A stretch of DNA of 64,000 bases, from assembly GCA_022818135.1 (NCBI GenBank), contig JAFMSR010000014.1:41403487-41467486 (forward strand), in the 5' to 3' direction. The DNA is from Saxidomus purpurata (Eukaryota > Mollusca > Bivalvia > Venerida > Veneridae). Position 1 is the stretch's first letter; each line of letters starts with the position of its first letter. The translations under genes and the position numbers were made by a program. The notes beneath the pieces were generated by a model. The model worked only from the letters and a program-made list of their open reading frames with translations, did no database searches and was not told where the DNA came from. Of this stretch, positions 1 to 64,000 are shown piece by piece.

Positions 1-297
1 CTACTTGCTCTAAAATAAAATCGAAGTTTGTCTTTCTGTCGTACTCCTGTCGTTGATTCTGGAAAACTGTTGTCAGCAAGCGTTTTTTTTCAAATATCAT
101 TGGAAAAAATACATTGCTATATTTATAACATGTTGTCTTGATTTCAAAATGCAATGTCTATAATCTTTTTGTACAAAATCAGGATCAATTTTGACGGTGA
201 GGCATCTATCTGTCTTGTTTTAAGTGCTCCGAGTAAATATAACATCCACAGTGATCATGTGCCTTTAAAATTATTGATGTTCCTGAATCACATTTAA
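1..297. other. Intergenic/intronic DNA, nothing recognised
   Basis: AT-rich sequence without a convincing open frame, repeat or splice structure. Confidence 0.5.
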
Positions 298-454
298 ATA
301 GAGGATAATAATTATTATTGTTGGTTTCGATGTAATATCATGTTATAATCTAACCGAGTGAGCACCAAAAGTATTATTTCAAAATAAATACTTTTGGTGT
401 TCACGAGCGAAATTAACGTGATATTCCATCGCTACCAACAATTTTCTGTTTATT
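298..454. mobile_element. Palindromic MITE, copy 1
   Basis: Both halves read nearly the same on opposite strands: GAGGATAATAATTATTATTG then TTGGTTTCGATGTAATATCA on the left, and TGATATTCCATCGCTACCAA then CAATTTTCTGTTT on the right. The centre is a second inverted pair, CACCAAAAGTATT and AAATACTTTTGGTG. A near-identical element lies at 4186-4313, so this is a dispersed foldback MITE. There is no coding capacity and no clear target-site duplication. Confidence 0.8.
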
Positions 455-1084
455 TTGTTTAAAATCTACTTTTTGTTGAGTTTGTTTCAATAAAATGTCG
501 AAAATCGCAGCAGACGTCATAAGAAAGCAGAGGCACATTCGGTATCATTTTAATGACGTCATTGTCGTATGGTTTCCAACATTCATTACGCTCGGGGTTT
601 TTTACGTTAATCCGGGTAAAATATATAGATAAATTCACTGAGTGAACAGTGCGTTTGTCGGGTAATAAGCCACCGTTTTATTTCAATAAACCACCGAAAT
701 TCATAAAATAATGTATGCCCTAAGTCATTGTTTATCAACAGTGACGTGATATAACGTAAGAGTTTTTTATGTTCTTCAGTGAAAATAAAAGAAAACAGAC
801 CGACTTAAGTAGACCAACAATATTATGAAATATGGGCTATTGTTTGAATGCAAATTGTTTGCCTTCTGTAATTTAAACAAAAAATAAAATAACAAAATCA
901 TAGATTCAGATTACACCAAGGTCAGAATAGTAGCGCTTTGGAAAATCTGCGTTGTTTACAGTGTTTATAGGGTGTGTATTTTAGTTTGTGATTAGTGTTA
1001 TTTGCCAATAAACAAGACATTGAATTTTGATAAGGCTTTAGCAGGGATTACTTTTATTTACACTGTCCTGTGACTTTGGAACAT
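455..1084. other. Intergenic/intronic DNA with two CRE-like sites
   Basis: No gene seen. GACGTCAT occurs near 513 and ATGACGTCAT near 553, about 40 bp apart and close to the preceding MITE. They may belong to a larger repeat of which the palindrome is one part. The rest shows nothing recognisable. Confidence 0.4.
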
Positions 1085-1412
1085 GGTGGGGGTAAGAGTG
1101 AGGTTGGGTGCGCACCATAAACCGGTTTAAGCTCCCCAGTGGTGTTTTTGCCACTGACCGTTCCAAGGCGGTGCCCCACTGTGTTCCTTTAATTGTTCGT
1201 TTTGTCCTCGTGTGTTTGCTTTGTATGCTAGTGTGTGTTGGTGGTGTGTGTGTGTGTGTGTGTGTGTGCGTGATTGTGTGTGTGTGTCGTGTGTGTGTGC
1301 GTGTGTGTGTGTGTTGGTGGTGTGCACTTCTGGGTGCTGTGGGGCTCGTTTTGGGGAGGCTGCGTTTTTGGTACGTGGCGTTCCCTGTTTGATATTATTT
1401 TTGTTTTTTTGG
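1085..1412 (+). repeat. Dispersed repeat with internal (GT)n
   Basis: A G+T-rich island in AT-rich DNA. It starts near GGTGCGCACCATAAACC, contains a (TG)n tract with a few interruptions at about 1230-1322, and ends in GTACGTGGCGTTCCCTG followed by a T-rich tail. The last 41 bp recur with one mismatch at 44829-44869, which shows that at least the 3' end is mobile. From memory, the CATAAACCGG / GCCACTGACCGTTCC part is a common bivalve interspersed repeat. Frames running through it are low-complexity VCVCV or THTHT and are not genes. Confidence 0.6.
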
Positions 1413-4185
1413 AAATTTTTATCAGACTTCTTAAAGAGCATCAAATAAAATGTGTTTGAGATATCAAGATATTACTCAATGTGACTGCATTATGTCATAA
1501 AATAAAGAAAATAATTTACATTTTTATATTACTGAAAGATAACACAGTAAAATAGAGTAGCAAATATTTGCTTTAAAAACAACTGGTCAATTAACTCTTG
1601 TTTATAATTTGTTGTATTTTTTAGCGATTTTTTATTCATTTCAGTAAAAATTGATAATACCGTAAGGTTTACAATTTTCGCAGGCATATTGAGAAATGAC
1701 TTGATAAATCAAACAAACTATACGGGAAATAAACTACAATGTAATTTCAATTGCAGAAATATATAAGGACGTTAAGAAAGTTCAAACTTGATTACATTGT
1801 CAATATTTTGTTTACAGACATGTAACCTAAAATACCGACATACATTTATCTTATCATTCTGACCTTGTAGTACGGTCTGAATGCATTTATTTACAAAGTA
1901 TCATTCTAAAATAAATATTCAAATTGCAAGTAAAGGCTTCTTTTTTTCTTATATTTTCTTATAAAAAGTATACTAAGCACTCTACAATAATCATACAAAA
2001 TTTCATTAAATACACCATTTCTTTTATATTTAATTAAAAACGATATCTATATAAATAAGTTCTATGAGTTATGTATGCTTTTTCAAAAAATATACGGCAA
2101 AAGTATATCTGATTACACCCCTCATCGCCTGATTAAATATAATTCAGAAACTACATGTATGTGATAAATTTACAATACCATTAAGAAATCACTGCCTATG
2201 GTCAAAATTCCAACTAAAACTACGGAATAAAATTACACGCATACTAAAAAGCATAATGCACAATATTCTAAAATATTAGTGTTTTTTTTGTGTAAAGACC
2301 TAAGATACTAAAAAAAAACATGCAGCACCTGTAACATTATTTACAATATGCAGTAGATGATTACGAAAATCGGTAGTTAGTATATAAATGGTCCTGTCCA
2401 TTTAATTGGTTCCTATTGCGAATACACGAGCCTGTCTAGCACCAGAGGCCACTTAACTTTCATTTAAGGTAAATCCAATTTAACGAACACAATTATAAAA
2501 ACGCACGTGGTCCATAAATGCGTAACAAATATAAGTGCACACTCACTTTCACAAATCCATATACGAACCGTGTAAAATATGTCAATCTACTCAATGTAGA
2601 CAAGAAACCATTTCCGCATTGACTGAAAAACAATCCATACGCGATACAAACGAGGATACAAATGCAATTCCCGCGCTATAACAGTCAGGCATCAAGCTTT
2701 TAAACTGCACAGATCGATATTATAATTTGATTAGAACTTCAGAGGATAAGGCGAATAATAAATCGAATATGCTGTACAAATAGTTTGGTAATACCAGCCT
2801 TAAGCCAAGTTTGTATTGTATATTTAATATGAAAGCGTTTAGATTTATGAACCTAAAATGAAGTTCAAAATAGGTCAGTTCTTGTTTGCACATTTGTTAA
2901 AGTTTACAGTTCGTATTTAGTTTAAATTTCGGCCAAAACATTAAAAATAGTCATAATACACAATCACTTTCTTTTCTTAAATGTAAAAAGCGTTAAACGT
3001 TCTCTAACCTGCATTTAACTATTTGTAGGCCATAGAGCTATTTCATTGCACATCCGGTAGTCAGTCTACTTAGGATTGTGACCGGTCAAAGAAGTGTGAT
3101 GGGAAAGGAATGTGTGCGTTGTATGATATGAACTATTTAAATAATCAATTGGGCACTACAATAAGGGATGATGTAGTTTTCTCATATTCAAAAATCTGCA
3201 TTATATATATATCCTATGGAACAAGTAATATAAACTCAGTAAACGCACTTCTTTATCTGCATTTTCACTATTCAGCCGATTATAAAATCCGTTTAAACTT
3301 TCCGTAAAGATGATTAAGTCGCTTGTTACAAAAGATGACGACTTTACGTCACGAAATTTGGACTGCACATGTATTACGTTACTATGACCGGTATCCCGTG
3401 AATTTTGACACTTTGAAATGCATGTAGTTATTGAATAAACATATTTGAGATGTGATAAAAAAGCCATTTAGTTTGGGACTGAAAACTGATGTCCATCACT
3501 TAATGTAGTGTACACAATCAGTTCTTCAATATAAAACATTTTCTGTATAAGATTATGTTGTCAGGGTAACCACATATTGTATCTAATTAAAACAGTTACA
3601 ATATGGTAAAAATATTAATCTTCACAAACAGTAATATATATGGAAATTTTATATCATTTATTTTGGAAACTGTCTAGTGAATATCGATAAATTGAGATAA
3701 ATAAAATATATGACGTCATTTTGACACAGTTTGGTAATGCATGATGTGCAAATATCTAACAGACTATTATAAACTATCCAAAAATGTTAACAACTGAAAT
3801 TAATGAAATCGGTAAAATTCATCTGTTAAAATCAACTATTTACATCATTCTGTCTGAAAGTTTATATGCTAGAATATCGAAAATCGTCAAAGAAAATCTT
3901 AAAAAGTTGTAACGTCTTTCAATATATGCAAGGTTCGGCGCGAAGAAATTACTTCTGGATACTATTCAGTCATTATGAGCGAGGAAAAGAATCTATTTAA
4001 ATACGCTTTTAAAACACTTTACTTTTCGGGTGACCATGATAACTTTAAGAAAGACAGTGAGCACTGATTTGTACTCGTAGAAAAATTAGTAATACAAATG
4101 TATGAATTTACTGAACACTTTTATTTCTGCAGAATATGTTGACTTGTTTACGTTTATTTTCATTTTTAGTATAGGCTTCAAGATT
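1413..4185. other. Intergenic/intronic DNA, no gene seen
   Basis: About 2.8 kb of AT-rich DNA. The longest open frames (about 65-88 codons near 3110-3467) have no recognisable domain and are of the length expected by chance at this composition. A TGACGTCAT site is near 3711. No repeat structure was found. Confidence 0.5.
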
Positions 4186-4313
4186 AACAGAGGATAATAA
4201 TTGTTGGTTTCGATGTAATGTCGCGTTATAATTTCACTGAGTGGGCACCAAAAGTGGTATTCACGTGTGAAATTAACGTGATATTACATCGATACCAACA
4301 ATTTTTCTGTTTA
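4186..4313. mobile_element. Palindromic MITE, copy 2
   Basis: Same foldback family as 298-454. The left arm starts AACAGAGGATAATAATTG and the right arm ends CCAACAATTTTTCTGTTT. The loop region carries GAGTGGGCACCAAAAGTGGT. It is shorter than copy 1 because the central inverted AAAGTATT segment is missing. The whole element can fold into one hairpin of about 60 bp per arm. Confidence 0.82.
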
Positions 4314-4467
4314 ATTTATGTTTAAAACTCTGCTTTTATTGAAATGTCAGTATAAGTTATTTTTTACCTTACTGGACGGTGATGCAGTCTGGTCATTTTG
4401 AAGGGATTGAAAGATCCATATAACTTTAAGGTAGTTATTTAAAAGTAATGAAAAATCACATGATTTA

Positions 4468-4565
4468 TTTTTTACACTCGTATACGGACATTGTTTTGGA
4501 TTTTTTACACTCGTATTCGGACATTGTTTTGGATTTTTTACATTCGTATACGGACATTGTTTTGG
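4468..4565 (+). repeat. 33-bp minisatellite, 3 copies
   Basis: Three head-to-tail copies of a 33-bp unit beginning TTTTTTACACTCGTATACGG, at 4468-4500, 4501-4533 and 4534-4565, with one or two substitutions between copies. The unit is a multiple of three, so a frame stays open through it (an 11-residue LHSYTDIVLDF-type repeat). Nothing else supports coding. Confidence 0.9.
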
Positions 4566-7500
4566 TCTCTATTGTCTCGTTTGAACAAAAACATGAAGGC
4601 CAAACGGAAATGTTTTATATTAATCAGTAGCGCTGAAAGCTGCTAAAGTTTCTGATGAAACAACTATAAAACATATTCCGTTACATTGAAGCTAATTAAC
4701 CGATTCTTAAGCATAAATTATTTTGGTTGAGGTTGAATGACCATAAAATAATTTTCAATATTATAGTTATTTGTCCATTTTTAGAATTATTGATCTGGCA
4801 AAACATGTTCGCAAGAAGTGTGGCCTTGCTTTGTCGAATATTTAATCATCCAATGCTAGAAAAGATGTTGACATCCACAAAACTTTCGAAATCAACATGT
4901 TCACTCGATGTCAATGTTTTGTACTTTCCTAGAAACAAGCTCTATCTATATGGAAATTAAAGATACACAGACCAACATCTGCATTTTATGGCAAGCACAA
5001 TATATATAAATCGATAGTCAAAGGTTATAAACTCAATTTTCACAACTCCAATAAAAAACGAATCCATATAAATGCGATGATAATACATGTACTACAAGTG
5101 AAAATCAGTATTTAACAACAATATTTACTTGAAGATTAAGAACATTCTGCCGATACATTACAGATATAAAAAGCTTAAGAACTGCTACTCTAGTAACGCT
5201 TAACTTGCTAAATCATTCACTTGTTTAAGATTTTTTAAATATTCTATAATCTAAACTATAAAGACGCTATGATGAAATCCGTTTCTTTTTTTAATTTATT
5301 GAAATATACCCATTATACAGTATATGACATTCATTAAGGCATTCTCGCCTTCTCTTCTTTCAACACTTAAAGCAATGAATGTTTCTTTAAGAATGTTTGC
5401 TAAGAAGCAAAACAAATTGAAAAGGATTTGTTTCTGTAATGAGCATTTTCATTGATTTTCAGTAAATCTACAATCGTTAGAATTCCAAAAACATTCGCTC
5501 CTCTCTCAAAAGACAGATGAATGCAAACGAAATGGATGATTTACATAATAGAATTCTCCATAGAACAAATAACATGTTCATGATTTTTGGAACTGTTTAA
5601 GAGGACATTAGATGCTTGTGCAAACTACATTTTGACCGAACTATTCCATATGAAATTTGAGTAGGGTATAATGAATAGACACAGGCTGTACTTTTCCACA
5701 AAAAGTACAACTGGGTCCGCTGAAAATATGTATTTGATGAAAAAATGGATTTGGTGTCGGATTTAATACTGACCTTTATATACAGTTGTGCCTTTTTGAG
5801 TAATAATGAAATAAACCTCACATATTAATATTGTTTATAAAAGTCCATTACAGTAATATTTATTATAACATAATAATTATGTATATAGAATAACAATGGC
5901 CTACATTTTGAATTTCATAATGGGCGTATTTAAACGGCATTTTCGGTACATATCATCGGCTTCATTGACATTTTCCCAAATAATAGACTGAAAATAAAGC
6001 CTGTCAAACTCGATCATTGAGCTGTAGAATCCGTTGAAAGTGAAGTAAATCATTGTACTGACGTCATAGTTATGGAACTGTAGAAAATAACGACCCCAGT
6101 TATTCGAATAAAACCTCTACAATGGTTGTAAATCTGAGAAAAAAATGTAATTATCGTATTTCTTTCTACTTTATGAGCGATTTTTAAAATTAACCATTCT
6201 TAAGAAGCCGGTTGCTATTAAATGTACAAAAACGACATTTGTCGGTTTGCATTGTTTTTCATGACCATAACGTCAAAGGTTAGCATCCTTAGTAGGTCTT
6301 ACCATACAAATGTTGCTTAACATAGATCAACTGTTAGGCCCTTACAAAGATTCTGGTGAAGATGTGGTAATATGTGTTGGCAAAAAAGAATTTTCACTAC
6401 ACGATAGGAGGGCTTTATAAGGTGTTAGTACCACATATATATTTTGATATCTGACATACAACAATGAATAACGTAATTGTAACTAATTAATGATTGCTTT
6501 TTGCTCCTTTGTTTACTTCATAACAGTACATGGAAGGGGCAACATAATTTATATCATCATTGACAGTAACTCTATTATACGAGGGGGTAGTACGCATATC
6601 TTATCTTCGGTCATTTGTCTGACGTTATGATCTTTAAAAAAGAGCGCCATATTTCTTTTCAAGTTATTAATTGTATAGTTTGGTCTTAGTAAAAAAGGAG
6701 AAACACGTTCATTTGGTTTAGGTGCAGGTTGTTACCTGAATTAATCATGGTTTTGAACGACCTGTAACCAACAAATGCCAAATGTCAATTTAATTTTAAA
6801 AGAATATTTGAGAAGTCAAAGTATTGGTAGAAGATATAGGATAAAATATCGTGTTCAATTTTACAGAAGAGTAAGTGTTACCGTATAAGTTATGTTCTTG
6901 TTCTTTCTCTAATCAGACAAGAGGAGGCTGTTGACTTGAATAAAAGCTCAAAATCAATAATAAATACTTTAATAGGGCTTGGTATAAAGTTAATGCTAGA
7001 CAATCCAATTTCTAGTAATTTTCCTCTTTACTTATAAAGGGAAGATGTAAAGTAGGCGTGGAATTTACATCTACCAAACTGATTAGGACATAGGCAGTCT
7101 GCAAATTAATTATGTATCAGATGCAGCGTATATTTACAGAATCTCTTTTGGCAGAAATGCAGAGATTCAATTGCACCAAACAGGACTTGTCAAATAACAA
7201 TATGTTATCATTTCGCTACACAAGAGTGCAAAACATCACGTATACACGAATTTAGATGCTTTTAGAAAATGCAAAATCTTTATTCTTGATTATTTTGTTT
7301 AATAGTGTGCTTTTGATACTTGTTTGCATCGGGTTCAACTATGTTACGCAAACACCGTTTAGAACATAGATGCATGTTTAAAAGCATATTCTCTTGTTAC
7401 GTTTGTTTGTTCAAAAGATCAGATATTTATGTGTTTGAATTTGTGTCATTATTATTCAATCGTATTTACCATGCATTCATTTTACTCGTTACCGTATTTT

Positions 7501-8654
7501 ATTTCTAAATTATTCATGTTTCAAGAAAAAATCTTTAAAAACGATGCTTTAGCATCTTTTCAGTAATTTTTCTTTTACAGGTGGTAAAGCATTGATAATT
7601 GCGATAAAAAGCATTCACATTCAAGATAACAGATCGCAAATTTTAAAATACGTATTTAGATCTATTAGCAAATATATAAATGATATATACAAATTTTTGT
7701 GGTTGCTATTGTAGTTATATTGGTGAAATCAATCTCAAATTAGTTTTGCTTACAGCTATAAAAGCGAAGGCATCAGCTCAAATTTAATCCCCAGGAGTAA
7801 GTTTTGAGGAGATAATTTCATAAAACGCCACAAATACTTTATATAGAATACAATACAATACAATATGTTTGTTGCTTTAAACATTTTACAATGCTTCTGG
7901 CAAAAACAAAGTATACAGCAGGTAACATGGTCACAGCAAGTATAAATATAGAAATAGACTTGCAAACTGTGTTTAACAGAAGTGTATATACAATACAAAA
8001 AAGACCTATATCAAACTATTGTCTGGGTTTCTATATTTAGGTATGATTTTCGAGTTTTTATTTTTTCATTTTTTTTTAAAATGTATATTACTAGTATTAT
8101 CGAACTACAGGTCTTAATCAGGCTAATAATTCAGCATTACTGACGTCTCTTGAACGCAAAGTAAAGGAACTTATATACATTTTACCCACGAATCTTTATA
8201 TTATTGTTAAAAAAAACATTATCACTTTCAAGCCGCACAATCAAGTAATCTCTTCCGTACAATAAGGTTGTAACTCTTGTTAAGATAAGAGGATTTACGA
8301 CTTGTTACACCAGAGGGGTGATATCACTAAAATAAATATAAATATAGATTGTACAGACAACGGTCTAAGAACGCTTTATAATCGATACTGAACGATCCTC
8401 ATAAATGCAAATTTACATTGTTTGAAAGCCTCCTGGTATTTTATGTAATTTGTTTTTATAATGCAATCGAGTGTTTGGCAATAAAACAGTGTGTTACCAA
8501 TAATGTATTTTTAAAAGCTATCAGTATGTGTGCTTTGATTTACTCTTTGTTATTTTGTACTACTAAGGCACACAATCTATTGCAATTTACATTTGGACCC
8601 TACATATATTTTATGTATTTAGTGTTAAGTTTCGTGTGACACATGACAACCTTC
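4566..8654. other. Intergenic/intronic DNA, no gene seen
   Basis: About 4.1 kb of AT-rich sequence. Open frames are all under about 80 codons and none shows a recognisable domain. A TGACGTCAT site lies near 6059 and a short CAATA direct repeat near 7846-7865. No mobile element or duplicated block was recognised. Confidence 0.45.
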
Positions 8655-8935
8655 CATCACATTACTATACCTGTAATAAATAGATTATTTCGATTGGCCA
8701 AGAGCGGTCACGTGCCGATCGCGATTTTGCATAAGTTTGTGTAGACCTACACGCTGTTCCTCGGGTCTAAACATACTTTAATGGAGTCGGTTTATAGAGT
8801 TAGTCGTCACTTAATCTTAAAGAATGTATACCATATTTGCTATAAGGTATACGATAATTTAATACAGGTCCGCAACACTATATATTGGCCTCAAAATAAG
8901 TCTATAATTGCATAATATTTAATGATACAACAGCA
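8655..8935 (-). mobile_element. Hairpin-bearing interspersed repeat, copy A
   Basis: The reverse complement of this segment matches 34795-35130 at both ends. The CGATTGGCC...CACGTGCC...GTGTAGACCT part matches one end and ACAGGTCCGCAACACTATAT...TCTATAATTG the other. Copy A has an internal stem (GTATACC...GGTATAC, about 8845-8872). Two copies in opposite orientation about 26 kb apart indicate a mobile repeat rather than a tandem duplicate. No coding capacity; ends only approximate. Confidence 0.7.
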
Positions 8936-9623
8936 GAATCAACACTTATAACTGGTAAGGAGACAAGATACAACTGTATAAATATGAATATTTTGTTTAT
9001 TTTTCCTATTAAAGTGAAGAACAAGTATGAGGGAAAATTAACACTTCTACTTGGCAGAACGTCTGTATTACAGTATCAGGTCTCCTTTGCAAGACACTCC
9101 GAAATGAAATACTCGTCCTTTATCGTAGTTCAATGTCACAACCAATAAAATTGCAGTTTTAAATATTGTGCGACTGCTTTACATTTTTACCAACAAATCA
9201 AAATATGAATAACTTCGTGAAATTCTGGATTCAGAGCAAGAACATGTCGACCATATTCCAATTTTAGGTATGTATCTATTACAAAATTGCGAGAACAAAT
9301 TATTGATTCATTAAATTTTAAGAACAGAAACATATTTTAACGGAGACTATCGTTTAAATGTTCTTCTCAATAACACAAATAAGGAGATTCTTATATAGAA
9401 ACAATGCATTGTATGTTTACTCTTGGCAGCTCAGCCGGTTTTGTCAGTATTTTGATTTAAAATCATTATATCACAAACCAAAAAAGTATATCTGCTCATT
9501 CTAGGGTCGTGACCAATGCTTGAGGTTTCCTAGGTCCCACAAGCTTTCCTGTAGCCTTCTTCAGATTGAAACTGTCATTAAAGTCGGAAACAAACATTCA
9601 TTTCAAATATCTTTTTGTAATTT
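8936..9623. other. Intergenic/intronic DNA, nothing recognised
   Basis: AT-rich sequence without repeats or convincing frames. Confidence 0.45.
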
Positions 9624-9770
9624 TTCATTTTTAAGGCATTTTCTTGATACAAATAAATCCACTCACATCCTAGTGAATAAATCGGTATTTGTAAATTTCA
9701 TTTTTAAAGTAGTGCCTTAATACAAATAAATCCGTCCAGATCCTAGCGGATAAAGCGGTGTTTATTCAAA
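9624..9770 (+). repeat. 73-bp tandem duplication
   Basis: Two diverged head-to-tail copies with period 73. Each starts TTTCATTTTTAA and contains ATACAAATAAATCC followed by GATCCTAG(T/C)G(A/G)ATAAA. The frame at 9520-9720 crosses the first copy only by chance. Confidence 0.8.
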
Positions 9771-9865
9771 GGATTACAGATATCAGGACATGAGAATAAT
9801 GATAATCTGTGTTAAGAGACCACTTGGCTTGTAGCTAAGCAATGAGTAGAACTAACCCCAACTAG

Positions 9866-10025
9866 ATGAAATGAAAATAACAAATGAAATGAAAATAACA
9901 AATGAAATGAAAATAACAAATGAGATGAAAATAACAAATGAAATGAAAATAACAAATGAAATGAAACAAATGAAATGAAAATAACAAATGAAATGAAAAT
10001 AACAAATGAAATGAAAATAACAAAA
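9866..10025 (+). repeat. 18-bp minisatellite (about 9 copies)
   Basis: Near-perfect tandem array of AAATGAAATGAAAATAAC with one shortened unit in the middle. On the other strand the multiple-of-three unit keeps three overlapping frames open, giving FICYFH-type repeats. These are artefacts of periodicity, not genes. Confidence 0.93.
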
Positions 10026-10414
10026 TGCATACGACGGCAGCAGTGTCATCACGACAATAGCACAGTCGAGTTTTAAGTAAATGTAGAATTGAAATCGTAA
10101 TTCTAGCATAAAATGTGCTGTTTTTGCCCATTTTGCCGGTGTTTTAACAGGAGAAAAAACGTGTGTTAACGGGGAGATTCACGCCGTTATAACCCGTTTT
10201 CATTTATGCGCAGTAGGGCCATTGTAAACAATGGACCTGTCTTCCAAGTCTTACATCATGTACGGCGTCAACAGCGCCGGGCTTAAAACCGCTGGTGACG
10301 TCATAAATATGACGTAACCAACACGGACGTTGTCCCGCGCATTATTGAACGTCGTACCAGTAAGAGCGTTTCATTTTTATTTCTATGATTTTTTATGTTA
10401 TTTATGCTAGAATA
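10026..10414. other. GC-richer intergenic segment with CRE-like sites
   Basis: Higher GC than the surroundings. Contains GAAAAAACGTGTGTTAAC (about 10153), which recurs as GAAAAAACGTGCGTTAAC at 10536 in the hairpin that follows, and GTGACGTCATAAATATGACG near 10292. The shared motif suggests that this stretch and the hairpin may form one element of about 420 bp. No gene seen. Confidence 0.45.
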
Positions 10415-10556
10415 GCGCTAACGAACGTTTATTCGTGTTATAACACCTGCAGAAACCCTCGGGATATGTTGGTGCCCTCGCCCTAACGGGCTCGGGCACC
10501 AACCATCCCCCGGGTTTCTGCAGATGTTATAACACGAAAAAACGTGCGTTAACCCT
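10415..10556. mobile_element. GC-rich perfect-type hairpin (foldback element)
   Basis: Two arms of about 60 bp pair around the short centre GCCCTAACGGGC. The left arm contains CGTGTTATAACACCTGCAG and GGTGCCCTCG; the right arm contains CGGGCACCAACC and CTGCAGATGTTATAACACG. It is strikingly GC-rich for this locus. The TTATAACA ends and absence of coding fit a foldback MITE. No clear target-site duplication. Confidence 0.72.
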
Positions 10557-11759
10557 ACAAAGTCACTGACTTGACACATACGAATGGAGAAACGGACAGG
10601 ACGGAAGACGTAGTCGTGAGAACGGTATTACTTATTTTTGTAAGAAATTTTCAAATCGGTAGTTAAAAGTAACGTGCACGGAACATAACAGAACTTGAAT
10701 TTGTCCATTGTGAATCTCATTTTTAAACAATTTTGATACTGAAGTGAAAGCTTAGAATAAAACTAAGATTTTATTATACGACATCACGAATACACGAGCT
10801 TCATTCGATCGGTAAATAAATGTTTAATATTTAATTTATGTCACATGTACATTATTACAGATGTCACTGGCCAAAAATTGTCGTATAGCTACTTTTTTGC
10901 ATTTTTCTGATAATGTTGCGAGCGATTTCCCCAGAAAACTACATGTATCAACAAAAGTCTGTAACATTTGGGCATTAAAAATAAAACGTAATACGGATAA
11001 ATTGCTGTGTTTAATGCACGACAGTGTCACATCAAAGCATACTAAATTGAACAAAAACAATTTGTATGATGGAGAAATCTATACATCGCCTGGATTGTTC
11101 CTCGCATACGGTGCACATACTTCCGAACGCAGTCGGTTCTAATTGATCATCATTTTTAAAAGTACGACAATTAAATACGACAATTAAATAAATTACATAC
11201 AGTTCGAGAATCTAAAAAGGTAATTATCGCATTGTAGAACAATGTGTTAGAGTCACTCAGAAATTCTTTCTTCGATTGAATTACTGGAATGTCTGGATAA
11301 TATGTTTCTTAGCAGAACATTAAGCAGATATATCCCACACCTGTATCTCTTTACTGTCATATAAATTAGAGATACAATGAGCAGGTCAAAAGGTTTTGGT
11401 TTTTTGTCCTAAATACAGCACAAAAAAATTGAACAGGAAAGCAGGTTTGGTTTAAGTTTTGATGAATTAAAGAAAATTGCATTTAAGAATGATAATGCCT
11501 TTGAATCTGTCCGAATTTTAGTGAAATATATATCTAACAACTCATGGGTTTAAATATCAAAATATCTGCTTTTAAAAGGAGATGCTTCATTCTGGGCAGT
11601 GAATTTTACTGATAATTTAGTTTTTTGTATTAAAGAATGTGATCATAGTTAGCGTAGGGTTCCGATTGAATTTTAAAGAGCTGCAAATCGGTTTGAGACC
11701 GTTCTTGGTACCTTAACATCCCGGTCCATGCTTATCAGTGTTCATTCAAGCCTTATTGA
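10557..11759. other. Intergenic/intronic DNA, no gene seen
   Basis: Open frames of 74 and 93 codons overlap on opposite strands at 10836-11142. Neither shows a domain, signal or splice support, and both are within the range expected by chance. A short direct repeat TACGACAATTAAATA occurs near 11162-11190. Confidence 0.4.
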
Positions 11760-12400
11760 ATACTGTTTACTTTTGTGTTTTACAAGAACAGGATTGCAGG
11801 ATGATAATACATGTCGTAGTGTTTGAAAGCTGACATATTGTAACATTTCCGCTTAATAGAATTTACTGCACAACTCCTAATGTCATTTTCTCCTCGAAAA
11901 TCATTACTGGTCTGTTCAATGCTTTAAACTAAAACCAAAAAAAAGTTCATTGTTGTTCAAATATAGTTCATAATTATGTTCTATCTTACACGAAAGAAGT
12001 TTTGAAGACTTTTGCACATTTTGCTACAGTTAAAGAAGTTTCAATCAAAGTTTTGCTTGATGCGGAAAGTCTCAGTTCAACCGTATCAAATTTATTCTTT
12101 CAAATACGTTTACATAACATGCTTCATTGTAGCAAAGGAATAATTTGTTCATAATTCGAAATAGTCGATTCTGTTAAAAGAAATAATCTTTTTCAAAGCG
12201 AATAAACATGACAATGTTGATAACAAAACGATTCTAAGTCAACACAAAGCACATCAATCGATTCAGGGTGATAATCTTATTGGAATGATTTTCTATTCTA
12301 AAATCCATCTTGTATTTGATGTCATTCACAAAAGCGATTAATAATGTTTCTCGAAATTGTGCTGTTTGGATTCTCCTAGCTGAGTTATACAGATAGACAC
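11760..12400 (+). repeat. Alpha block, upstream part, copy 1
   Basis: Two sub-segments match 14.5-15.4 kb in the same order and orientation. One shares ACAAGAACA(C/G)GATTGCA (about 11780 and 14560). The other shares TATTCTAAAATCCATC, then ATTCACAAAAGCGA, then AGCTGAGTTATA (12290-12390 and 15270-15362). Diverged collinear similarity with no conserved open frame indicates an old tandem duplication of non-coding DNA. Confidence 0.68.
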
Positions 12401-12789
12401 GTTTTTGCAATTTCCATTAAGATTCAGCTTAGTTTATTTCGACCATCTTTTATATTTTGTGTATTGCACGATATTCTCGTATCAAACAATCGCAATGAAA
12501 AAGAAAAACAACAGCAGTAACGTGCTAAATGGAATAATTTTTGCACGAAAATCTCATATCAAACACACTCAACGAAAAGGGAAAGCAACAGCAGCAACGT
12601 GTTAGATAGATGAATGGTTTGTTCCAGAAATTACAGCTTTCTTGAACATTTCAATTGACTTGTTATAAGCAGAATGTATTAAATATTTGCTGTAGTCAAT
12701 CATTTCATGTACCTTTCCTCTTTGAAGAAATGTTCATTGTAATTCTGGAAAGGCAGAATAAATAGAAAACAGTGAGTATTCGAAAAACC
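12401..12789. other. Sequence between alpha sub-blocks, nothing recognised
   Basis: Contains two diverged copies of an AAC-rich segment (ACAACAGCAGTAACGTG near 12505 and CAACAGCAGCAACGTG near 12586), about 80 bp apart. No gene evidence. Confidence 0.4.
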
Positions 12790-13180
12790 ACTATTCTATT
12801 TGAGCAAATCAAAATGACCAAGGTTCCATCTGTAGTACATGTACGTTTGTATCCAATCGTACAAAAATCAGGAATGCTTAAACTGAATTTCTGGAATATT
12901 ATTTTATTCAATATACTGTTTCACAGAAACCCTGTGAAGTACAAAGCGACACAGAAAAATTGATGAATTGCATGTTGGAAGGCTGAGTTTCCAGCCATTC
13001 ATATCTACAACAACACGTTCTCAGACAATGCACTGAAAAGAATCCTGAAAATGCCAGAGGAGAGACACAGAATCTGTTTGAAAGAGAGATAAATCTTATA
13101 ATTGACGTCAATGCTACGTAATTCATGGATTTATGACTCGATTAATTGATCGAATTAAATAAAGATCGAGTTTAAATTAT
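12790..13180 (+). repeat. Alpha block, CRE-containing core, copy 1
   Basis: Matches 16780-17135 and 20170-20530. Shared landmarks in order are CCATTCTCATGA-like sequence, GAATTTCTGG, GCATGTTGGAAGGC, AGACAATGCACTGAAA, GAGAGACACAGAATC, TGACGTCA and TACGTAATTCA. The CRE-like octamer TGACGTCA is kept in all three copies while the surroundings drift. On the minus strand a frame opens with MNYVALTS here and MNYVTMTS in copy 3, but copy 2 has a non-ATG codon and an early stop, so coding is not supported. Confidence 0.75.
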
Positions 13181-13448
13181 TTGAAAAAGGCTCTAAATCA
13201 ATTCTACATAATAAATATGAACTTTCTTTACCAATTATATAAACTGAGCATTTTCTCTAACAAAGCTTTTAAATTAAAAAAAACTGCAATTATACAAGGC
13301 ACTATATTTTTATGTGGCTTCGTCAGGTGTTATTGCTGTATTCAATTAACGAAAAAGTATGTCCTCGAAATTTTGCGTGTCTTTTTGTTTGCGTGGAGTA
13401 TGCTTTTCTCATAGTGATTCTATTTCCTTTAACATAATGGCATGGTCT
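13181..13448 (+). repeat. Alpha block, downstream part, copy 1
   Basis: Weak similarity to 20580-20720: a GTGGC(T/C)(T/G)(C/G)GTCAG core followed by TTATTGCT is shared. This carries the paralogous block beyond the CRE-containing core. No open frame is conserved between copies. Confidence 0.45.
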
Positions 13449-13614
13449 GAGATTAACCTCATTAGAAAATGAATTTAGGCTAATTCAAAAATACTTCATA
13501 TGAGTCCCTAAGAAGATATCGTTTTACATGGTCTTCACATAGATTAATCTCATTAGAAAATGAATTTAGGCTAATTGAAAAATACTTCATATGAGTCTGT
13601 AAGAAGATAGCGTA
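13449..13614 (+). repeat. 91-bp tandem duplication
   Basis: Two copies with period 91 share AT(T/A)AGAAAATGAATTTAGG and ATACTTCATATGAGTC. The small divergence suggests a fairly recent event. No coding content. Confidence 0.9.
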
Positions 13615-14529
13615 TTATGACTTCCCTCTCAGCTGAAATTCAAGAAACAGGGGCAATTAATGTAAACTAGACGGCTATACATGCACATTATCAAAAAGGC
13701 CAGTGAGGTCTTCTGAGGGTGGAGATGCACCGTTTTACATGATTCCATGATACAATTTTACAAGAGGGTGGACTTATTTTTTATCGGTTAAATATTGTAC
13801 ATGGCCATGTCTGTTAAATTTCTTAGGTAATTTCATATTCTTGTTGAATGAAAGATGTAACATAAATAATTAAATAAAAAGGTTTTCGTTCATTTGTATG
13901 TTCTTGTTTTCTGTCATTTAGGCAAAAACGTTACCATACTCCCATGATTAAAACCTCCTTTGATTTTCATTGCAAATAATGTAATCCCTAAAATATCCAT
14001 TACCCTTTTTTATCCTCATCATCATCGTTATCATCATGCAAATGAAACAGATACATTGCATAACAAATGTCTAAGAAAATTAATAAAACATGATCATCAT
14101 GGTTTTTAAACAGCTCATGAAGCAAGTAAAACTTCATTATGATAATGAATACAAAGGATATGCCTCATTCAAATTAGACTTGTCATGCCTCTAGCGAAAA
14201 ATTTTTTTGTTTGGAAGAAATTATACTCTAAGACTGCTAACGCATTTTATTGTTTTCAATTGTTAGTAAATATTCAACTGACAAACCAAAGACATCAAAA
14301 AGATTTTTTTTTTATCCAAACCTGTCATTTAATTCAGCCGTTTTATAATGTTTTAAGAAATATAGTGTCTCTATGGGTAGTATAATAAATTATCACAATG
14401 ACTGCTTTTGTTTATCTAATAAGACGGCTTTTCACGTTTTCAATAAAGTTTTCAAAATCGCAAATCGTTATTTTAAGGTTCAGTTACTAATACTTTCTCC
14501 TTCCTTGGCTTTCAGGAATTCCTTCAACT
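13615..14529. other. Intergenic/intronic DNA with an imperfect (ATC)n tract
   Basis: No gene seen. A short imperfect trinucleotide tract (CATCATCATCGTTATCATCA) lies at about 14016-14036. Open frames are short and unsupported. Confidence 0.45.
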
Positions 14530-15375
14530 CATTCTCCTAGTTTGTAAATTGCTCTACCTGTCTGTACAAGAACACGATTGCACGACTGAAAAACTAATTT
14601 TTGTGTTTCAAAGCTTAAGTAATACAACAGTGCCCATGTAGTAGAATTTTACGGTACCTCTAGTTTTCTTTTCTGTTCTAATCTCAATTTTGCTCTCACA
14701 TGCACTCGTATTCCATGCTTTTAACAAAACCTGTATACGTTATGTTCTAATAACATTGCTGAGCTGCGCACAACTCACAAACATTTCATGCGTTTTACTA
14801 AAACCAGTACAGTACTTAGACCAGTGGCATCAAGAACTTAACTTCAGTAAAAGCTATTTACAACGAATATTAAAGAAAACGGAAGCAACTTCATTTAATT
14901 AAGTTATATTTTGGACTTAGATTGATCAATCAAATGCAATCCATTAACTTAGGCTTATCAAGATGGCGCTAAATAACTTAAACCAATGCCGCGATATCAA
15001 GCAAAAGTTTACTTATAATTGAGAAAATCAAAGTAGAAGAGTCAATTTAATTCTCATATGAGTTATATTTAGTTCAATAGTTTTACAACACGCCTTGCTG
15101 TATACCGGTAGAAACCTTAGTGTGTTCACTATCCGACCTAATGTGTTCCCGTCGTATCACAAAAGCATCTTTATAAAGTGGATAAACATGTCCATGTTGA
15201 TATAATAATGACACTACAGTCAACGCAGTTTTCATCAATCGATAAGGAGTGATCCCCTGATTGGAACGAATTTGTATTCTAAAATCCATCATATATTTTA
15301 TGGCATTCACAAAAGCGAATGTTTCTTGATAAGGCAGTATTTCGACTCTATCAGCTGAGTTATAAAAAAAGACAC
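14530..15375 (+). repeat. Alpha block, upstream part, copy 2
   Basis: Collinear with 11760-12400, sharing the ACAAGAACACGATTGCA and TATTCTAAAATCCATC landmarks. It is longer than copy 1 because of unmatched sequence at about 14660-15200. The minus frame at 15083-15310 covers part of this block but is not conserved in copy 1. Confidence 0.65.
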
Positions 15376-16779
15376 ATTATTTCTATTTACACCAGGACCC
15401 AATTAACCTTTGTCACGTAATTTGCAGTTGTAATGCCCGTGCGCCAGGCTTTAAAAAGTCTACGATTTTTAAAATTGCGTACTGTTATCCCTATATAAAT
15501 ACAGAAGAGATAGCCAAGGAGTCCCAATTATATAACCAGTACATGATCTTGAAAAAGCATAGAGTATTGACAAATGTGGAAGTGTTTCACAGATTCAGTC
15601 AAATTGTTTTTGAGTGATTTATGCTATTTCTTTAACGACATTTTTAATCATTTAGGCCATGCATATATGGCACCCTCTAGAAAGTTTCGGTAAAGTCAAT
15701 AAAAACTGAAATTGACAGGAGACTTTTCTGTCATCTTTTTCAAGGAACAGTTATTACTTACACGGGTAGATAAGATAAAGTTCCACAAATCAGGGCTGCA
15801 TGCAGAATGAGCCCTTCAGTTGAGACCTTCCCTCTAAATGACGAGAGTTGTCGGTTCTTTTAAGACCCGGCAAAATGATATTGTATGGTGAAATGGAATC
15901 ATACAGACTCATTTTATTCAATATTTTGACATTAGCACAACTTTATTTAGTTATTTCAATTCACTGATACTCCTAAATTTGAAAATATGTTTGCGTGCGT
16001 TTTGGCTTATATCAAATGATGCTGTTTATTCTTTCACTAATTCTGCAATTCTTTTTCTTTTGATTCTAGAAATTACAGTTTGCATGCATGCCAGAAGTTT
16101 TTTGTTTGAATTTTAAAACACTGAACAATGAGACATGTTACTCTAAATATTGTGTTACAGAATACAGAAGGTCTTAGCTACAATACGAGCAAAATATTAG
16201 AACACTTTAAAGCAAATGAATTTATAACTTTCGACTTTGACAGGCCAATTAAGCAGATACTTGAATTGATATTATTAAGTGAAACATTTTTAAGATTGAG
16301 ATCTACTTCCCCCGCAAGAAACATCATTTTTCTTTTAGGAAAGAGTTCATTACAGATCGGATAAAAGGCTAGATATACAGATACCGATACCTATGAATAT
16401 TTATAGCATGAACGAAATCAAATGTCATGAACATGTTTAACAAGAGTTCCTAATGTTAGTCTACATTGCAATAAAAAGGAATGAATTTCTCTTGCAAATA
16501 GTGTTGCAGGCCTATTAACCTAATAAATGTGACAAAGACAAATTCTTAGTCATTTGATAAGAAATTGACGTCGATATGATAAGAGATTGACGCCGATATC
16601 TGACTGCAAGTTATCGAAAGAATTTCAAGATATTTTTTACAATGAAATGGACAATGAAAAATTTTCATAGCAGCAGTTAAATGTAGTTGAAAATGCTCTT
16701 AAAATACAATTACTTTAAATGTACGAATTTTATGATATTCCTTAAGTGATTTCTTCGTAGGGACTTTCGAAAGAACCAG
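15376..16779. other. Unmatched sequence within alpha copy 2
   Basis: About 1.4 kb with no equivalent in alpha copy 1 apart from a short AGAAATTACAG match. Probably inserted or heavily diverged. The 78-codon frame at 16128-16364 is unrecognised. No element ends found. Confidence 0.4.
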
Positions 16780-17135
16780 TAAATTAAATGTGTTTCAAAT
16801 CCATTCTCATGAAAAGCAGAAACATTTAAACCGAATTTCTGGAGATAAATGTTTTTGTTCCCTAAATTATCTTAAATAAATACATACACTATAAAGTACA
16901 AAGTGAAGAGTTAAAAATTAAAGTATTGCATGTTGGAAAGCAGAGTGTGGATCCGATCTTATTTTCACAGACATTCCCAAGACAATAGACTCGAAACTAA
17001 TTCGTGAAGATGCGAGAAGAGAGACACTGAATCTATGTGAAAGACAGATATATCATTATACTGACGTCAATCCTACGTAATTCAGTGAATTACGTCTCAA
17101 ATAATTATTCGAATTAAATATCGAATTTAATTCTT
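16780..17135 (+). repeat. Alpha block, CRE-containing core, copy 2
   Basis: Shares CGAATTTCTGGA, GCATGTTGGAAAGC, AGACAATAGACT, GAGAGACACTGAATC, TGACGTCAAT and TACGTAATTCA with copies 1 and 3, in the same order and orientation. Confidence 0.75.
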
Positions 17136-18039
17136 CAGACTAAATGTGAAATTTTGTTACAAACGTCTGTGTATCGATGTGTTTTCTGAAATAAAGCTAT
17201 CAAACTTAACCAGACCTGCAACTGAACAAGGTGTTTCATTTGTTTGCTGTAAAAGGTTTAATTGCTAAATAGAATGCCTTTATATAAAGTTTATATCTAC
17301 AAAAATGTATTTGGGTATAGGTCTCCTTTTTATCAGTATCGACAATTCAACATGCAGGCTGAAATTGTCCTATTCCGATTACAAGAGAGACAAGAAATAT
17401 CTTCTAAAAAAAAGGCAAACTGCGTTGAGCCAATGTATATTTTAGTATATATAAGCATCGTTCCTGGGAGGCGGTTGGATATGCAGTATATCAGCAGCTA
17501 CATCATTTAGCAATGAAACGATCACGTGATCAAATGGGTCGTATACAAATTCCATCCACACCGCTTCAATTCGCAACATCTGATTGGTCCAAAAAGTAGG
17601 TCAAAACCCAGTTTGTACAGCTTACGCCGAAATAATTGAATTACGATAGACACGTTTCTGAGAGATCTCCTCAAAGTTTTCCACATGCTTATTAAACGAA
17701 AACATCATACTTCAAACTGTTGACAAACTGAATACAAAACTTGCAGACTTCGGTGATAGAAAAGGAAAAGGGATTGATTTAATTTGACTCAGGCTCGTCT
17801 ATTGTAGAATTATTTTTACCAAAAAAAAACCACAACAGTACAGGGTTTCTGTCTGTATCTGTCTGTAGTAGCAATACATTTAAGTCCCAGGATATCTTTG
17901 GATTTACTGATATAGTAACATAAATTTATTGATAGATAAGGATGATGACAGAACCATGTTCTATTCACTCTAAAACAATGTTGACATTATGCCTTTCTGT
18001 CGTATTCAAGTTGTTTCTTCAAGACAAAGAGTTGCCTTT
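17136..18039. other. Spacer between alpha and beta blocks
   Basis: No gene seen. The 82-codon frame at 17262-17510 has no recognisable domain. A GATCACGTGATC palindrome lies at 17520-17531. Confidence 0.4.
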
Positions 18040-18790
18040 CTTATTACTTGCAATATCATTGAAATAAAATACTGCGCTCTGTTTCTAATATGTACTTATC
18101 CATTTATAAAGCAAAGTTAGGAATGTGTTTGGTACAAATAATGGTCATTTCTGTCAGTAAGACATCTTTCTTGATACAATGAGAGCTACTCGTAAATGTG
18201 ATCCTGGGACATTAACTAGCACGTAAATATACATATTGGTGATAAAAAACAAATATGCAATGCAAATAGGAAAATGTATACACAATTAAGGATTAAAATA
18301 ACAGTAACACTGCTAGCATACAGATTGACAGTATCAAACAGATATGAAAACTATGTAGCTAAAGCGAAAACATACTGAACACCAATAAAACATTATTAAA
18401 GCTTTTTTAAACAATTCAGACAACGTAAATTTATCTTCTTTCACAATCAAAATGAAAACATAATATGATACCAAACACAAAAAGAATAGAAATCGAATAT
18501 TTTGTGTATGTCATGAAAAGTCTTTTTACTACTTATGATTCAAGATGCAACAATTTTCGATGGGCACAAACAAGCACTTGAGTTTACAACAAATACAATC
18601 TCTTCCTTTATTGCCAATAAAATGCGTGATTCAAGAGAAAATTGCCATATAAAGATGTCAGATAAAAAAGTAAAGACAACCATTATCGAATTGACGTCAT
18701 CGGTACATCTGTAGGAATTCCGCTGAATTTGAGGAAAAATTTCCCCTAATGTCAAACCTCTTGCGTCTGATTATAGCTATTTTACAATGA
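18040..18790 (+). repeat. Beta block, copy 1
   Basis: Matches 22620-23660. Shared landmarks in order are TATGCAATGCAAA(T/C)AGG, a TTAAAATAACAGT-like segment, a TTTACAACAAA segment, AAAGATGTCA, then AACCATTAT(C/T)GAATTGACG running into TGACGTCAT, then GAATTCC and GATTATAGCT. The CRE-like site is kept. It has one TTTTACAATGACAG unit where copy 2 has three. Copy 1 lacks the SINE found in copy 2. Confidence 0.75.
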
Positions 18791-19904
18791 CAGAAACAAT
18801 GAACAATGTCGACTACTGATCTAGCTAATTAAATCCTTAAATTTGATATAACGCTTCTGTGATTCAGATTCTTCCCGAAATCGGTTGTGGCTAAGTCCGG
18901 CTATCTATAAAATACAGTGTACCTTCATTTAGAGAATCTATCCTAACATGGGAAATTTAAATTTATCGAAGAAAAACTTGATTATTACAATTACGAGCAT
19001 AAACATGGTCGACTATTGTATCTTACTTAAATCTACCTGCTTACTGTTATATGTTGCAAAATTATGTACAACCATAAAGATTCGTTGCAGGAAAATGTAG
19101 GCCGGACTGTTCAGAAGATGAATTCTATATCTAACATATTGCTTCGTATATAACCGGAGTCAGTCTTGTTATTTTCCGCATATACCTTATGTCACTCGAC
19201 AATCTGAATTTTGTAAAAAAAATAAAATTCTTATGTGACATGATACCATCACTTTGTCGAAAGGCAAGGTTTATTGAATCGGTAACCTTCATATAACTCA
19301 TAGCATTATGATAAAAATCTTTACGCGTTAATGTTCATTTTCCCTATCCAATGACGTATTCTCCACGAAGAGTTTACATTGCAAACAAAACATGATCGAC
19401 TATTTACATTTTTGAAGAGTAATTAATTAAACACGAGCTCCCGTGCATCACGGCAGATGTTATGTCGAGTTAATGCGACAATGTCAATAGTATTTATAAA
19501 AGCTTAAAAGGTTTTTCTTAATATAGATTTACTTCAGTTTCACAATATTATGTCCACATTCTTGTACCAGCAACTCACACACTTTTTTACTCAAATTAAC
19601 TGAAATCGTTTATAATTATTCTACGCTCAAAAAGGTCATCCGAATTTCGAAACATTGTCGTATTGTAACACAACTCAGTCTGATCAAATAATAGTAAAGA
19701 ACTACCTTATGATATATTCACCGCTCATCATTGCAATGCAATTATTTCATTGCACTATTCCAATGGCTTTTATCTTACATAACACAATTTTCTCTAAATT
19801 TGCAATTCTTTTAACACACGCTACTAATTCACATTTTTGTGTAAATTAACAGAAACCCACAGGAAAATTTCAACATTGCTCTCAATACTTGTCACATTAC
19901 CCAC
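18791..19904. other. Spacer between beta copy 1 and alpha copy 3
   Basis: AT-rich DNA without supported genes. The 64-codon frame at 19655-19849 has no domain. Confidence 0.4.
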
Positions 19905-20000
19905 TATTTATTTTGTTACAGAAACAGCCTAGACGAAATTTATTTTGTTACAGAAACAGCCAGACGAAATTTATTTTGTTACAGAAACAGCCTAGACGAA
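19905..20000 (+). repeat. 31/32-bp minisatellite, 3 copies
   Basis: Three head-to-tail units starting TTTATTTTGTTACAGAAACA and ending GACGAAA; the middle unit is one base shorter. Each carries TTTTGTTACAG, a passable splice-acceptor sequence, but no exon follows. Confidence 0.92.
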
Positions 20001-20169
20001 ATTACTATGATTACTTTTTACCTTTAACTAAGCTAACGTTCTGATGAAAAGCTATAGAAAGCATACATTTAAATCTGTCATGAAATACCCTTGCAAGATA
20101 GCCAATGTAGATAATTTTAATAGAAGAGCTGTTCAAAAGGTCTAAATATTGTCTTCATTAAATGACTTG
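20001..20169. other. Short unassigned stretch
   Basis: Nothing recognised. Confidence 0.4.
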
Positions 20170-20530
20170 TTAAAATGTCAAGATCACTTTAGGATCTAAA
20201 ACCAGTTCTGTTTTTCAAATCAATTTTCATGAACAAAAGATAAATTTTAAGCGAATTTCTAGGAAAATATCTTATCATTTTCTACATATGGTTGGATAAA
20301 AAACACACACCCCGTAAAAGTACAATGATAAATTAATGTGTTGGAAGGCAGTGTTTGCAGTCAATCATATCTTCACCGACATTTCCCTAGACAATACACT
20401 GAAAGAAATCTCGGAAAATACTAGAAAGAGAGACACATAATTTGTGTGAAAGAAAGATAAATTTTTCTACTGACGTCATTGTTACGTAATTCATGGATTT
20501 ATGACTCGATTTTTGTTTCGAATTAAAGAT
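20170..20530 (+). repeat. Alpha block, CRE-containing core, copy 3
   Basis: Third copy of the alpha core. Shares GCGAATTTCTAGG, GTGTTGGAAGGCAG, AGACAATACACTGAAA, GAGAGACACATAAT, TGACGTCATT and TACGTAATTCATGG with copies 1 and 2. It is closer to copy 1 around TACGTAATTCATGGATTT. Confidence 0.75.
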
Positions 20531-21639
20531 GTATTTATTTTTTTAAAAAACACTAGTAGCCGTTCTTTCGACAGAATTTGATATTTCATTTAAGCCTTAT
20601 TTTTACAAATATTTTCTTTTACAAAGCTGTAAAATGTAAACCCAATCTCAAAAAGAACAAGTCATATACACATTTTGTGGCCTGGTCAGATTTATTGCTC
20701 TGCTGGAATTAGATGACCTTAGTAAATAAATGTCTCAAAATTATAGACAGATTTGAATTCAACCTTTTTATATGTATATACTACTTCATTAGTATTCGAT
20801 TGTTAAAAGCAGCAAATCTGCTTAAAACCTGATGAAAAAATGGTAATTAAAGCGGCGTTTAAAAAAACACAAAGGAAAATATATTGGGTAATTGTTTCTT
20901 TTGAATAAATCAGTTTTATCACTAATAAGAGCTATACAGTCGTGTTCTGTATGATAAATGGCACGATTATATTTACAGTATTTGGACTAGTCTGTGTCTT
21001 ATATCTTAACGAATGTTCTGGCTTTGATTCTGCTTGTGATTGTACAAAACTCGGTTGGACATGTTACACGTATTAACCGTTCTAAATGTCTTTAGAATCT
21101 ACTAGTAGCTTATTTCTCATAAATGCCAAACAAACGAAAGCTAGGCTCGTGCAGGCTGACAAAATCAAGATTTTGATTGAATAGCAATTTTTCACAAAAT
21201 TTCTGACCAGAAAATGTTAAACAAGTCTTACAAATGATACTCCAGTTTCTATACTATGCACAAGTATAGGTCCAATTTTATTGTAAAAGTATTTAGTCAT
21301 ATTGTTTATTTACAGATCACAGTTTGCCGAATTTAAAACTGTCAATTAAAAAACAAGATAGAATCATATACATATATATTGTTGGAGTTAAATATCTCAA
21401 TGTTTCATACGGTCTCAGACAATTCACTGTAGTAATACTCAGACAGTTACAGAACTCTTTATGAGCAATATCTCAATTTTCACGTGACCGCCGAAAATGA
21501 AAAAGCAATCAAGAGACATGCAGTAAAATGTCTATGGCACGTAAAATAGTACGAAGTGTCATCTGTTGAAGTATTAGATACTGTTTTTAGTGTGTGTTTT
21601 ATGATGCTTTCATTTTGATTATCCGTTTTTGTATTCTAA
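20531..21639. other. Alpha 3' continuation and unassigned DNA
   Basis: About 20580-20720 matches the downstream part of alpha copy 1. The rest shows no genes or repeats. Confidence 0.4.
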
Positions 21640-22500
<861 letters not shown>

Positions 22501-22619
22501 GTGTGATATAATGACCCACTACTATTTGAAAAAAATCATTTCTGTAAGATTTTTAAAAAATCTTTAATTTGATAGGCAAACGTATAATAATGAATATTTA
22601 ATTAGAAGGTTGTGAAATA

Positions 22620-23660
22620 ATATATATTGGACATTCAATGTTAGTACATCGATTTCAGGAGCTGCAATGATACCGTTTCATTCGGTCAGAGACGTCTTTT
22701 GTAATACAATAAACACATTTGAGAATGCAACTAAGCAATATGAATTCAACAACACTTTAACAACACAGATAAAAAAGTGATCTATCAGTCATAGAAAGAA
22801 CCAAGTTGTTCTTAGAATATAAATGACCTAATATGCAATGCAAACAGGGAAATGCACAATGGAAAATGACGACTTTTAGAATTTAAATAACAGTTATACA
22901 ATATAGCTCGACAGTTTTCAATATAAATGAAATTTATATAACACAAATGTAAAATGATTGATTGGTTTAAATAAATTATTTAACTTTTAACTCCAAACTT
23001 TTATTTATTTTACAACGAACGCAATACCAGTTCTACAATTTATTCGAGATCGCACTCGCTGGCACATATGTTATGGTCTTATACGGTAGAGGAAACCGGA
23101 GTACCCGGAGAAAACAACTTTGTCCGATTTGGTGACGACATAACCATGCCACATGCCGACACCAGGTATCGAACCCGGCCCGCACAGGTGGGTAGCCAAC
23201 ACTCTAACAACTGAGCTAGCTGGACAACCGATATTATATCAATTAACGACAAAAAATATAAAATACAAACTGATCTTTTTTAAATAAAAATGAAGAAAAG
23301 TATAAAATGCTAGTGAAACCAGATGTGATAAAAAATAATAAAATCTAATAAACGTTTGACATCCCTTAAAGAAAGGTAATTTCACTTTCCGTCACTCTAA
23401 TGCACAAGGTTTACAACAAACTTCTTCTCCCTTCACGACATGTAACAGTAAAACGACTGAAGTAAGCGAAAGTTTCATAAAGATGTCAAATCAAGTAGTA
23501 AAAAGCAACCATTATTGAATTGACGTCATTGGTGCATCAGTGAGAATTCCTCAGAATCACAGGAACAATTTCCTGTAATGTCGGACCTGTTGTGTGTGAT
23601 TATAGCTTTTTTACGATGACAGATATACAGCTTTTTTACGATAACAGAAATATAGCTTTT
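22620..23660 (+). repeat. Beta block, copy 2 (interrupted by a SINE)
   Basis: Collinear with beta copy 1 at 18040-18790, including TATGCAATGCAAACAGG, AAAGATGTCA, GAATTGACGTCATTGGTG and GATTATAGCTTTTTTAC. The SINE at 23045-23230 sits inside this copy only. A local 28-31-bp unit is triplicated at its end. Confidence 0.75.
23045..23230 (-). mobile_element. tRNA-derived SINE
   Basis: On the minus strand a tRNA-like head (23228 to about 23165) has an A box (TAGCTCAGTTGTTAGAG) and a B box (GGGTTCGATACCTGG). A body follows containing CTCCGGGTACTCCGGTTTCC, a motif I recognise from many metazoan SINEs. RNA polymerase III promoter boxes plus a non-tRNA body define a SINE rather than a tRNA gene. It is absent from the matching position of beta copy 1, so it probably inserted after that duplication. 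Confidence 0.9.
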
Positions 23661-23671
23661 TTTACAATGAC
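23600..23671 (+). repeat. About 29-bp unit, 3 copies
   Basis: Three copies of (T)ATAGCTTTTTTACGATGACA-type units at the end of beta copy 2. Beta copy 1 has a single unit, so the expansion happened after the beta duplication. Confidence 0.85.
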
Positions 23672-24235
23672 AGAAAATATTTCCATAGCTGTTCCTGTTC
23701 AGAATATCCTCAAGTACAGAAGATAGTGTTACTTTAACGTTCAAATCATCATTAGTAACATTGTACCACATTAAAGTAAACATAGCTGATCCCGCCTTCT
23801 TATCATGCTTAAAGCTGCTTGCTCTCAGTTATCGTAGAAAAAATACTTTTTTAAAAAATTGACACAATTATACATAAATATAAAACTAAAGGCTAGAATC
23901 AAAATATAAGCAAAAGTCTAGGTAGGAATTTGCAGAAATCGATTGAAAATTTCGGTTACACGGCACCGCTACACTATATGTTTATACTGAGATTTCAAAA
24001 GCGTTTGCAACGCTTTTGAATTTGGTTGCGTATTTTTTTGATTGAGAGATATACGTGACAGGAATTAATACTGGAGCCTTTTTATATGACTATATGTTTT
24101 ACAATACGTTATTTACATACAGTTTGAAGAACTTAATTTTTTTACCAAAATCTCAGAGCGAGCAACTTTAAACTCTCTGCTTAAAAAGAAATTTGCATTT
24201 ACTGAAAAGCATAATTATTACAATTATTGCATTAA
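23672..24235. other. Intergenic/intronic DNA, nothing recognised
   Basis: No gene or repeat found apart from a short GCGTTTGCAACGCTTTTG near-palindrome at about 24001. Confidence 0.4.
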
Positions 24236-24365
24236 TGTAGTATGCAGTGTCGGTGTGTACTTATGCAGTATGCAGTGTCGATTTGTACTCATGCAGTATG
24301 CAGTGTCAATTTGTACTCATGCAGTATGTAGTGTCGATTTGCACTTATGCAGTTTACAGTATCGA
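24236..24365 (+). repeat. 28-bp minisatellite (about 4.5 copies)
   Basis: Tandem units built on TATGCAGTGTCGATTTGTAC plus TCATGCAG, with point variants. Confidence 0.92.
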
Positions 24366-25034
24366 AGGCTACTAAGTTATGTACGAGTATTAAACATTGA
24401 ACAAAATCGAATATGCAGAAGATAACTTTACCCTTCCATTTCTTAACAGAATACATTTATCTTAAAATGCTTGTCATATTAATACACCTTATAACAAATA
24501 TTTGGTTAAACCGATTAGCGCCACTTTGTCAACATTGCAAAGTGCACGTTGAAATGCAATATCTCTACAATTTATCACATTTTTTCCAATAAAGTTGAAT
24601 AATTAGAGAAAACAAACCAAAACAATATCGGTATGATAGTCACCGAAACATTAAAAAGAATAAGTTATAGTTTTAGGATAGAAAATGTGATGTTATTGTC
24701 ATAGAGTGAATTAAAATTATGTTTTCAATTGTAAAAGTACTTCGTTGTTTTTACTTTTCCAATGCCGAAAGTATGACAGTTCTGGTTTCCATATTTATTA
24801 TTAGTCCAAGGGAAGTACAGGGTCTTTATCATGTCCATTGAAATTCTATACCAATACCTATACTAAAATTTTGCTTATTGCAATTTTATTTATAAGACAT
24901 CGCATTAAAAGCATTTAAGTAGAAAAAACCAGAGGTCTGTGCTAAAATAATTGCAGTAAAATGAATTTTACAGGAACAACAAGTGGCATAGGTGGAAGTA
25001 AACAAAAACTCTTGCCATTTAATTTTTTTTATAT
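24366..25034. other. Intergenic/intronic DNA, nothing recognised
   Basis: No gene evidence. Confidence 0.4.
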
Positions 25035-25125
25035 ACTTGTAAATTATTTATTCTCGATTGCGAAACAAGTTCTTGCAACTTAGATTAATCGCTCTCGAGA
25101 CTCATTCCAGATAGAATCAAACAAA
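25035..25125 (+). repeat. Epsilon block, copy 1
   Basis: Shares GCGAAACAAGTTCTTGCAAC and CTCGAGACTCATTCCAGAT with 29870-29945 and 51465-51545. In the other two copies a SINE-like tail follows; here it does not. Confidence 0.75.
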
Positions 25126-26129
25126 TATGCCATTCAAAGTACTGGCATTTGCATCTATCTAGACAGTAATTCAAGAAATATTTCCTTTGGACCATTTTTC
25201 AAACTCTTGTTTTCTTTCTCCTGTGTAAACACTTAATTGTGCAGAAACATGCAATTAAGCGTTTTCAGTCCTAATCATGACAAATATTTACAGCTTAATG
25301 CATCCATTATTGCAAAAAGCACAATGAAAGAGTAAACTGTTTGTTTTCAAATTGAACATGTTTCCCAATTCGAGAAACGTGTATGTTTGATCCACACTGT
25401 TTATTCAAGACATATCCTGACACAGTACCAATATAACAACACAAAACTTTCCTGCACATTCCACTAAACATGTACTGCTTATGGTCCTAAAATTGTCTTT
25501 TTAAACTGGAAATAGTAAAATCTAATCCACATTTTTATGCTTAAATTTTTTATCAACTAGCAGGCGCTTAATTTTGCCCCATGCAAAAACTAAAACTTAA
25601 CTTTAATATGCATATGCATGGTTTAACGGTTTGGTTTTCCGTCAATAAACATGTACAGAAAACTCATAAAATGTGATACATGTGCAACTTTCTATGATTA
25701 AGTTTTCTGTTTGGCTTTGTAATCTGCGTCGTCTGGATCATGACTGAAGTTCTTGAGTCACCTTAGGCAAAATGTACTTTTCACATACGGATATGTACCC
25801 CTTAGATATATTGTTAAATGTGCACCTATATAGACATTCTTATAGTTGCTATGGTTACAATGAATTATTCAAAATCAATGTTATCACCATGGATACACGA
25901 AAAGTCATAACCATCACAGGAAATATATCAGCAATTTTTTCTTGATCATAAATGAAACTCTTTGAATATATAAATATAATCAGTCATCAACGACGGTAAA
26001 CTTGTAGATGTATTTGATTATTGTTTTATTCATTTACTATAGTTATATTTCATGTTTCTTCTCTCTGAGATGATATCAAACTCAAACGACAGGCGAAGGA
26101 TGAAATATTCTTATCACAGTATCTTTTAA
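25126..26129. other. Intergenic/intronic DNA, nothing recognised
   Basis: No gene or repeat structure found. Confidence 0.4.
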
Positions 26130-26459
26130 AGGTCCACTACTAAGCGAAAATGAAGTGACAGTTATTTCAATGGCAAGTACATTACCTTATGCAAGACACT
26201 AAATAATGAACGTTAAAATTTACAGAAAGTGTTTGGAACACGAAGAAGCGTATGTGTATTATGTTGAAATCTCAGTGATTCGACAAAACGACTACCCAGG
26301 TCTTTTTAACTTTCTTCATAATGCATAGAAAAATAATTGTACATGTACTGTGGTTGATTTAGAATTTCTACATACCAACTTTCATTTTTTATTAAAAATA
26401 ACTTATTTCTGTGTTTTTTAAAGTATATTTGAATTTTCGCTTTCCTTAGTATTGGACCT
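26130..26459. mobile_element. TTAA-flanked MITE
   Basis: Starts AGGTCCACTACTAAGCGAAA and ends as its approximate inverse complement, TTTTCGCTTTCCTTAG then TATTGGACCT. Both ends are flanked by TTAA (26126-26129 and 26460-26463). TTAA target sites are known for piggyBac and Kolobok transposons, so this 330-bp non-autonomous element was probably mobilised by one of those. No coding capacity. Confidence 0.82.
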
Positions 26460-27039
26460 TTAAGTCAGGTTGATGCAGAACATAAAATGGACCGATCTGA
26501 GGATTTGTGAGAAAATGATTGTTGGTATTTTAAGATAACACAATATATATTAGAAAACACTTGATCTGGATTGTAACCTCAAACTATTTTAGCCGATCTT
26601 AAGAACTCCAAGGGAAAATAACAGTGAGAGAAGTATGTATGGAAATGCAACATAGCTTGAACTCGTCAATTCTATGACATAAGTTGATATAGTGTGTTCC
26701 AATTATTTTTGCTAACCGAAATAGTTTTGCGGACATAATATTTGTCATGGTGCTTAGAAACACTTAAAAAACATAAACAGATACCAATTAATATACACCA
26801 TATACTGGTAATGGTATGTTTTGCTTATAATACGTAACAAACTTTTTCACCGCTATTGCAATCGTTTTTTACCAAAATGAATGTACAGAATTTTGATACA
26901 AGAAATAAATTCTAGATATTCCGTCGTTTTTAGCCTGCAAACTTAATAATACTGTCATGGAAGAGCATAAACTGATGACTAAGTTACTTCATAAGTTAGA
27001 AAATAAATCATATCAAAGCCAGTCAGTTGTAGTGTTTGC
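26460..27039. other. Intergenic/intronic DNA, nothing recognised
   Basis: No gene or repeat evidence. Confidence 0.4.
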
Positions 27040-27215
27040 CAACCGATAGAGACAGAAATTGCATATAAAATTGTAAATTTGAATAATTTCATGGTTTTCT
27101 CACTGCCAAGAGTCATACTCCAGAGAACTGAGACAATTCCATTAGGGAGTATGGCATTTCTATTTGTCAAAGAAGCCATTGACGTCAGCATTTCGCAAAA
27201 CATGTAAGAGGAGAA
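27040..27215 (+). repeat. Gamma block, copy 1
   Basis: Diverged match to 30500-30640 around AATTCCATTAGG...TTCTATTTGTCAAA. Contains a TTGACGTCAG site (27179). The minus frame at 26979-27203 covers it, but conservation at the protein level is weak. Confidence 0.5.
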
Positions 27216-28019
27216 CTAGAAATTTCTCTGTGACTTCAAGTTCGACACGAGGATATTTTATCTCACGTTAGTTTTTGTTTATTTAATTAATTTGTTTTAA
27301 CAGGAACAGTCATGACACAGAGAGAACTTTGCTTCTGACAAAAGTAATCTAGCAAAGGGAGTTATTCGTGAATAATCAGGAGACCGCTGTTGATTTGAAA
27401 GACTCGATGTTCTATTATATTAAAAAAAAATTTGTAGTACCGTACAAGTGATATTAATGGCACATCAGTGGATTTGATAGACATATGACGCTTACATTGT
27501 AAATTCATCCTGAATTGATGACGCACACCTGAATTGATAAATTATTGTTCTGCGAATGTCATGGTCATGTATTTTTTTTATCTCGACCAAAACAGTTAAC
27601 TAATCGAGTTTAATAGTGGTTTAGTCATCAACCCGAAACCTTTTGTGCCAGACTTAATGATGGCATGTCATAACTATACTTAACAACTTTAGAAACGGAA
27701 CCATTTTAACAGGTCATACGTTTTGAGCAGTGAGTAAAATTGCTCTCCTTGCAAAATTGTTTACGTTTACAAATGATATTATGCTTGAATTTTGTAATGA
27801 ATGTGTTGGCAAATTAATAAGACCAAGGAATGACAAAAGGCATAGTGTTCTTGAATCACAGTAAGTTGCAATTACGACAAAGTACCCGTCAAATCCATTG
27901 TTTTTTAAAGTTGTTGAGTATATTTGAGACTCTTAACAAACGTGAAATAATCGAACAATGTGCTATTTTTCTTTTCAATTTTATCGCATTTGTTATATTT
28001 CTCTAAATAAAACTCTTAC
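27216..28019. other. Intergenic/intronic DNA, nothing recognised
   Basis: Flanks the mini-exon candidate. No other structure seen. Confidence 0.4.
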
Positions 28020-28065
28020 CTGATGTCCTTGATCAACTTTGGTGTAGAAATATTTCTAAATTCAT
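28020..28065 (-). other. Candidate mini-exon, 46 bp
   Basis: On the minus strand a good acceptor (TTATCTATTTCAG) and a consensus donor (GTAAGAG) bound 46 bp. One frame is open throughout, giving EFRNISTPKLIKDI. A diverged counterpart with equally good splice sites lies at 52233-52281, in a similar place relative to the epsilon and zeta blocks. Similar length, both splice sites and partial sequence similarity argue for a real duplicated exon. The short length makes chance a fair alternative. No partner exon was identified and no function can be given. Confidence 0.3.
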
Positions 28066-28097
28066 CTGAAATAGATAAAATAAATTAGATACATATC

Positions 28098-28225
28098 ACT
28101 GTCAATATCAACAATACTTTAAATACAAGGCCCATAACTCGGTCAATATTAACAAAACATTAACTACAATGCTCTTGACTCTGTCAATATAAACAAATCA
28201 TTAAATACAAGGCCAATATTAACAA
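28098..28225 (+). repeat. About 45-bp tandem repeat, 3 copies
   Basis: Diverged units of (G/C)TGTCAATAT(C/T)AACAA(A/T)AC(T/A)TTAA(A/C)TACAA followed by a variable GGCCC/TGCTC segment. Confidence 0.75.
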
Positions 28226-28929
28226 AACATGGCATCATGGCACTGATGGCGAGAAGACAATGTTAGGTCGACTGACACTAGAAAGGGAATAAGAAATCAG
28301 AAATAATCTGTATGCGCAGATGATATCCACAAATAAAAGACTCCAGTTGAAAGTGAACGCTTTAGGACTGTCTAATGAAAAAATATGGCAGAAGATATTT
28401 GAATACAAAAGTTCTCAATAATGTTAAGAATGTTTTAAGCACTTAACTCCGTGAAACATTTTTAATGTTTAGAAATGCATCGAATTTGAATAACATCATA
28501 TCTAACAGTAGTCATGTATTAAAAAAGTCGGTAGTCTTTAAATAAACCTCAAAATCGAAAGCAATAAGAATGTTTGCTTCAAATGTAGCTGTACATGATC
28601 GAATTTTGAATCTAGTAAGTGCCAAAAATTCTCCATGGCCAAAAATAATTGCACAAGAGAAACATTAAGTTCAATCCAATTTCTTAAGAATTATCCAGAA
28701 ATTGACGATGGCCATACGCTATATTTTTTCCTATTTACTGCAAATGAGTTCGGCTGATATTTCTATTAAATGACAAAAGACTTCGTATAATTCAGTTGTA
28801 ATTTTATTTCTTTATGCACGAGCATTTTAGTAGAGCTTTGAAGAATTTAGCAAAACATGCGTATGCTTTTTATCACGTGACAGTTTTATTGAGCTGTCTA
28901 TGTACGTTACAGTTACATATACATTTGTA
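28226..28929. other. Intergenic/intronic DNA, nothing recognised
   Basis: No gene or repeat seen. Confidence 0.4.
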
Positions 28930-29850
28930 GACAAATTGCCGTTTTGCTTACCTGCCTTCCTTTTTACAACTTAGAAATGACGTCAAAAAACAAACCAGAA
29001 TGTTTGTAGACACATAAACATTTATTACTGTTAAGAGCTTCTTGACCCTTGATATTTCTCAGACATTTGCTTAACAATTCAAGATTGATGCTCATTCTTT
29101 GACAATGTCTCAATTCTGGCATTAAGAAAAGAGAGCGATGATTTCAATCGATCCTTTAATGGAATCTTGTGGACAATTACGGGATAAACAAATCATCGAA
29201 TTTTTGGTTTTAAGTGAAACTTTACGTGATGTTCTACATGTTGTATTCTATTTGCACCAGTTTTACCTAATATAATTATGCTTATTCTTTTTTCTGTGTT
29301 TGTCCATTAGTTACTTTCATGTCCAGGTTATGGTGTTAATGTTCATATCAGAGTCGACACTGCTAAATTCTTCTATGCATTGTGATATTACCAACCACAA
29401 CCAACTACATTTATGGTCGTTATTTGTAAAAGTCTGAAACACATCCATTAAAATAGAAGTTAGTGTATACACGAAATGTTTGCTATATTTTGGGCTGAGG
29501 CATTTCGAAAGAACAGACTGAAGGAAGAACATATTTGTAGAATTTATTAAATTCAGACTCTCATTTTAAAACGAACAAATGGTAAATGAAACAAGAACTG
29601 CAGATACTTCAATATCTTTATTATTATTCTGCTTTTGTTGTTCAAATGTCCCCCATTGCACATTCGGTACGTAAAAGTTACAAATAGAGAATTTTAAATC
29701 GACGTGTGTTCATTTGAAATTACGTATGAAGTTCTTGACTATTGGAGTGTGTCCATGCCTGCAGACTTGCATCCTGTCTGCCTGTGCAAAATATTGGTGA
29801 TACTGATAGATCAAAATGCATGTAAATATGTATTTCGCTTTATAATTGTT
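28930..29850 (-). repeat. Delta block, copy 1
   Basis: Collinear with 38180-38502 plus 46150-46700, which is one block interrupted by 7.6 kb of inserted DNA. Landmarks in order are TTTTTACAACTT, GAAATGACGTCA, ACAAGATTGATGCTCATT-like, CGATCGATCCT(T/A)TAATG, AATCTTGTGGACA, TTTACGTGATGTTCTA; then AAATGGTAAAT, TTTTAAATCGACGTGT and CTGCAGAC(T/G)TGCATCCT. On the minus strand TGACGTCA is followed about 30 bp later by a donor-like GTAAGC (copy 1) or GTAAGT (copy 2). The strand call is tentative and rests only on that. Confidence 0.78.
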
Positions 29851-29854
29851 TCTG

Positions 29855-29943
29855 TACTAATTAAATTATTCTGGATTGCAAAACATGTTCTTACAACTTA
29901 CATTAATTGCCCTCGAGACTCATTCCAGATGAAAACAATTTCA
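29855..29943 (+). repeat. Epsilon block, copy 2
   Basis: Shares AACATGTTCTTACAACTTA and CTCGAGACTCATTCCAGATG with copies 1 and 3, and runs directly into the (GA)n of the next SINE. Confidence 0.75.
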
Positions 29944-29976
29944 GAGAGAGAGAGAGAGACAGACAGAGAGACAGAA

Positions 29977-30039
<63 letters not shown>

Positions 30040-30162
30040 AATGTTGAAATGTCTATGTCTTGCCTAATGACACAACCGCCGTTTCACAGTAGGGGATCGA
30101 TCCCGGGACCCTCCAATCCTAAGACGAACGCGCCTCTACTGCGCACGCGCCAATGTGGCTCC
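29944..30162 (-). mobile_element. tRNA-derived SINE with (GA)n end
   Basis: The minus strand has a tRNA-like head (30162 to 30092) with an A-box-like GCGCAGTAGAGGCGCGTTCG and a B-box GGGATCGATCCCC. A short body follows containing TGTCATTAGGCAAGACAT, and a pure (CT)n tract as read on this strand ((GA)n on plus, 29944-30036). The (GA)n keeps a spurious 171-codon plus frame open. A relic of the same tail lies at the equivalent place in the third epsilon copy (51545-51600), which suggests insertion before that duplication. Confidence 0.85.
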
Positions 30163-30499
30163 ACAATAATTCATATTATTAAAATTAATTTCAGTTGCGT
30201 CTTGATAAAACTTGAATAAATGACAAGATAATCAAAGTAGCTTGCGTGTGTTTTTGTGAACTTATTATTATATTAAATACCGGTTTTAGTCATAAATCTT
30301 TGATAACGTTCTCAGTAATGTCTGGCTGCTTTGTGATATACTGCGCCAGGATTATACGCATCAGTCTTGGCGGCCATTAAAGCCTACCAGTCCTGTCCAA
30401 AAATATGAGTTATATGGGATTAGAAATGGAATATCAGTACAGATGAGACAAAATCTATTAAGACAGAAGGCGCATATACCATTTTAGTTTTGAATTATT
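30163..30499. other. Intergenic/intronic DNA, nothing recognised
   Basis: No gene seen. Confidence 0.4.
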
Positions 30500-30640
30500 T
30501 CAAGAAATGTATCTGCGGCCATCCACCAAACAGTAGATAATGGAAGACACAGACAAATCCATTAGGCAAAGAGAGAATGGGAATTCTATTTACAAAATCA
30601 TCAACATTACTTAACAGCTGTAAGATGTTTATAGCGTGTT
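30500..30640 (+). repeat. Gamma block, copy 2
   Basis: Diverged match to 27040-27215 around AAATCCATTAGG and TTCTATTTACAAAATC. The CRE-like site of copy 1 is not preserved. Confidence 0.45.
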
Positions 30641-31984
30641 TAGGCTGTAGTGTGTTCTCAGTAATTATTGCATATGTTACTATATATAGTATCAAATTTG
30701 CCTTGATTTTCTGTGAAATGGACAGATAAAACGATCACGTGACGTAGTGTACCGATAACTGATATCGGCACACTTGCTAGTGTGCCAGAAAATTTATATC
30801 GAGGCTATTTCTGGTCAACTGTGCAGTAACGCTAGGCCCGCGGTCACTTCTGACTGGGGATGTAACATCTTTTTGTAGCACTTACAGAACTAAGGCAGAT
30901 AGCTTACCGGCGAAATCTATAGTCATTTCTACAAAAAAATATTCCTTACGATTTGAAAGAACAGTGACGATACACCAAAATATCTTTTCATTGGTACTGC
31001 AAACTGCAAAATAAAAGTCGTTATCGATAGTTTTAAAGAAGAGGAACGCTATTTCTCCGACAACGTTTTTCGTAAAGAAACTTTATGAATGGGAGAGAAA
31101 GACATACGTCTACATAACTTTATAGCAAATTGTTCATGATCCTATCATTCCTCAATTTGTAAACCCATTATAATTTTGTTCTAGCAAATTTAATGTGATC
31201 ACATGGCTTTAATAATCAAAGTCTATTTCAGTATGTTTAACGAAGCTGCAATATTCATCTTAATCCACTGTATAATTTGAAAGACTTTATTCTTTTGAAA
31301 GATTTTTTATTTATTTGATAAATACACTAGTCATTGAAATAAGTAGTTAGTATTTTAATAATTTAATGCTAGTCGGTTAAGACTAGCTGCTTATATACAT
31401 TTATTTACTACCATAATATTGTTATTCGCAGAACTATATTATTACTATTTTTCACATTGTTTAGTGTGTAGTTCTGCAAAATCATTGTTTTAATACAGTA
31501 TTTTGTGATTCGTTCTTCTCAGGATATTAAATTTTATCTGCATTGACATCATGTCATTAATAAATGCGAAAAGTGTATTACAAACAAACTTTATTTGCAT
31601 TTCGGCTGTCTTTGAAGTTAGATTACACAATGTTTCTATTATGATAAAATATTTATTGGGTTGCATAGTATTATTACGAGATGTGTATATATAGTTTATT
31701 TTAAACTATGTAAACAATTCAACCAACGATGAAAATACGTATCTTTAACAATCAGACAATTGTGTCTCTGTATAGGTTTTATTATGCACTAGTAAACGGT
31801 TTGACGCACGGACCGGTATGACGTAAACTGACGCCATATTGTGCCATAATTATGACGTTAAATAAATATCCGCGAATAAACTAACCCATTGCATTTATTC
31901 ACCATTTGTAATATCTGGACCTGTAAGAATCGAAATAATATCCGTTCCAAAGTTGTTATCACCTAATAAACAACGTTTTGTCGT
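30641..31984. other. Intergenic/intronic DNA, no gene seen
   Basis: A short inverted pair, CGATAACTGATATCGG, and a GTGTACC / GTGTGCC pair lie at 30747-30785. Otherwise there is nothing supportable. Confidence 0.4.
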
Positions 31985-32290
31985 TCTGATGTTTAGTTAT
32001 AAACCACTCAGACTCCCCTTTAAGTTGTTTTAGAACTTCACCTTCTATTATTAAATTGGTATAACGTAAGTATAATGTATCTTTATAATTGGTACATAAT
32101 GGATTGCAAATCTCTGGTGGATTACAATCAATGGTTACATCATATCTTCAGAGCTTCGTGATTTAAAAGTTCTGCTGTAGGAAAATTTTTGATTTGCCCT
32201 TTATTCCTAAGGGAATACATTTGAATCTCCATTATACAGTTTACTTTGCAGAATCTCATGAACTGCAAAGTTTTCCAAATGTCATTGGAA
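31985..32290 (+). repeat. Zeta block, copy 1
   Basis: Collinear with 48350-48670 and, for its second half, 53125-53290. Landmarks in order are AAGTTGTTTTAGAACTTC, TTGGTATAACGTAAGTAT, ATGGATTGCAAAT, GGATTACAATCA, GGTTACATCATATC, GGAAAATTTTTG, CTCATGAACTG. The GTAAGTAT plus-strand donor-like sequence is kept between copies 1 and 2. Confidence 0.78.
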
Positions 32291-32591
32291 TGAGAATTAT
32301 GTCAGCTTTCTATGCTATCAACTAAATATCTTAAAGGGTTACCCGCGGCAATTATCATGTGAAGGAAAAGGTTTAACGTTGAAGTTTAGAAGTTTATATA
32401 TAATCACCAGTTGATAATTTTTAAACTCGTGAACACGTGCTGTCATATATAAGTCAGTGATCATATTGAAAAGTTTTCAGCTGATTTTGTCCGAAATTCA
32501 ATTACATTAACGTTGCTATTTCGTTTGTTGATAAAATATACTGTTTTCCAAACTTCATTGCTTGATGTACTGTTTGGGAGCGGGTAAGTAC
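32291..32591. other. Unassigned DNA upstream of the hAT-type MITE
   Basis: Nothing recognised. Ends with the 8-bp target sequence GTAAGTAC at 32584-32591. Confidence 0.4.
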
Positions 32592-33332
32592 TAGTGATAG
32601 AAATCGGTTGAATTTTTCACAATCGATTATCGGTTCAATCGGATGGGGTATAATCGATAACCTTCCGATTAATAATCGGTTAAACCAAAAGTAACATTCA
32701 AGCAAGGCGCTACAATCTACACCATTACATGAAGTAGTTCTGCCACAGTTATGCGAGGTTAACCCTTTACAATGCTGGAACAGTAAATAGGTAATGCTAC
32801 ATGTCACCAATCGAAAACATTGCGCCTAATAAGAGATTTTTAAAGGGAATATTCAAAGGTTTTCTTATAGAAACCTGTGTAAAATCAAGAGATCCCATGA
32901 CCTGAGGTCATGTTTTCAACAATGTTGGCCTTCTGGTAAGGGCCAGAAACTGGTAGAAGACTAGAAGAATGTTTTTGAAATAAATTGTTAACACAGAACT
33001 GATGGCCGAGTATGCTTTTGTGCTAGACAGACAACACGAATATGAACAGAAAGTTGTACTGGCAAAGAAATCAGAGAGTGTCAATGTCAATGATAATAAT
33101 TCCAAGCTATTGACTTTGTTTTTCTTCCCAGATGGGAGAAAAGCCGCAAGCTTTCTTCAGACTCAGTTGTTGTTGAACTTGTTTCTTACATAACGTGAGT
33201 CTAATTATCTACCTTGGGTATGGTATAAAACTTTTACCGCGACGTCGCCGACCGGATATGTGTAATCGATTATTATCGCCCTTCATTTTACTAACCGATC
33301 GTCGGCGACTAGCGACAATCGGAACATCACTA
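32592..33332 (+). mobile_element. hAT-type non-autonomous transposon, 741 bp
   Basis: Terminal inverted repeats TAGTGAT...ATCACTA are flanked by a perfect 8-bp duplication GTAAGTAC (32584-32591 and 33333-33340). The 8-bp size and TAGTGAT-like end fit the hAT superfamily. Sub-terminal regions are rich in ATCGATT/AATCGGTT words, and the right side has a CGTCGCCGACCGG / CCGATCGTCGGCGAC stem. No transposase is present. The centre holds a 63-codon plus frame (33002-33193; starts MAEYAFVLDRQHEYEQK) that I do not recognise. A TTTTTCTTCCCAG acceptor-like site falls inside it. It could be a captured host fragment or chance. Confidence 0.88.
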
Positions 33333-34329
33333 GTAAGTACTAAAGGTGAATTATGAAATGAATGCAGTCAATCAACACTTAGTCCTGAAATGTTTTGTCG
33401 GTATGTTTCACTATGTTAGCCTAAAGTTGACATTGCTGCAGAGTTTCTGCTATCATTTTACATTTTTCTACAAAGTCACATTGGATTTTAAAAATTCTCA
33501 ACTCGTGATCTAATATAAAACGTTTAAAATTCAACGTTCAACTTTTTCCATAATATGATAAATGCCGTATATGATAACCAAATGAGAAAATCATGGGGAC
33601 CGGCCACTTGTTTTTAGTATTGTACTACATATTATATACTGACACCCTTCGTAACAGTAACTCAACAATGTCCCAGTCGAATGATAATCATTACTTGATA
33701 ATTCTAATTTCGTTGCGTAGTTAACCAACGCAAATAAAGGTTCACTGTATTATCAGACAAACACAATCTATAAACTGAATTTTGATTGGTTAAAATTAAG
33801 CTGGTAGGATAATGCCTAATTGAAAGAACAGCCATAATTCTCAGTCGAATGCACGCATTACTTAGGATATGAGATTATACCTAATTGAAAGAATAGCCAT
33901 CCCTTTCATACACGCATTGATTTAGGTCGGATAGTATGTTTACAACCAATTAACGTTTTCAAAAATATCATTTAATACATGTATTACCTATTTATATTAC
34001 TTCATGTTCTGTAACAGACGATGCACATATTACACCTTTCAAACTTCTTTCAGAATAATAAAGAAGTGATTAAAAATTTAAAGTACAGACTTATATGTGT
34101 TACAGCGTATACATGTACACATTGTTCAAAATACTTTTTTTCGTAAAAGCTATAAATAAGAAAGTTAACACAAGTTTAACCCATTGTATAGCATGTTTCA
34201 TTACATTTATAGAAAATGATTACATTTAATAATGCAAGCCTTAAACATAAATATAAATCTAAATGAATATAAACTGCATACACTAAAACATATAATTGAT
34301 ACCTGAAATGTGTTTAGCCTATAACCTTT
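33333..34329. other. Intergenic/intronic DNA with a short local duplication
   Basis: GATAATGCCTAATTGAAAGAA...AGCCATAATTCTCAGTCGAATGCACGCATT is partly repeated about 70 bp later (GAGATTATACCTAATTGAAAG...ACACGCATTGA), at about 33810-33920. No gene seen. Confidence 0.5.
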
Positions 34330-34535
34330 TATGTTTTCAACTGCATTCCACTGATAAAATCAAAGAGAATTAATCCCTGCACAAGTGCATGACTGAGATA
34401 TGAACCGACTAACAATAGATCATATTAAACTTTACATTATTACGGTCGATATCTGTGATGGGCGCCGATCTATAATACAATACTTGTTTTACGCAAACAA
34501 AGCTCAAATAGTAAACTCGGCAAAACATATTTTCT
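34330..34535 (+). repeat. Theta block, copy 1
   Basis: Matches 55170-55380: AACAATAGATC(A/G)CATT-type sequence followed by TTAC(G/A) and ACGGTCGATATC, then a TATAATACAATAC-like segment, keep order in both. Confidence 0.68.
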
Positions 34536-34794
34536 CACTATCGCACCTTTACAAGCAAATATGTCGAGTTTTATTATGTGCTTTATAGCTGCTGGTGTTA
34601 ATTTTATATTGGCAACTACAATATCAAAGATTTAAGGTAGATTCCAGTAACAATTAGCAGACTGTTCTGCAATGAAATTTACTTAAGGATAGATACTTAA
34701 GTAATAAACAAAACTGTAATACTTGACTGTCGTCGAGGTAGCATAAAAAACTTCAGACAGACAGTGTTAAAAGGGCTGCACAACAAGAAGTTGT

Positions 34795-35130
34795 GTTACA
34801 GCTGACACTGTACAATTATAGACTAATTTTGAGGTCAATCTATAGTTTTGTGGACCTGTTAAAAGTGATATTGACCGAGGACGAAGTCCGAGGTTAATAT
34901 TATTTTTTACAGGTCCGCAAAACTATATATTTACCGAAACAGTAGTCTAAAGTTATTTTATCGTATACCTCAAAAAAGATGTGAAAATTACACGAAAATA
35001 TTACAGATACGACGTCTTGAAATCCGTGCAGGTCTACACATCATTTTCCAGGTCTACACATACTTTTGCAGACCCGGCACGTGAGCGCTATCGGCCAATC
35101 TGGATTAAGTATTTGTAACATGAATATGAT
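34795..35130 (+). mobile_element. Hairpin-bearing interspersed repeat, copy B
   Basis: Inverted copy of 8655-8935. It contains a long internal hairpin: TATAGTTTTGTGGACCTGTT...GATATTGACC around GAGGACGAAGTCC, pairing with GGTTAATATT...ACAGGTCCGCAAAACTATAT. It also has two GTCTACACAT units and the GGCACGTGAGCGCTATCGG end. Non-coding. Confidence 0.75.
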
Positions 35131-35859
35131 ATTGATGTTTGCTACCCCGGTACATCCCAATCATGTGACTCAATTTAATCTATTCCCGTATAAGAGCAAT
35201 TAATAGGTTCGACAATTGTATAATAAAAAAGGCGCTGTGTTTTCTTCCTTAGATATACACAAACAAAATCAATGTAAGTAATTTTAACGTTTAATTATTT
35301 CATAAACCGTGTATGATAAGTGTCATAGTCTAAAGGGTTTGTAAGATTATAATGATCAGTGATTTTAATACATGCCTGTCGACGCTCTGTAGATAGCATA
35401 GGTATAATATGACAGTGCAGATATTGTCCTGTTACATTTTTATATTGTTAAGATTGTAAAGATAGATGAGATGCATGTATCGTGCCTATAATGAAAACTG
35501 AACATGTCCACGACAACAAAACAACCAAACCTAGTAGTTATTTCCCATAGTGGGACTGAAATGATAATAATATTATGAAAATTAACACACTTACTGTACA
35601 ACAAATCAACCAACAAGAGTATTCGCTAAAAGTAAGATGCTGCAGTTAGTGTTCTTACTCGTATATGGAAATTTCTGCATTCATACCAGTTTGTAAAACA
35701 ATAAACGAAACTTGGCCATAAATTATTTGAAAACGGTCTCAAATGCACTCACGTCGTTATTTATAAACAAAAATGTTATTTATCCAAATCGTACATCATC
35801 CAACTGAGCTTGCAGTTTTTATGTTAAATATCATTTCCAATCCAAGGAGAATTCAGAAT
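35131..35859. other. Intergenic/intronic DNA, nothing recognised
   Basis: No gene or repeat evidence. Confidence 0.4.
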
Positions 35860-36150
35860 CAGAATCATAAATCAATTTAAATGCATCTGATAGCAACAAA
35901 GCGTATTGAAAACAAGATGAAATAGATCCTTGTCATGGAAAAAAAAGAAACAGATATGTCGTTGCAACAACAAAAACGTCTCATTTATTTAGAAACTCGA
36001 GAGACAAGATGACTTTTAATAAAATTCTCTTCATTTCGTTGCTGCATTTCCTTAAAGGGATATCTGCTGTAATATCTGTGAGACACAAGAGGGCAATAAT
36101 GGCCCTGGATCGCTCGTTCGAGTTGACCATCGACCTCAAAATCAGTAGGG
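35860..36150 (-). repeat. Eta block, copy 1
   Basis: Homologous to 49370-49610, 50870-51130 and 57130-57310. Shared landmarks on plus are AAAACAAGAT, TTGTCATGG, TTGCA(A/G)C(A/T)ACAAA, TAATAAAAT, and TGCTGCATTTCC. On the minus strand a frame starts MKRILLKVILSLEFLNK before a stop, comparable with the leader-like ORF in copy 4. Copies 2 and 3 are disrupted. Confidence 0.75.
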
Positions 36151-36620
36151 GAAATCTAATGGGCAAGACCAATCTCACTATCTAGTTTGAATATTAAGGC
36201 CTAATGGTTGTTCTCCAGTTATTGAACATAATAGAGCTGACCTTGATCTTAGACCCAGTGACCTAAATATCAACTGAGGTCACCTACTGGTTACGGCCAA
36301 CCTGTTCATGCAGTCTGAGGATCATATGTCCAATTAATTTGTATTGACAATACTACCAAATATCTTAGCTTATGGCCATGTGGTTTTGTAGAAGATTTTT
36401 GAAACGTTGTTCCTTTAGATTGATGGCAAGCAGAATTATGCATGGCATTGATTCTTTGAATAAACTTTGTAGAGCTCCATGCCAAGGAAATCCCTGCCAA
36501 GTTCCATCACCATTGACCAAGCAGTTTCAGAAGAGATGTTGTTTGAAGCAAACTATGGAAAGACGGACGTTAGACGGACGATAGACGGACATCCAACGAT
36601 CCTAAAATCTAACCATGGGC
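36151..36620 (+). repeat. Dispersed bivalve-type repeat
   Basis: Contains GACCTTGATCTTAGACCCAG, TGACCTAAATATCAACTGAG, GTCACCTACTGGTTACGGCC and, at its 3' end, a run of (G)ACGGACG(T)TAGACGG units ending CATCCAACGAT. From memory this alternating 'gtgacct ... tcatctactgg' structure with a GACGGAC-rich end is a common interspersed repeat in bivalves. Its left edge may begin near 36115, overlapping the end of eta copy 1. Not a gene. Confidence 0.6.
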
Positions 36621-37124
36621 ACTACATGCTCAGATAAGCTAAAAGTAAAAAGGTCCATTCATTTCAACGGTTTCCATTGCTACCTGTATTTAACTTTAAC
36701 ATTCTAAAAAATTAATTAGAAAGTGTTCATTCCCTGTTGGGTAATACAATACTGCATAATCAAAGTTAACAACGCATTATGCAAGACTAATGCGTTCACA
36801 AACGCGCACGTCGGCCTCAATCTTTTCGACATAAAGTTATGCCTCATATCGCGGTTTTTCGAACATAATTTGAAGAAATTTGATTTTTAATGGATGTCAC
36901 TCAGTTGATTGAATACACCTTTTATATCTATATTTTTAAACAGAATGTCAAGGGAATAGTGTGTAAAACGCCTTCAAAGTAATTAAAATTTAGGCCAAGC
37001 ATAAACACAGCTTTAACGGAATAACTTCCATTTCTGAAGATGATGTTATGTTGTTTGGACAGATTTGCACATCGTCACAGAGAAGAGAAAAACGATTGAT
37101 GATAAAAAGAAATTAACAGTGTTA
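36621..37124. other. Intergenic/intronic DNA, nothing recognised
   Basis: No gene seen. Confidence 0.4.
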
Positions 37125-37290
37125 AATAGCCTTTTCTTTTTTTGAATAATGATAGATGTCATTATGTAAAAATAGCGTGCGAAACAGCAGTAAAGTCCTT
37201 CAACACATCAATATTGATGACATCTTTGTTACAACAAATAAAAGTGTACATGTTGAAAGAAGGATAGTTTTTCTTCTGCGAAAGCAATAA
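37125..37290 (+). repeat. Kappa block, copy 1
   Basis: Matches 49960-50110: CTTCAACACATCAATATTGA, TTTGTTACAACAAATAAAA and GTGTACATGTTG-like segments keep order in both. The 107-codon minus frame at 37200-37523 overlaps this block but is not kept in copy 2. Confidence 0.65.
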
Positions 37291-37670
37291 GAATTCATAC
37301 TTACAGTACAAAAGTAGCGGAACAAGCTCGAGTTTTGAATCGAGTTATTAAAAAAAAATACTTTACCACCAAACGAATGGCATAAGATGAGCATGTAACA
37401 CCGTATTTTTTTATAGTAAATGGAATTCAACATAAGTGGGCCATGACCATAACTTACGTTCGTAATCAAAACTTTGAAAGAAAGTGAAAAAAGGAACAGT
37501 TGCATTTCGCGTAAGCTATGCATTGAATGTACGTCATCTTTACGTGTTATAGACTAAGTGTACTAAATGCAGACATAAGCTAGAGAAGTCGCAGAATAGC
37601 ATATACATATGAATAACAATTGCTTCGTAATAGATTACAGATCCTAGCTAAAGTACGTATTTCTAATATA
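37291..37670. other. Intergenic/intronic DNA, nothing recognised
   Basis: No gene seen. Confidence 0.4.
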
Positions 37671-37902
37671 CACTTAACAGGTTTAGAAACGCAAAGATTT
37701 CCCCTGTTGAACATTTTTATTTGAATGACGCTATTGTTTTTATTTCTATTTAAGTCATTTTTTGCGATGAATTATTGAAACTTTTACAAGAATTCAATTT
37801 TATATTGTTTTTGTTGTGTATGAAATTTGAATAAATTTGAAACACGATAACATTGTTAAAATAAATATTTTGCCACTTTTGCGTTTCTAAACCTGTTAAG
37901 TG
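37671..37902 (+). mobile_element. TA-flanked (Tc1/mariner-type) MITE, copy 1
   Basis: Ends are CACTTAACAGGTTTAGAAAC and its inverse complement, flanked by TA on both sides (37669-37670, 37903-37904). The interior matches 47608-47806 on the opposite strand over almost its whole length, apart from a segment of about 30 bp missing from copy 2. TA target sites are typical of Tc1/mariner transposons. No transposase. Confidence 0.9.
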
Positions 37903-38179
37903 TACATTATCAGGTCAACCATTCAACTAAAGCCTAAACATATGCTTTAACTTATTTATATTCAGATGATACCAATTCATAACTCAATATTTTCTATGTA
38001 TAGCAACAAAAAAATGATTCCGCCGATGAAATGATAAAAAGTCCTGCGTATTTAACCATGAAACAAATTCATATGTGCCGTCGTAAGCCATGAAAGTTCC
38101 GCTGTAGAGTAATTGACTACGCAATATTGACATAAAACAGGAAAAAACAACTAAATAACTAAGATTTGTCGCTGCACAT
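37903..38179. other. Short unassigned stretch
   Basis: Nothing recognised. Confidence 0.35.
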
Positions 38180-38502
38180 CCATAAAAATCTCTTTAACTT
38201 ACAAACTGACTTTTAGATAACATCCCTTTTACAACTTGCAAGAGGAAATGACGTCAGAAAAACAAACGAGAGCATGTGTTGATACATAAATATTTATAAG
38301 CTCGGAGTTTACTGACCCTAATATTCCTCAGGCATTTTCTTATCATTACAAGATTGATGCTCATTATATGGACGATATCTCACTTGAGCTGTGAGGCAAG
38401 GAAAATGATGAGCGCGATCGATCCTATAATGTAATCTTGTGGACACGTACATAATATACACATCATCAATCAGGTTTAAGTGAAATTTTACGTGATGTTC
38501 TA
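38180..38502 (-). repeat. Delta block, copy 2, first half
   Basis: Collinear with 28930-29240: CCCTTTTACAACTTGCAAG, GAAATGACGTCAG, ACAAGATTGATGCTCATTAT, CGATCGATCCTATAATGTAA, TTTTACGTGATGTTCTATA. Similarity stops exactly where the pogo-like end starts (38505) and resumes at about 46150. Confidence 0.82.
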
Positions 38503-38504
38503 TA

Positions 38505-38628
38505 CAGTAAACTGCGTTTATAACGAACTCCTTGGGACCATTTTTTTAATATCCATTTAATATTTTCTTACAAAGTGAAGATAGAAAAAAAACTCGGCCA
38601 GAGAATTGTCTTCCTCATATCCGGAGTT
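38505..38628 (+). mobile_element. pogo/Tigger-like element end
   Basis: CAGTAAACTGCGTTTATAAC followed by GAACTCCTTGGGACC, preceded by TA (38503-38504). This resembles the terminal inverted repeats of pogo/Tigger-type elements, whose interior often carries CGTTATA-type sub-repeats. The matching right end was not found, so the element is truncated or its right end is lost. Confidence 0.6.
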
Positions 38629-39117
38629 TCGCTTTATCCGGAATCGTTATATACGCAGTTGTATTATCCGAGGTCGTTATATCCGGAGTCGTTTTATCCG
38701 GAGTCGTTTTATACGGAGTCTTTATATACGGAGTCGTTATATCCGGAGTCTTTATATCCGGAATCTTTATATACGGAGTCGTTATATACGGAGTCGTTAT
38801 ATCCGGAGTCGTTATATCCGGAGTCGTTATATCCGGAGTCGTTATATCCGGAATCTTTATATACGGAGTCGTTATATCCGGAGTCGTTATATACGGAGTC
38901 TTTATATACGGAGTCGTTATATCCGGAATCTTTATATCCGGAGTCGTTATATCCGGAGTCGTTATATCCGGAGTCTTTATATACGGAGTCGTTATATCCG
39001 GAGTCGTTATATACGGAGTCTTTATATACGGAGTCGTTATATCCGGAGTCTTTATATACGGAGTCGTTATATCCGGAGTCGTTATATACGGAGTCGTTAT
39101 CTCCGGAGTCTTTATTA
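38629..39117 (+). repeat. 15-bp satellite array, left part
   Basis: About 32 units of GTTATATCCGGAGTC with TCC/TAC and GTT/TTT variants. All three forward frames and one reverse frame stay open only because the unit is 15 bp long, giving ESLYP, RSRYI and TTPDI repeats. The same array in the same orientation continues at 46077-46145, on the far side of the 7-kb element. Confidence 0.95.
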
Positions 39118-40390
39118 ATAGAGCAGTAAAGCTTCCAAAAGTGACTTCGTTAAGAAGTAACTGGGCCACAAAAATGAACAAAATGAGTCATATATCAAAA
39201 TGTTCCGGGGACTCTGAAGTTTATTGGACCTCCGGCATAAATTGCATATTTTTGGTGCGGGCCGAGAAATCCAAGATGGCGTCCAAGATGGCCGCCGTTT
39301 TTCGATTAAGGTTGCTTTTTTAAAGGTCCTACTATAAAATAATTATTTAAAAGGAAGCTGCAAAGAAAGCACACAAATACATTAGCCATATAAATGTGCA
39401 AAATAAATATGACATTTGGAGTTTCATACAAGGTCATTATCAAGGTCAAATTCAAGGTCAAAAAGTCAAATTGACCAAAAAATCACCATATTACCACATA
39501 ATTTCCTCAAATTATCAAAATATATAGGGTATAGCAGGTCATGTTTTATACTAACAATGGCATATATACTTGTGCTTTTACGCACCAACCATTTTGTGCA
39601 AATAAAATCGGTTGCCATGGAGATATATAATACGGCGTCCAAAATGGCGGCCCTTTTCAGTTGTAGCCTGTTCTATTCATAGTTCATGTAAACAAAAATA
39701 TGTTAAATATGCGCTGCAAGTGAAACACAAAAATACTTGCAGTAAAATTATGCAAATTGATATTTTAATTTTGAGTTTCATTCAAGGTCACAATCAAGGT
39801 CATATCAAAGGTCGAAAGGTCAAATAGACCAAATATTCAATATTTTACCACATTATTTCTTCAAATTATTAAAAAACATAGGATAAAGAAAGCCATATTT
39901 TGCATACTTAACTGCAAGTGTGTTTATGTTTATTTTTCGGCTCATATTTTATTTTCAGTTTCATTCAAGGTCACTATCAAGGTCATATTCAAGGTCAAAT
40001 TGACCAAATATTCACCATTTTACCACATTATTTCTTCAAATTATTAAAAAGATAGGATAAAGAAAGCCATATTTTGTATACTTATAGTGCAAGTGTTATA
40101 TGTTTATTTTGCAGCACATGTTTTATTTTGATTTTCATTCAAGGTCATATCATAGGTCAAAATGTCAAATTGACCGAATATTCACCATTTTACTACATTA
40201 TTTCTTCAAATCATTATGAAAACATCGGATAAAGAAAGCCATATTTTGCATAATTATGCTGCAAGTGTTTTTATGCTTATTTTGCAGAACATATTTTATT
40301 TTGAGTTTCATTCAAGGTTACTATCAATGTCATACCCAAGGTTAAAAGGTCAATTTGACCAAATATTCAATATTTTATCACATTATTTCT
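39118..40390 (+). repeat. Left terminal inverted repeat with internal tandem units
   Basis: Outer part 39118-39700 pairs with 45500-46076. The inner part has units of about 175-180 bp starting near 39775, 39958, 40135 and 40305, each with TTTCATTCAAGGTCA(C/T), GGTCAAATTGACC and ACCACATTATTTCTTCAAAT. Repeated words with possible regulatory meaning are TCAAGGTCA and AAGATGGC / AAAATGGCGGCC. Confidence 0.85.
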
Positions 40391-40429
40391 TCAAATTACA
40401 TGTAACACAATTAATCGAGTTGTTCTGGA

Positions 40430-41349
40430 GATGATATCTGAACAACACCTTGAGCAGAGATGCGTGGTGTCATGTCAGTAACGAGAGATAGTAGTGGTGT
40501 ACCAATAAAACTAATACATCTGTCTCGGGGCTACGTATCAGCAGTTTTTGAACCACGTCACCTGCAACATATTTTGTATGTAGCACAACTACAGCTTTTT
40601 AGCTTGTAAATACAGTCCAACCTCTCAACAACACCTCTGAGGAGCAAAAAAGCCTCTCCGCAAAGACAGATGTGTTATTTCGCAAAGCAGTTATATGTAT
40701 ATCTGAACAAATTAACCTCCCCAGAGCCACAACCTCTCCAGTCACCAAACAAAAAATGATATTCCCTTTGGTGTTGTTGTGGAGAGGTTGGACTGTAGGT
40801 CTGAAACATAGGAAACCAGCTCAACCAGACTACCACTTACAACAATAATCTGTTCATCTGAAAGAACATCAACTGAGCTTTGAGCAAGATAAATGGTGCA
40901 GAACTTAGCAAGTTCTTTCTTAAAGTTAGTGTTACCGATGCCTGCTTCCAGTCTGCTATTGGCAATATTTTTCCCGAATGATCTTCACTTTATTCCATTG
41001 ATATCTGTGATTTGGCACTTTGATCAAAATATATATCAAGTACCACATGTATTTGAAGGGAACTTTTACTTTTTAATAAGACATATTGCCAAAATGAACT
41101 GGCGATGTCCTTGTACACTATACGACACTGGTTCACTACTTGAAGCATTTGTATCATCGCCACACCATCATATATTACACAGTCAGCTTTCTTTATTGAA
41201 ATCATATTGCCACTATCTGTAATAAGACTAGGAGGTACTACGGCATAATCCATATCTCTAAAAGGGAACTTTTCTATAGGCAAGCAGATAATATATACAT
41301 CTCTACCCCATTTATTCAATTCAATTGGGATACAAGAAAAACTGTGATA
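40430..41349 (-). pseudogene. Decayed ORF of the long-TIR element, C-terminal part
   Basis: Minus-strand coding remains in three pieces. Piece 1 (41349 to 40990) is open after a TAG at 41352-41350 and contains FPFRDMDYAVVPPSLITDSG, DCVIYDGVAMIQML and VVLDIYFDQSAKSQ. After a frameshift near 40985, piece 2 (to about 40797) reads GNTNFKKELAKFCTIYLAQS. Beyond a nested MITE, piece 3 (about 40600-40470) reads LIRSPETDVLVLLVHHY. This series (an acidic DG motif, VxDxY, then an (E/D)TDVLVL motif) matches my recollection of a large family of uncharacterised proteins found in many copies in molluscs, cnidarians and other metazoans. The acidic spacing suggests a metal-dependent nuclease or PIN/FEN-like fold, but that is inference. 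Stops, frameshift and insertion make it a pseudogene. Confidence 0.7.
40613..40795. mobile_element. Nested TA-flanked MITE (pogo/Tigger-like)
   Basis: CAGTCCAACCTCTCAACAAC at the left and its near-perfect inverse complement (GTTGTGGAGAGGTTGGACTG) at the right, flanked by TA (40611-40612 and 40796-40797). The 183-bp size, CAGT start and TA site fit a pogo/Tigger-derived MITE. It interrupts the pseudogene: the family motifs resume in order on its far side. Confidence 0.92.
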
Positions 41350-44118
41350 CTATGTATCACAGTGGACCTAGAAACAAAGCTTTTATGTAAATATTTTGAA
41401 ATTTGAGATGCAAATAAACTTTACAGACTTTATAACAGAGACAGAATAAATTTATATTCTAGGTTCATGTAAAGCAAATACTTGACTACCTGGTTTGTGC
41501 ATTTACAGTTTAGTAACTCTTTCTCATCTCCAGTCTATCATTTATGATTTAAAAAGAAACAAAATCATATTCATGAAAATACTTTAAATAGTCTTTATGT
41601 TCTTTCCGTTTTTTTCATTGGATTGTATATACGAGCACTATTTTCATTCAGCGTTAATTAAAACAAAGTCAACGCAGCAATATTATAATATGTTCTACGC
41701 AATGTTCAATAAAGGTGATTCTCAGAATATACAATACTATTCCTGCTTCTATCCTCACAAAATCGTTTGCAGTCAAATTGTTTTAATCAAAACAACGCAT
41801 ATTTTTACGATTACTAAAAGTTTTGTTACCGACCAATTAGTTAACTTTGGCTACCTGTCAGTTTATTGCTGTAGACCAGTCTAATAACACGAAATGTAAA
41901 CCAGTCTGATAAAAAATTGAAAGTGCATCCCGACCAGTTAGTAAACTTTGGCAAGCTTTCACTTTATTACTCTAACATAACATGTCTGATTTGATTTTAC
42001 TGTCAGTAACTGTACAATGATACCACTCAAAAACAAATGAAGTGCGATTGTAAATTTTAAACTATAAACATCGAGTCAACTAATGAACCCACTTTACCCG
42101 ATACCGGAAGATACCGGCATGTTTGACCGATATCGGTTTTTATACTGGCCGAACATTAAAAACTTTTCACTCCTTATTAGACGTTACATAAGCTTACAAG
42201 ACGAATTTTGATGCAAGGCATCAAAGACGCCGCGCATGTTTTGAAGCATGGCTGGGAGATGGGCACTGGGGCAGGTTTCTATTATAAAATGTGCGTGGTT
42301 AACATCAGCGAACCCTTTTTTACTACATAAAATGATCATTACCTCTGTCACGGACCTATATACACATTATGTTAATTATGTTATTTGTTTTATTCATCCT
42401 TGTAATGATATATGCAAATAAAAAGATTTTAAATGATTTTCTAGTTTCTGTTTTTTATTTTCATTCACTCATGGGAATTTTCGTAACTGGAAATGCAGAT
42501 AAGTTGTTAAACTGTCAAGGAACTTGAACAAAAAATATCGCTAAAATTTATCGAACTATTTAAATACAAAAAAAGAAAAGTAATACTTTTTTCTAACACA
42601 GAATGATTTTGGGTTTTAATACCGTCTAAGGGAGGTAATCGTTACAACATAAAGTACACACTAAGTTACATCGAACTAATTTGCTTAAAACCTAACCTAT
42701 CATTCTAAAATTACACATATTCAACAAATACATTAATTTTTATCATTTAGAATAATAAAAAGTGTATTTAACATAAAAAACTATTGAATTAAGACTTGTT
42801 TCCGGTAATCTCATTTGTTTTTGGTTGTTTCCGGTAAAAAGTTGTTTTCGGTAATCAGTAATACCGGTCCGTGCCTCTGTGTATTTAGCTGTATATCCTT
42901 TTTGTTTATGAAACTGATTTATAAAAATAAAGTTTTTATTAGTAATTTGCATAATACTAAACCCTTATGTAACTTCCATATTGTTTGTCTATTGTGATAA
43001 TTAAATACCTCTTTTCTCACAACATTAATTATTTTCGGATGCTAATTTTACACTGGCTATTTTTAGATACCAAGGAACTGATACACAAAACTATTTATAA
43101 CCATGGCTCCTCCCACAAGTTCACTGAATCATAGGTCTGTTAATAGGAAGCAGAGGCAAAAATATAATTTATACCGGGTCTAAATATTGTGAAAAAGAAC
43201 TATCTGTAAAACAGATATACCTGCCCCTCCCTCCCTGTAGCTGGTAATGTGGATTTTTCTTTCTTTCTATTCCCGAAGCATTATACACTCCAGCAATATG
43301 GCGGAAAGAGACGAAATCCACATGATTAATTATGCTGTGACGTATACATTTTACAGAACTTCCATTGGCTGATTATTGTTTTTGTTTACAAATGATGGAA
43401 TGGAATTCCGTTAGGGCCCTACGTATTGCATAGTTGGGTGAACGGTTTTTCTTGACAGTTTCAATATTAAAGTGTAATATGTAGTAATTAAAATGGGTTT
43501 TCATTGATTTTTCACGTTGGCGCCATGTATTCTATTATCTGAGTGTTTTAAGATAGCAAAACATCTTCCGAATCTTTTTTTCTGAGCTTTGATGAATCGG
43601 GTCGTAAGGTCCGTAAACAAAGCTATAAAAAACCCGTGGTCTACGAGTTTGTGGAAAAGTTATTAAATACTCATTAAATGTGTCCAACGTTTTGAAATAA
43701 GGGAAGGAGACATATGTATTTTGTATTGTATTGTTTTTTAATGACTTAATACAATTTAATGATTCATAAAAGTCATTTTTCATACATAGAACATAGTTTA
43801 GATTTACAATAATAATGTTGGCTGCTCCCTATTCGATTATGCAACCCCATGGTCCAAAATTGAAACCTATTCAATACTGACGCCGCGATTCCTCTCGGCG
43901 TCAATAAAATAATTTGACGTTTTACATGGATAAAAGATAGAACTATTTTTTGACAATTTTAAAGCTACACAAGGAACAGTGGTTTAACCCATTCTTCATC
44001 GTAACTTCCTAGGCGATTTTCATAACAGTTTGTTCAAAGAACTATACACTACTTAACCTACATGTTACTTTTTCCAACCACATATTAAATATAGCGGGGC
44101 GCTGCTGCGGTCCGCAAT
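41350..44118. other. Unassigned interior of the long-TIR element
   Basis: About 2.7 kb separating the two parts of the pseudogene. Contains a small ACTGTGATACTATGTATCACAGT hairpin (41340-41362), a two-copy tandem repeat (41829-41990), a TTGATGCAAGGCATCAAAG hairpin word shared with 58150 (42209), a polyadenylation-like AATAAAAAG (42417), and a short TGACGCCG / CGGCGTCA hairpin (43880-43905). No intact ORF is recognised. Probably one or more nested insertions or introns. Confidence 0.45.
41829..41990 (+). repeat. About 103-bp tandem duplication
   Basis: Two diverged copies starting CCGACCA(A/G)TTAGT(T/A)AACTTTGG and including TTTATT(G/A)CT. Confidence 0.75.
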
Positions 44119-44165
44119 AATTTGATATATATTTTGATCAAAGTGCTAAATCACAGCCACAAATG
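44119..44165 (+). pseudogene. Inverted fragment of the long-TIR element ORF
   Basis: The plus strand here reads DIYFDQSAKSQPQMK then a stop, the same peptide (DIYFDQSAKSQ) as on the minus strand at about 41000-41040. At the DNA level it is an inverted duplicate of about 40 bp (GATATATATTTTGATCAAAG). It directly abuts the minus-strand N-terminal fragment, so an internal inversion or template switch has rearranged the gene. Confidence 0.7.
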
Positions 44166-44560
44166 AAATGAGGTGATGATCAGTCGGAATCAAACTCATT
44201 AAACTCATATATGACATGTTCTCTCAGATAATCATTCCACAATTGGAATGTTGGGAAAACCCAATGACCTTTCTCTCGGAATTCTGTAAGCAATGTAACA
44301 ACAGAAGTTTTCAGGTAAGAATGCACATAGGATAATTTTTCGCGACGCAATTTGAGAGAAGGCGACTACAGTATGTCATACTGCATCAATCATGAAAAAT
44401 GCTCTCAAGCTTTGGTCTAAATCCTTTCCACCCAATACTTGATTAACTGTGTTACTTTCAAACACAGAGTCTGAGAGCTATTCCTTCAGACCTGCATCGC
44501 CATTAAGGTAACCAATACGGCGAAAACAGACATCAGGAAATGTACCTCCCCCCATATATA
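44166..44560 (-). pseudogene. Decayed ORF of the long-TIR element, N-terminal part
   Basis: The minus strand reads, in order, VCFRRIGYLNGDAGLKE, a TAG stop, LSDSVFESNTVNQVLGGKDL, DQSLRAFFMIDAV, a TGA stop, then after a frameshift LLTEFREKGHWVFPTFQLWN and DYLREHVIYEFNEFDSD, then a stop. The 'GxxGL(K/R)(E/D)L...GxxYxRA(x)RxHxL' and 'FPTFxxWxxYL' pattern is what I remember from the N-terminal half of the same family. The expected middle of the protein is missing between this piece and 41.35 kb. Its upstream end merges into the right TIR. Not functional. Confidence 0.65.
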
Positions 44561-44639
44561 CTTTTATGTGTTTCTTTTGCGCCTTACGCTTCCATTGATA
44601 TTTTATACATGGACAAGGAAAATAGCCTGCTATAGCTGA

Positions 44640-46076
44640 ATAGGGCGGCCATTTTATATACCATCTTTCAAGTCTCCAGGGCAACCGGTTTTATTCGTGG
44701 GTAGGTAAAAGCGCACTTATATAGATGTCATTACTAGTATTAAACATAAATCTCTTTATCCTATGTTTTTTTAAAGAAATAATGTAATAAAATGCAGTTT
44801 GTTGGTTAATTTGACCTTTTGGGGTTTGGTACGTGGCATTCCCTGTTTGATATTATTTTTGTTTTTTTGTTTGAATATTACATTGATAGTGATCTTGAGA
44901 GAAACTCAAAATATAGTATTTCTTTCGCATATTCATACTGCAAATGCTTCTTTTTGAGGTAATATTAAACAATTGTTTTATACATGAACTATGAAAAGGA
45001 CCTGCTATATATAGTTGAAAAGGACGGCCATTTTGGATACCATCTTATATATCTCCATGGCAACCGATTTTATTATATTATTTCTTTTGCATTATTCATA
45101 ATGCAAATGGTTTCTGTGTTTCTTTTGTAACCCAGGTCTTGACAATTGTTTTCATATATTAACTACGAAAAAAGAACATAGTTACTATAGCTTAAAAGTG
45201 TGGCCATTTTGGACGCCATATTATTATATCTCCATGGCAACCGATTTTATTTGCACAAAATGGTTGGTACGTAAAAGCACATGTATATATGTTATTATTA
45301 GTATCAAAAATTACTTGCTATATCCTATATATTTTGATAATTTGAGAACCTAATGTAGTAATATGGTGATTTTTTGTCAATTTGACCTTTTGACCTTTAA
45401 TATGACCTATATAATGACCTTAAGCCAAACTCAAAATATCATATTTCTTTTGCATATTCATACTGCAAATAGTCTTTGTGCTTCTTTTGCAGATCATATT
45501 TAACAATTGTTTTTATACATGAACTATGAAACGAACAGGCTACAGCTGAGAAGGGCCGCCATTTTGGACGCCGTATTATATATCTCCATGGCAACCAATT
45601 TTATTTGCACGAAATGGTTGTTGCGCAAAAGCACACGTATATATGTCATTGTTAGCATAAAACATGACCTGCTATACCCTATATATTTTGATAATGTGAG
45701 GAAATTATGTGGTAATATGGTGATTTTTTGGTCAACTTAACCTTTTGACCTTGAATTTGACCTTGATAATGACCTTGTATGGAACTCCAAATATCATATT
45801 TATTTTGCACATTTATATTGCAAATGTATTTGTGTGCTTCTTTTGCAGCTTCCTTTTAAGTAATTATTTTATAGTCGGACCTTTAAAAAAGCAACCTAAA
45901 TCGAAAAACGGCGGCCATCTTGGACGCCATCTTGAATTTCTCGGCCCGCACCAAAAATTTGCATTTTATGCCGGTGGTCCGGTAAACTTCAGAGTCTCCC
46001 AAACATTTTGATAGATGACTCATTTTGTTCATTTTTGTGGCCCAGTGATATCCTGAATATGGTGTTTTGCTGCTCT
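44640..46076 (-). repeat. Right terminal inverted repeat with internal tandem units
   Basis: Inverse complement of the left TIR. Four or so units begin with (G)GCCATTTTGGA(C/T)(A/G)CCAT followed by ATCTCCATGGCAACC and a TTTTATTTGCA segment (near 44643, 45025, 45195, 45553), and AAGGTCA appears as TGACCTT on this strand. A 41-bp foreign piece lies at 44829-44869. Confidence 0.82.
44829..44869 (+). repeat. 41-bp fragment of the 1.1-1.4 kb repeat
   Basis: GTACGTGGCATTCCCTGTTT and the following GATATTATTTTTG stretch match 1371-1411 with one mismatch. It lies within the right TIR and coincides with the 3' end of the repeat at 1085-1412, as a heavily 5'-truncated insertion would. Confidence 0.75.
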
Positions 46077-46145
46077 ACTATATATCCGGAGTCGTTATCT
46101 CCGGAGTCTTTATATACGGAGTCTTTATAACCGGAATCTTTATAT
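46077..46145 (+). repeat. 15-bp satellite array, right part
   Basis: Four to five units of the array at 38629-39117 (TATCCGGAGTCGTTA and variants), in the same orientation. The array was therefore a single block before the 7-kb element entered it. Confidence 0.9.
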
Positions 46146-46149
46146 CATA

Positions 46150-46700
46150 TTTTCATTATTCATATTTTATTGCAATGTGAATTTATCGTCACCTACCTAT
46201 TACGTACTTCATCTATACAGTCTGAAATTATTTCTTAAAGTACATTGATTCATAGAACTTAGTTTACACGTGATTTGTATTATATTTAGAAGGAAGACGT
46301 TGCAATGTAACAGATAGAATCAATAATAAAAAAATGTTTGTATAATTTATCAAGTTCAGTATTCAGTTTTATTGAGGAATGAGTCAACGTGATGAAACAA
46401 CGATCTGACTTTCATTTATAAATAATAAATGGTAAATTAAACCAGATTAAATCCGCTACAGTGTCTTTCAATATCTCATTTGGCGTTCAAGTGTCATGCA
46501 TTATATATTCAGTACGTATGAATTGCGAAACAAGAGAGTTTTAAATCGACGTGTCTGCATATGAATAGCTCTCAATGACATTAATTAGGATTCAAGTTCT
46601 TGAATATTTGAGTGGTTTCCATGACTGCAGACGTGCATCCTATCTGCTTGCTCATAAAGAGAAGATGTTCATCAGCATATGAAAATGAATATTTTGATCT
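46150..46700 (-). repeat. Delta block, copy 2, second half
   Basis: Collinear with 29300-29850: AATAAATGGTAAATTAAACC, TCTTTCAATATCT, GTTCAAGTGTC, TTCAGTACGTA, GTTTTAAATCGACGTGTCTG, and GACTGCAGACGTGCATCCTA. It completes the block begun at 38180. Confidence 0.8.
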
Positions 46701-47607
46701 CTTTGATTCTTGATTTAATTTGATCTGTGTCTTGAGGGAACCAAAAAAAAACTAATTTTTCCTCGCAATGCTGTCGTAAATAGTCAATAAAATATCAGAA
46801 AAATCAGTAGACATCAGTAGCAGCCATATTTGATTGCTAGGTAGGGCTCGTGTGCATTGCTTTCCATTACAGAGATTGCGGTAATGAAAGCTGAAATTAA
46901 TTTTTTTTCTACTATCTTTTTTCTTATTATACACCATTTGAGTTTTCGATATATGTTTGCTAAGTATAAATGCGATTATTTATTTTTCTATTCTTCAGTG
47001 ATTGTCGTTTCAATGAGTAAATGGGGAATGCAATTATTTTTCCTTTTCTATAATATTCAAGGCCAAGTTTGAACTAAGATGTTGTAAATATTTTGTTTGA
47101 AAATCTGTAAATGTTACCTTCTTAACATAAATAATTTATAATTATATTTTATTATCATATATTTTGCTAGCACAAATACGATATTGACGCACCTAATAGA
47201 TGCGTCAATATACATTGTACATATACTGGCGCACCCTGTTGAAATTTATTGCCAAGGTCGAAATCTCAATAAAATTTTGTTACTATTTATCTATAGTAGA
47301 ATGTGCAATAAACAAGCTTGATTCTGAATCTAATTTTTCGGAAACAGAAATTTCAAATAGGTTCAAGGAATATATCTATAGTCAACACTCAGACAATTCA
47401 TTATGAACGACATAGACAAATCTATAAGTAAAAGAGATGAAACTGGCTTTTTATTATTACCATGGACTATTTAAACCGTACAAAATGATTGGTTAACGAT
47501 ATATTGTTCGTATGAAACGTTGTTCACCTTCTTTGTTATGACTAGACGCAATGAATCTCAATACACGCTACTAACTGTGAACCAACTGTGAAATAAGCAG
47601 TTTATTA
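46701..47607. other. Intergenic/intronic DNA with one stem-loop
   Basis: ATTGACGCACCTAATAGATGCGTCAAT at 47183-47209 forms a 9-bp stem. The 91-bp upstream stretch and short frames show no gene. Confidence 0.45.
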
Positions 47608-47806
47608 CACTCAACCGGTTTTTAAAACGCAAAAGTGGCAAAATATTTATTGTAACAGTGTTATCGTGTTTCAAATTTATTCAAATTTCATAGACAACAA
47701 AAACAATATAAAATTGAATTCTTGTAAAATAATTCATCGCAAAAAATGACATTCAAATAAAAATGTTCAACAGGGGAAATCTTTGCGTTTCTAAATCGGT
47801 TAAGCG
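47608..47806 (-). mobile_element. TA-flanked (Tc1/mariner-type) MITE, copy 2
   Basis: Reverse-complement match to 37671-37902, with ends CACTCAACCGGTTTTTAAAA and GCGTTTCTAAATCGGTTAAG, flanked by TA (47606-47607, 47807-47808). Shorter than copy 1 by about 30 bp in the interior. The 60-codon minus frame at 47688-47870 overlaps it by chance. Confidence 0.9.
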
Positions 47807-47960
47807 TATTTATGCTATTGGCTTCATTTAAGAAAATGAAAAAGTGTGTTTTTAACAATGTTTTTGTCAAGTTGTATAAACTTAAAACACACGGAATACA
47901 AGAAAGTCGAGAACAATTTCTTATAAATGCATTTTGAATATTACAGAATAATAATTTCTG

Positions 47961-48097
47961 TCATGACCACGAGGTTCAGATCGAAATATCCGTCACCGAG
48001 GGTAACTGTTTTGGCGGGAACGAGGCTCTGCCGAGTTCCCGTAGAACAGTTACCCGAGGTGACGGATATTTCAATCTGAGCCAAGTGTCTCATGATG
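47961..48097. mobile_element. Foldback element with about 60-bp arms
   Basis: Left arm: TCATGACCACGAGGTTCAGA, AAATATCCGTCACC, GGGTAACTGTT, CGGGAACG. Right arm: GAGTTCCCGTAGAACAGTTA, CCCGAGGTGACGGATATTTC, AATCTGAGCCAAGTGTCTCA. The arms pair almost completely around CTCTGCC. No clear target duplication; no coding. Confidence 0.82.
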
Positions 48098-48204
48098 GAA
48101 ACTTTTTCTTGCATACCGTCTTGCACTTTAAAGTAGATTTCTAAATGCAAACTTATCAAAATGATGAATTATCATGAAAAACAAACGATTTTCCGTCGTT
48201 GTGT

Positions 48205-48421
48205 TTGGGAAATTGACGTCACAATGTTTATAACGTTACGTCATAAGTGATTCACGAGAGTCGTCTGGCATAGGAGGGGTACCAGACCGGTTTTTCCGGA
48301 ATGGGCAAAGTCACCGGAAATGCCGATCCGATATGCAAGAAATAACACTCTCTTTCTCTTTTAAAACAACTTAAAACGTGTTTCAGAGCTTCAGATACTT
48401 CTAATAACAGCTTGGTATAAG
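48205..48421 (+). promoter_or_regulatory. Possible promoter and first-exon donor
   Basis: TTGACGTCACAATG (CRE-like, 48212), GTTACGTCATAAG (48235), two ETS-like cores (TTCCGGAAT near 48295, ACCGGAAAT near 48313), and then TTGGTATAAG/GTAAGTATT (donor at 48422). The donor and preceding TCTAATAAC / TTGGTATAA are kept in zeta copy 1 (32066). Suggests a plus-strand transcript start, but no downstream exon was found. Confidence 0.25.
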
Positions 48422-48670
48422 GTAAGTATTCAGTCTATATTTTACTAATACTTTATGGATTGCACATTTGAAGTAGGTGATCCCTGGTGGGTAACAATCT
48501 TTGGCTACATCTTATCTTTAGAATTAGATGATTTAATGGTTTCACTGCAAGAAAATTTTTGCTCTGCTCTCTATTCCCATGGGAATGTATTTGAATTTTC
48601 ATATTAGGTTTACTAGCACATCTCATGAACTGATCAGATGACAAATTTCTGAAATGAAAAATTACCCTCA
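48350..48670 (+). repeat. Zeta block, copy 2
   Basis: Collinear with 31985-32290: TTGGTATAAGGTAAGTATTC, ATGGATTGCACAT, GTGGGTAACAATC, GGCTACATCTTATC, AAGAAAATTTTTGCTCTGCT, CATCTCATGAACTG. It is closer to copy 3 in TGCTCTCTATTCCCAT. Confidence 0.78.
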
Positions 48671-49369
48671 ACCACAGTTTAAACAGGTCGCTTGCGTCAT
48701 TTGTTTTGAAGAAATAGATTACGTGCAATTTCAGACATCTTTATCAAATAACAAGCTTTTCAACACGTGCAAAAGGCATGCACAAATACGGAAATGAGAA
48801 GAGCTAGTGATCTGGTAAAAAATTAAAGATTCTTTTTTCAAACTGCTTTTGTGAAGAATTCACCTCGAAGTACTGAGACAAATTGTTTTGCGGACATTCC
48901 GTCCTATTACTCTTGTTTACTGTAGCAAGTATTTGATGAGTTATTTAAAGAGATGGTTCAATTATACGTGACGTCGACGATGACGATGCAAAAGAACACA
49001 TGATTTACTACTTTTGGTGACTTAAGCTTGATATGCAATCAACTCCTCAAACAAATACCGATATAAGGTATAGATATCACATTGCATAATGCAGTCACTT
49101 AGCCTTGTTTATATTAACTCTTGTGTAGTAATGTAGCATCAATTACGTGCTTCACGTGTATTTGATTCCGAAGCTAATGGTTTCAACCTTATAGGATTCA
49201 TATTTATAAAATTTGATACATTTATTGATTATTAAGCTTAAGGCTTTTTTCGTATTCCGGTATACACACAAGTGTATGTGTCTGTCAAATTAAATTTGGA
49301 ATAGTGATAGGCAAGAAAATAAATAATTACAACCTTACTTTATCACCAAACTGTCGTCGTTAAGTTAAA
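48671..49369. other. Intergenic/intronic DNA, nothing recognised
   Basis: No gene or repeat seen. Confidence 0.4.
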
Positions 49370-49610
49370 TGGCATTACCCAGTCTGATAAAGAAGAACTC
49401 AGATTCAAAATCTGTTCAAATGCATGTGATAGTAAACAAGATCAAAACGATATTTGTCATGGGAACAACGAAGAAGAGATATGCTATTGCAGCTACAAAG
49501 CAGTCCGTCTATTTCGAAACTCCAGAGACAACGGTACATTTAATAAAATCATCTTCGCTCCATTTGCTGCATTTCCCTTTGGGGATGTTTGGTTTCATAG
49601 CTTTATATAG
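49370..49610 (-). repeat. Eta block, copy 2
   Basis: Matches eta copies 1, 3 and 4 (AAACAAGATCAAAACG, TTGTCATGGGAAC, ATTGCAGCTACAAAGCAG, TTAATAAAATCATCTTC, TGCTGCATTTCC). A 91-codon plus frame crosses it (49369-49644) but is not open in the other copies. Confidence 0.72.
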
Positions 49611-49959
49611 TTTAACAAGGCATTTTATCGTACAATACTTTTAACAATGCCTTTAAAATAAATATCCGCAACGGAAAATAAAGGAGGTAATTGATAAAAT
49701 CTTGGTTACGCAATGATTGTATGTGCACAAAGCATTAATGTTCTTTGGTCGTGCTTTTGTGTGTGCGTGTTTTTTTGTTGTTGACAAAATGCAATTCACT
49801 AATTTTTTCAGAAGAAGCTGTAAACAAAAATATGTCCTGATTAGTACTTTCGGTTTTAATTTGGCAAGATATGGTTAGCGGTTTAATTTGGCGGTAGATT
49901 ACGATAGCCTGAATTCTAGACACCGCCAAATCAAAGCCATTCAAAAACAACGCCAACAT
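49611..49959. other. Intergenic/intronic DNA, nothing recognised
   Basis: A GCGGTTTAATTTGGCGGTAG segment lies at 49878-49897, with a matching inverse CACCGCCAAATC at 49921-49932 (short stem). No gene. Confidence 0.4.
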
Positions 49960-50110
49960 CCCCCCTGCAGATATAAAGACGTATACAGTATATGTAAAAG
50001 GCAGATAATTACTTGAACATATTAATATCGACGATACTTGCTTTATTACAACAATTAAAATAGATTTACAATTTGTGCAGAGTATTTGATTTCTGTATCA
50101 TTTCAATTTA
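49960..50110 (+). repeat. Kappa block, copy 2
   Basis: Matches 37125-37290 (CTTGAACATATTAATATCGA, TTTATTACAACAATTAAAA). Confidence 0.62.
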
Positions 50111-50399
50111 ATGTCTATGTGACCTAAGCATCCAACGGATCTGAACCAGCCGTTTGTTTCTAAGTGCATTCTAAACCACAGTTTATTTGTCATATACCAC
50201 GACTACAAAGAAAGGTTTCGTGCTAACTTAGCGTCGAGTACATCTAATTCAAATGAAATATCGACAGAGTGAACAATGATATTTATATGTTTATAGTTTC
50301 AAACGTTCAGAAATCAAAATAATCACAGGAGCTCCTACCGTCTTGTCATACCAGAACTTCTTTTGCGAATTCGATCAATAATCAACGGAAAAACAGAAA
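50111..50399. other. Unassigned DNA
   Basis: Nothing recognised. Confidence 0.4.
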
Positions 50400-50540
50400 A
50401 CAATTACAGCACAGTAATAAAACATTTACGACAAGTCACTTTTACAATTCAGTATGAATAACGAAAGGCAGCAATCTGACAATTCTTCTTTTCGTCGTCT
50501 TTACGCACAAAGTTTTGTGACCTTTCTCTATGAATTCAGT
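50400..50540 (+). repeat. Lambda block, copy 1
   Basis: Diverged match to 58860-58990: AACATTTACGACAAGTCA, then CAGTATGAATAACGAAAGGC. Confidence 0.55.
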
Positions 50541-50869
50541 GACATAGAAGATATTTCTAAATGCTCAAGTAAAACATTTTGACCATCGTATCGACGATTA
50601 TTGTAATGTATAGCATACTATTGTGAGAAACCTGCATAGTACGAAAAGAAACACACTATTTTAAAAGGAGCATTCCGACTAGATAATTATAAACTTTGCT
50701 TCGAGGGAAAACAGTGATTAAAAGGATCAAAACTCTTCTTTCCTCAATACCAGTTTTGCGCACTACGTAGCAAGATTCGGGTATTTTACTTTATTGCTGT
50801 ATTTCCTGTTTTTATGTTATTTTATGTTCTTGTAAACAACCTAGGGCTCACAGCTTGCATTTGTTACGC
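50541..50869. other. Unassigned DNA
   Basis: Nothing recognised. Confidence 0.4.
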
Positions 50870-51130
50870 TAAATGTCATTTGCAAGTCTAATAAAGATTA
50901 ATTGAGATTCAAAAGCAATATAAATTCGTCTGTTAGCAACAACACGTATTGAAAACAAGACAAATATACTTTTGTCATGGAAATTTTGAGATAAACATTG
51001 TTTATTGCAGCGACAAAAGCATTGTCTCCTTTGTTTAAAATGAAGCTAAAAGGACCATGCTAATATCATCATTACGTTGCATCAATTTTCTAGCCGTTTG
51101 CCTTTTCAGAATTCCCCTTGAAGGTAAAGT
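50870..51130 (-). repeat. Eta block, copy 3
   Basis: Matches the other eta copies (AACACGTATTGAAAACAAGA, TTTGTCATGGAAA, TTATTGCAGCGACAAAAGC, CATTACGTTGCATC). The minus-strand leader-like frame has a stop and frameshift here. Confidence 0.68.
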
Positions 51131-51459
51131 GTATGAACATCTCTGAAGAAAGTAAAGAAATCTTGGAAAATTGTATTGATAATAGCGGTTGACAAAACCG
51201 AATATTTTTATTCTTAGTTCCTTAAATTCATTAAATCAGCATTTAAATTACGAAAATTCATTACCGCGTTTATTAAAATATCAACAAATTGACTCGGCTA
51301 TTTTTTTTGTCAAAGAAGCAATATAACTAATCAGGATCGCTAAGTTTTATTTTTAGAAAATAAAGAAATATATTACTGCTTCTATAATGCATATTAAATG
51401 ATTATCAGTCGCATGTACAAAAAAAGAAAGACATTCTTATAAATCTATTCATTTATACA
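51131..51459. other. Unassigned DNA
   Basis: No gene seen. Confidence 0.4.
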
Positions 51460-51544
51460 TACTAATTTATTTATTCGCGATTGCGAAACAAGTTCTTACA
51501 ACTTAGATTAAACACTCTCGAGACTCATTCCAGATGAAATCAAT
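51460..51544 (+). repeat. Epsilon block, copy 3
   Basis: GCGAAACAAGTTCTTACAAC and CTCGAGACTCATTCCAGATG match copies 1 and 2. Confidence 0.78.
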
Positions 51545-51603
51545 CTCGAAGAGAGAGAAACAATGTGGAAATATATGAGTCTTGTCTAAGGACACAAACT
51601 AAT
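51545..51603 (-). mobile_element. Relic of the (GA)n-ended SINE
   Basis: A short GAGAGAGA run, then ATATGAGTCTTGTCTAAGGA and CACAAACTAATTC. This matches the tail of the SINE at 29944-30162 (ATGTCTTGCCTAATGACACAA) and its flank (ATAATTCATA), with the tRNA-like head deleted. Its position beside epsilon supports inheritance by duplication rather than independent insertion. Confidence 0.6.
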
Positions 51604-52232
51604 TCGTATAATCTTCCACAGCTGCTGCAATGTTATTTAATTTAGCCAATAAACAAATATTTAACAAAGGCATCTTGTTACTTCAGAGTCCAGTGTTTCC
51701 TTAATGTTCGCTAACATCCCAATGGTGAATTTAGTGCTCGCAAGTTCAGCCAGTATATATATGGCACAGTACATTAAGGCAGCTGAAAAAGCCAGTCCTG
51801 ATAATGTTCGAAAACATATACACTAATTAAAATCCGATAATGAACAATGAAGGCCAAAATCAAAGCAAACTTTATTAGAATAAAACATCAGATGATTTCC
51901 GTTTGTCAGAAAAAATACGTGACAAATCTTGAAAATTTATTCCTTCATCCATTTGCAATTTGTACACGGTAATAAATTTAAAGATTAGTAAACGCAAGGA
52001 CAAAGTTTATACAGAACATAATTCACAATGCCAACGAAACCACAGACCCATCCAAACAAAAAATAGACAGAAACAACTGGGACCGCAAAATGATATATCC
52101 CCAAAATTTATCATCATAAATTTAAAAAATAAAGATTGTCGGCAGAATAGAATGTAATCTCTTTCTAAAAGTCAAAGAGCAGATTTTATAAGAAAAGTGA
52201 TAAGCACGACAAAAGTTAATCTAAATTCTTAC
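51604..52232. other. Unassigned DNA downstream of the mini-exon
   Basis: The 65-codon plus frame at 51960-52157 is unrecognised. No minus-strand partner exon was identified with confidence. Confidence 0.4.
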
Positions 52233-52281
52233 CTTCAACACCTTCATTGTACAAATTCCTTGTAAAAGTTTCCTAACCTAT
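52233..52281 (-). other. Candidate mini-exon, 45-49 bp
   Basis: On the minus strand the acceptor CTCTTCATTTCAG and donor GTAAGAATT bound 49 bp. An alternative inner acceptor (ATAG) gives 45 bp that is open as VRKLLQGICTMKVLK. The last codons (ATG AAG GTG TTG AAG) could be a translation start followed by a signal peptide in the next exon. The counterpart at 28020-28065 has ATC in place of the ATG and so could not start there. No downstream exon was found. Confidence 0.3.
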
Positions 52282-53124
52282 CTGAAATGAAGAGAAAACA
52301 TCGTAAATAACATTGCTCCTTCGAATGTACAAAAATGTTTACATTATATCAATTACATGTTCCGATTTGCTCAAGAAGTTAGAAATATATTTTTTGTTAC
52401 ACTTTTTCTAATATTCCCGTCTTATCCAGATATGCGTTTTTAGGTGCCTTTGTTTTTGTCGACTTTTTCACCAAATCACTCAGCACGACAGGCCATGGAC
52501 TTTTAAAATGTGTATAAGGCATAAGAATAAAATAAGGTTTCATATTCAAATATTTCATTATTAAGTGCCCTCTAGTAAGATTGTCTTTGATAAATTTGTT
52601 TACTGTCAGAGTATTTCTATTTGCAGACTTTTATTACCCCCCTTCAATAGACTGTTCAACAAGCGATTTTAAAAAGCAATTGTTAAAATGCAATATTTAC
52701 TGATTTCCAATATGTCATTGTGGTAAATAAGTAAATACAACTTCTGATTGCACTAACCTAATTTATTCATAGATGCGAAATGTGTTTATTAAGTAAATAT
52801 TATTTGCATTTTCCTTTGAAATTGGTCAACAAAGAGTTTGTATTGAGATAAAATTTGACGTTACATGGTAACCTTACAATGCGTGTTTTTCGGTATTCTT
52901 TTTGGATCATGTAAACAATAAAGTTCACACTTAAAAATATTTGCGACCATTAAAAACCGTATATACAGTCGCAAATATCAAAATTACAAAACAGTTAACC
53001 CTATAACATATAAACTTTAAAGTCATTAAAAAAATCGCTTTTAGTTTATACATGCAGTCTAAGCGATAAGTAAAGTGGTATAGCATCTATTAAAATGTCA
53101 ATATTCTTCTCTTCTGATATTTCC
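52282..53124. other. Unassigned DNA
   Basis: GCGACCATTAAAAACCGTAT...ACAGTCGCAAATATC near 52945-52980 suggests a short inverted pair. No gene. Confidence 0.4.
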
Positions 53125-53290
53125 AGGTCGCAAAATTATAACCCTTCATGGATTACAATCACTGTTTACATCATATCAGTAAAAATCAGGGGATTTTATT
53201 GTTCTGTGGCAGGAAAATATTGACTTTGCTCTCTGTTCCCATAGAAATGTATGATAGACTCAATAATACAGATTGCGTTGCAGCGCCTTC
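53125..53290 (+). repeat. Zeta block, copy 3
   Basis: Matches the second half of zeta: TTCATGGATTACAATCACTG, TTTACATCATATCAG, CAGGAAAATATTGACTTTGC, CTCTGTTCCCATAGAAATGTA. The upstream donor region of copies 1 and 2 is not recognisable. Confidence 0.7.
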
Positions 53291-53750
53291 GTAAATTGCT
53301 GAATATTTATTCAAATGAAAATTAATAAATAAACCTCCGTATCTCTCGCTCTCAAGTATTGTCACAGTTTACACGACAAATTTGTCACGTGCAGATAATA
53401 GATGTTATTGCAAAAACTTAAGCTATAACAGACGTCCGAGAGTTTACTAAATAACCTGTTTTGCCTTTCAAAGAACAAGTACAAGAGTCCCAAGAAAAGA
53501 AAAAAAAACATTGTTTGTAAGATACACATATTAAACTTTATAGCGTCGTTAGAAGAAATGTACAGTAAATTCATGCTTTAACTGTAAAAACAAAAATATT
53601 GGACAATCCACAGTATGAAAACTTAATATTGTTTAGTTTCTTCAATAAACTACTCACCTTTTCACAGTAAAGTCAACGAATTTAGAAATTATGTGTTACC
53701 AAATACGAATACAGTAATCATAGTGACGCTTCATTCAGGACATGCTGTCA
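53291..53750. other. Unassigned DNA
   Basis: Nothing recognised. Ends with CTGTCA, the left target duplication of the next element. Confidence 0.4.
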
Positions 53751-54578
53751 TACGGCGCCCGTGAAGTGACATGTGACACTTTTTTTTTATTTCGTAATTA
53801 CGAAATACATTTCGTATAAACGAAATAAGATTTCGTAAAAACGAAATAAGTTATTTCGTAAAAACGAAATGTTATTTCGTAAAAACGAAATCTTATTTCG
53901 TAAAAACGAAATGTTATTTCGTAAAAACGAAATCTTATTTCGTAAAAACGAAATGTATTTCGTAATTACGAAATAAGATTTCGTTTTTACGAAATAAGAT
54001 TTCGTTTTTACGAAATAAGATTTCGTTTTTACGAAATAAGATTTCGTTTTTACGAAATAAGATTTCGTTTTTACGAAATAACATTTCGTTTTTACGAAAT
54101 GTATTTCGTAATTACGAAATAAGATTTCGTAAAAACGAAATAAGATTTCGTAAAAACGAAATAACATTTCGTAATTACGAAATACATTTCGTAAAAACGA
54201 AATAAGATTTCGTAAAAACGAAATAACATTTCGTTTAAACGAAATAAGATTTCGTAAAAACGAATTAAATATATTTCGTAAAATCGAAATCTTATTTCGT
54301 AAAAACGAAATGTTATTTCGTAAAAACAAAATGTTATTTCGTAATTACGAAATACATTTCGTTTTTACGAAATAAGATTTCGTTTTTACGAAATAACATT
54401 TCGTTTTTACGAAATAAGATTTCGTTTTTACGAAATAACATTTCGTTTTTACGAAATAAGATTTCGTTTTTACGAAATGACATTTCGTTTTTACGAAATC
54501 TTATTTCGTTTATACGAAATGTATTTCGTAATTACGAAATAAAGAAAAAGTGTCACATGTCACTTCACGGGCGCCGTA
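53751..54578. mobile_element. 828-bp foldback transposon full of TTTCGT/ACGAAA palindromes
   Basis: Perfect terminal inverted repeats (TACGGCGCCCGTGAAGTG... and ...CACTTCACGGGCGCCGTA, running on through ACATGTGACAC) are flanked by a perfect 6-bp duplication CTGTCA (53745-53750, 54579-54584). The interior is almost wholly built of 16-17-bp palindromes TTTCGT(AAAAA/TTTTT/AATT)ACGAAAT joined by AAGA, GTT or ACA linkers. Their AAAAA or TTTTT cores switch orientation in blocks. The 180-codon minus frame within it reflects the repeat. No transposase. A 6-bp duplication fits few superfamilies, so I leave it unassigned. Confidence 0.93.
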
Positions 54579-54719
54579 CTGTCAGCTGTATTTTTTAAAT
54601 ATTTTATATGTTCTGTCAAATACATTTCACTTTTATCCTTCTAAGGTGGCTGATGAATTTGAATGTGAAATTGCTAAACACCCAAATAACACGTCTATGT
54701 AAATGCGATTACCTTAACT

Positions 54720-55172
54720 ATGTTCATTTTATTGCACTTATATGCCATATGAAGTTAGATATCTATTCAAACCACCAATTAGTAATACGAGAGATTTATA
54801 CCAGTTACAAGATGTGATATTTCAAGCTTCATTCCATTTTGAAATTCTCTCATTTTATTGCATTTATATGAAATACAAAGTCTTGAATGCCATGGAAAAC
54901 ACAATAAAATAAACCACTCATAAGATGTTATATTTCAAACTTCATTTCATTTACTTTCATTTAATTGCCTTTATATGCAATACAAAGTGTTAAATGCTGT
55001 TTAAATGCTATTTAATCTATGCTACTTACAAGATGTGATATTTCAATATTCTTTCCATTCTATTTCATCTTTAAGTTATTGCATTTTTATGCAATACAAA
55101 GTGCTAAATTCTATGTAAAACACAATAAAATTTATGCCACTTACAAGACAGGATGCTTCAAGCTTCATTCCA
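54720..55172 (+). repeat. About 109-bp minisatellite, 4 copies
   Basis: Copies start near 54720, 54849, 54958 and 55067. Each has TT(T/A)ATTGC(A/C)(C/T)TTATATG, (A)ATACAAAGT, (T)TACAAGATGTGATATTTCAA and TTCATTCCATT-type segments. Confidence 0.85.
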
Positions 55173-55380
55173 TATTCAGATAATCTAAACCGTATAAATC
55201 CCAGCACAAATACATGGCATGAACTGACAATAAACTGACAAAGAAAGAGCAGAAAGCATGCAACAATAGATCGCATTTACATCACTACGGTCGATATCCA
55301 TTAAGCCAGGCATTGGGTGGTTGTTATCTACAATACCGTATTGATTTTGCCCATTTTGCTTAACTCAAACTACACTTCAA
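55170..55380 (+). repeat. Theta block, copy 2
   Basis: Matches 34330-34535: CAACAATAGATCGCATTTAC, CACTACGGTCGATATCC, TCTACAATACCG. The 109-bp array runs into it; copy 1 shows no such array. Confidence 0.66.
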
Positions 55381-56053
55381 TAATAAATCAGTAAAATATT
55401 TCAGTATAATTAAATATATTTCAATAATAAAAAGCCTTTCAGGAAGAAACATTTCCTTTTATTATGTTTGTATAACAGACGCTTGGTGAAATTATGTCCA
55501 TTTTGACGTAAAATTGTATTCAATGTTTACAATTCTGATATTAACATATCAGCTTAATGCCAATTCAAAGCATTCAAATCGGTAGATACCAGCTGTAATA
55601 GACCGTTTCGCCATAGTAAGAGATTTCAGGACACAAGAATTAGCAACTCTGGACGTGATTGACATCGGTCTAGTGCAAAAATTATTTAATGTCTCCAAAA
55701 CTGCCATGTTACATTCTACTGATGGGAGTAAACGTTATTTCAATTGAGTCATACTTGGATTTTTAATAAATTGTGTAAATAAAAATGTACATGTATTTTA
55801 TATTCAAACATGACCTGCAGATATCTATCATGAAACTATTTTTGATTATAAAAAGTAAAAATATACATGTAATTTCATTTTGCTTTTCTTCTTGTATATT
55901 GGTAGTTTAAAAAAGCAAATGATTCCCAATTAGAATTATACACGCCTACTTGAGTGTAGATTAAACAAATACATAACATCGTTCATATCTACAGTATTGA
56001 CATTATGTTAGATTATCTGGATACTAGCGACGTTATAAAAATGTATTTATTTG

Positions 56054-56056
<3 letters not shown>
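55381..56056. other. Intergenic/intronic DNA, nothing recognised
   Basis: No gene or repeat seen. Confidence 0.4.

Positions 56057-56122
<66 letters not shown>
56057..56122. repeat. (AT)n microsatellite, about 33 units
   Basis: Uninterrupted AT dinucleotide run. The 66-codon frame across it is an artefact. Confidence 0.98.
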
Positions 56123-56124
<2 letters not shown>

Positions 56125-57129
56125 CATGACCATTTCAACGAATACTTTAGACGAAATATTTTTCATCAACAAAATATAATTTTGTTTGTTGATTGGCCCT
56201 ACTGAAGTAGTTTAAACCAAACCTTTTTATACCTGTCTACTTATGTTTGCTATTTTGAATATTTAACGTGTTTGTTAGCGAGGACAGATGCACATAAAAA
56301 AGTTTAAGATCCCTGTTACCACTAACGAACCGTTTCTAGAAGTTAATGAAAAAAATAAACGGTGATAAATTTATTAATAAAACAAGCTAGACTTTACATG
56401 TACTTTAACAATCTTTTGTAACAGCAGAGAGTAATTATTCATGACAAAAATGTCAAAGTTCGTGGATTGTGACAATATCAGGAGTCTTGAATGGCACCCA
56501 TGCAGTAAACATCGTTACATTTTGGATCATATCCTACGATATCATTATTCGTGCAAAATATCCCGTAATACGTCATTGTTAAAAATAATGAATTGCCAAC
56601 AACGCCATTCTAATGCAACCGAATAGACCGTGTTATAAGTTAGGAAAATTTGAAAGTTGGAATAACTTTTATTTATGCAGTTACCAAATTCCTTTACCAA
56701 CACCGATCGTGTTTTGTAGTTTTTGGTGATACGCAAACAAGAAGCGCACTTTATCTTGTCTATTACAAAACAGAGAAGACTCTTGACATCTGACTTTTCA
56801 GTTCTACCGATTTTACAAGTTTCATATAAATATAGCAATAATTGTACCAAAATCTAAGACTATAATGACATATATTTTCGCTTACTTTACTTCTTTTATC
56901 TTGTCTGAACACTTCGGGATAAAACTATGTATTTTATGAATATATATTTCCAAGTATGTCTTCAAAATCCGTTTCGACATTGCATATATGCAAGCAAATA
57001 AAAGGTAATAGCCATTATTGTAATTGAAAACACACGTATAATATACACCTTCACACCGTTGTTGACAAACGAAACGGCTACTTTAATTTACGTTCGAATC
57101 TTAATAAAAAACACAGAGCATGTCGTGTC
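56123..57129. other. Intergenic/intronic DNA, no gene seen
   Basis: A 101-codon minus frame at 56545-56850 has no recognisable domain and is of chance length for this composition. Confidence 0.4.
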
Positions 57130-57310
57130 ACTTTCAAGTCTGATAAACAAGATTAAATACTATTTTGTCAAGGAGACAACTTAAGGCAAAGACATATTAT
57201 TGCAAAGGCAAAACGCATCAGATTGATTGAGAAACACCAGCTGCAGCAGTGTTATAATCAATGTTTTGCTTTCCATTTGTGCTGCATTTCCCCTGTGTGA
57301 TGTATAGCTG
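57130..57310 (-). repeat. Eta block, copy 4
   Basis: Matches the other eta copies (AGTCTGATAAACAAGAT, TTGTCAAGGAGAC, ATTATTGCAAAGGCAAAACG, GTGCTGCATTTCCCC). Contains the best-preserved leader-like ORF (57181-57276). Confidence 0.7.
57181..57276 (-). CDS. Leader-like short ORF, 31 codons (speculative)
   Basis: ATG at 57276 to a TAA at 57181. The peptide starts MESKTLIITLLQLVFLNQSD and continues AFCLCNNMSLP: a short polar start, a hydrophobic core of about 12 residues, then a polar stretch and a CxC pair, as in a secretory signal peptide with its cleavage site. The equivalent stretch in eta copy 1 reads MKRILLKVILSLEFLNK then a stop, and copy 2 MILLNVPLSLEFRNRR with later stops, so a related hydrophobic frame recurs. 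It could be the first coding exon of a lost or decayed secreted peptide gene, or chance. No splice donor could be fixed. Confidence 0.2.
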   Translation of the reverse strand: MESKTLIITLLQLVFLNQSDAFCLCNNMSLP

Positions 57311-57570
57311 CCAAGGTCAAAAGAAATTTGATATTGATATTCACAAGCATGTAGTTTAAATCAAATGAAACAACATGTAATGTAACATGATTAAAATGAT
57401 TAACCTGTTCTAAAAGTCTGAGTCAGTAGCAATATAACATAAACTGAAAATACGCTAAGTGTCTGACATGATATGTGTTTTCTTACTGAAAAGACAAGTG
57501 GCTTTCGCTTGATAGCCTGCCATCTCAACGATTTTGTTTTGCGTGTGAAGCAAAGAAGGAAATAAATAAA
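57311..57570. other. Unassigned DNA
   Basis: Nothing recognised. Confidence 0.4.
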
Positions 57571-57765
57571 GGGAAGCGGTGCTGTAGAGGTTAAGGTGTC
57601 TGCCGCTCATCCCGGAGGTTGCAGGTTCGAGCCCCATCAGGGTTACGACCGCACTTCCTCATATGACACCGGTACTGGTTTTTCGATGAAGCGGACTCGA
57701 GAGTGACTCCATAAGCTTCACGCTTTCTTCACAATCGAGCTTAGATAAAATAGTATAAACTAAAT
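57571..57765 (+). mobile_element. tRNA-derived SINE
   Basis: Plus-strand tRNA-like head with an A box around TGCTGTAGAGGTTAAGG and a B box GGTTCGAGCCCC (57623-57634). The body contains CGCACTTCCTCATATGACAC, AGCGGACTCGAGAGTGACTC, CACAATCGAGCTTAG and an AT-rich end (ATAAAATAGTATAAAC). The body is one I recall from bivalve SINEs. No clean flanking duplication. Confidence 0.88.
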
Positions 57766-57890
57766 AATGTTCAAAAACGCAAGAGGTGATACGATATAGC
57801 AGAACAAACGTCCTAATCGGATGACCATAGTACCAATGAAATATTGTGGTGATAGTCCTTCTTGTGTCACGTTATTTGAAAATATAATGT

Positions 57891-58070
57891 GTCATATTGT
57901 TGCGTTACTTGAAGATTTTAGATGTTATATTGAAGCGTTTTCTAAAAAAATAAGATGTTATATTGTAGCGTTTTCTAAAAAAAATTAAGATGTTGTATTG
58001 TAGCGTTTTCTAAAAAAAATTAAGATGTTGTATTGTAGCGTTTTCTAAAAATTTAAAATGTTAAATTGAA
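57891..58070 (+). repeat. About 35-bp minisatellite, 5 copies
   Basis: Units of GATGTT(G/A)TATTGTAGCG followed by TTTTCTAAAAAAAATTAA. The two middle copies are almost identical. Confidence 0.9.
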
Positions 58071-58147
58071 GCACTAGCAGAACAATTTAAGTAAAACCAT
58101 TGTAGATATAACATTTGAAGCAGCATTCAATATCTTTAACAAGAATA

Positions 58148-58172
58148 CAATTGATGCAAAGCATCAAAGGGC
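58148..58172. repeat. Short hairpin word shared with 42209
   Basis: TTGATGCAAAGCATCAAAG followed by GGCGCCG; at 42209-42233 TTGATGCAAGGCATCAAAG is followed by ACGCCGC. The TTGATGC/GCATCAA palindrome is probably one end of a dispersed repeat. Confidence 0.5.
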
Positions 58173-58350
58173 GCCGAAAATAGTTTTGTACATGTGTGGC
58201 GTTAAATAGCTAAAATTAGCTTTTTGATAAGCAATCATTATTAGTTTGATTTGAATGAAAAATTTTATGAATATTTGCAGAAAACATTTAAAATCATGGT
58301 GGTTTTAAAGCTGAAAGAAAAATAAACCGGAAGAAAAATTATTTTAAAAA

Positions 58351-58426
58351 TTGGGTTTGACCGGGATTTGACTCCCTCGTAAAATTAGGCGGTCATCAGC
58401 TTCCCACTACACCACGGAGACTGACT
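58351..58426 (-). mobile_element. tRNA-like sequence (SINE head or tRNA relic)
   Basis: The minus strand reads GTCTCCGTGGTGTAGTGGG (A box) and GGGAGTCAAATCCCGG (B box), about 30 bases apart. The middle (CGCCTAATTTTACGAGG) cannot form a normal anticodon arm and there is no intact acceptor stem. Either a SINE head or a decayed tRNA copy, not a working tRNA gene. Confidence 0.6.
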
Positions 58427-58859
58427 TTAAAGCACGTGGTAAAAATAAGCTGATATTATATATTTGCAAAACCGATAAGATAGAAGCTGTTTTACGTTCT
58501 CGTATTTTTTCTAAAAGATATGAAAAGGAACATTACAATTAAACAATTATTAAACGTTTTAATGAAGGAAATGTGTATAGCATTTTTAATGTCTATTTCG
58601 TATTTTTTGCTCAGTTCAAACCTTTTTCTTCACTTCTAATACCGCTCCTACCATGTACTTCCGGAAAAACTATTCCATAATGGCCGCCGCCGTCATCGGC
58701 GGCGCCAATAACTTTTTTGTCAACATCGGTAACATTTTCAAAATATTGTGAATAATATTTACTTCTTTTCTTCTGCTATCTACTGGTTCTGATTCAGCGA
58801 TCAGTGCAGATCCGTGCAGTCCTAAGAGTTTCTAGATCTTGCACGAAACGCTAAAATGT
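58427..58859. other. Unassigned DNA with a small GC-rich hairpin
   Basis: ATGGCCGCCGCCGTCATCGG then CGGCGCC (58681-58707) folds on itself and includes a YY1-like ATGGCCGCC word. No gene. Confidence 0.4.
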
Positions 58860-58990
58860 GTGAACAAAACTATAGAACGAGTTACAGGAAAAACGTTACA
58901 TTTTTTACGACATGTCAATTATCTGCAGTCTATTATGAACAACGAAAAGACAGTTCTCCTTTCAGGCAATCTTAAGAAATGTAAATTTGA
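58860..58990 (+). repeat. Lambda block, copy 2
   Basis: Diverged match to 50400-50540: TTTTTTACGACATGTCA, then CAGTCTATTATGAACAACGA. Confidence 0.55.
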
Positions 58991-61900
58991 TGCATATCGT
59001 CTAGAAAAACAGTCCTAAAGACGATTGTGCAGTGCTTACTTTGCACATCTATGAACCAGAAACCTTTTATATTGATGTTCCGACAGACGTCTGCTCTTCT
59101 GTGACGTTTATAGCACGATGTTAGTTTAATATCATATCGATTGAAATACTCAATAAATATATAGCAAGTTTGATTTTCATCAATTCTGTAAGATCAGAGC
59201 AAACACTGAATCGATGACGCCTAACACATACTGTTAACCGTGATACCATCACGCTATTGCAACACTAAAAAGATACAAGAGCGGAGCCACTAAACCTGTC
59301 AAATGCATTGTTGTACTTTGTTAAGATTGTTGATACACTAAGCTCTGTTGGTTCAGCGACATCGCCGAGCACTTTAATGATTGTCTATCACGACAAACAT
59401 CATAATTGTAATTATAGGGGTGATATACGCATTATTTGTTCAATTCTACTTGTCCAGTGTAGTCGGGTAATAACACTGCAACAGCTATAGACGAAGAACT
59501 TTTGCTGTTACCACATTCCAAGAATATCACATTAGCTAAGATAAGTTTTTTTCGGTAAAATGACAAATCAAGAGTCTTATCATCTAGCAGCACTCAGCAC
59601 GGCATTCACGGCAAGACACTTTTCAAATCTTTGGAAGTAAAACATGGTTTAATGGAAAAGCGACGAGAAACTCGCATGATTATCAGAGGTTAACGTTTAA
59701 CGTGACTTTATTCCACAAAGAGTAGGTCATAAAGTGACTGAACCTTTGAAGCAATTATTTTCTGATCTTATAATTATTTCAGATCACATATAATATTAAA
59801 ACAAGTAAATTACTTGCCTTTGAATACAGAAATCGTCTATCTATCTTCTTCTATGTATCTTATTACATATAACAGAAATTTTTTTTTATCAATATAACAA
59901 TTGCATCAGGGGAAATTATTATCTGAGATATAGACATTTTCAAAGTGAAATGTATACCTATGTTATTACATAAAACGGAAATTGCATTAGCTCGGTTACT
60001 GATTACAGGAAATAATTTTCTCAATGTAGGATTATAAGCTAAATAAATTCAAATTTATATTTTCTATTCCTACGTTCAGTCAATCATGAACATGTTCATT
60101 TCCCCAAGGAAAAAAATCCGAGCTCAGCATTGTTTAGTAATTGTGTATGACAATTTAAATATTATGCTATAACAATAAATTAAAAAGCAATTACTAAAAA
60201 ATGTATATAACCCACAAAAACTAATGGTGTTAAAAGCTACATACATGTGTTTGTACATAATTTACGAAAACGGGAAACAATATTTCGGTGTCGGAAACTA
60301 TTAACCACTCTCCATAAAATTATATTGTATTGGTGTAAAAATTGTTCTATGAAAGGCCTTTTTATCACGTATATAAAATGAAACAGGTATTACCATTCTG
60401 CTTATGAAAACTTGACATCTTTTTATCCAGAAATTCTACAATTAATATGACATTGTGTGAAATCAAAATTAAAATAAAACTGTGAATGAATAAGTAAGAC
60501 ATATGCATTATCAGAAAAGGTGGACGGATAGGTAATTTATTGCACATACACCGACAAGACTTCGATTGACCAGAAGAACTCCCGGGTAGGCCCTAATTAT
60601 TACATTATTACATCTTACTTTAAGTGGAACTCGTAGACCTGATTTGCAACAGGGTAACACCTGAGATAAGCATTGTAACAAGATATCTTTATATGCACTG
60701 GGCCATAGTGTATACTTTCATCCTATATGACTGCTACCAATTCAATCTGAGACAGAAAATAGCTAAATGTGATGTAAATAATGCCGTCATTGGCTTCTTT
60801 TTCGAGAATGAGATAGTTTGCCTTTTTTGTTTTGAAACAAAACTGTTAAGAAATACCTTAATTGATGAAGAAGTCATTTATTCTCAAAGTTGTGTTATTT
60901 TGAGATGACCATATGCAATTTATGTATGACCATTGCCTGATATCGGCATGTCAGTGTAAACAAATGATAGTGAATCGTTAAAGATAAGTCTTTACCGTTC
61001 AAAAATCATTTTTTTAAGTTTGCCTGCATGTTGTAAGGTTACATTTTTTTTATTACAAAGGATAGTTGTTAGCAACTTTACATGTTTTACGTGCCTATCC
61101 TTCTGCTTTTAAAATTTTGCTACCAGATTAAAACATCTGTGCTTTAAGCTTAACCTCCAATGTGTCTTAAGCGTACTGTTGTCGGCAATCAAATGTTTAA
61201 TAAACAAGCTTTCCGAAAAGTACTTCGTACAAAACGGAGAATTAGTCCAGTAATTATTAATTGAACGATGTGTTATCAGTAATTGAAAGGATTATGTCAA
61301 AGAAAGATTCTGAGATAATTTTTGAATTTTTTTTTTTAAATACCCCTTTATATAACACCGATACCATCCTTGAGACTTTTTGTACGACAGAATATTTTGG
61401 CTAAGAAAAGGAGGTAAGTGTATATAAGGAGAAAAACTGTATGCAGACAATGTCGCAAAATGATAGCATGATGTTGCAAAACTGCCATTAACTTGTCGTC
61501 TTCGTATTGAGGGAGAACGGTGTCTCGCCATAAGTAACAATAAAAGTCTTTCAAGAAGCAATGAATTTTTTATTTATGACCATTATGAATCAGCGAGAAC
61601 ATAATGTAAATAAAGGACCATTGAAACCTTAAATGACACTCCCATTTCGGGTCTAGTTAAAGCACGGATTCTTTTTTCAAAACTAGTTGACAGAAATCTA
61701 GATGACTTTAATCCAAGGACTTTATTGTGAAAAAGTCAAATCATTTCGTCGGTTACAATAATATGTTAAAGAGAGCTTATTAAGTTTAACTACCCTTTTA
61801 CTTGTACTTTTTATCATAAATTCGTGCTATATAGAGAGAACAAGCTGCTTTGCGATAACATATATATTACACTGGCTTTTGGCAATAGGGGTTCTCATTA

Positions 61901-62860
61901 TGATATGCTGCTGTGCATGTGCATAAGACTATCTTTAGATCCGCGACAGTAAAAAGTTTGCACTCTATCTTCGTGAGTCCTTAGATTGATATATCGTCAA
62001 TTAAAAGACTTGCAATTACTGCTAGATCTAAAGCATGCATGTCAATTATATGTAATTTGTCCATTAATGAAATACGTTATTAGAGCAAATGAATTATCGA
62101 TTACTTTATCTTTACACTGTGCAATGTCTCTGGTATTTCCGTTGAAGCGACTTTATGACCTATTCGTTGTGTTGACGGTGACATTTACTAATACAATGTA
62201 AATTTTCCGTACGTCTTACAGTATTTGACAGGGTTTTTATCTTATTCGAGCCGCGGGACTTACCTAATACTTGTGAAAATGAACAGTAGATCTCCCTTAT
62301 CTGTTTATTAATCCATTTATTCCTAAGAGTGCAATGTATAAGAAAGTGCCTTATTAAAGTGTTTAATGTCTATTACTTTTTACATGACTACGTCATAATA
62401 CTGTTCCGATATTGTTGTTTTCTCAGACAGTAACTACTGGTAATTTGTCCAAAAAAACCCTATCATTTGTCTTATAAACTTCAGTTAAGAATCGAAATAC
62501 GTTATATATCAACACAGAAGGTAAAACAAAAATGCCAAATCAAAAAAAAAAAAATTTTAGACTGTCTTCCGGTGGCTTGCAATAAGTGTTTGGCCCAACA
62601 TTGCGTGAAGTTCGTGGTTCACTGAGCATTGAGGTTATGATGCTCATCCTTGTTACCGAAGCAGACACAGTATCAAATATATCTACATCTCTCCGTTTAC
62701 AGCTGGCAAGTGTAATAGCGTTAAAAATTATTTTTTGTCCAATCGCAGCGTAGTTCTCGCTGCACTTTAACTTGGGTAAATCAAGAATTATAAACAGAGT
62801 CAGTAAATAGGGGAACAATGCTGATTTACAAAGAATAATTCCAAACACTTTGTAGGTTAA
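58991..62860. other. Intergenic/intronic DNA, no supported gene
   Basis: About 3.9 kb. The longest frames (94 codons at 60624-60908 plus; 89 at 61292-61561 minus; 102 at 62540-62848 minus, with a GTG start) have no recognisable domain, signal or splice support and are within chance expectation. An A-run lies at 62543-62555. No repeats recognised. Confidence 0.4.
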
Positions 62861-62953
62861 TGTTCATTTTGATGCATATACTACAATAATATGGTCGCGC
62901 GGCATACGCCACGCCTGATCAATTTATTTTCGTAAATGCATCAAAATGAACAC
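62861..62953. mobile_element. Small MITE-like inverted-repeat element
   Basis: TGTTCATTTTGATGCAT at the left and ATGCATCAAAATGAACA at the right form perfect 17-bp terminal inverted repeats around a GC-richer centre (GGTCGCGCGGCATACGCC). No clear target duplication; non-coding. Confidence 0.75.
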
Positions 62954-64000
62954 TACTCTATACTAATTCAACTATTTTATTTCTTTATCATGGACTATAA
63001 TATTATTGTAGATTGAGATATTATAATTTAGATTTATAAATTCGATTGACCAAGATTTTCCAATGAATAACTGGATGGATGTGTCCCTCATTCGGTAACT
63101 ATCTTCCTCCCGTTAATATGAAGTTATTTTCTTAGAACGTTTCCCCGGATGTTGTTTCCTTAAGCCAAATTAGCAAAATGTCAAATGCAAAATGTCAAAA
63201 ACCTCTTGAAATCTTCATGGCATAACTATTTCATCATTTCATGTGAGAATATATTCTTAATAGCTAGTCATTTCTCATAAATTATAGTATATCTTTTGTT
63301 CATTACATTCTGATGTCATTACATGTACGTCTATTCCTTAAAACAATTCGAATCTAGATCACGCAAAAATGACGGAGAAAACTTCTATATTTGAAACTAG
63401 ACTTTACCGTGCAACAACAGTTGTTAGGAGTAGTGTTTATTAAAAACAAAATTTTTGATGTCATCGTTTGAAACTGATTACTGACTTCTGTAGGAAAACA
63501 AACAAACACTGTTACTACATTATGTATATCTAACTTCACTTGCAAATCAAAATACCATGTGGATATGTTATCAAAGAAACGTGACTTTTACATTGTTAAC
63601 TAGAAACAAAGATCCGCAGCACACAACGTTCTCTACCATTCATACTTAAATCAAACATGCGTTCGTAAATTAATCTCTGCAAAATGATTGCAATCAATGA
63701 AATCGCTCAGCAATTAGGGCATGTTTATATCAGCGGGAGGTCTAAACTGTATGTCGATATAAAAACAATCAAGTTCTAAATCTGGTAAAATAACACTACC
63801 AGACAATTTCTGGCTAATAGAAAAAGTAAGTGCATGAACTTGAAGTAAAATGTTGAAATCGAGCTGGAATAAAATGTTAGACAATTAAGCCCATTAAGTT
63901 TAATTCTTAGGAATATGACCGAGTGCAAATAAAATATTAGGCATTTTAGCTGATGATGTTAAGTTTTAGGGATATTACCGAGAGCACCAAATGTAATGTT
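62954..64000. other. Intergenic/intronic DNA, nothing recognised
   Basis: Two short tandem-like segments near the end (AGCCCATTAAGTTTAATTCTTAGGAATATGACCGAG... and TGATGATGTTAAGTTTTAGGGATATTACCGAG...) suggest a diverged duplication of about 70 bp at 63870-63995. No gene seen. Confidence 0.4.

Follow-up and report, generated by a model that had tools for sequence, protein, structure and literature searches.

The 64,000-nt stretch of the Saxidomus purpurata genome analysed here (hereafter the window) contains a segment of about 7 kb in which long terminal inverted repeats (TIRs) enclose the broken remains of a gene, which raises the question of what kind of mobile element left it behind and what its protein did. 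A previous sequence-only reading had suggested that the protein family might be the transposition protein, or the cargo, of an undescribed long-TIR DNA transposon. The analyses reported below indicate that the segment very probably derives from a cut-and-paste DNA transposon, of which it is a non-autonomous copy with internal deletions, and that this transposon most likely belongs to the AcademX lineage.

The element spans positions 39116-46080 and is embedded in a 15-bp minisatellite, whose phase identifies TAT as the target site duplication (TSD). The bounds proposed in the sequence-only reading (39118..46076) were close, the true ends lying 2 and 4 bases outside them, and the long TIRs that it described were borne out: the two ends matched over 572 nt at 92% without gaps (39160-39731 / 45475-46046) and over 751 nt at 88% with gaps (39160-39908 / 46046-45300), beyond which looser tandem repeats extended up to ~40398 and ~44601. 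The divergence between the TIRs (about 11-12%) was considered as a measure of the age of this element and rejected, since separate copies are up to 99% alike while the two TIRs of a single copy differ.

Table 1. Features of the element and its insertion site in the window
Feature	Position	Strand	Evidence
15-bp minisatellite, insertion target	38617-39115, again 46081-46146		tandem repeat evidence
Left TSD copy TAT, final minisatellite bases before the break	39113..39115		array phase and flank match
Left TIR, end TAATAGAGCAG	39116..39908	+	88% to 46046-45300 over 751 nt
174-bp tandem repeats prolonging the left TIR inward	39794..40398	+	tandem repeats
Remnant, nuclease motif LIRSPETDVLVLLVHHY, P0013 1342-1374	40491..40589	-	tblastn, 54.5% identity, 33 residues
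MITE-like insertion of ~197 bp within the remnant, inverted ends seen by eye	40590..40786	-	gap P0013 1334/1342
Remnant, first nuclease-domain part (DCVIYDGVAMIQML, VVLDIYFDQSAKSQ), P0013 1119-1334, two overlapping matches	40787..41307	-	tblastn, E 2e-22 and 8.5e-10
Private 1.7-kb insertion, not in the copies compared	42198..43903		empty site AAGCTTA^TAAAATAA in L063
Remnant FREKGHWVFPTFQLWNDYL, P0013 823-859, transposase-like part	44225..44335	-	tblastn
Remnant GGGTFPDVCFRRIG...LGGKDLDQSLRAFFMID, P0013 718-790, in-frame TAG	44379..44594	-	tblastn and copy comparison
354-bp tandem repeats within the right TIR	45203..45963		tandem repeats
Right TIR, end TAGTAGAGCAG	45300..46080	-	gapped inverted match and end comparison among copies
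Right TSD copy TAT	46081..46083		array phase and flank match

The remains of the gene were delimited by a tblastn search of the window with a 1,621-aa Mercenaria protein (P0013), which matched the minus strand in five pieces (residues 718-790, 823-859, 1119-1285, 1272-1334, and 1342-1374) with E values of 6e-6 to 2e-22, so that the matches are not due to chance. The four peptides quoted in the sequence-only reading all fell within these matches, as broken pieces on the minus strand. Relative to P0013, the window copy lacks about 260 middle residues and both protein ends, and with regard to the candidate catalytic acids, the first and last of the transposase-like part and the last of the nuclease are absent. 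Moreover, the first invariant Asp of the SPDTD motif, which was conserved in all 45 rows of alignment A1, is replaced by Glu in the remnant at 40491..40589. The MITE-like insertion was also present in the copies L002 and L004 and partly absent from L003/L063. When the remnant pieces were searched by themselves, Pfam analysis of all five returned a single match, which was under its cut-off; a protein search with piece B alone yielded three candidates, none at E <= 1, and the comparison of this piece with viral contigs gave pattern matches at six stretches with no relative among them.

Ends of the window type recurred across the genome. Among 30 loci extracted, the TAATAGAGCAG-type left end was found at 22 left ends (window included), and the TSD was exactly 3 bp in all 12 copies of the family in which both ends were read, with duplications including ATG, ATT, TTT, AAA, ATA, and CTT. 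A 359-bp derivative carried the same ends and a CTT duplication. The closest copies were 97-99% identical over long stretches and the others about 89-97%, and the 25-bp flanks shared within L045/L046/L060 and within L054/L058 indicate that segmental duplication added a few of them. No intact copy of this family was found among 64 genome matches, and the in-frame TAG was common to 15/15 other loci aligned there above the score threshold, corresponding to 10 distinct copies. The sharing of this TAG by 10 other copies implies a non-autonomous family mobilised in trans after the gene broke. The long-TIR copies of this family spread once their gene was already broken, and the window copy is non-autonomous, one of many copies of such an already broken element.

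Relatives with intact coding were recovered from the same genome, and their sequences predict one protein comprising a Cys-rich N-terminus, a DDE-like part, and a FEN/XPG-like nuclease, with stop-to-stop lengths of 600+1066 aa in L022, 1066 aa in L021, and 1385 aa in L023. Two of these families sit in TIR elements: three copies of the L021 family have TIRs of 210 bp (99%), and L023 has TIRs of 456 nt (77%). The TSD was of 3 bp in all four copies read (3/3 and 1/1, respectively). Together with the 12 window-family copies, these results agree with the earlier proposal that a DNA transposon with long TIRs encodes this protein family, intact members of these two families being bounded by TIRs and a TSD of fixed length. 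In the copies inspected, neither single-copy host genes without TIRs nor an unrelated transposase within the TIRs was seen; for L022, L024, and L029/L030, no ends were found. An inverted-repeat scan of twelve 10-kb loci returned no TIR pair belonging to these elements, the L021 and L023 stretches stopping short of the far ends. The comparison of L030 with L029 revealed an insertion within another element, of which an empty relative is present; in the C2 copy L030/L068 the left end is truncated, leaving no readable duplication, and this copy was omitted from the TSD counts, as was C17:4108302, of which one end was read. All ORFs of at least 250 aa in L021-L024 belonged to the two-part protein, masked-stretch artefacts aside, in fetched loci that cover the elements incompletely. 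As evidence of selection, the L021/L026 pair presented a dN/dS of 0.27 over 744 codons, and in the L023/L024 pair dN was 0.24 and dS was saturated. Within the nuclease part of the close pair L021/L026 the ratio was 0.62, calculated from only 5 synonymous and 11 nonsynonymous changes, so that recent constraint on this part is not evident from the pair.

The C-terminal half of the protein is probably a FEN/XPG-like nuclease. In intact relatives the active-site acids are ordered as in FEN/XPG and accompanied by a GCD/GSD-G-x-G motif, and along the 45 rows of A1 they were conserved, in order, as D in 45, D in 44, E in 40 (D in 5), D in 44, and D in 45, 45, and 45. The profile A4, built after A1-A3 with more divergent rows, retrieved EXO1 as the best match among solved structures (E 2.2e-4), and 17 of its 18 matches were EXO1, FEN1, or 5′-3′ exonuclease; four of the 18 were below 0.001, all of them EXO1 sequences, and FEN1 appeared at 0.32-0.49. 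EXO1 also came first, at non-significant values, with A3, the first nuclease-only profile (best E 0.0097), and with A1 and A2 (E 0.087 and 0.03). With hhalign, human FEN1 aligned weakly (probabilities of 26% and 7.5%) and along the final motif only, XPG was not named by Pfam in the intact proteins scanned nor in 10 rows of A3, and NCBIfam returned, for four proteins, two matches far under their cut-offs. The likeness to FEN1/EXO1 (RAD2) consists of acidic motifs in matching order and the GCD-x-x-S-x-x-G-x-G motif; unlike these enzymes, the present nuclease is fused to a transposase-like part and, going by FEN1 residue numbers, carries about 30 extra residues between the second and third motifs. 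The conserved acids and the A4 match are thus consistent with the FEN-like nuclease that the sequence-only reading had hinted at.

In the transposase-like part, the candidate catalytic acids were D in 24/24 rows with letters, D in 41/41, and E in 42/42 of the 42 rows of A2, the second D and the E being separated by a long insert. No Pfam transposase or DDE family was found in the four own-genome ORFs scanned (L021, two of L022, and L023). The Pfam family DUF6589 (PF20231) matched this part in 10 of 12 homologs scanned, mostly picked for a listed precomputed match, with E values of 1.2e-12 to 7.6e-16 in six of them, and was unmatched in the same four ORFs and in P0052 and P0066.

Regarding the placement among known transposons, PIF/Harbinger elements make 3-bp duplications, prefer TWA targets, and carry a recognised Harbinger DDE domain, and EnSpm/CACTA elements end in CACTA/CACTG. 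Both groups were rejected, the former on the basis of the TSDs listed above and of the four intact ORFs without a Pfam DDE match, and the latter on the basis of the ends, which here are TARTAGAGCAG, TGGTAGGGTGAC, and TAGTGKAGCAAA. The nuclease of AcademX is of the XPG type. As published, AcademX elements generate TSDs of 3 or 4 bp and code for a nuclease (PMC10045372), and bivalve genomes hold many Academ elements, with a curated mean length of 5,565 bp (PMC10294476), compared with 5,182 bp for the copy L063. The present family shares with AcademX (Academ superfamily, DDD/E), as described there, the TIRs, the 3-bp TSD, and the element-coded nuclease, and its candidate DDE-like part and the abundance in bivalves would agree as well; the name is assigned by features, the comparison having been made with published descriptions. 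Here, a single polypeptide contains both the nuclease and the transposase-like part, on which no statement for AcademX generally was found in print. The sister lineage AcademH, placed in the same superfamily, is described with a helicase and 9- or 10-bp duplications (Kojima 2020, cited in PMC10045372), from which the present family differs by its nuclease and its 3 bp. A search for helicase-bearing relatives, which would have pointed to AcademH, scored 7992 candidates; 27 proteins reached E <= 0.01, and no helicase appeared among their precomputed domains or among those of the other named homologs. In view of the published AcademX and Academ features, the earlier suggestion of an undescribed superfamily is probably wrong.

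It is unlikely that these elements constitute a separate superfamily, in which the fusion of a FEN-like nuclease with a transposase of the DUF6589 type would be AcademX-like in TSD length and enzyme only, and equally unlikely that, within such a superfamily, the flap nuclease is a fixed and selected part of the transposition enzyme that sets the 3-bp duplication. The four own-genome ORFs without a Pfam transposase match, the lack of an assigned function for DUF6589, the names of the homologs (all 'uncharacterized', 'hypothetical', or 'unnamed'), and a likeness to Academ drawn from descriptions would suit this separation; however, TSD length, nuclease, and bivalve abundance all fit AcademX/Academ as published.

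Far less probable is that the two-part protein is captured cargo of a TIR element moved by an unrelated transposase. The window remnants without several candidate catalytic acids, and ends that are mobile without an intact gene, could be read in this way, but the gene is present in each of three families whose ends differ (window, L021, and L023), and each has a 3-bp TSD, the long ORFs of L021-L024 belong to this protein within the incompletely covered elements, and Pfam revealed no other transposase in the four ORFs of L021-L023. The duplication of a host gene along with its flanks, with incidental long inverted ends, is barely credible: the shared 25-bp flanks fit it, whereas ends exact to a single base amid otherwise differing flanks, the uniform TSD in 12/12 copies, the insertion into a minisatellite, and the insertion into another element with an empty relative (L030 compared with L029) contradict it.

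For an element of the AcademX type, the DDE-like part would bind the long TIRs, cut at the TAATAGAGCAG/TAGTAGAGCAG ends, and join them to the target with a 3-nt stagger, which repair would fill in. The FEN/XPG-like half might trim 5′ flaps or overhangs at the donor or the target, and the Cys-rich parts might bind zinc or DNA. Since candidate catalytic acids are missing from the window copy, it would have been mobilised in trans by the intact transposase of a lost, unassembled, or related element.

Related proteins, among the named matches, came from molluscs, cnidarians, a crinoid, a sponge, and a wasp. As the window element most likely falls within a known transposon group, its main use lies in giving a name to such 'uncharacterized' animal proteins: this protein set is tied to a working transposon design, the role of the fused FEN-like nuclease in transposition is made testable, and exact ends and target duplications are now given for three families in one genome.

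The decayed long-TIR element interrupts a 15-bp minisatellite on both of its sides (see the table), breaking the unit TTTATATCCGGAGTC in such a way that the TAT of this unit is found at either end as the target duplication, which is directly readable because the phase of the array is fixed. Its TIRs were 88% identical over 751 nt in a gapped alignment and 92% over 572 nt without gaps, and they are padded on the inner side by tandem repeats of 174 and 354 bp.

Coordinates of the element and of features in and around it (window positions unless a contig or locus is named)
Feature	Position	Remark
Long-TIR element	39116-46080	
15-bp minisatellite	ends at 39115, restarts at 46081	
Private 1.7-kb insertion	42198-43903	
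66-nt inverted repeat within the element	40974-41039 / 44122-44187	
Short element, two inverted copies	37664-37909, 47606-47809	flank minisatellite and transposon; 81% over 238 nt; first copy with 32-bp inverted ends
45-bp unit	44825-44869, 1367-1411, L029:5990-6034	96-98% identical, in unrelated places
Segment absent from right-end copies L054, L057 and L059	44829-44868	within the 45-bp unit region
Mini-element	C5:8959931-8960289	359 bp
Copies on contig C20	629993, 873261, 1356460	near-identical left flank, one short contig

Searching the 1.13-Gb assembly with the left end, of which the outermost 245 bp were used, and with the right end retrieved at least 41 matches each (best 40 of 830 and best 40 of 584 candidates scored, respectively), and copy numbers are lower bounds because 40 of the 830 left-end candidates were scored. 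The comparison of 30 excised loci, including both ends of the window copy, revealed 22 left ends, 21 beginning with TAATAGAGCAG and one with CAATAGAGCAG, and seven right ends, six beginning with TAGTAGAGCAG and one with TCGTAGAGCAG; L051 matched the right end best, yet started with TAATAGAGCAG. By eye, the 25-bp flanks differed among these loci, except for the sets L045/L046/L060 and L054/L058, which look like segmental duplications; the nearly identical left flank of the three C20 copies points to segmental duplication. In all 12 copies read at both ends, the flanks had exactly 3 bp in common (TAT, ATG, ATT, TTA, TAA, TTT, TTA, ATA, AAA, CTT, TTA and TAA), the CTT belonging to the mini-element, which consists of hardly more than both ends. 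The termini of this family are true element ends. One copy, truncated at its left end, was found in L030 inside a member of an intact family, and the corresponding empty site was present in L029.

The minus strand of the window copy matched the Mercenaria protein LOC123541526 (P0013, 1621 aa) in five pieces, leaving residues 1-717, about 860-1118 and all those past 1374 with no counterpart, and consequently, of the candidate acids, this copy lacks the first and the last in the transposase and, in the nuclease, the last. Moreover, its SPETDV motif has a Glu at a position whose acid is the same in 45 of 45 relatives. The first remnant piece contains an in-frame TAG, and the 15 other loci aligned to this piece above the score threshold all have it; they represent 10 distinct copies, two of which (on C4) have a common flank. 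As this TAG is common to the copies, the family spread after its gene had been broken, which requires an enzyme acting in trans. Among the 64 gene-search matches no intact partner of this family was found, and the open frames around the match did not exceed 227 aa in the best 20 loci. The few differences within this decayed family were nearly all non-synonymous: in one remnant piece (piece B), four copies summed presented 8.5 non-synonymous versus 0.5 synonymous differences. The copy in L063 is 5,182 bp long. The 1.7-kb insertion was absent from the copies compared; it lies between A and T at AAGCTTA^TAAAATAA, with no clear target duplication, and is perhaps Helitron-like, but its ends depart from the usual Helitron rule. 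In L009, L011, L012, L016 and L018, the match to P0013 residues ~1216-1272 was also present in the opposite orientation, and these stretches may mark the origin of the internal deletion.

More distant matches of the gene search (about 30-44% identity) carried open reading frames as long as 1385 aa, the longest in L023; L021 presented one ORF of 1066 aa and a second, separate one on the N-terminal side, and L022 two ORFs of 600 and 1066 aa that look like exons. One element is represented in L021 (8,425 bp), L025 and L027, with TIRs of at least 210 bp at 99%, ends TGGTAGGGTGAC and duplications TAA, TAA and TAT. L023 lies inside a 10,057-bp element with TIRs 77% identical over 456 nt, ends TAGTGKAGCAAA and the duplication ATA. 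No far end was found for L022, L024 or L029/L030.

The L022 ORF, used as a database query, recovered 82 homologs, including those from Ruditapes (the nearest named ones, 55%), Mercenaria, Dreissena, Mya, Anneissia, Porites, Actinostola and Eretmocerus, and a further search also brought in the sponge Halichondria. In the transposase part, the Asp pair of DNxD was conserved in the 24 rows reaching the site (18 of 42 being gapped), FD in 41 of 41 and the E of LEVT in 42 of 42. Pfam DUF6589 matched this part in 10 of 12 homologs scanned (P0059, P0070, P0074, P0077, P0085, P0091, P0094, P0096, P0098 and P0107), scoring below the curated cut-off in P0059 and P0085, and matched neither P0052 and P0066 nor four ORFs from the same genome; P0085 and P0107 end in a CXC (TCR) domain. 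In the C-terminal part of the relatives' alignment, the acids of FDG, VFD, EEAD, SPDTD and GCD were nearly invariant, and 92 of the 108 homologs pooled from both searches matched the nuclease profile. Compared with solved structures, the profile with more divergent rows (A4) gave 18 matches, among them 11 FEN1 sequences, five EXO1 sequences and one 5'-3' exonuclease, with E values down to 2.2e-4 for EXO1 and just 0.32-0.49 for FEN1. The nuclease-only profile (A3) matched EXO1 or FEN1 in 18 of 20 cases (best E 0.0097, not significant), and the profiles of 45 (A1) and 42 rows (A2) pointed in the same direction with non-significant best E values of 0.087 and 0.03.

The Academ lineages AcademX and AcademH are described with duplications of 3 or 4 bp and of 9 or 10 bp, respectively, lengths tied to the encoded nuclease and helicase (PMC10045372). 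In a mollusc survey, Academ ranked third among DDE/D-related elements, behind TcMar and hAT, and appears confined to bivalves there, its curated set comprising 100 elements with a mean length of 5,565 bp (PMC10294476). For the window, a bivalve host is indicated by the nearest named homologs, those of Ruditapes. Apart from the DDE fold, which stays putative, the features tested in the window element and its relatives agreed with AcademX; the element is most likely, though not proven to be, an AcademX, an assignment based on features described for that lineage. The ends, duplication and movement in trans of the family follow from sequence, and for the DDE-like and FEN-like halves we infer catalytic roles: a DDE enzyme would cut and paste at fixed ends, joining to the target would occur with a 3-nt stagger, and the FEN-like half could take off flaps remaining at donor or target.

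Between L021 and L026, dN/dS was 0.27 over 744 codons, with 0.20 in the transposase and 0.62, on few changes, in the covered part of the nuclease, and the 0.58 obtained between L021 and L025 comes from six changes, too few to judge. Between L023 and L024, dN was 0.24 with saturated dS, and the nuclease part presented 0.25 versus 2.7. By these pairwise values, constraint on the nuclease is clear on the long time scale but not on the short one.
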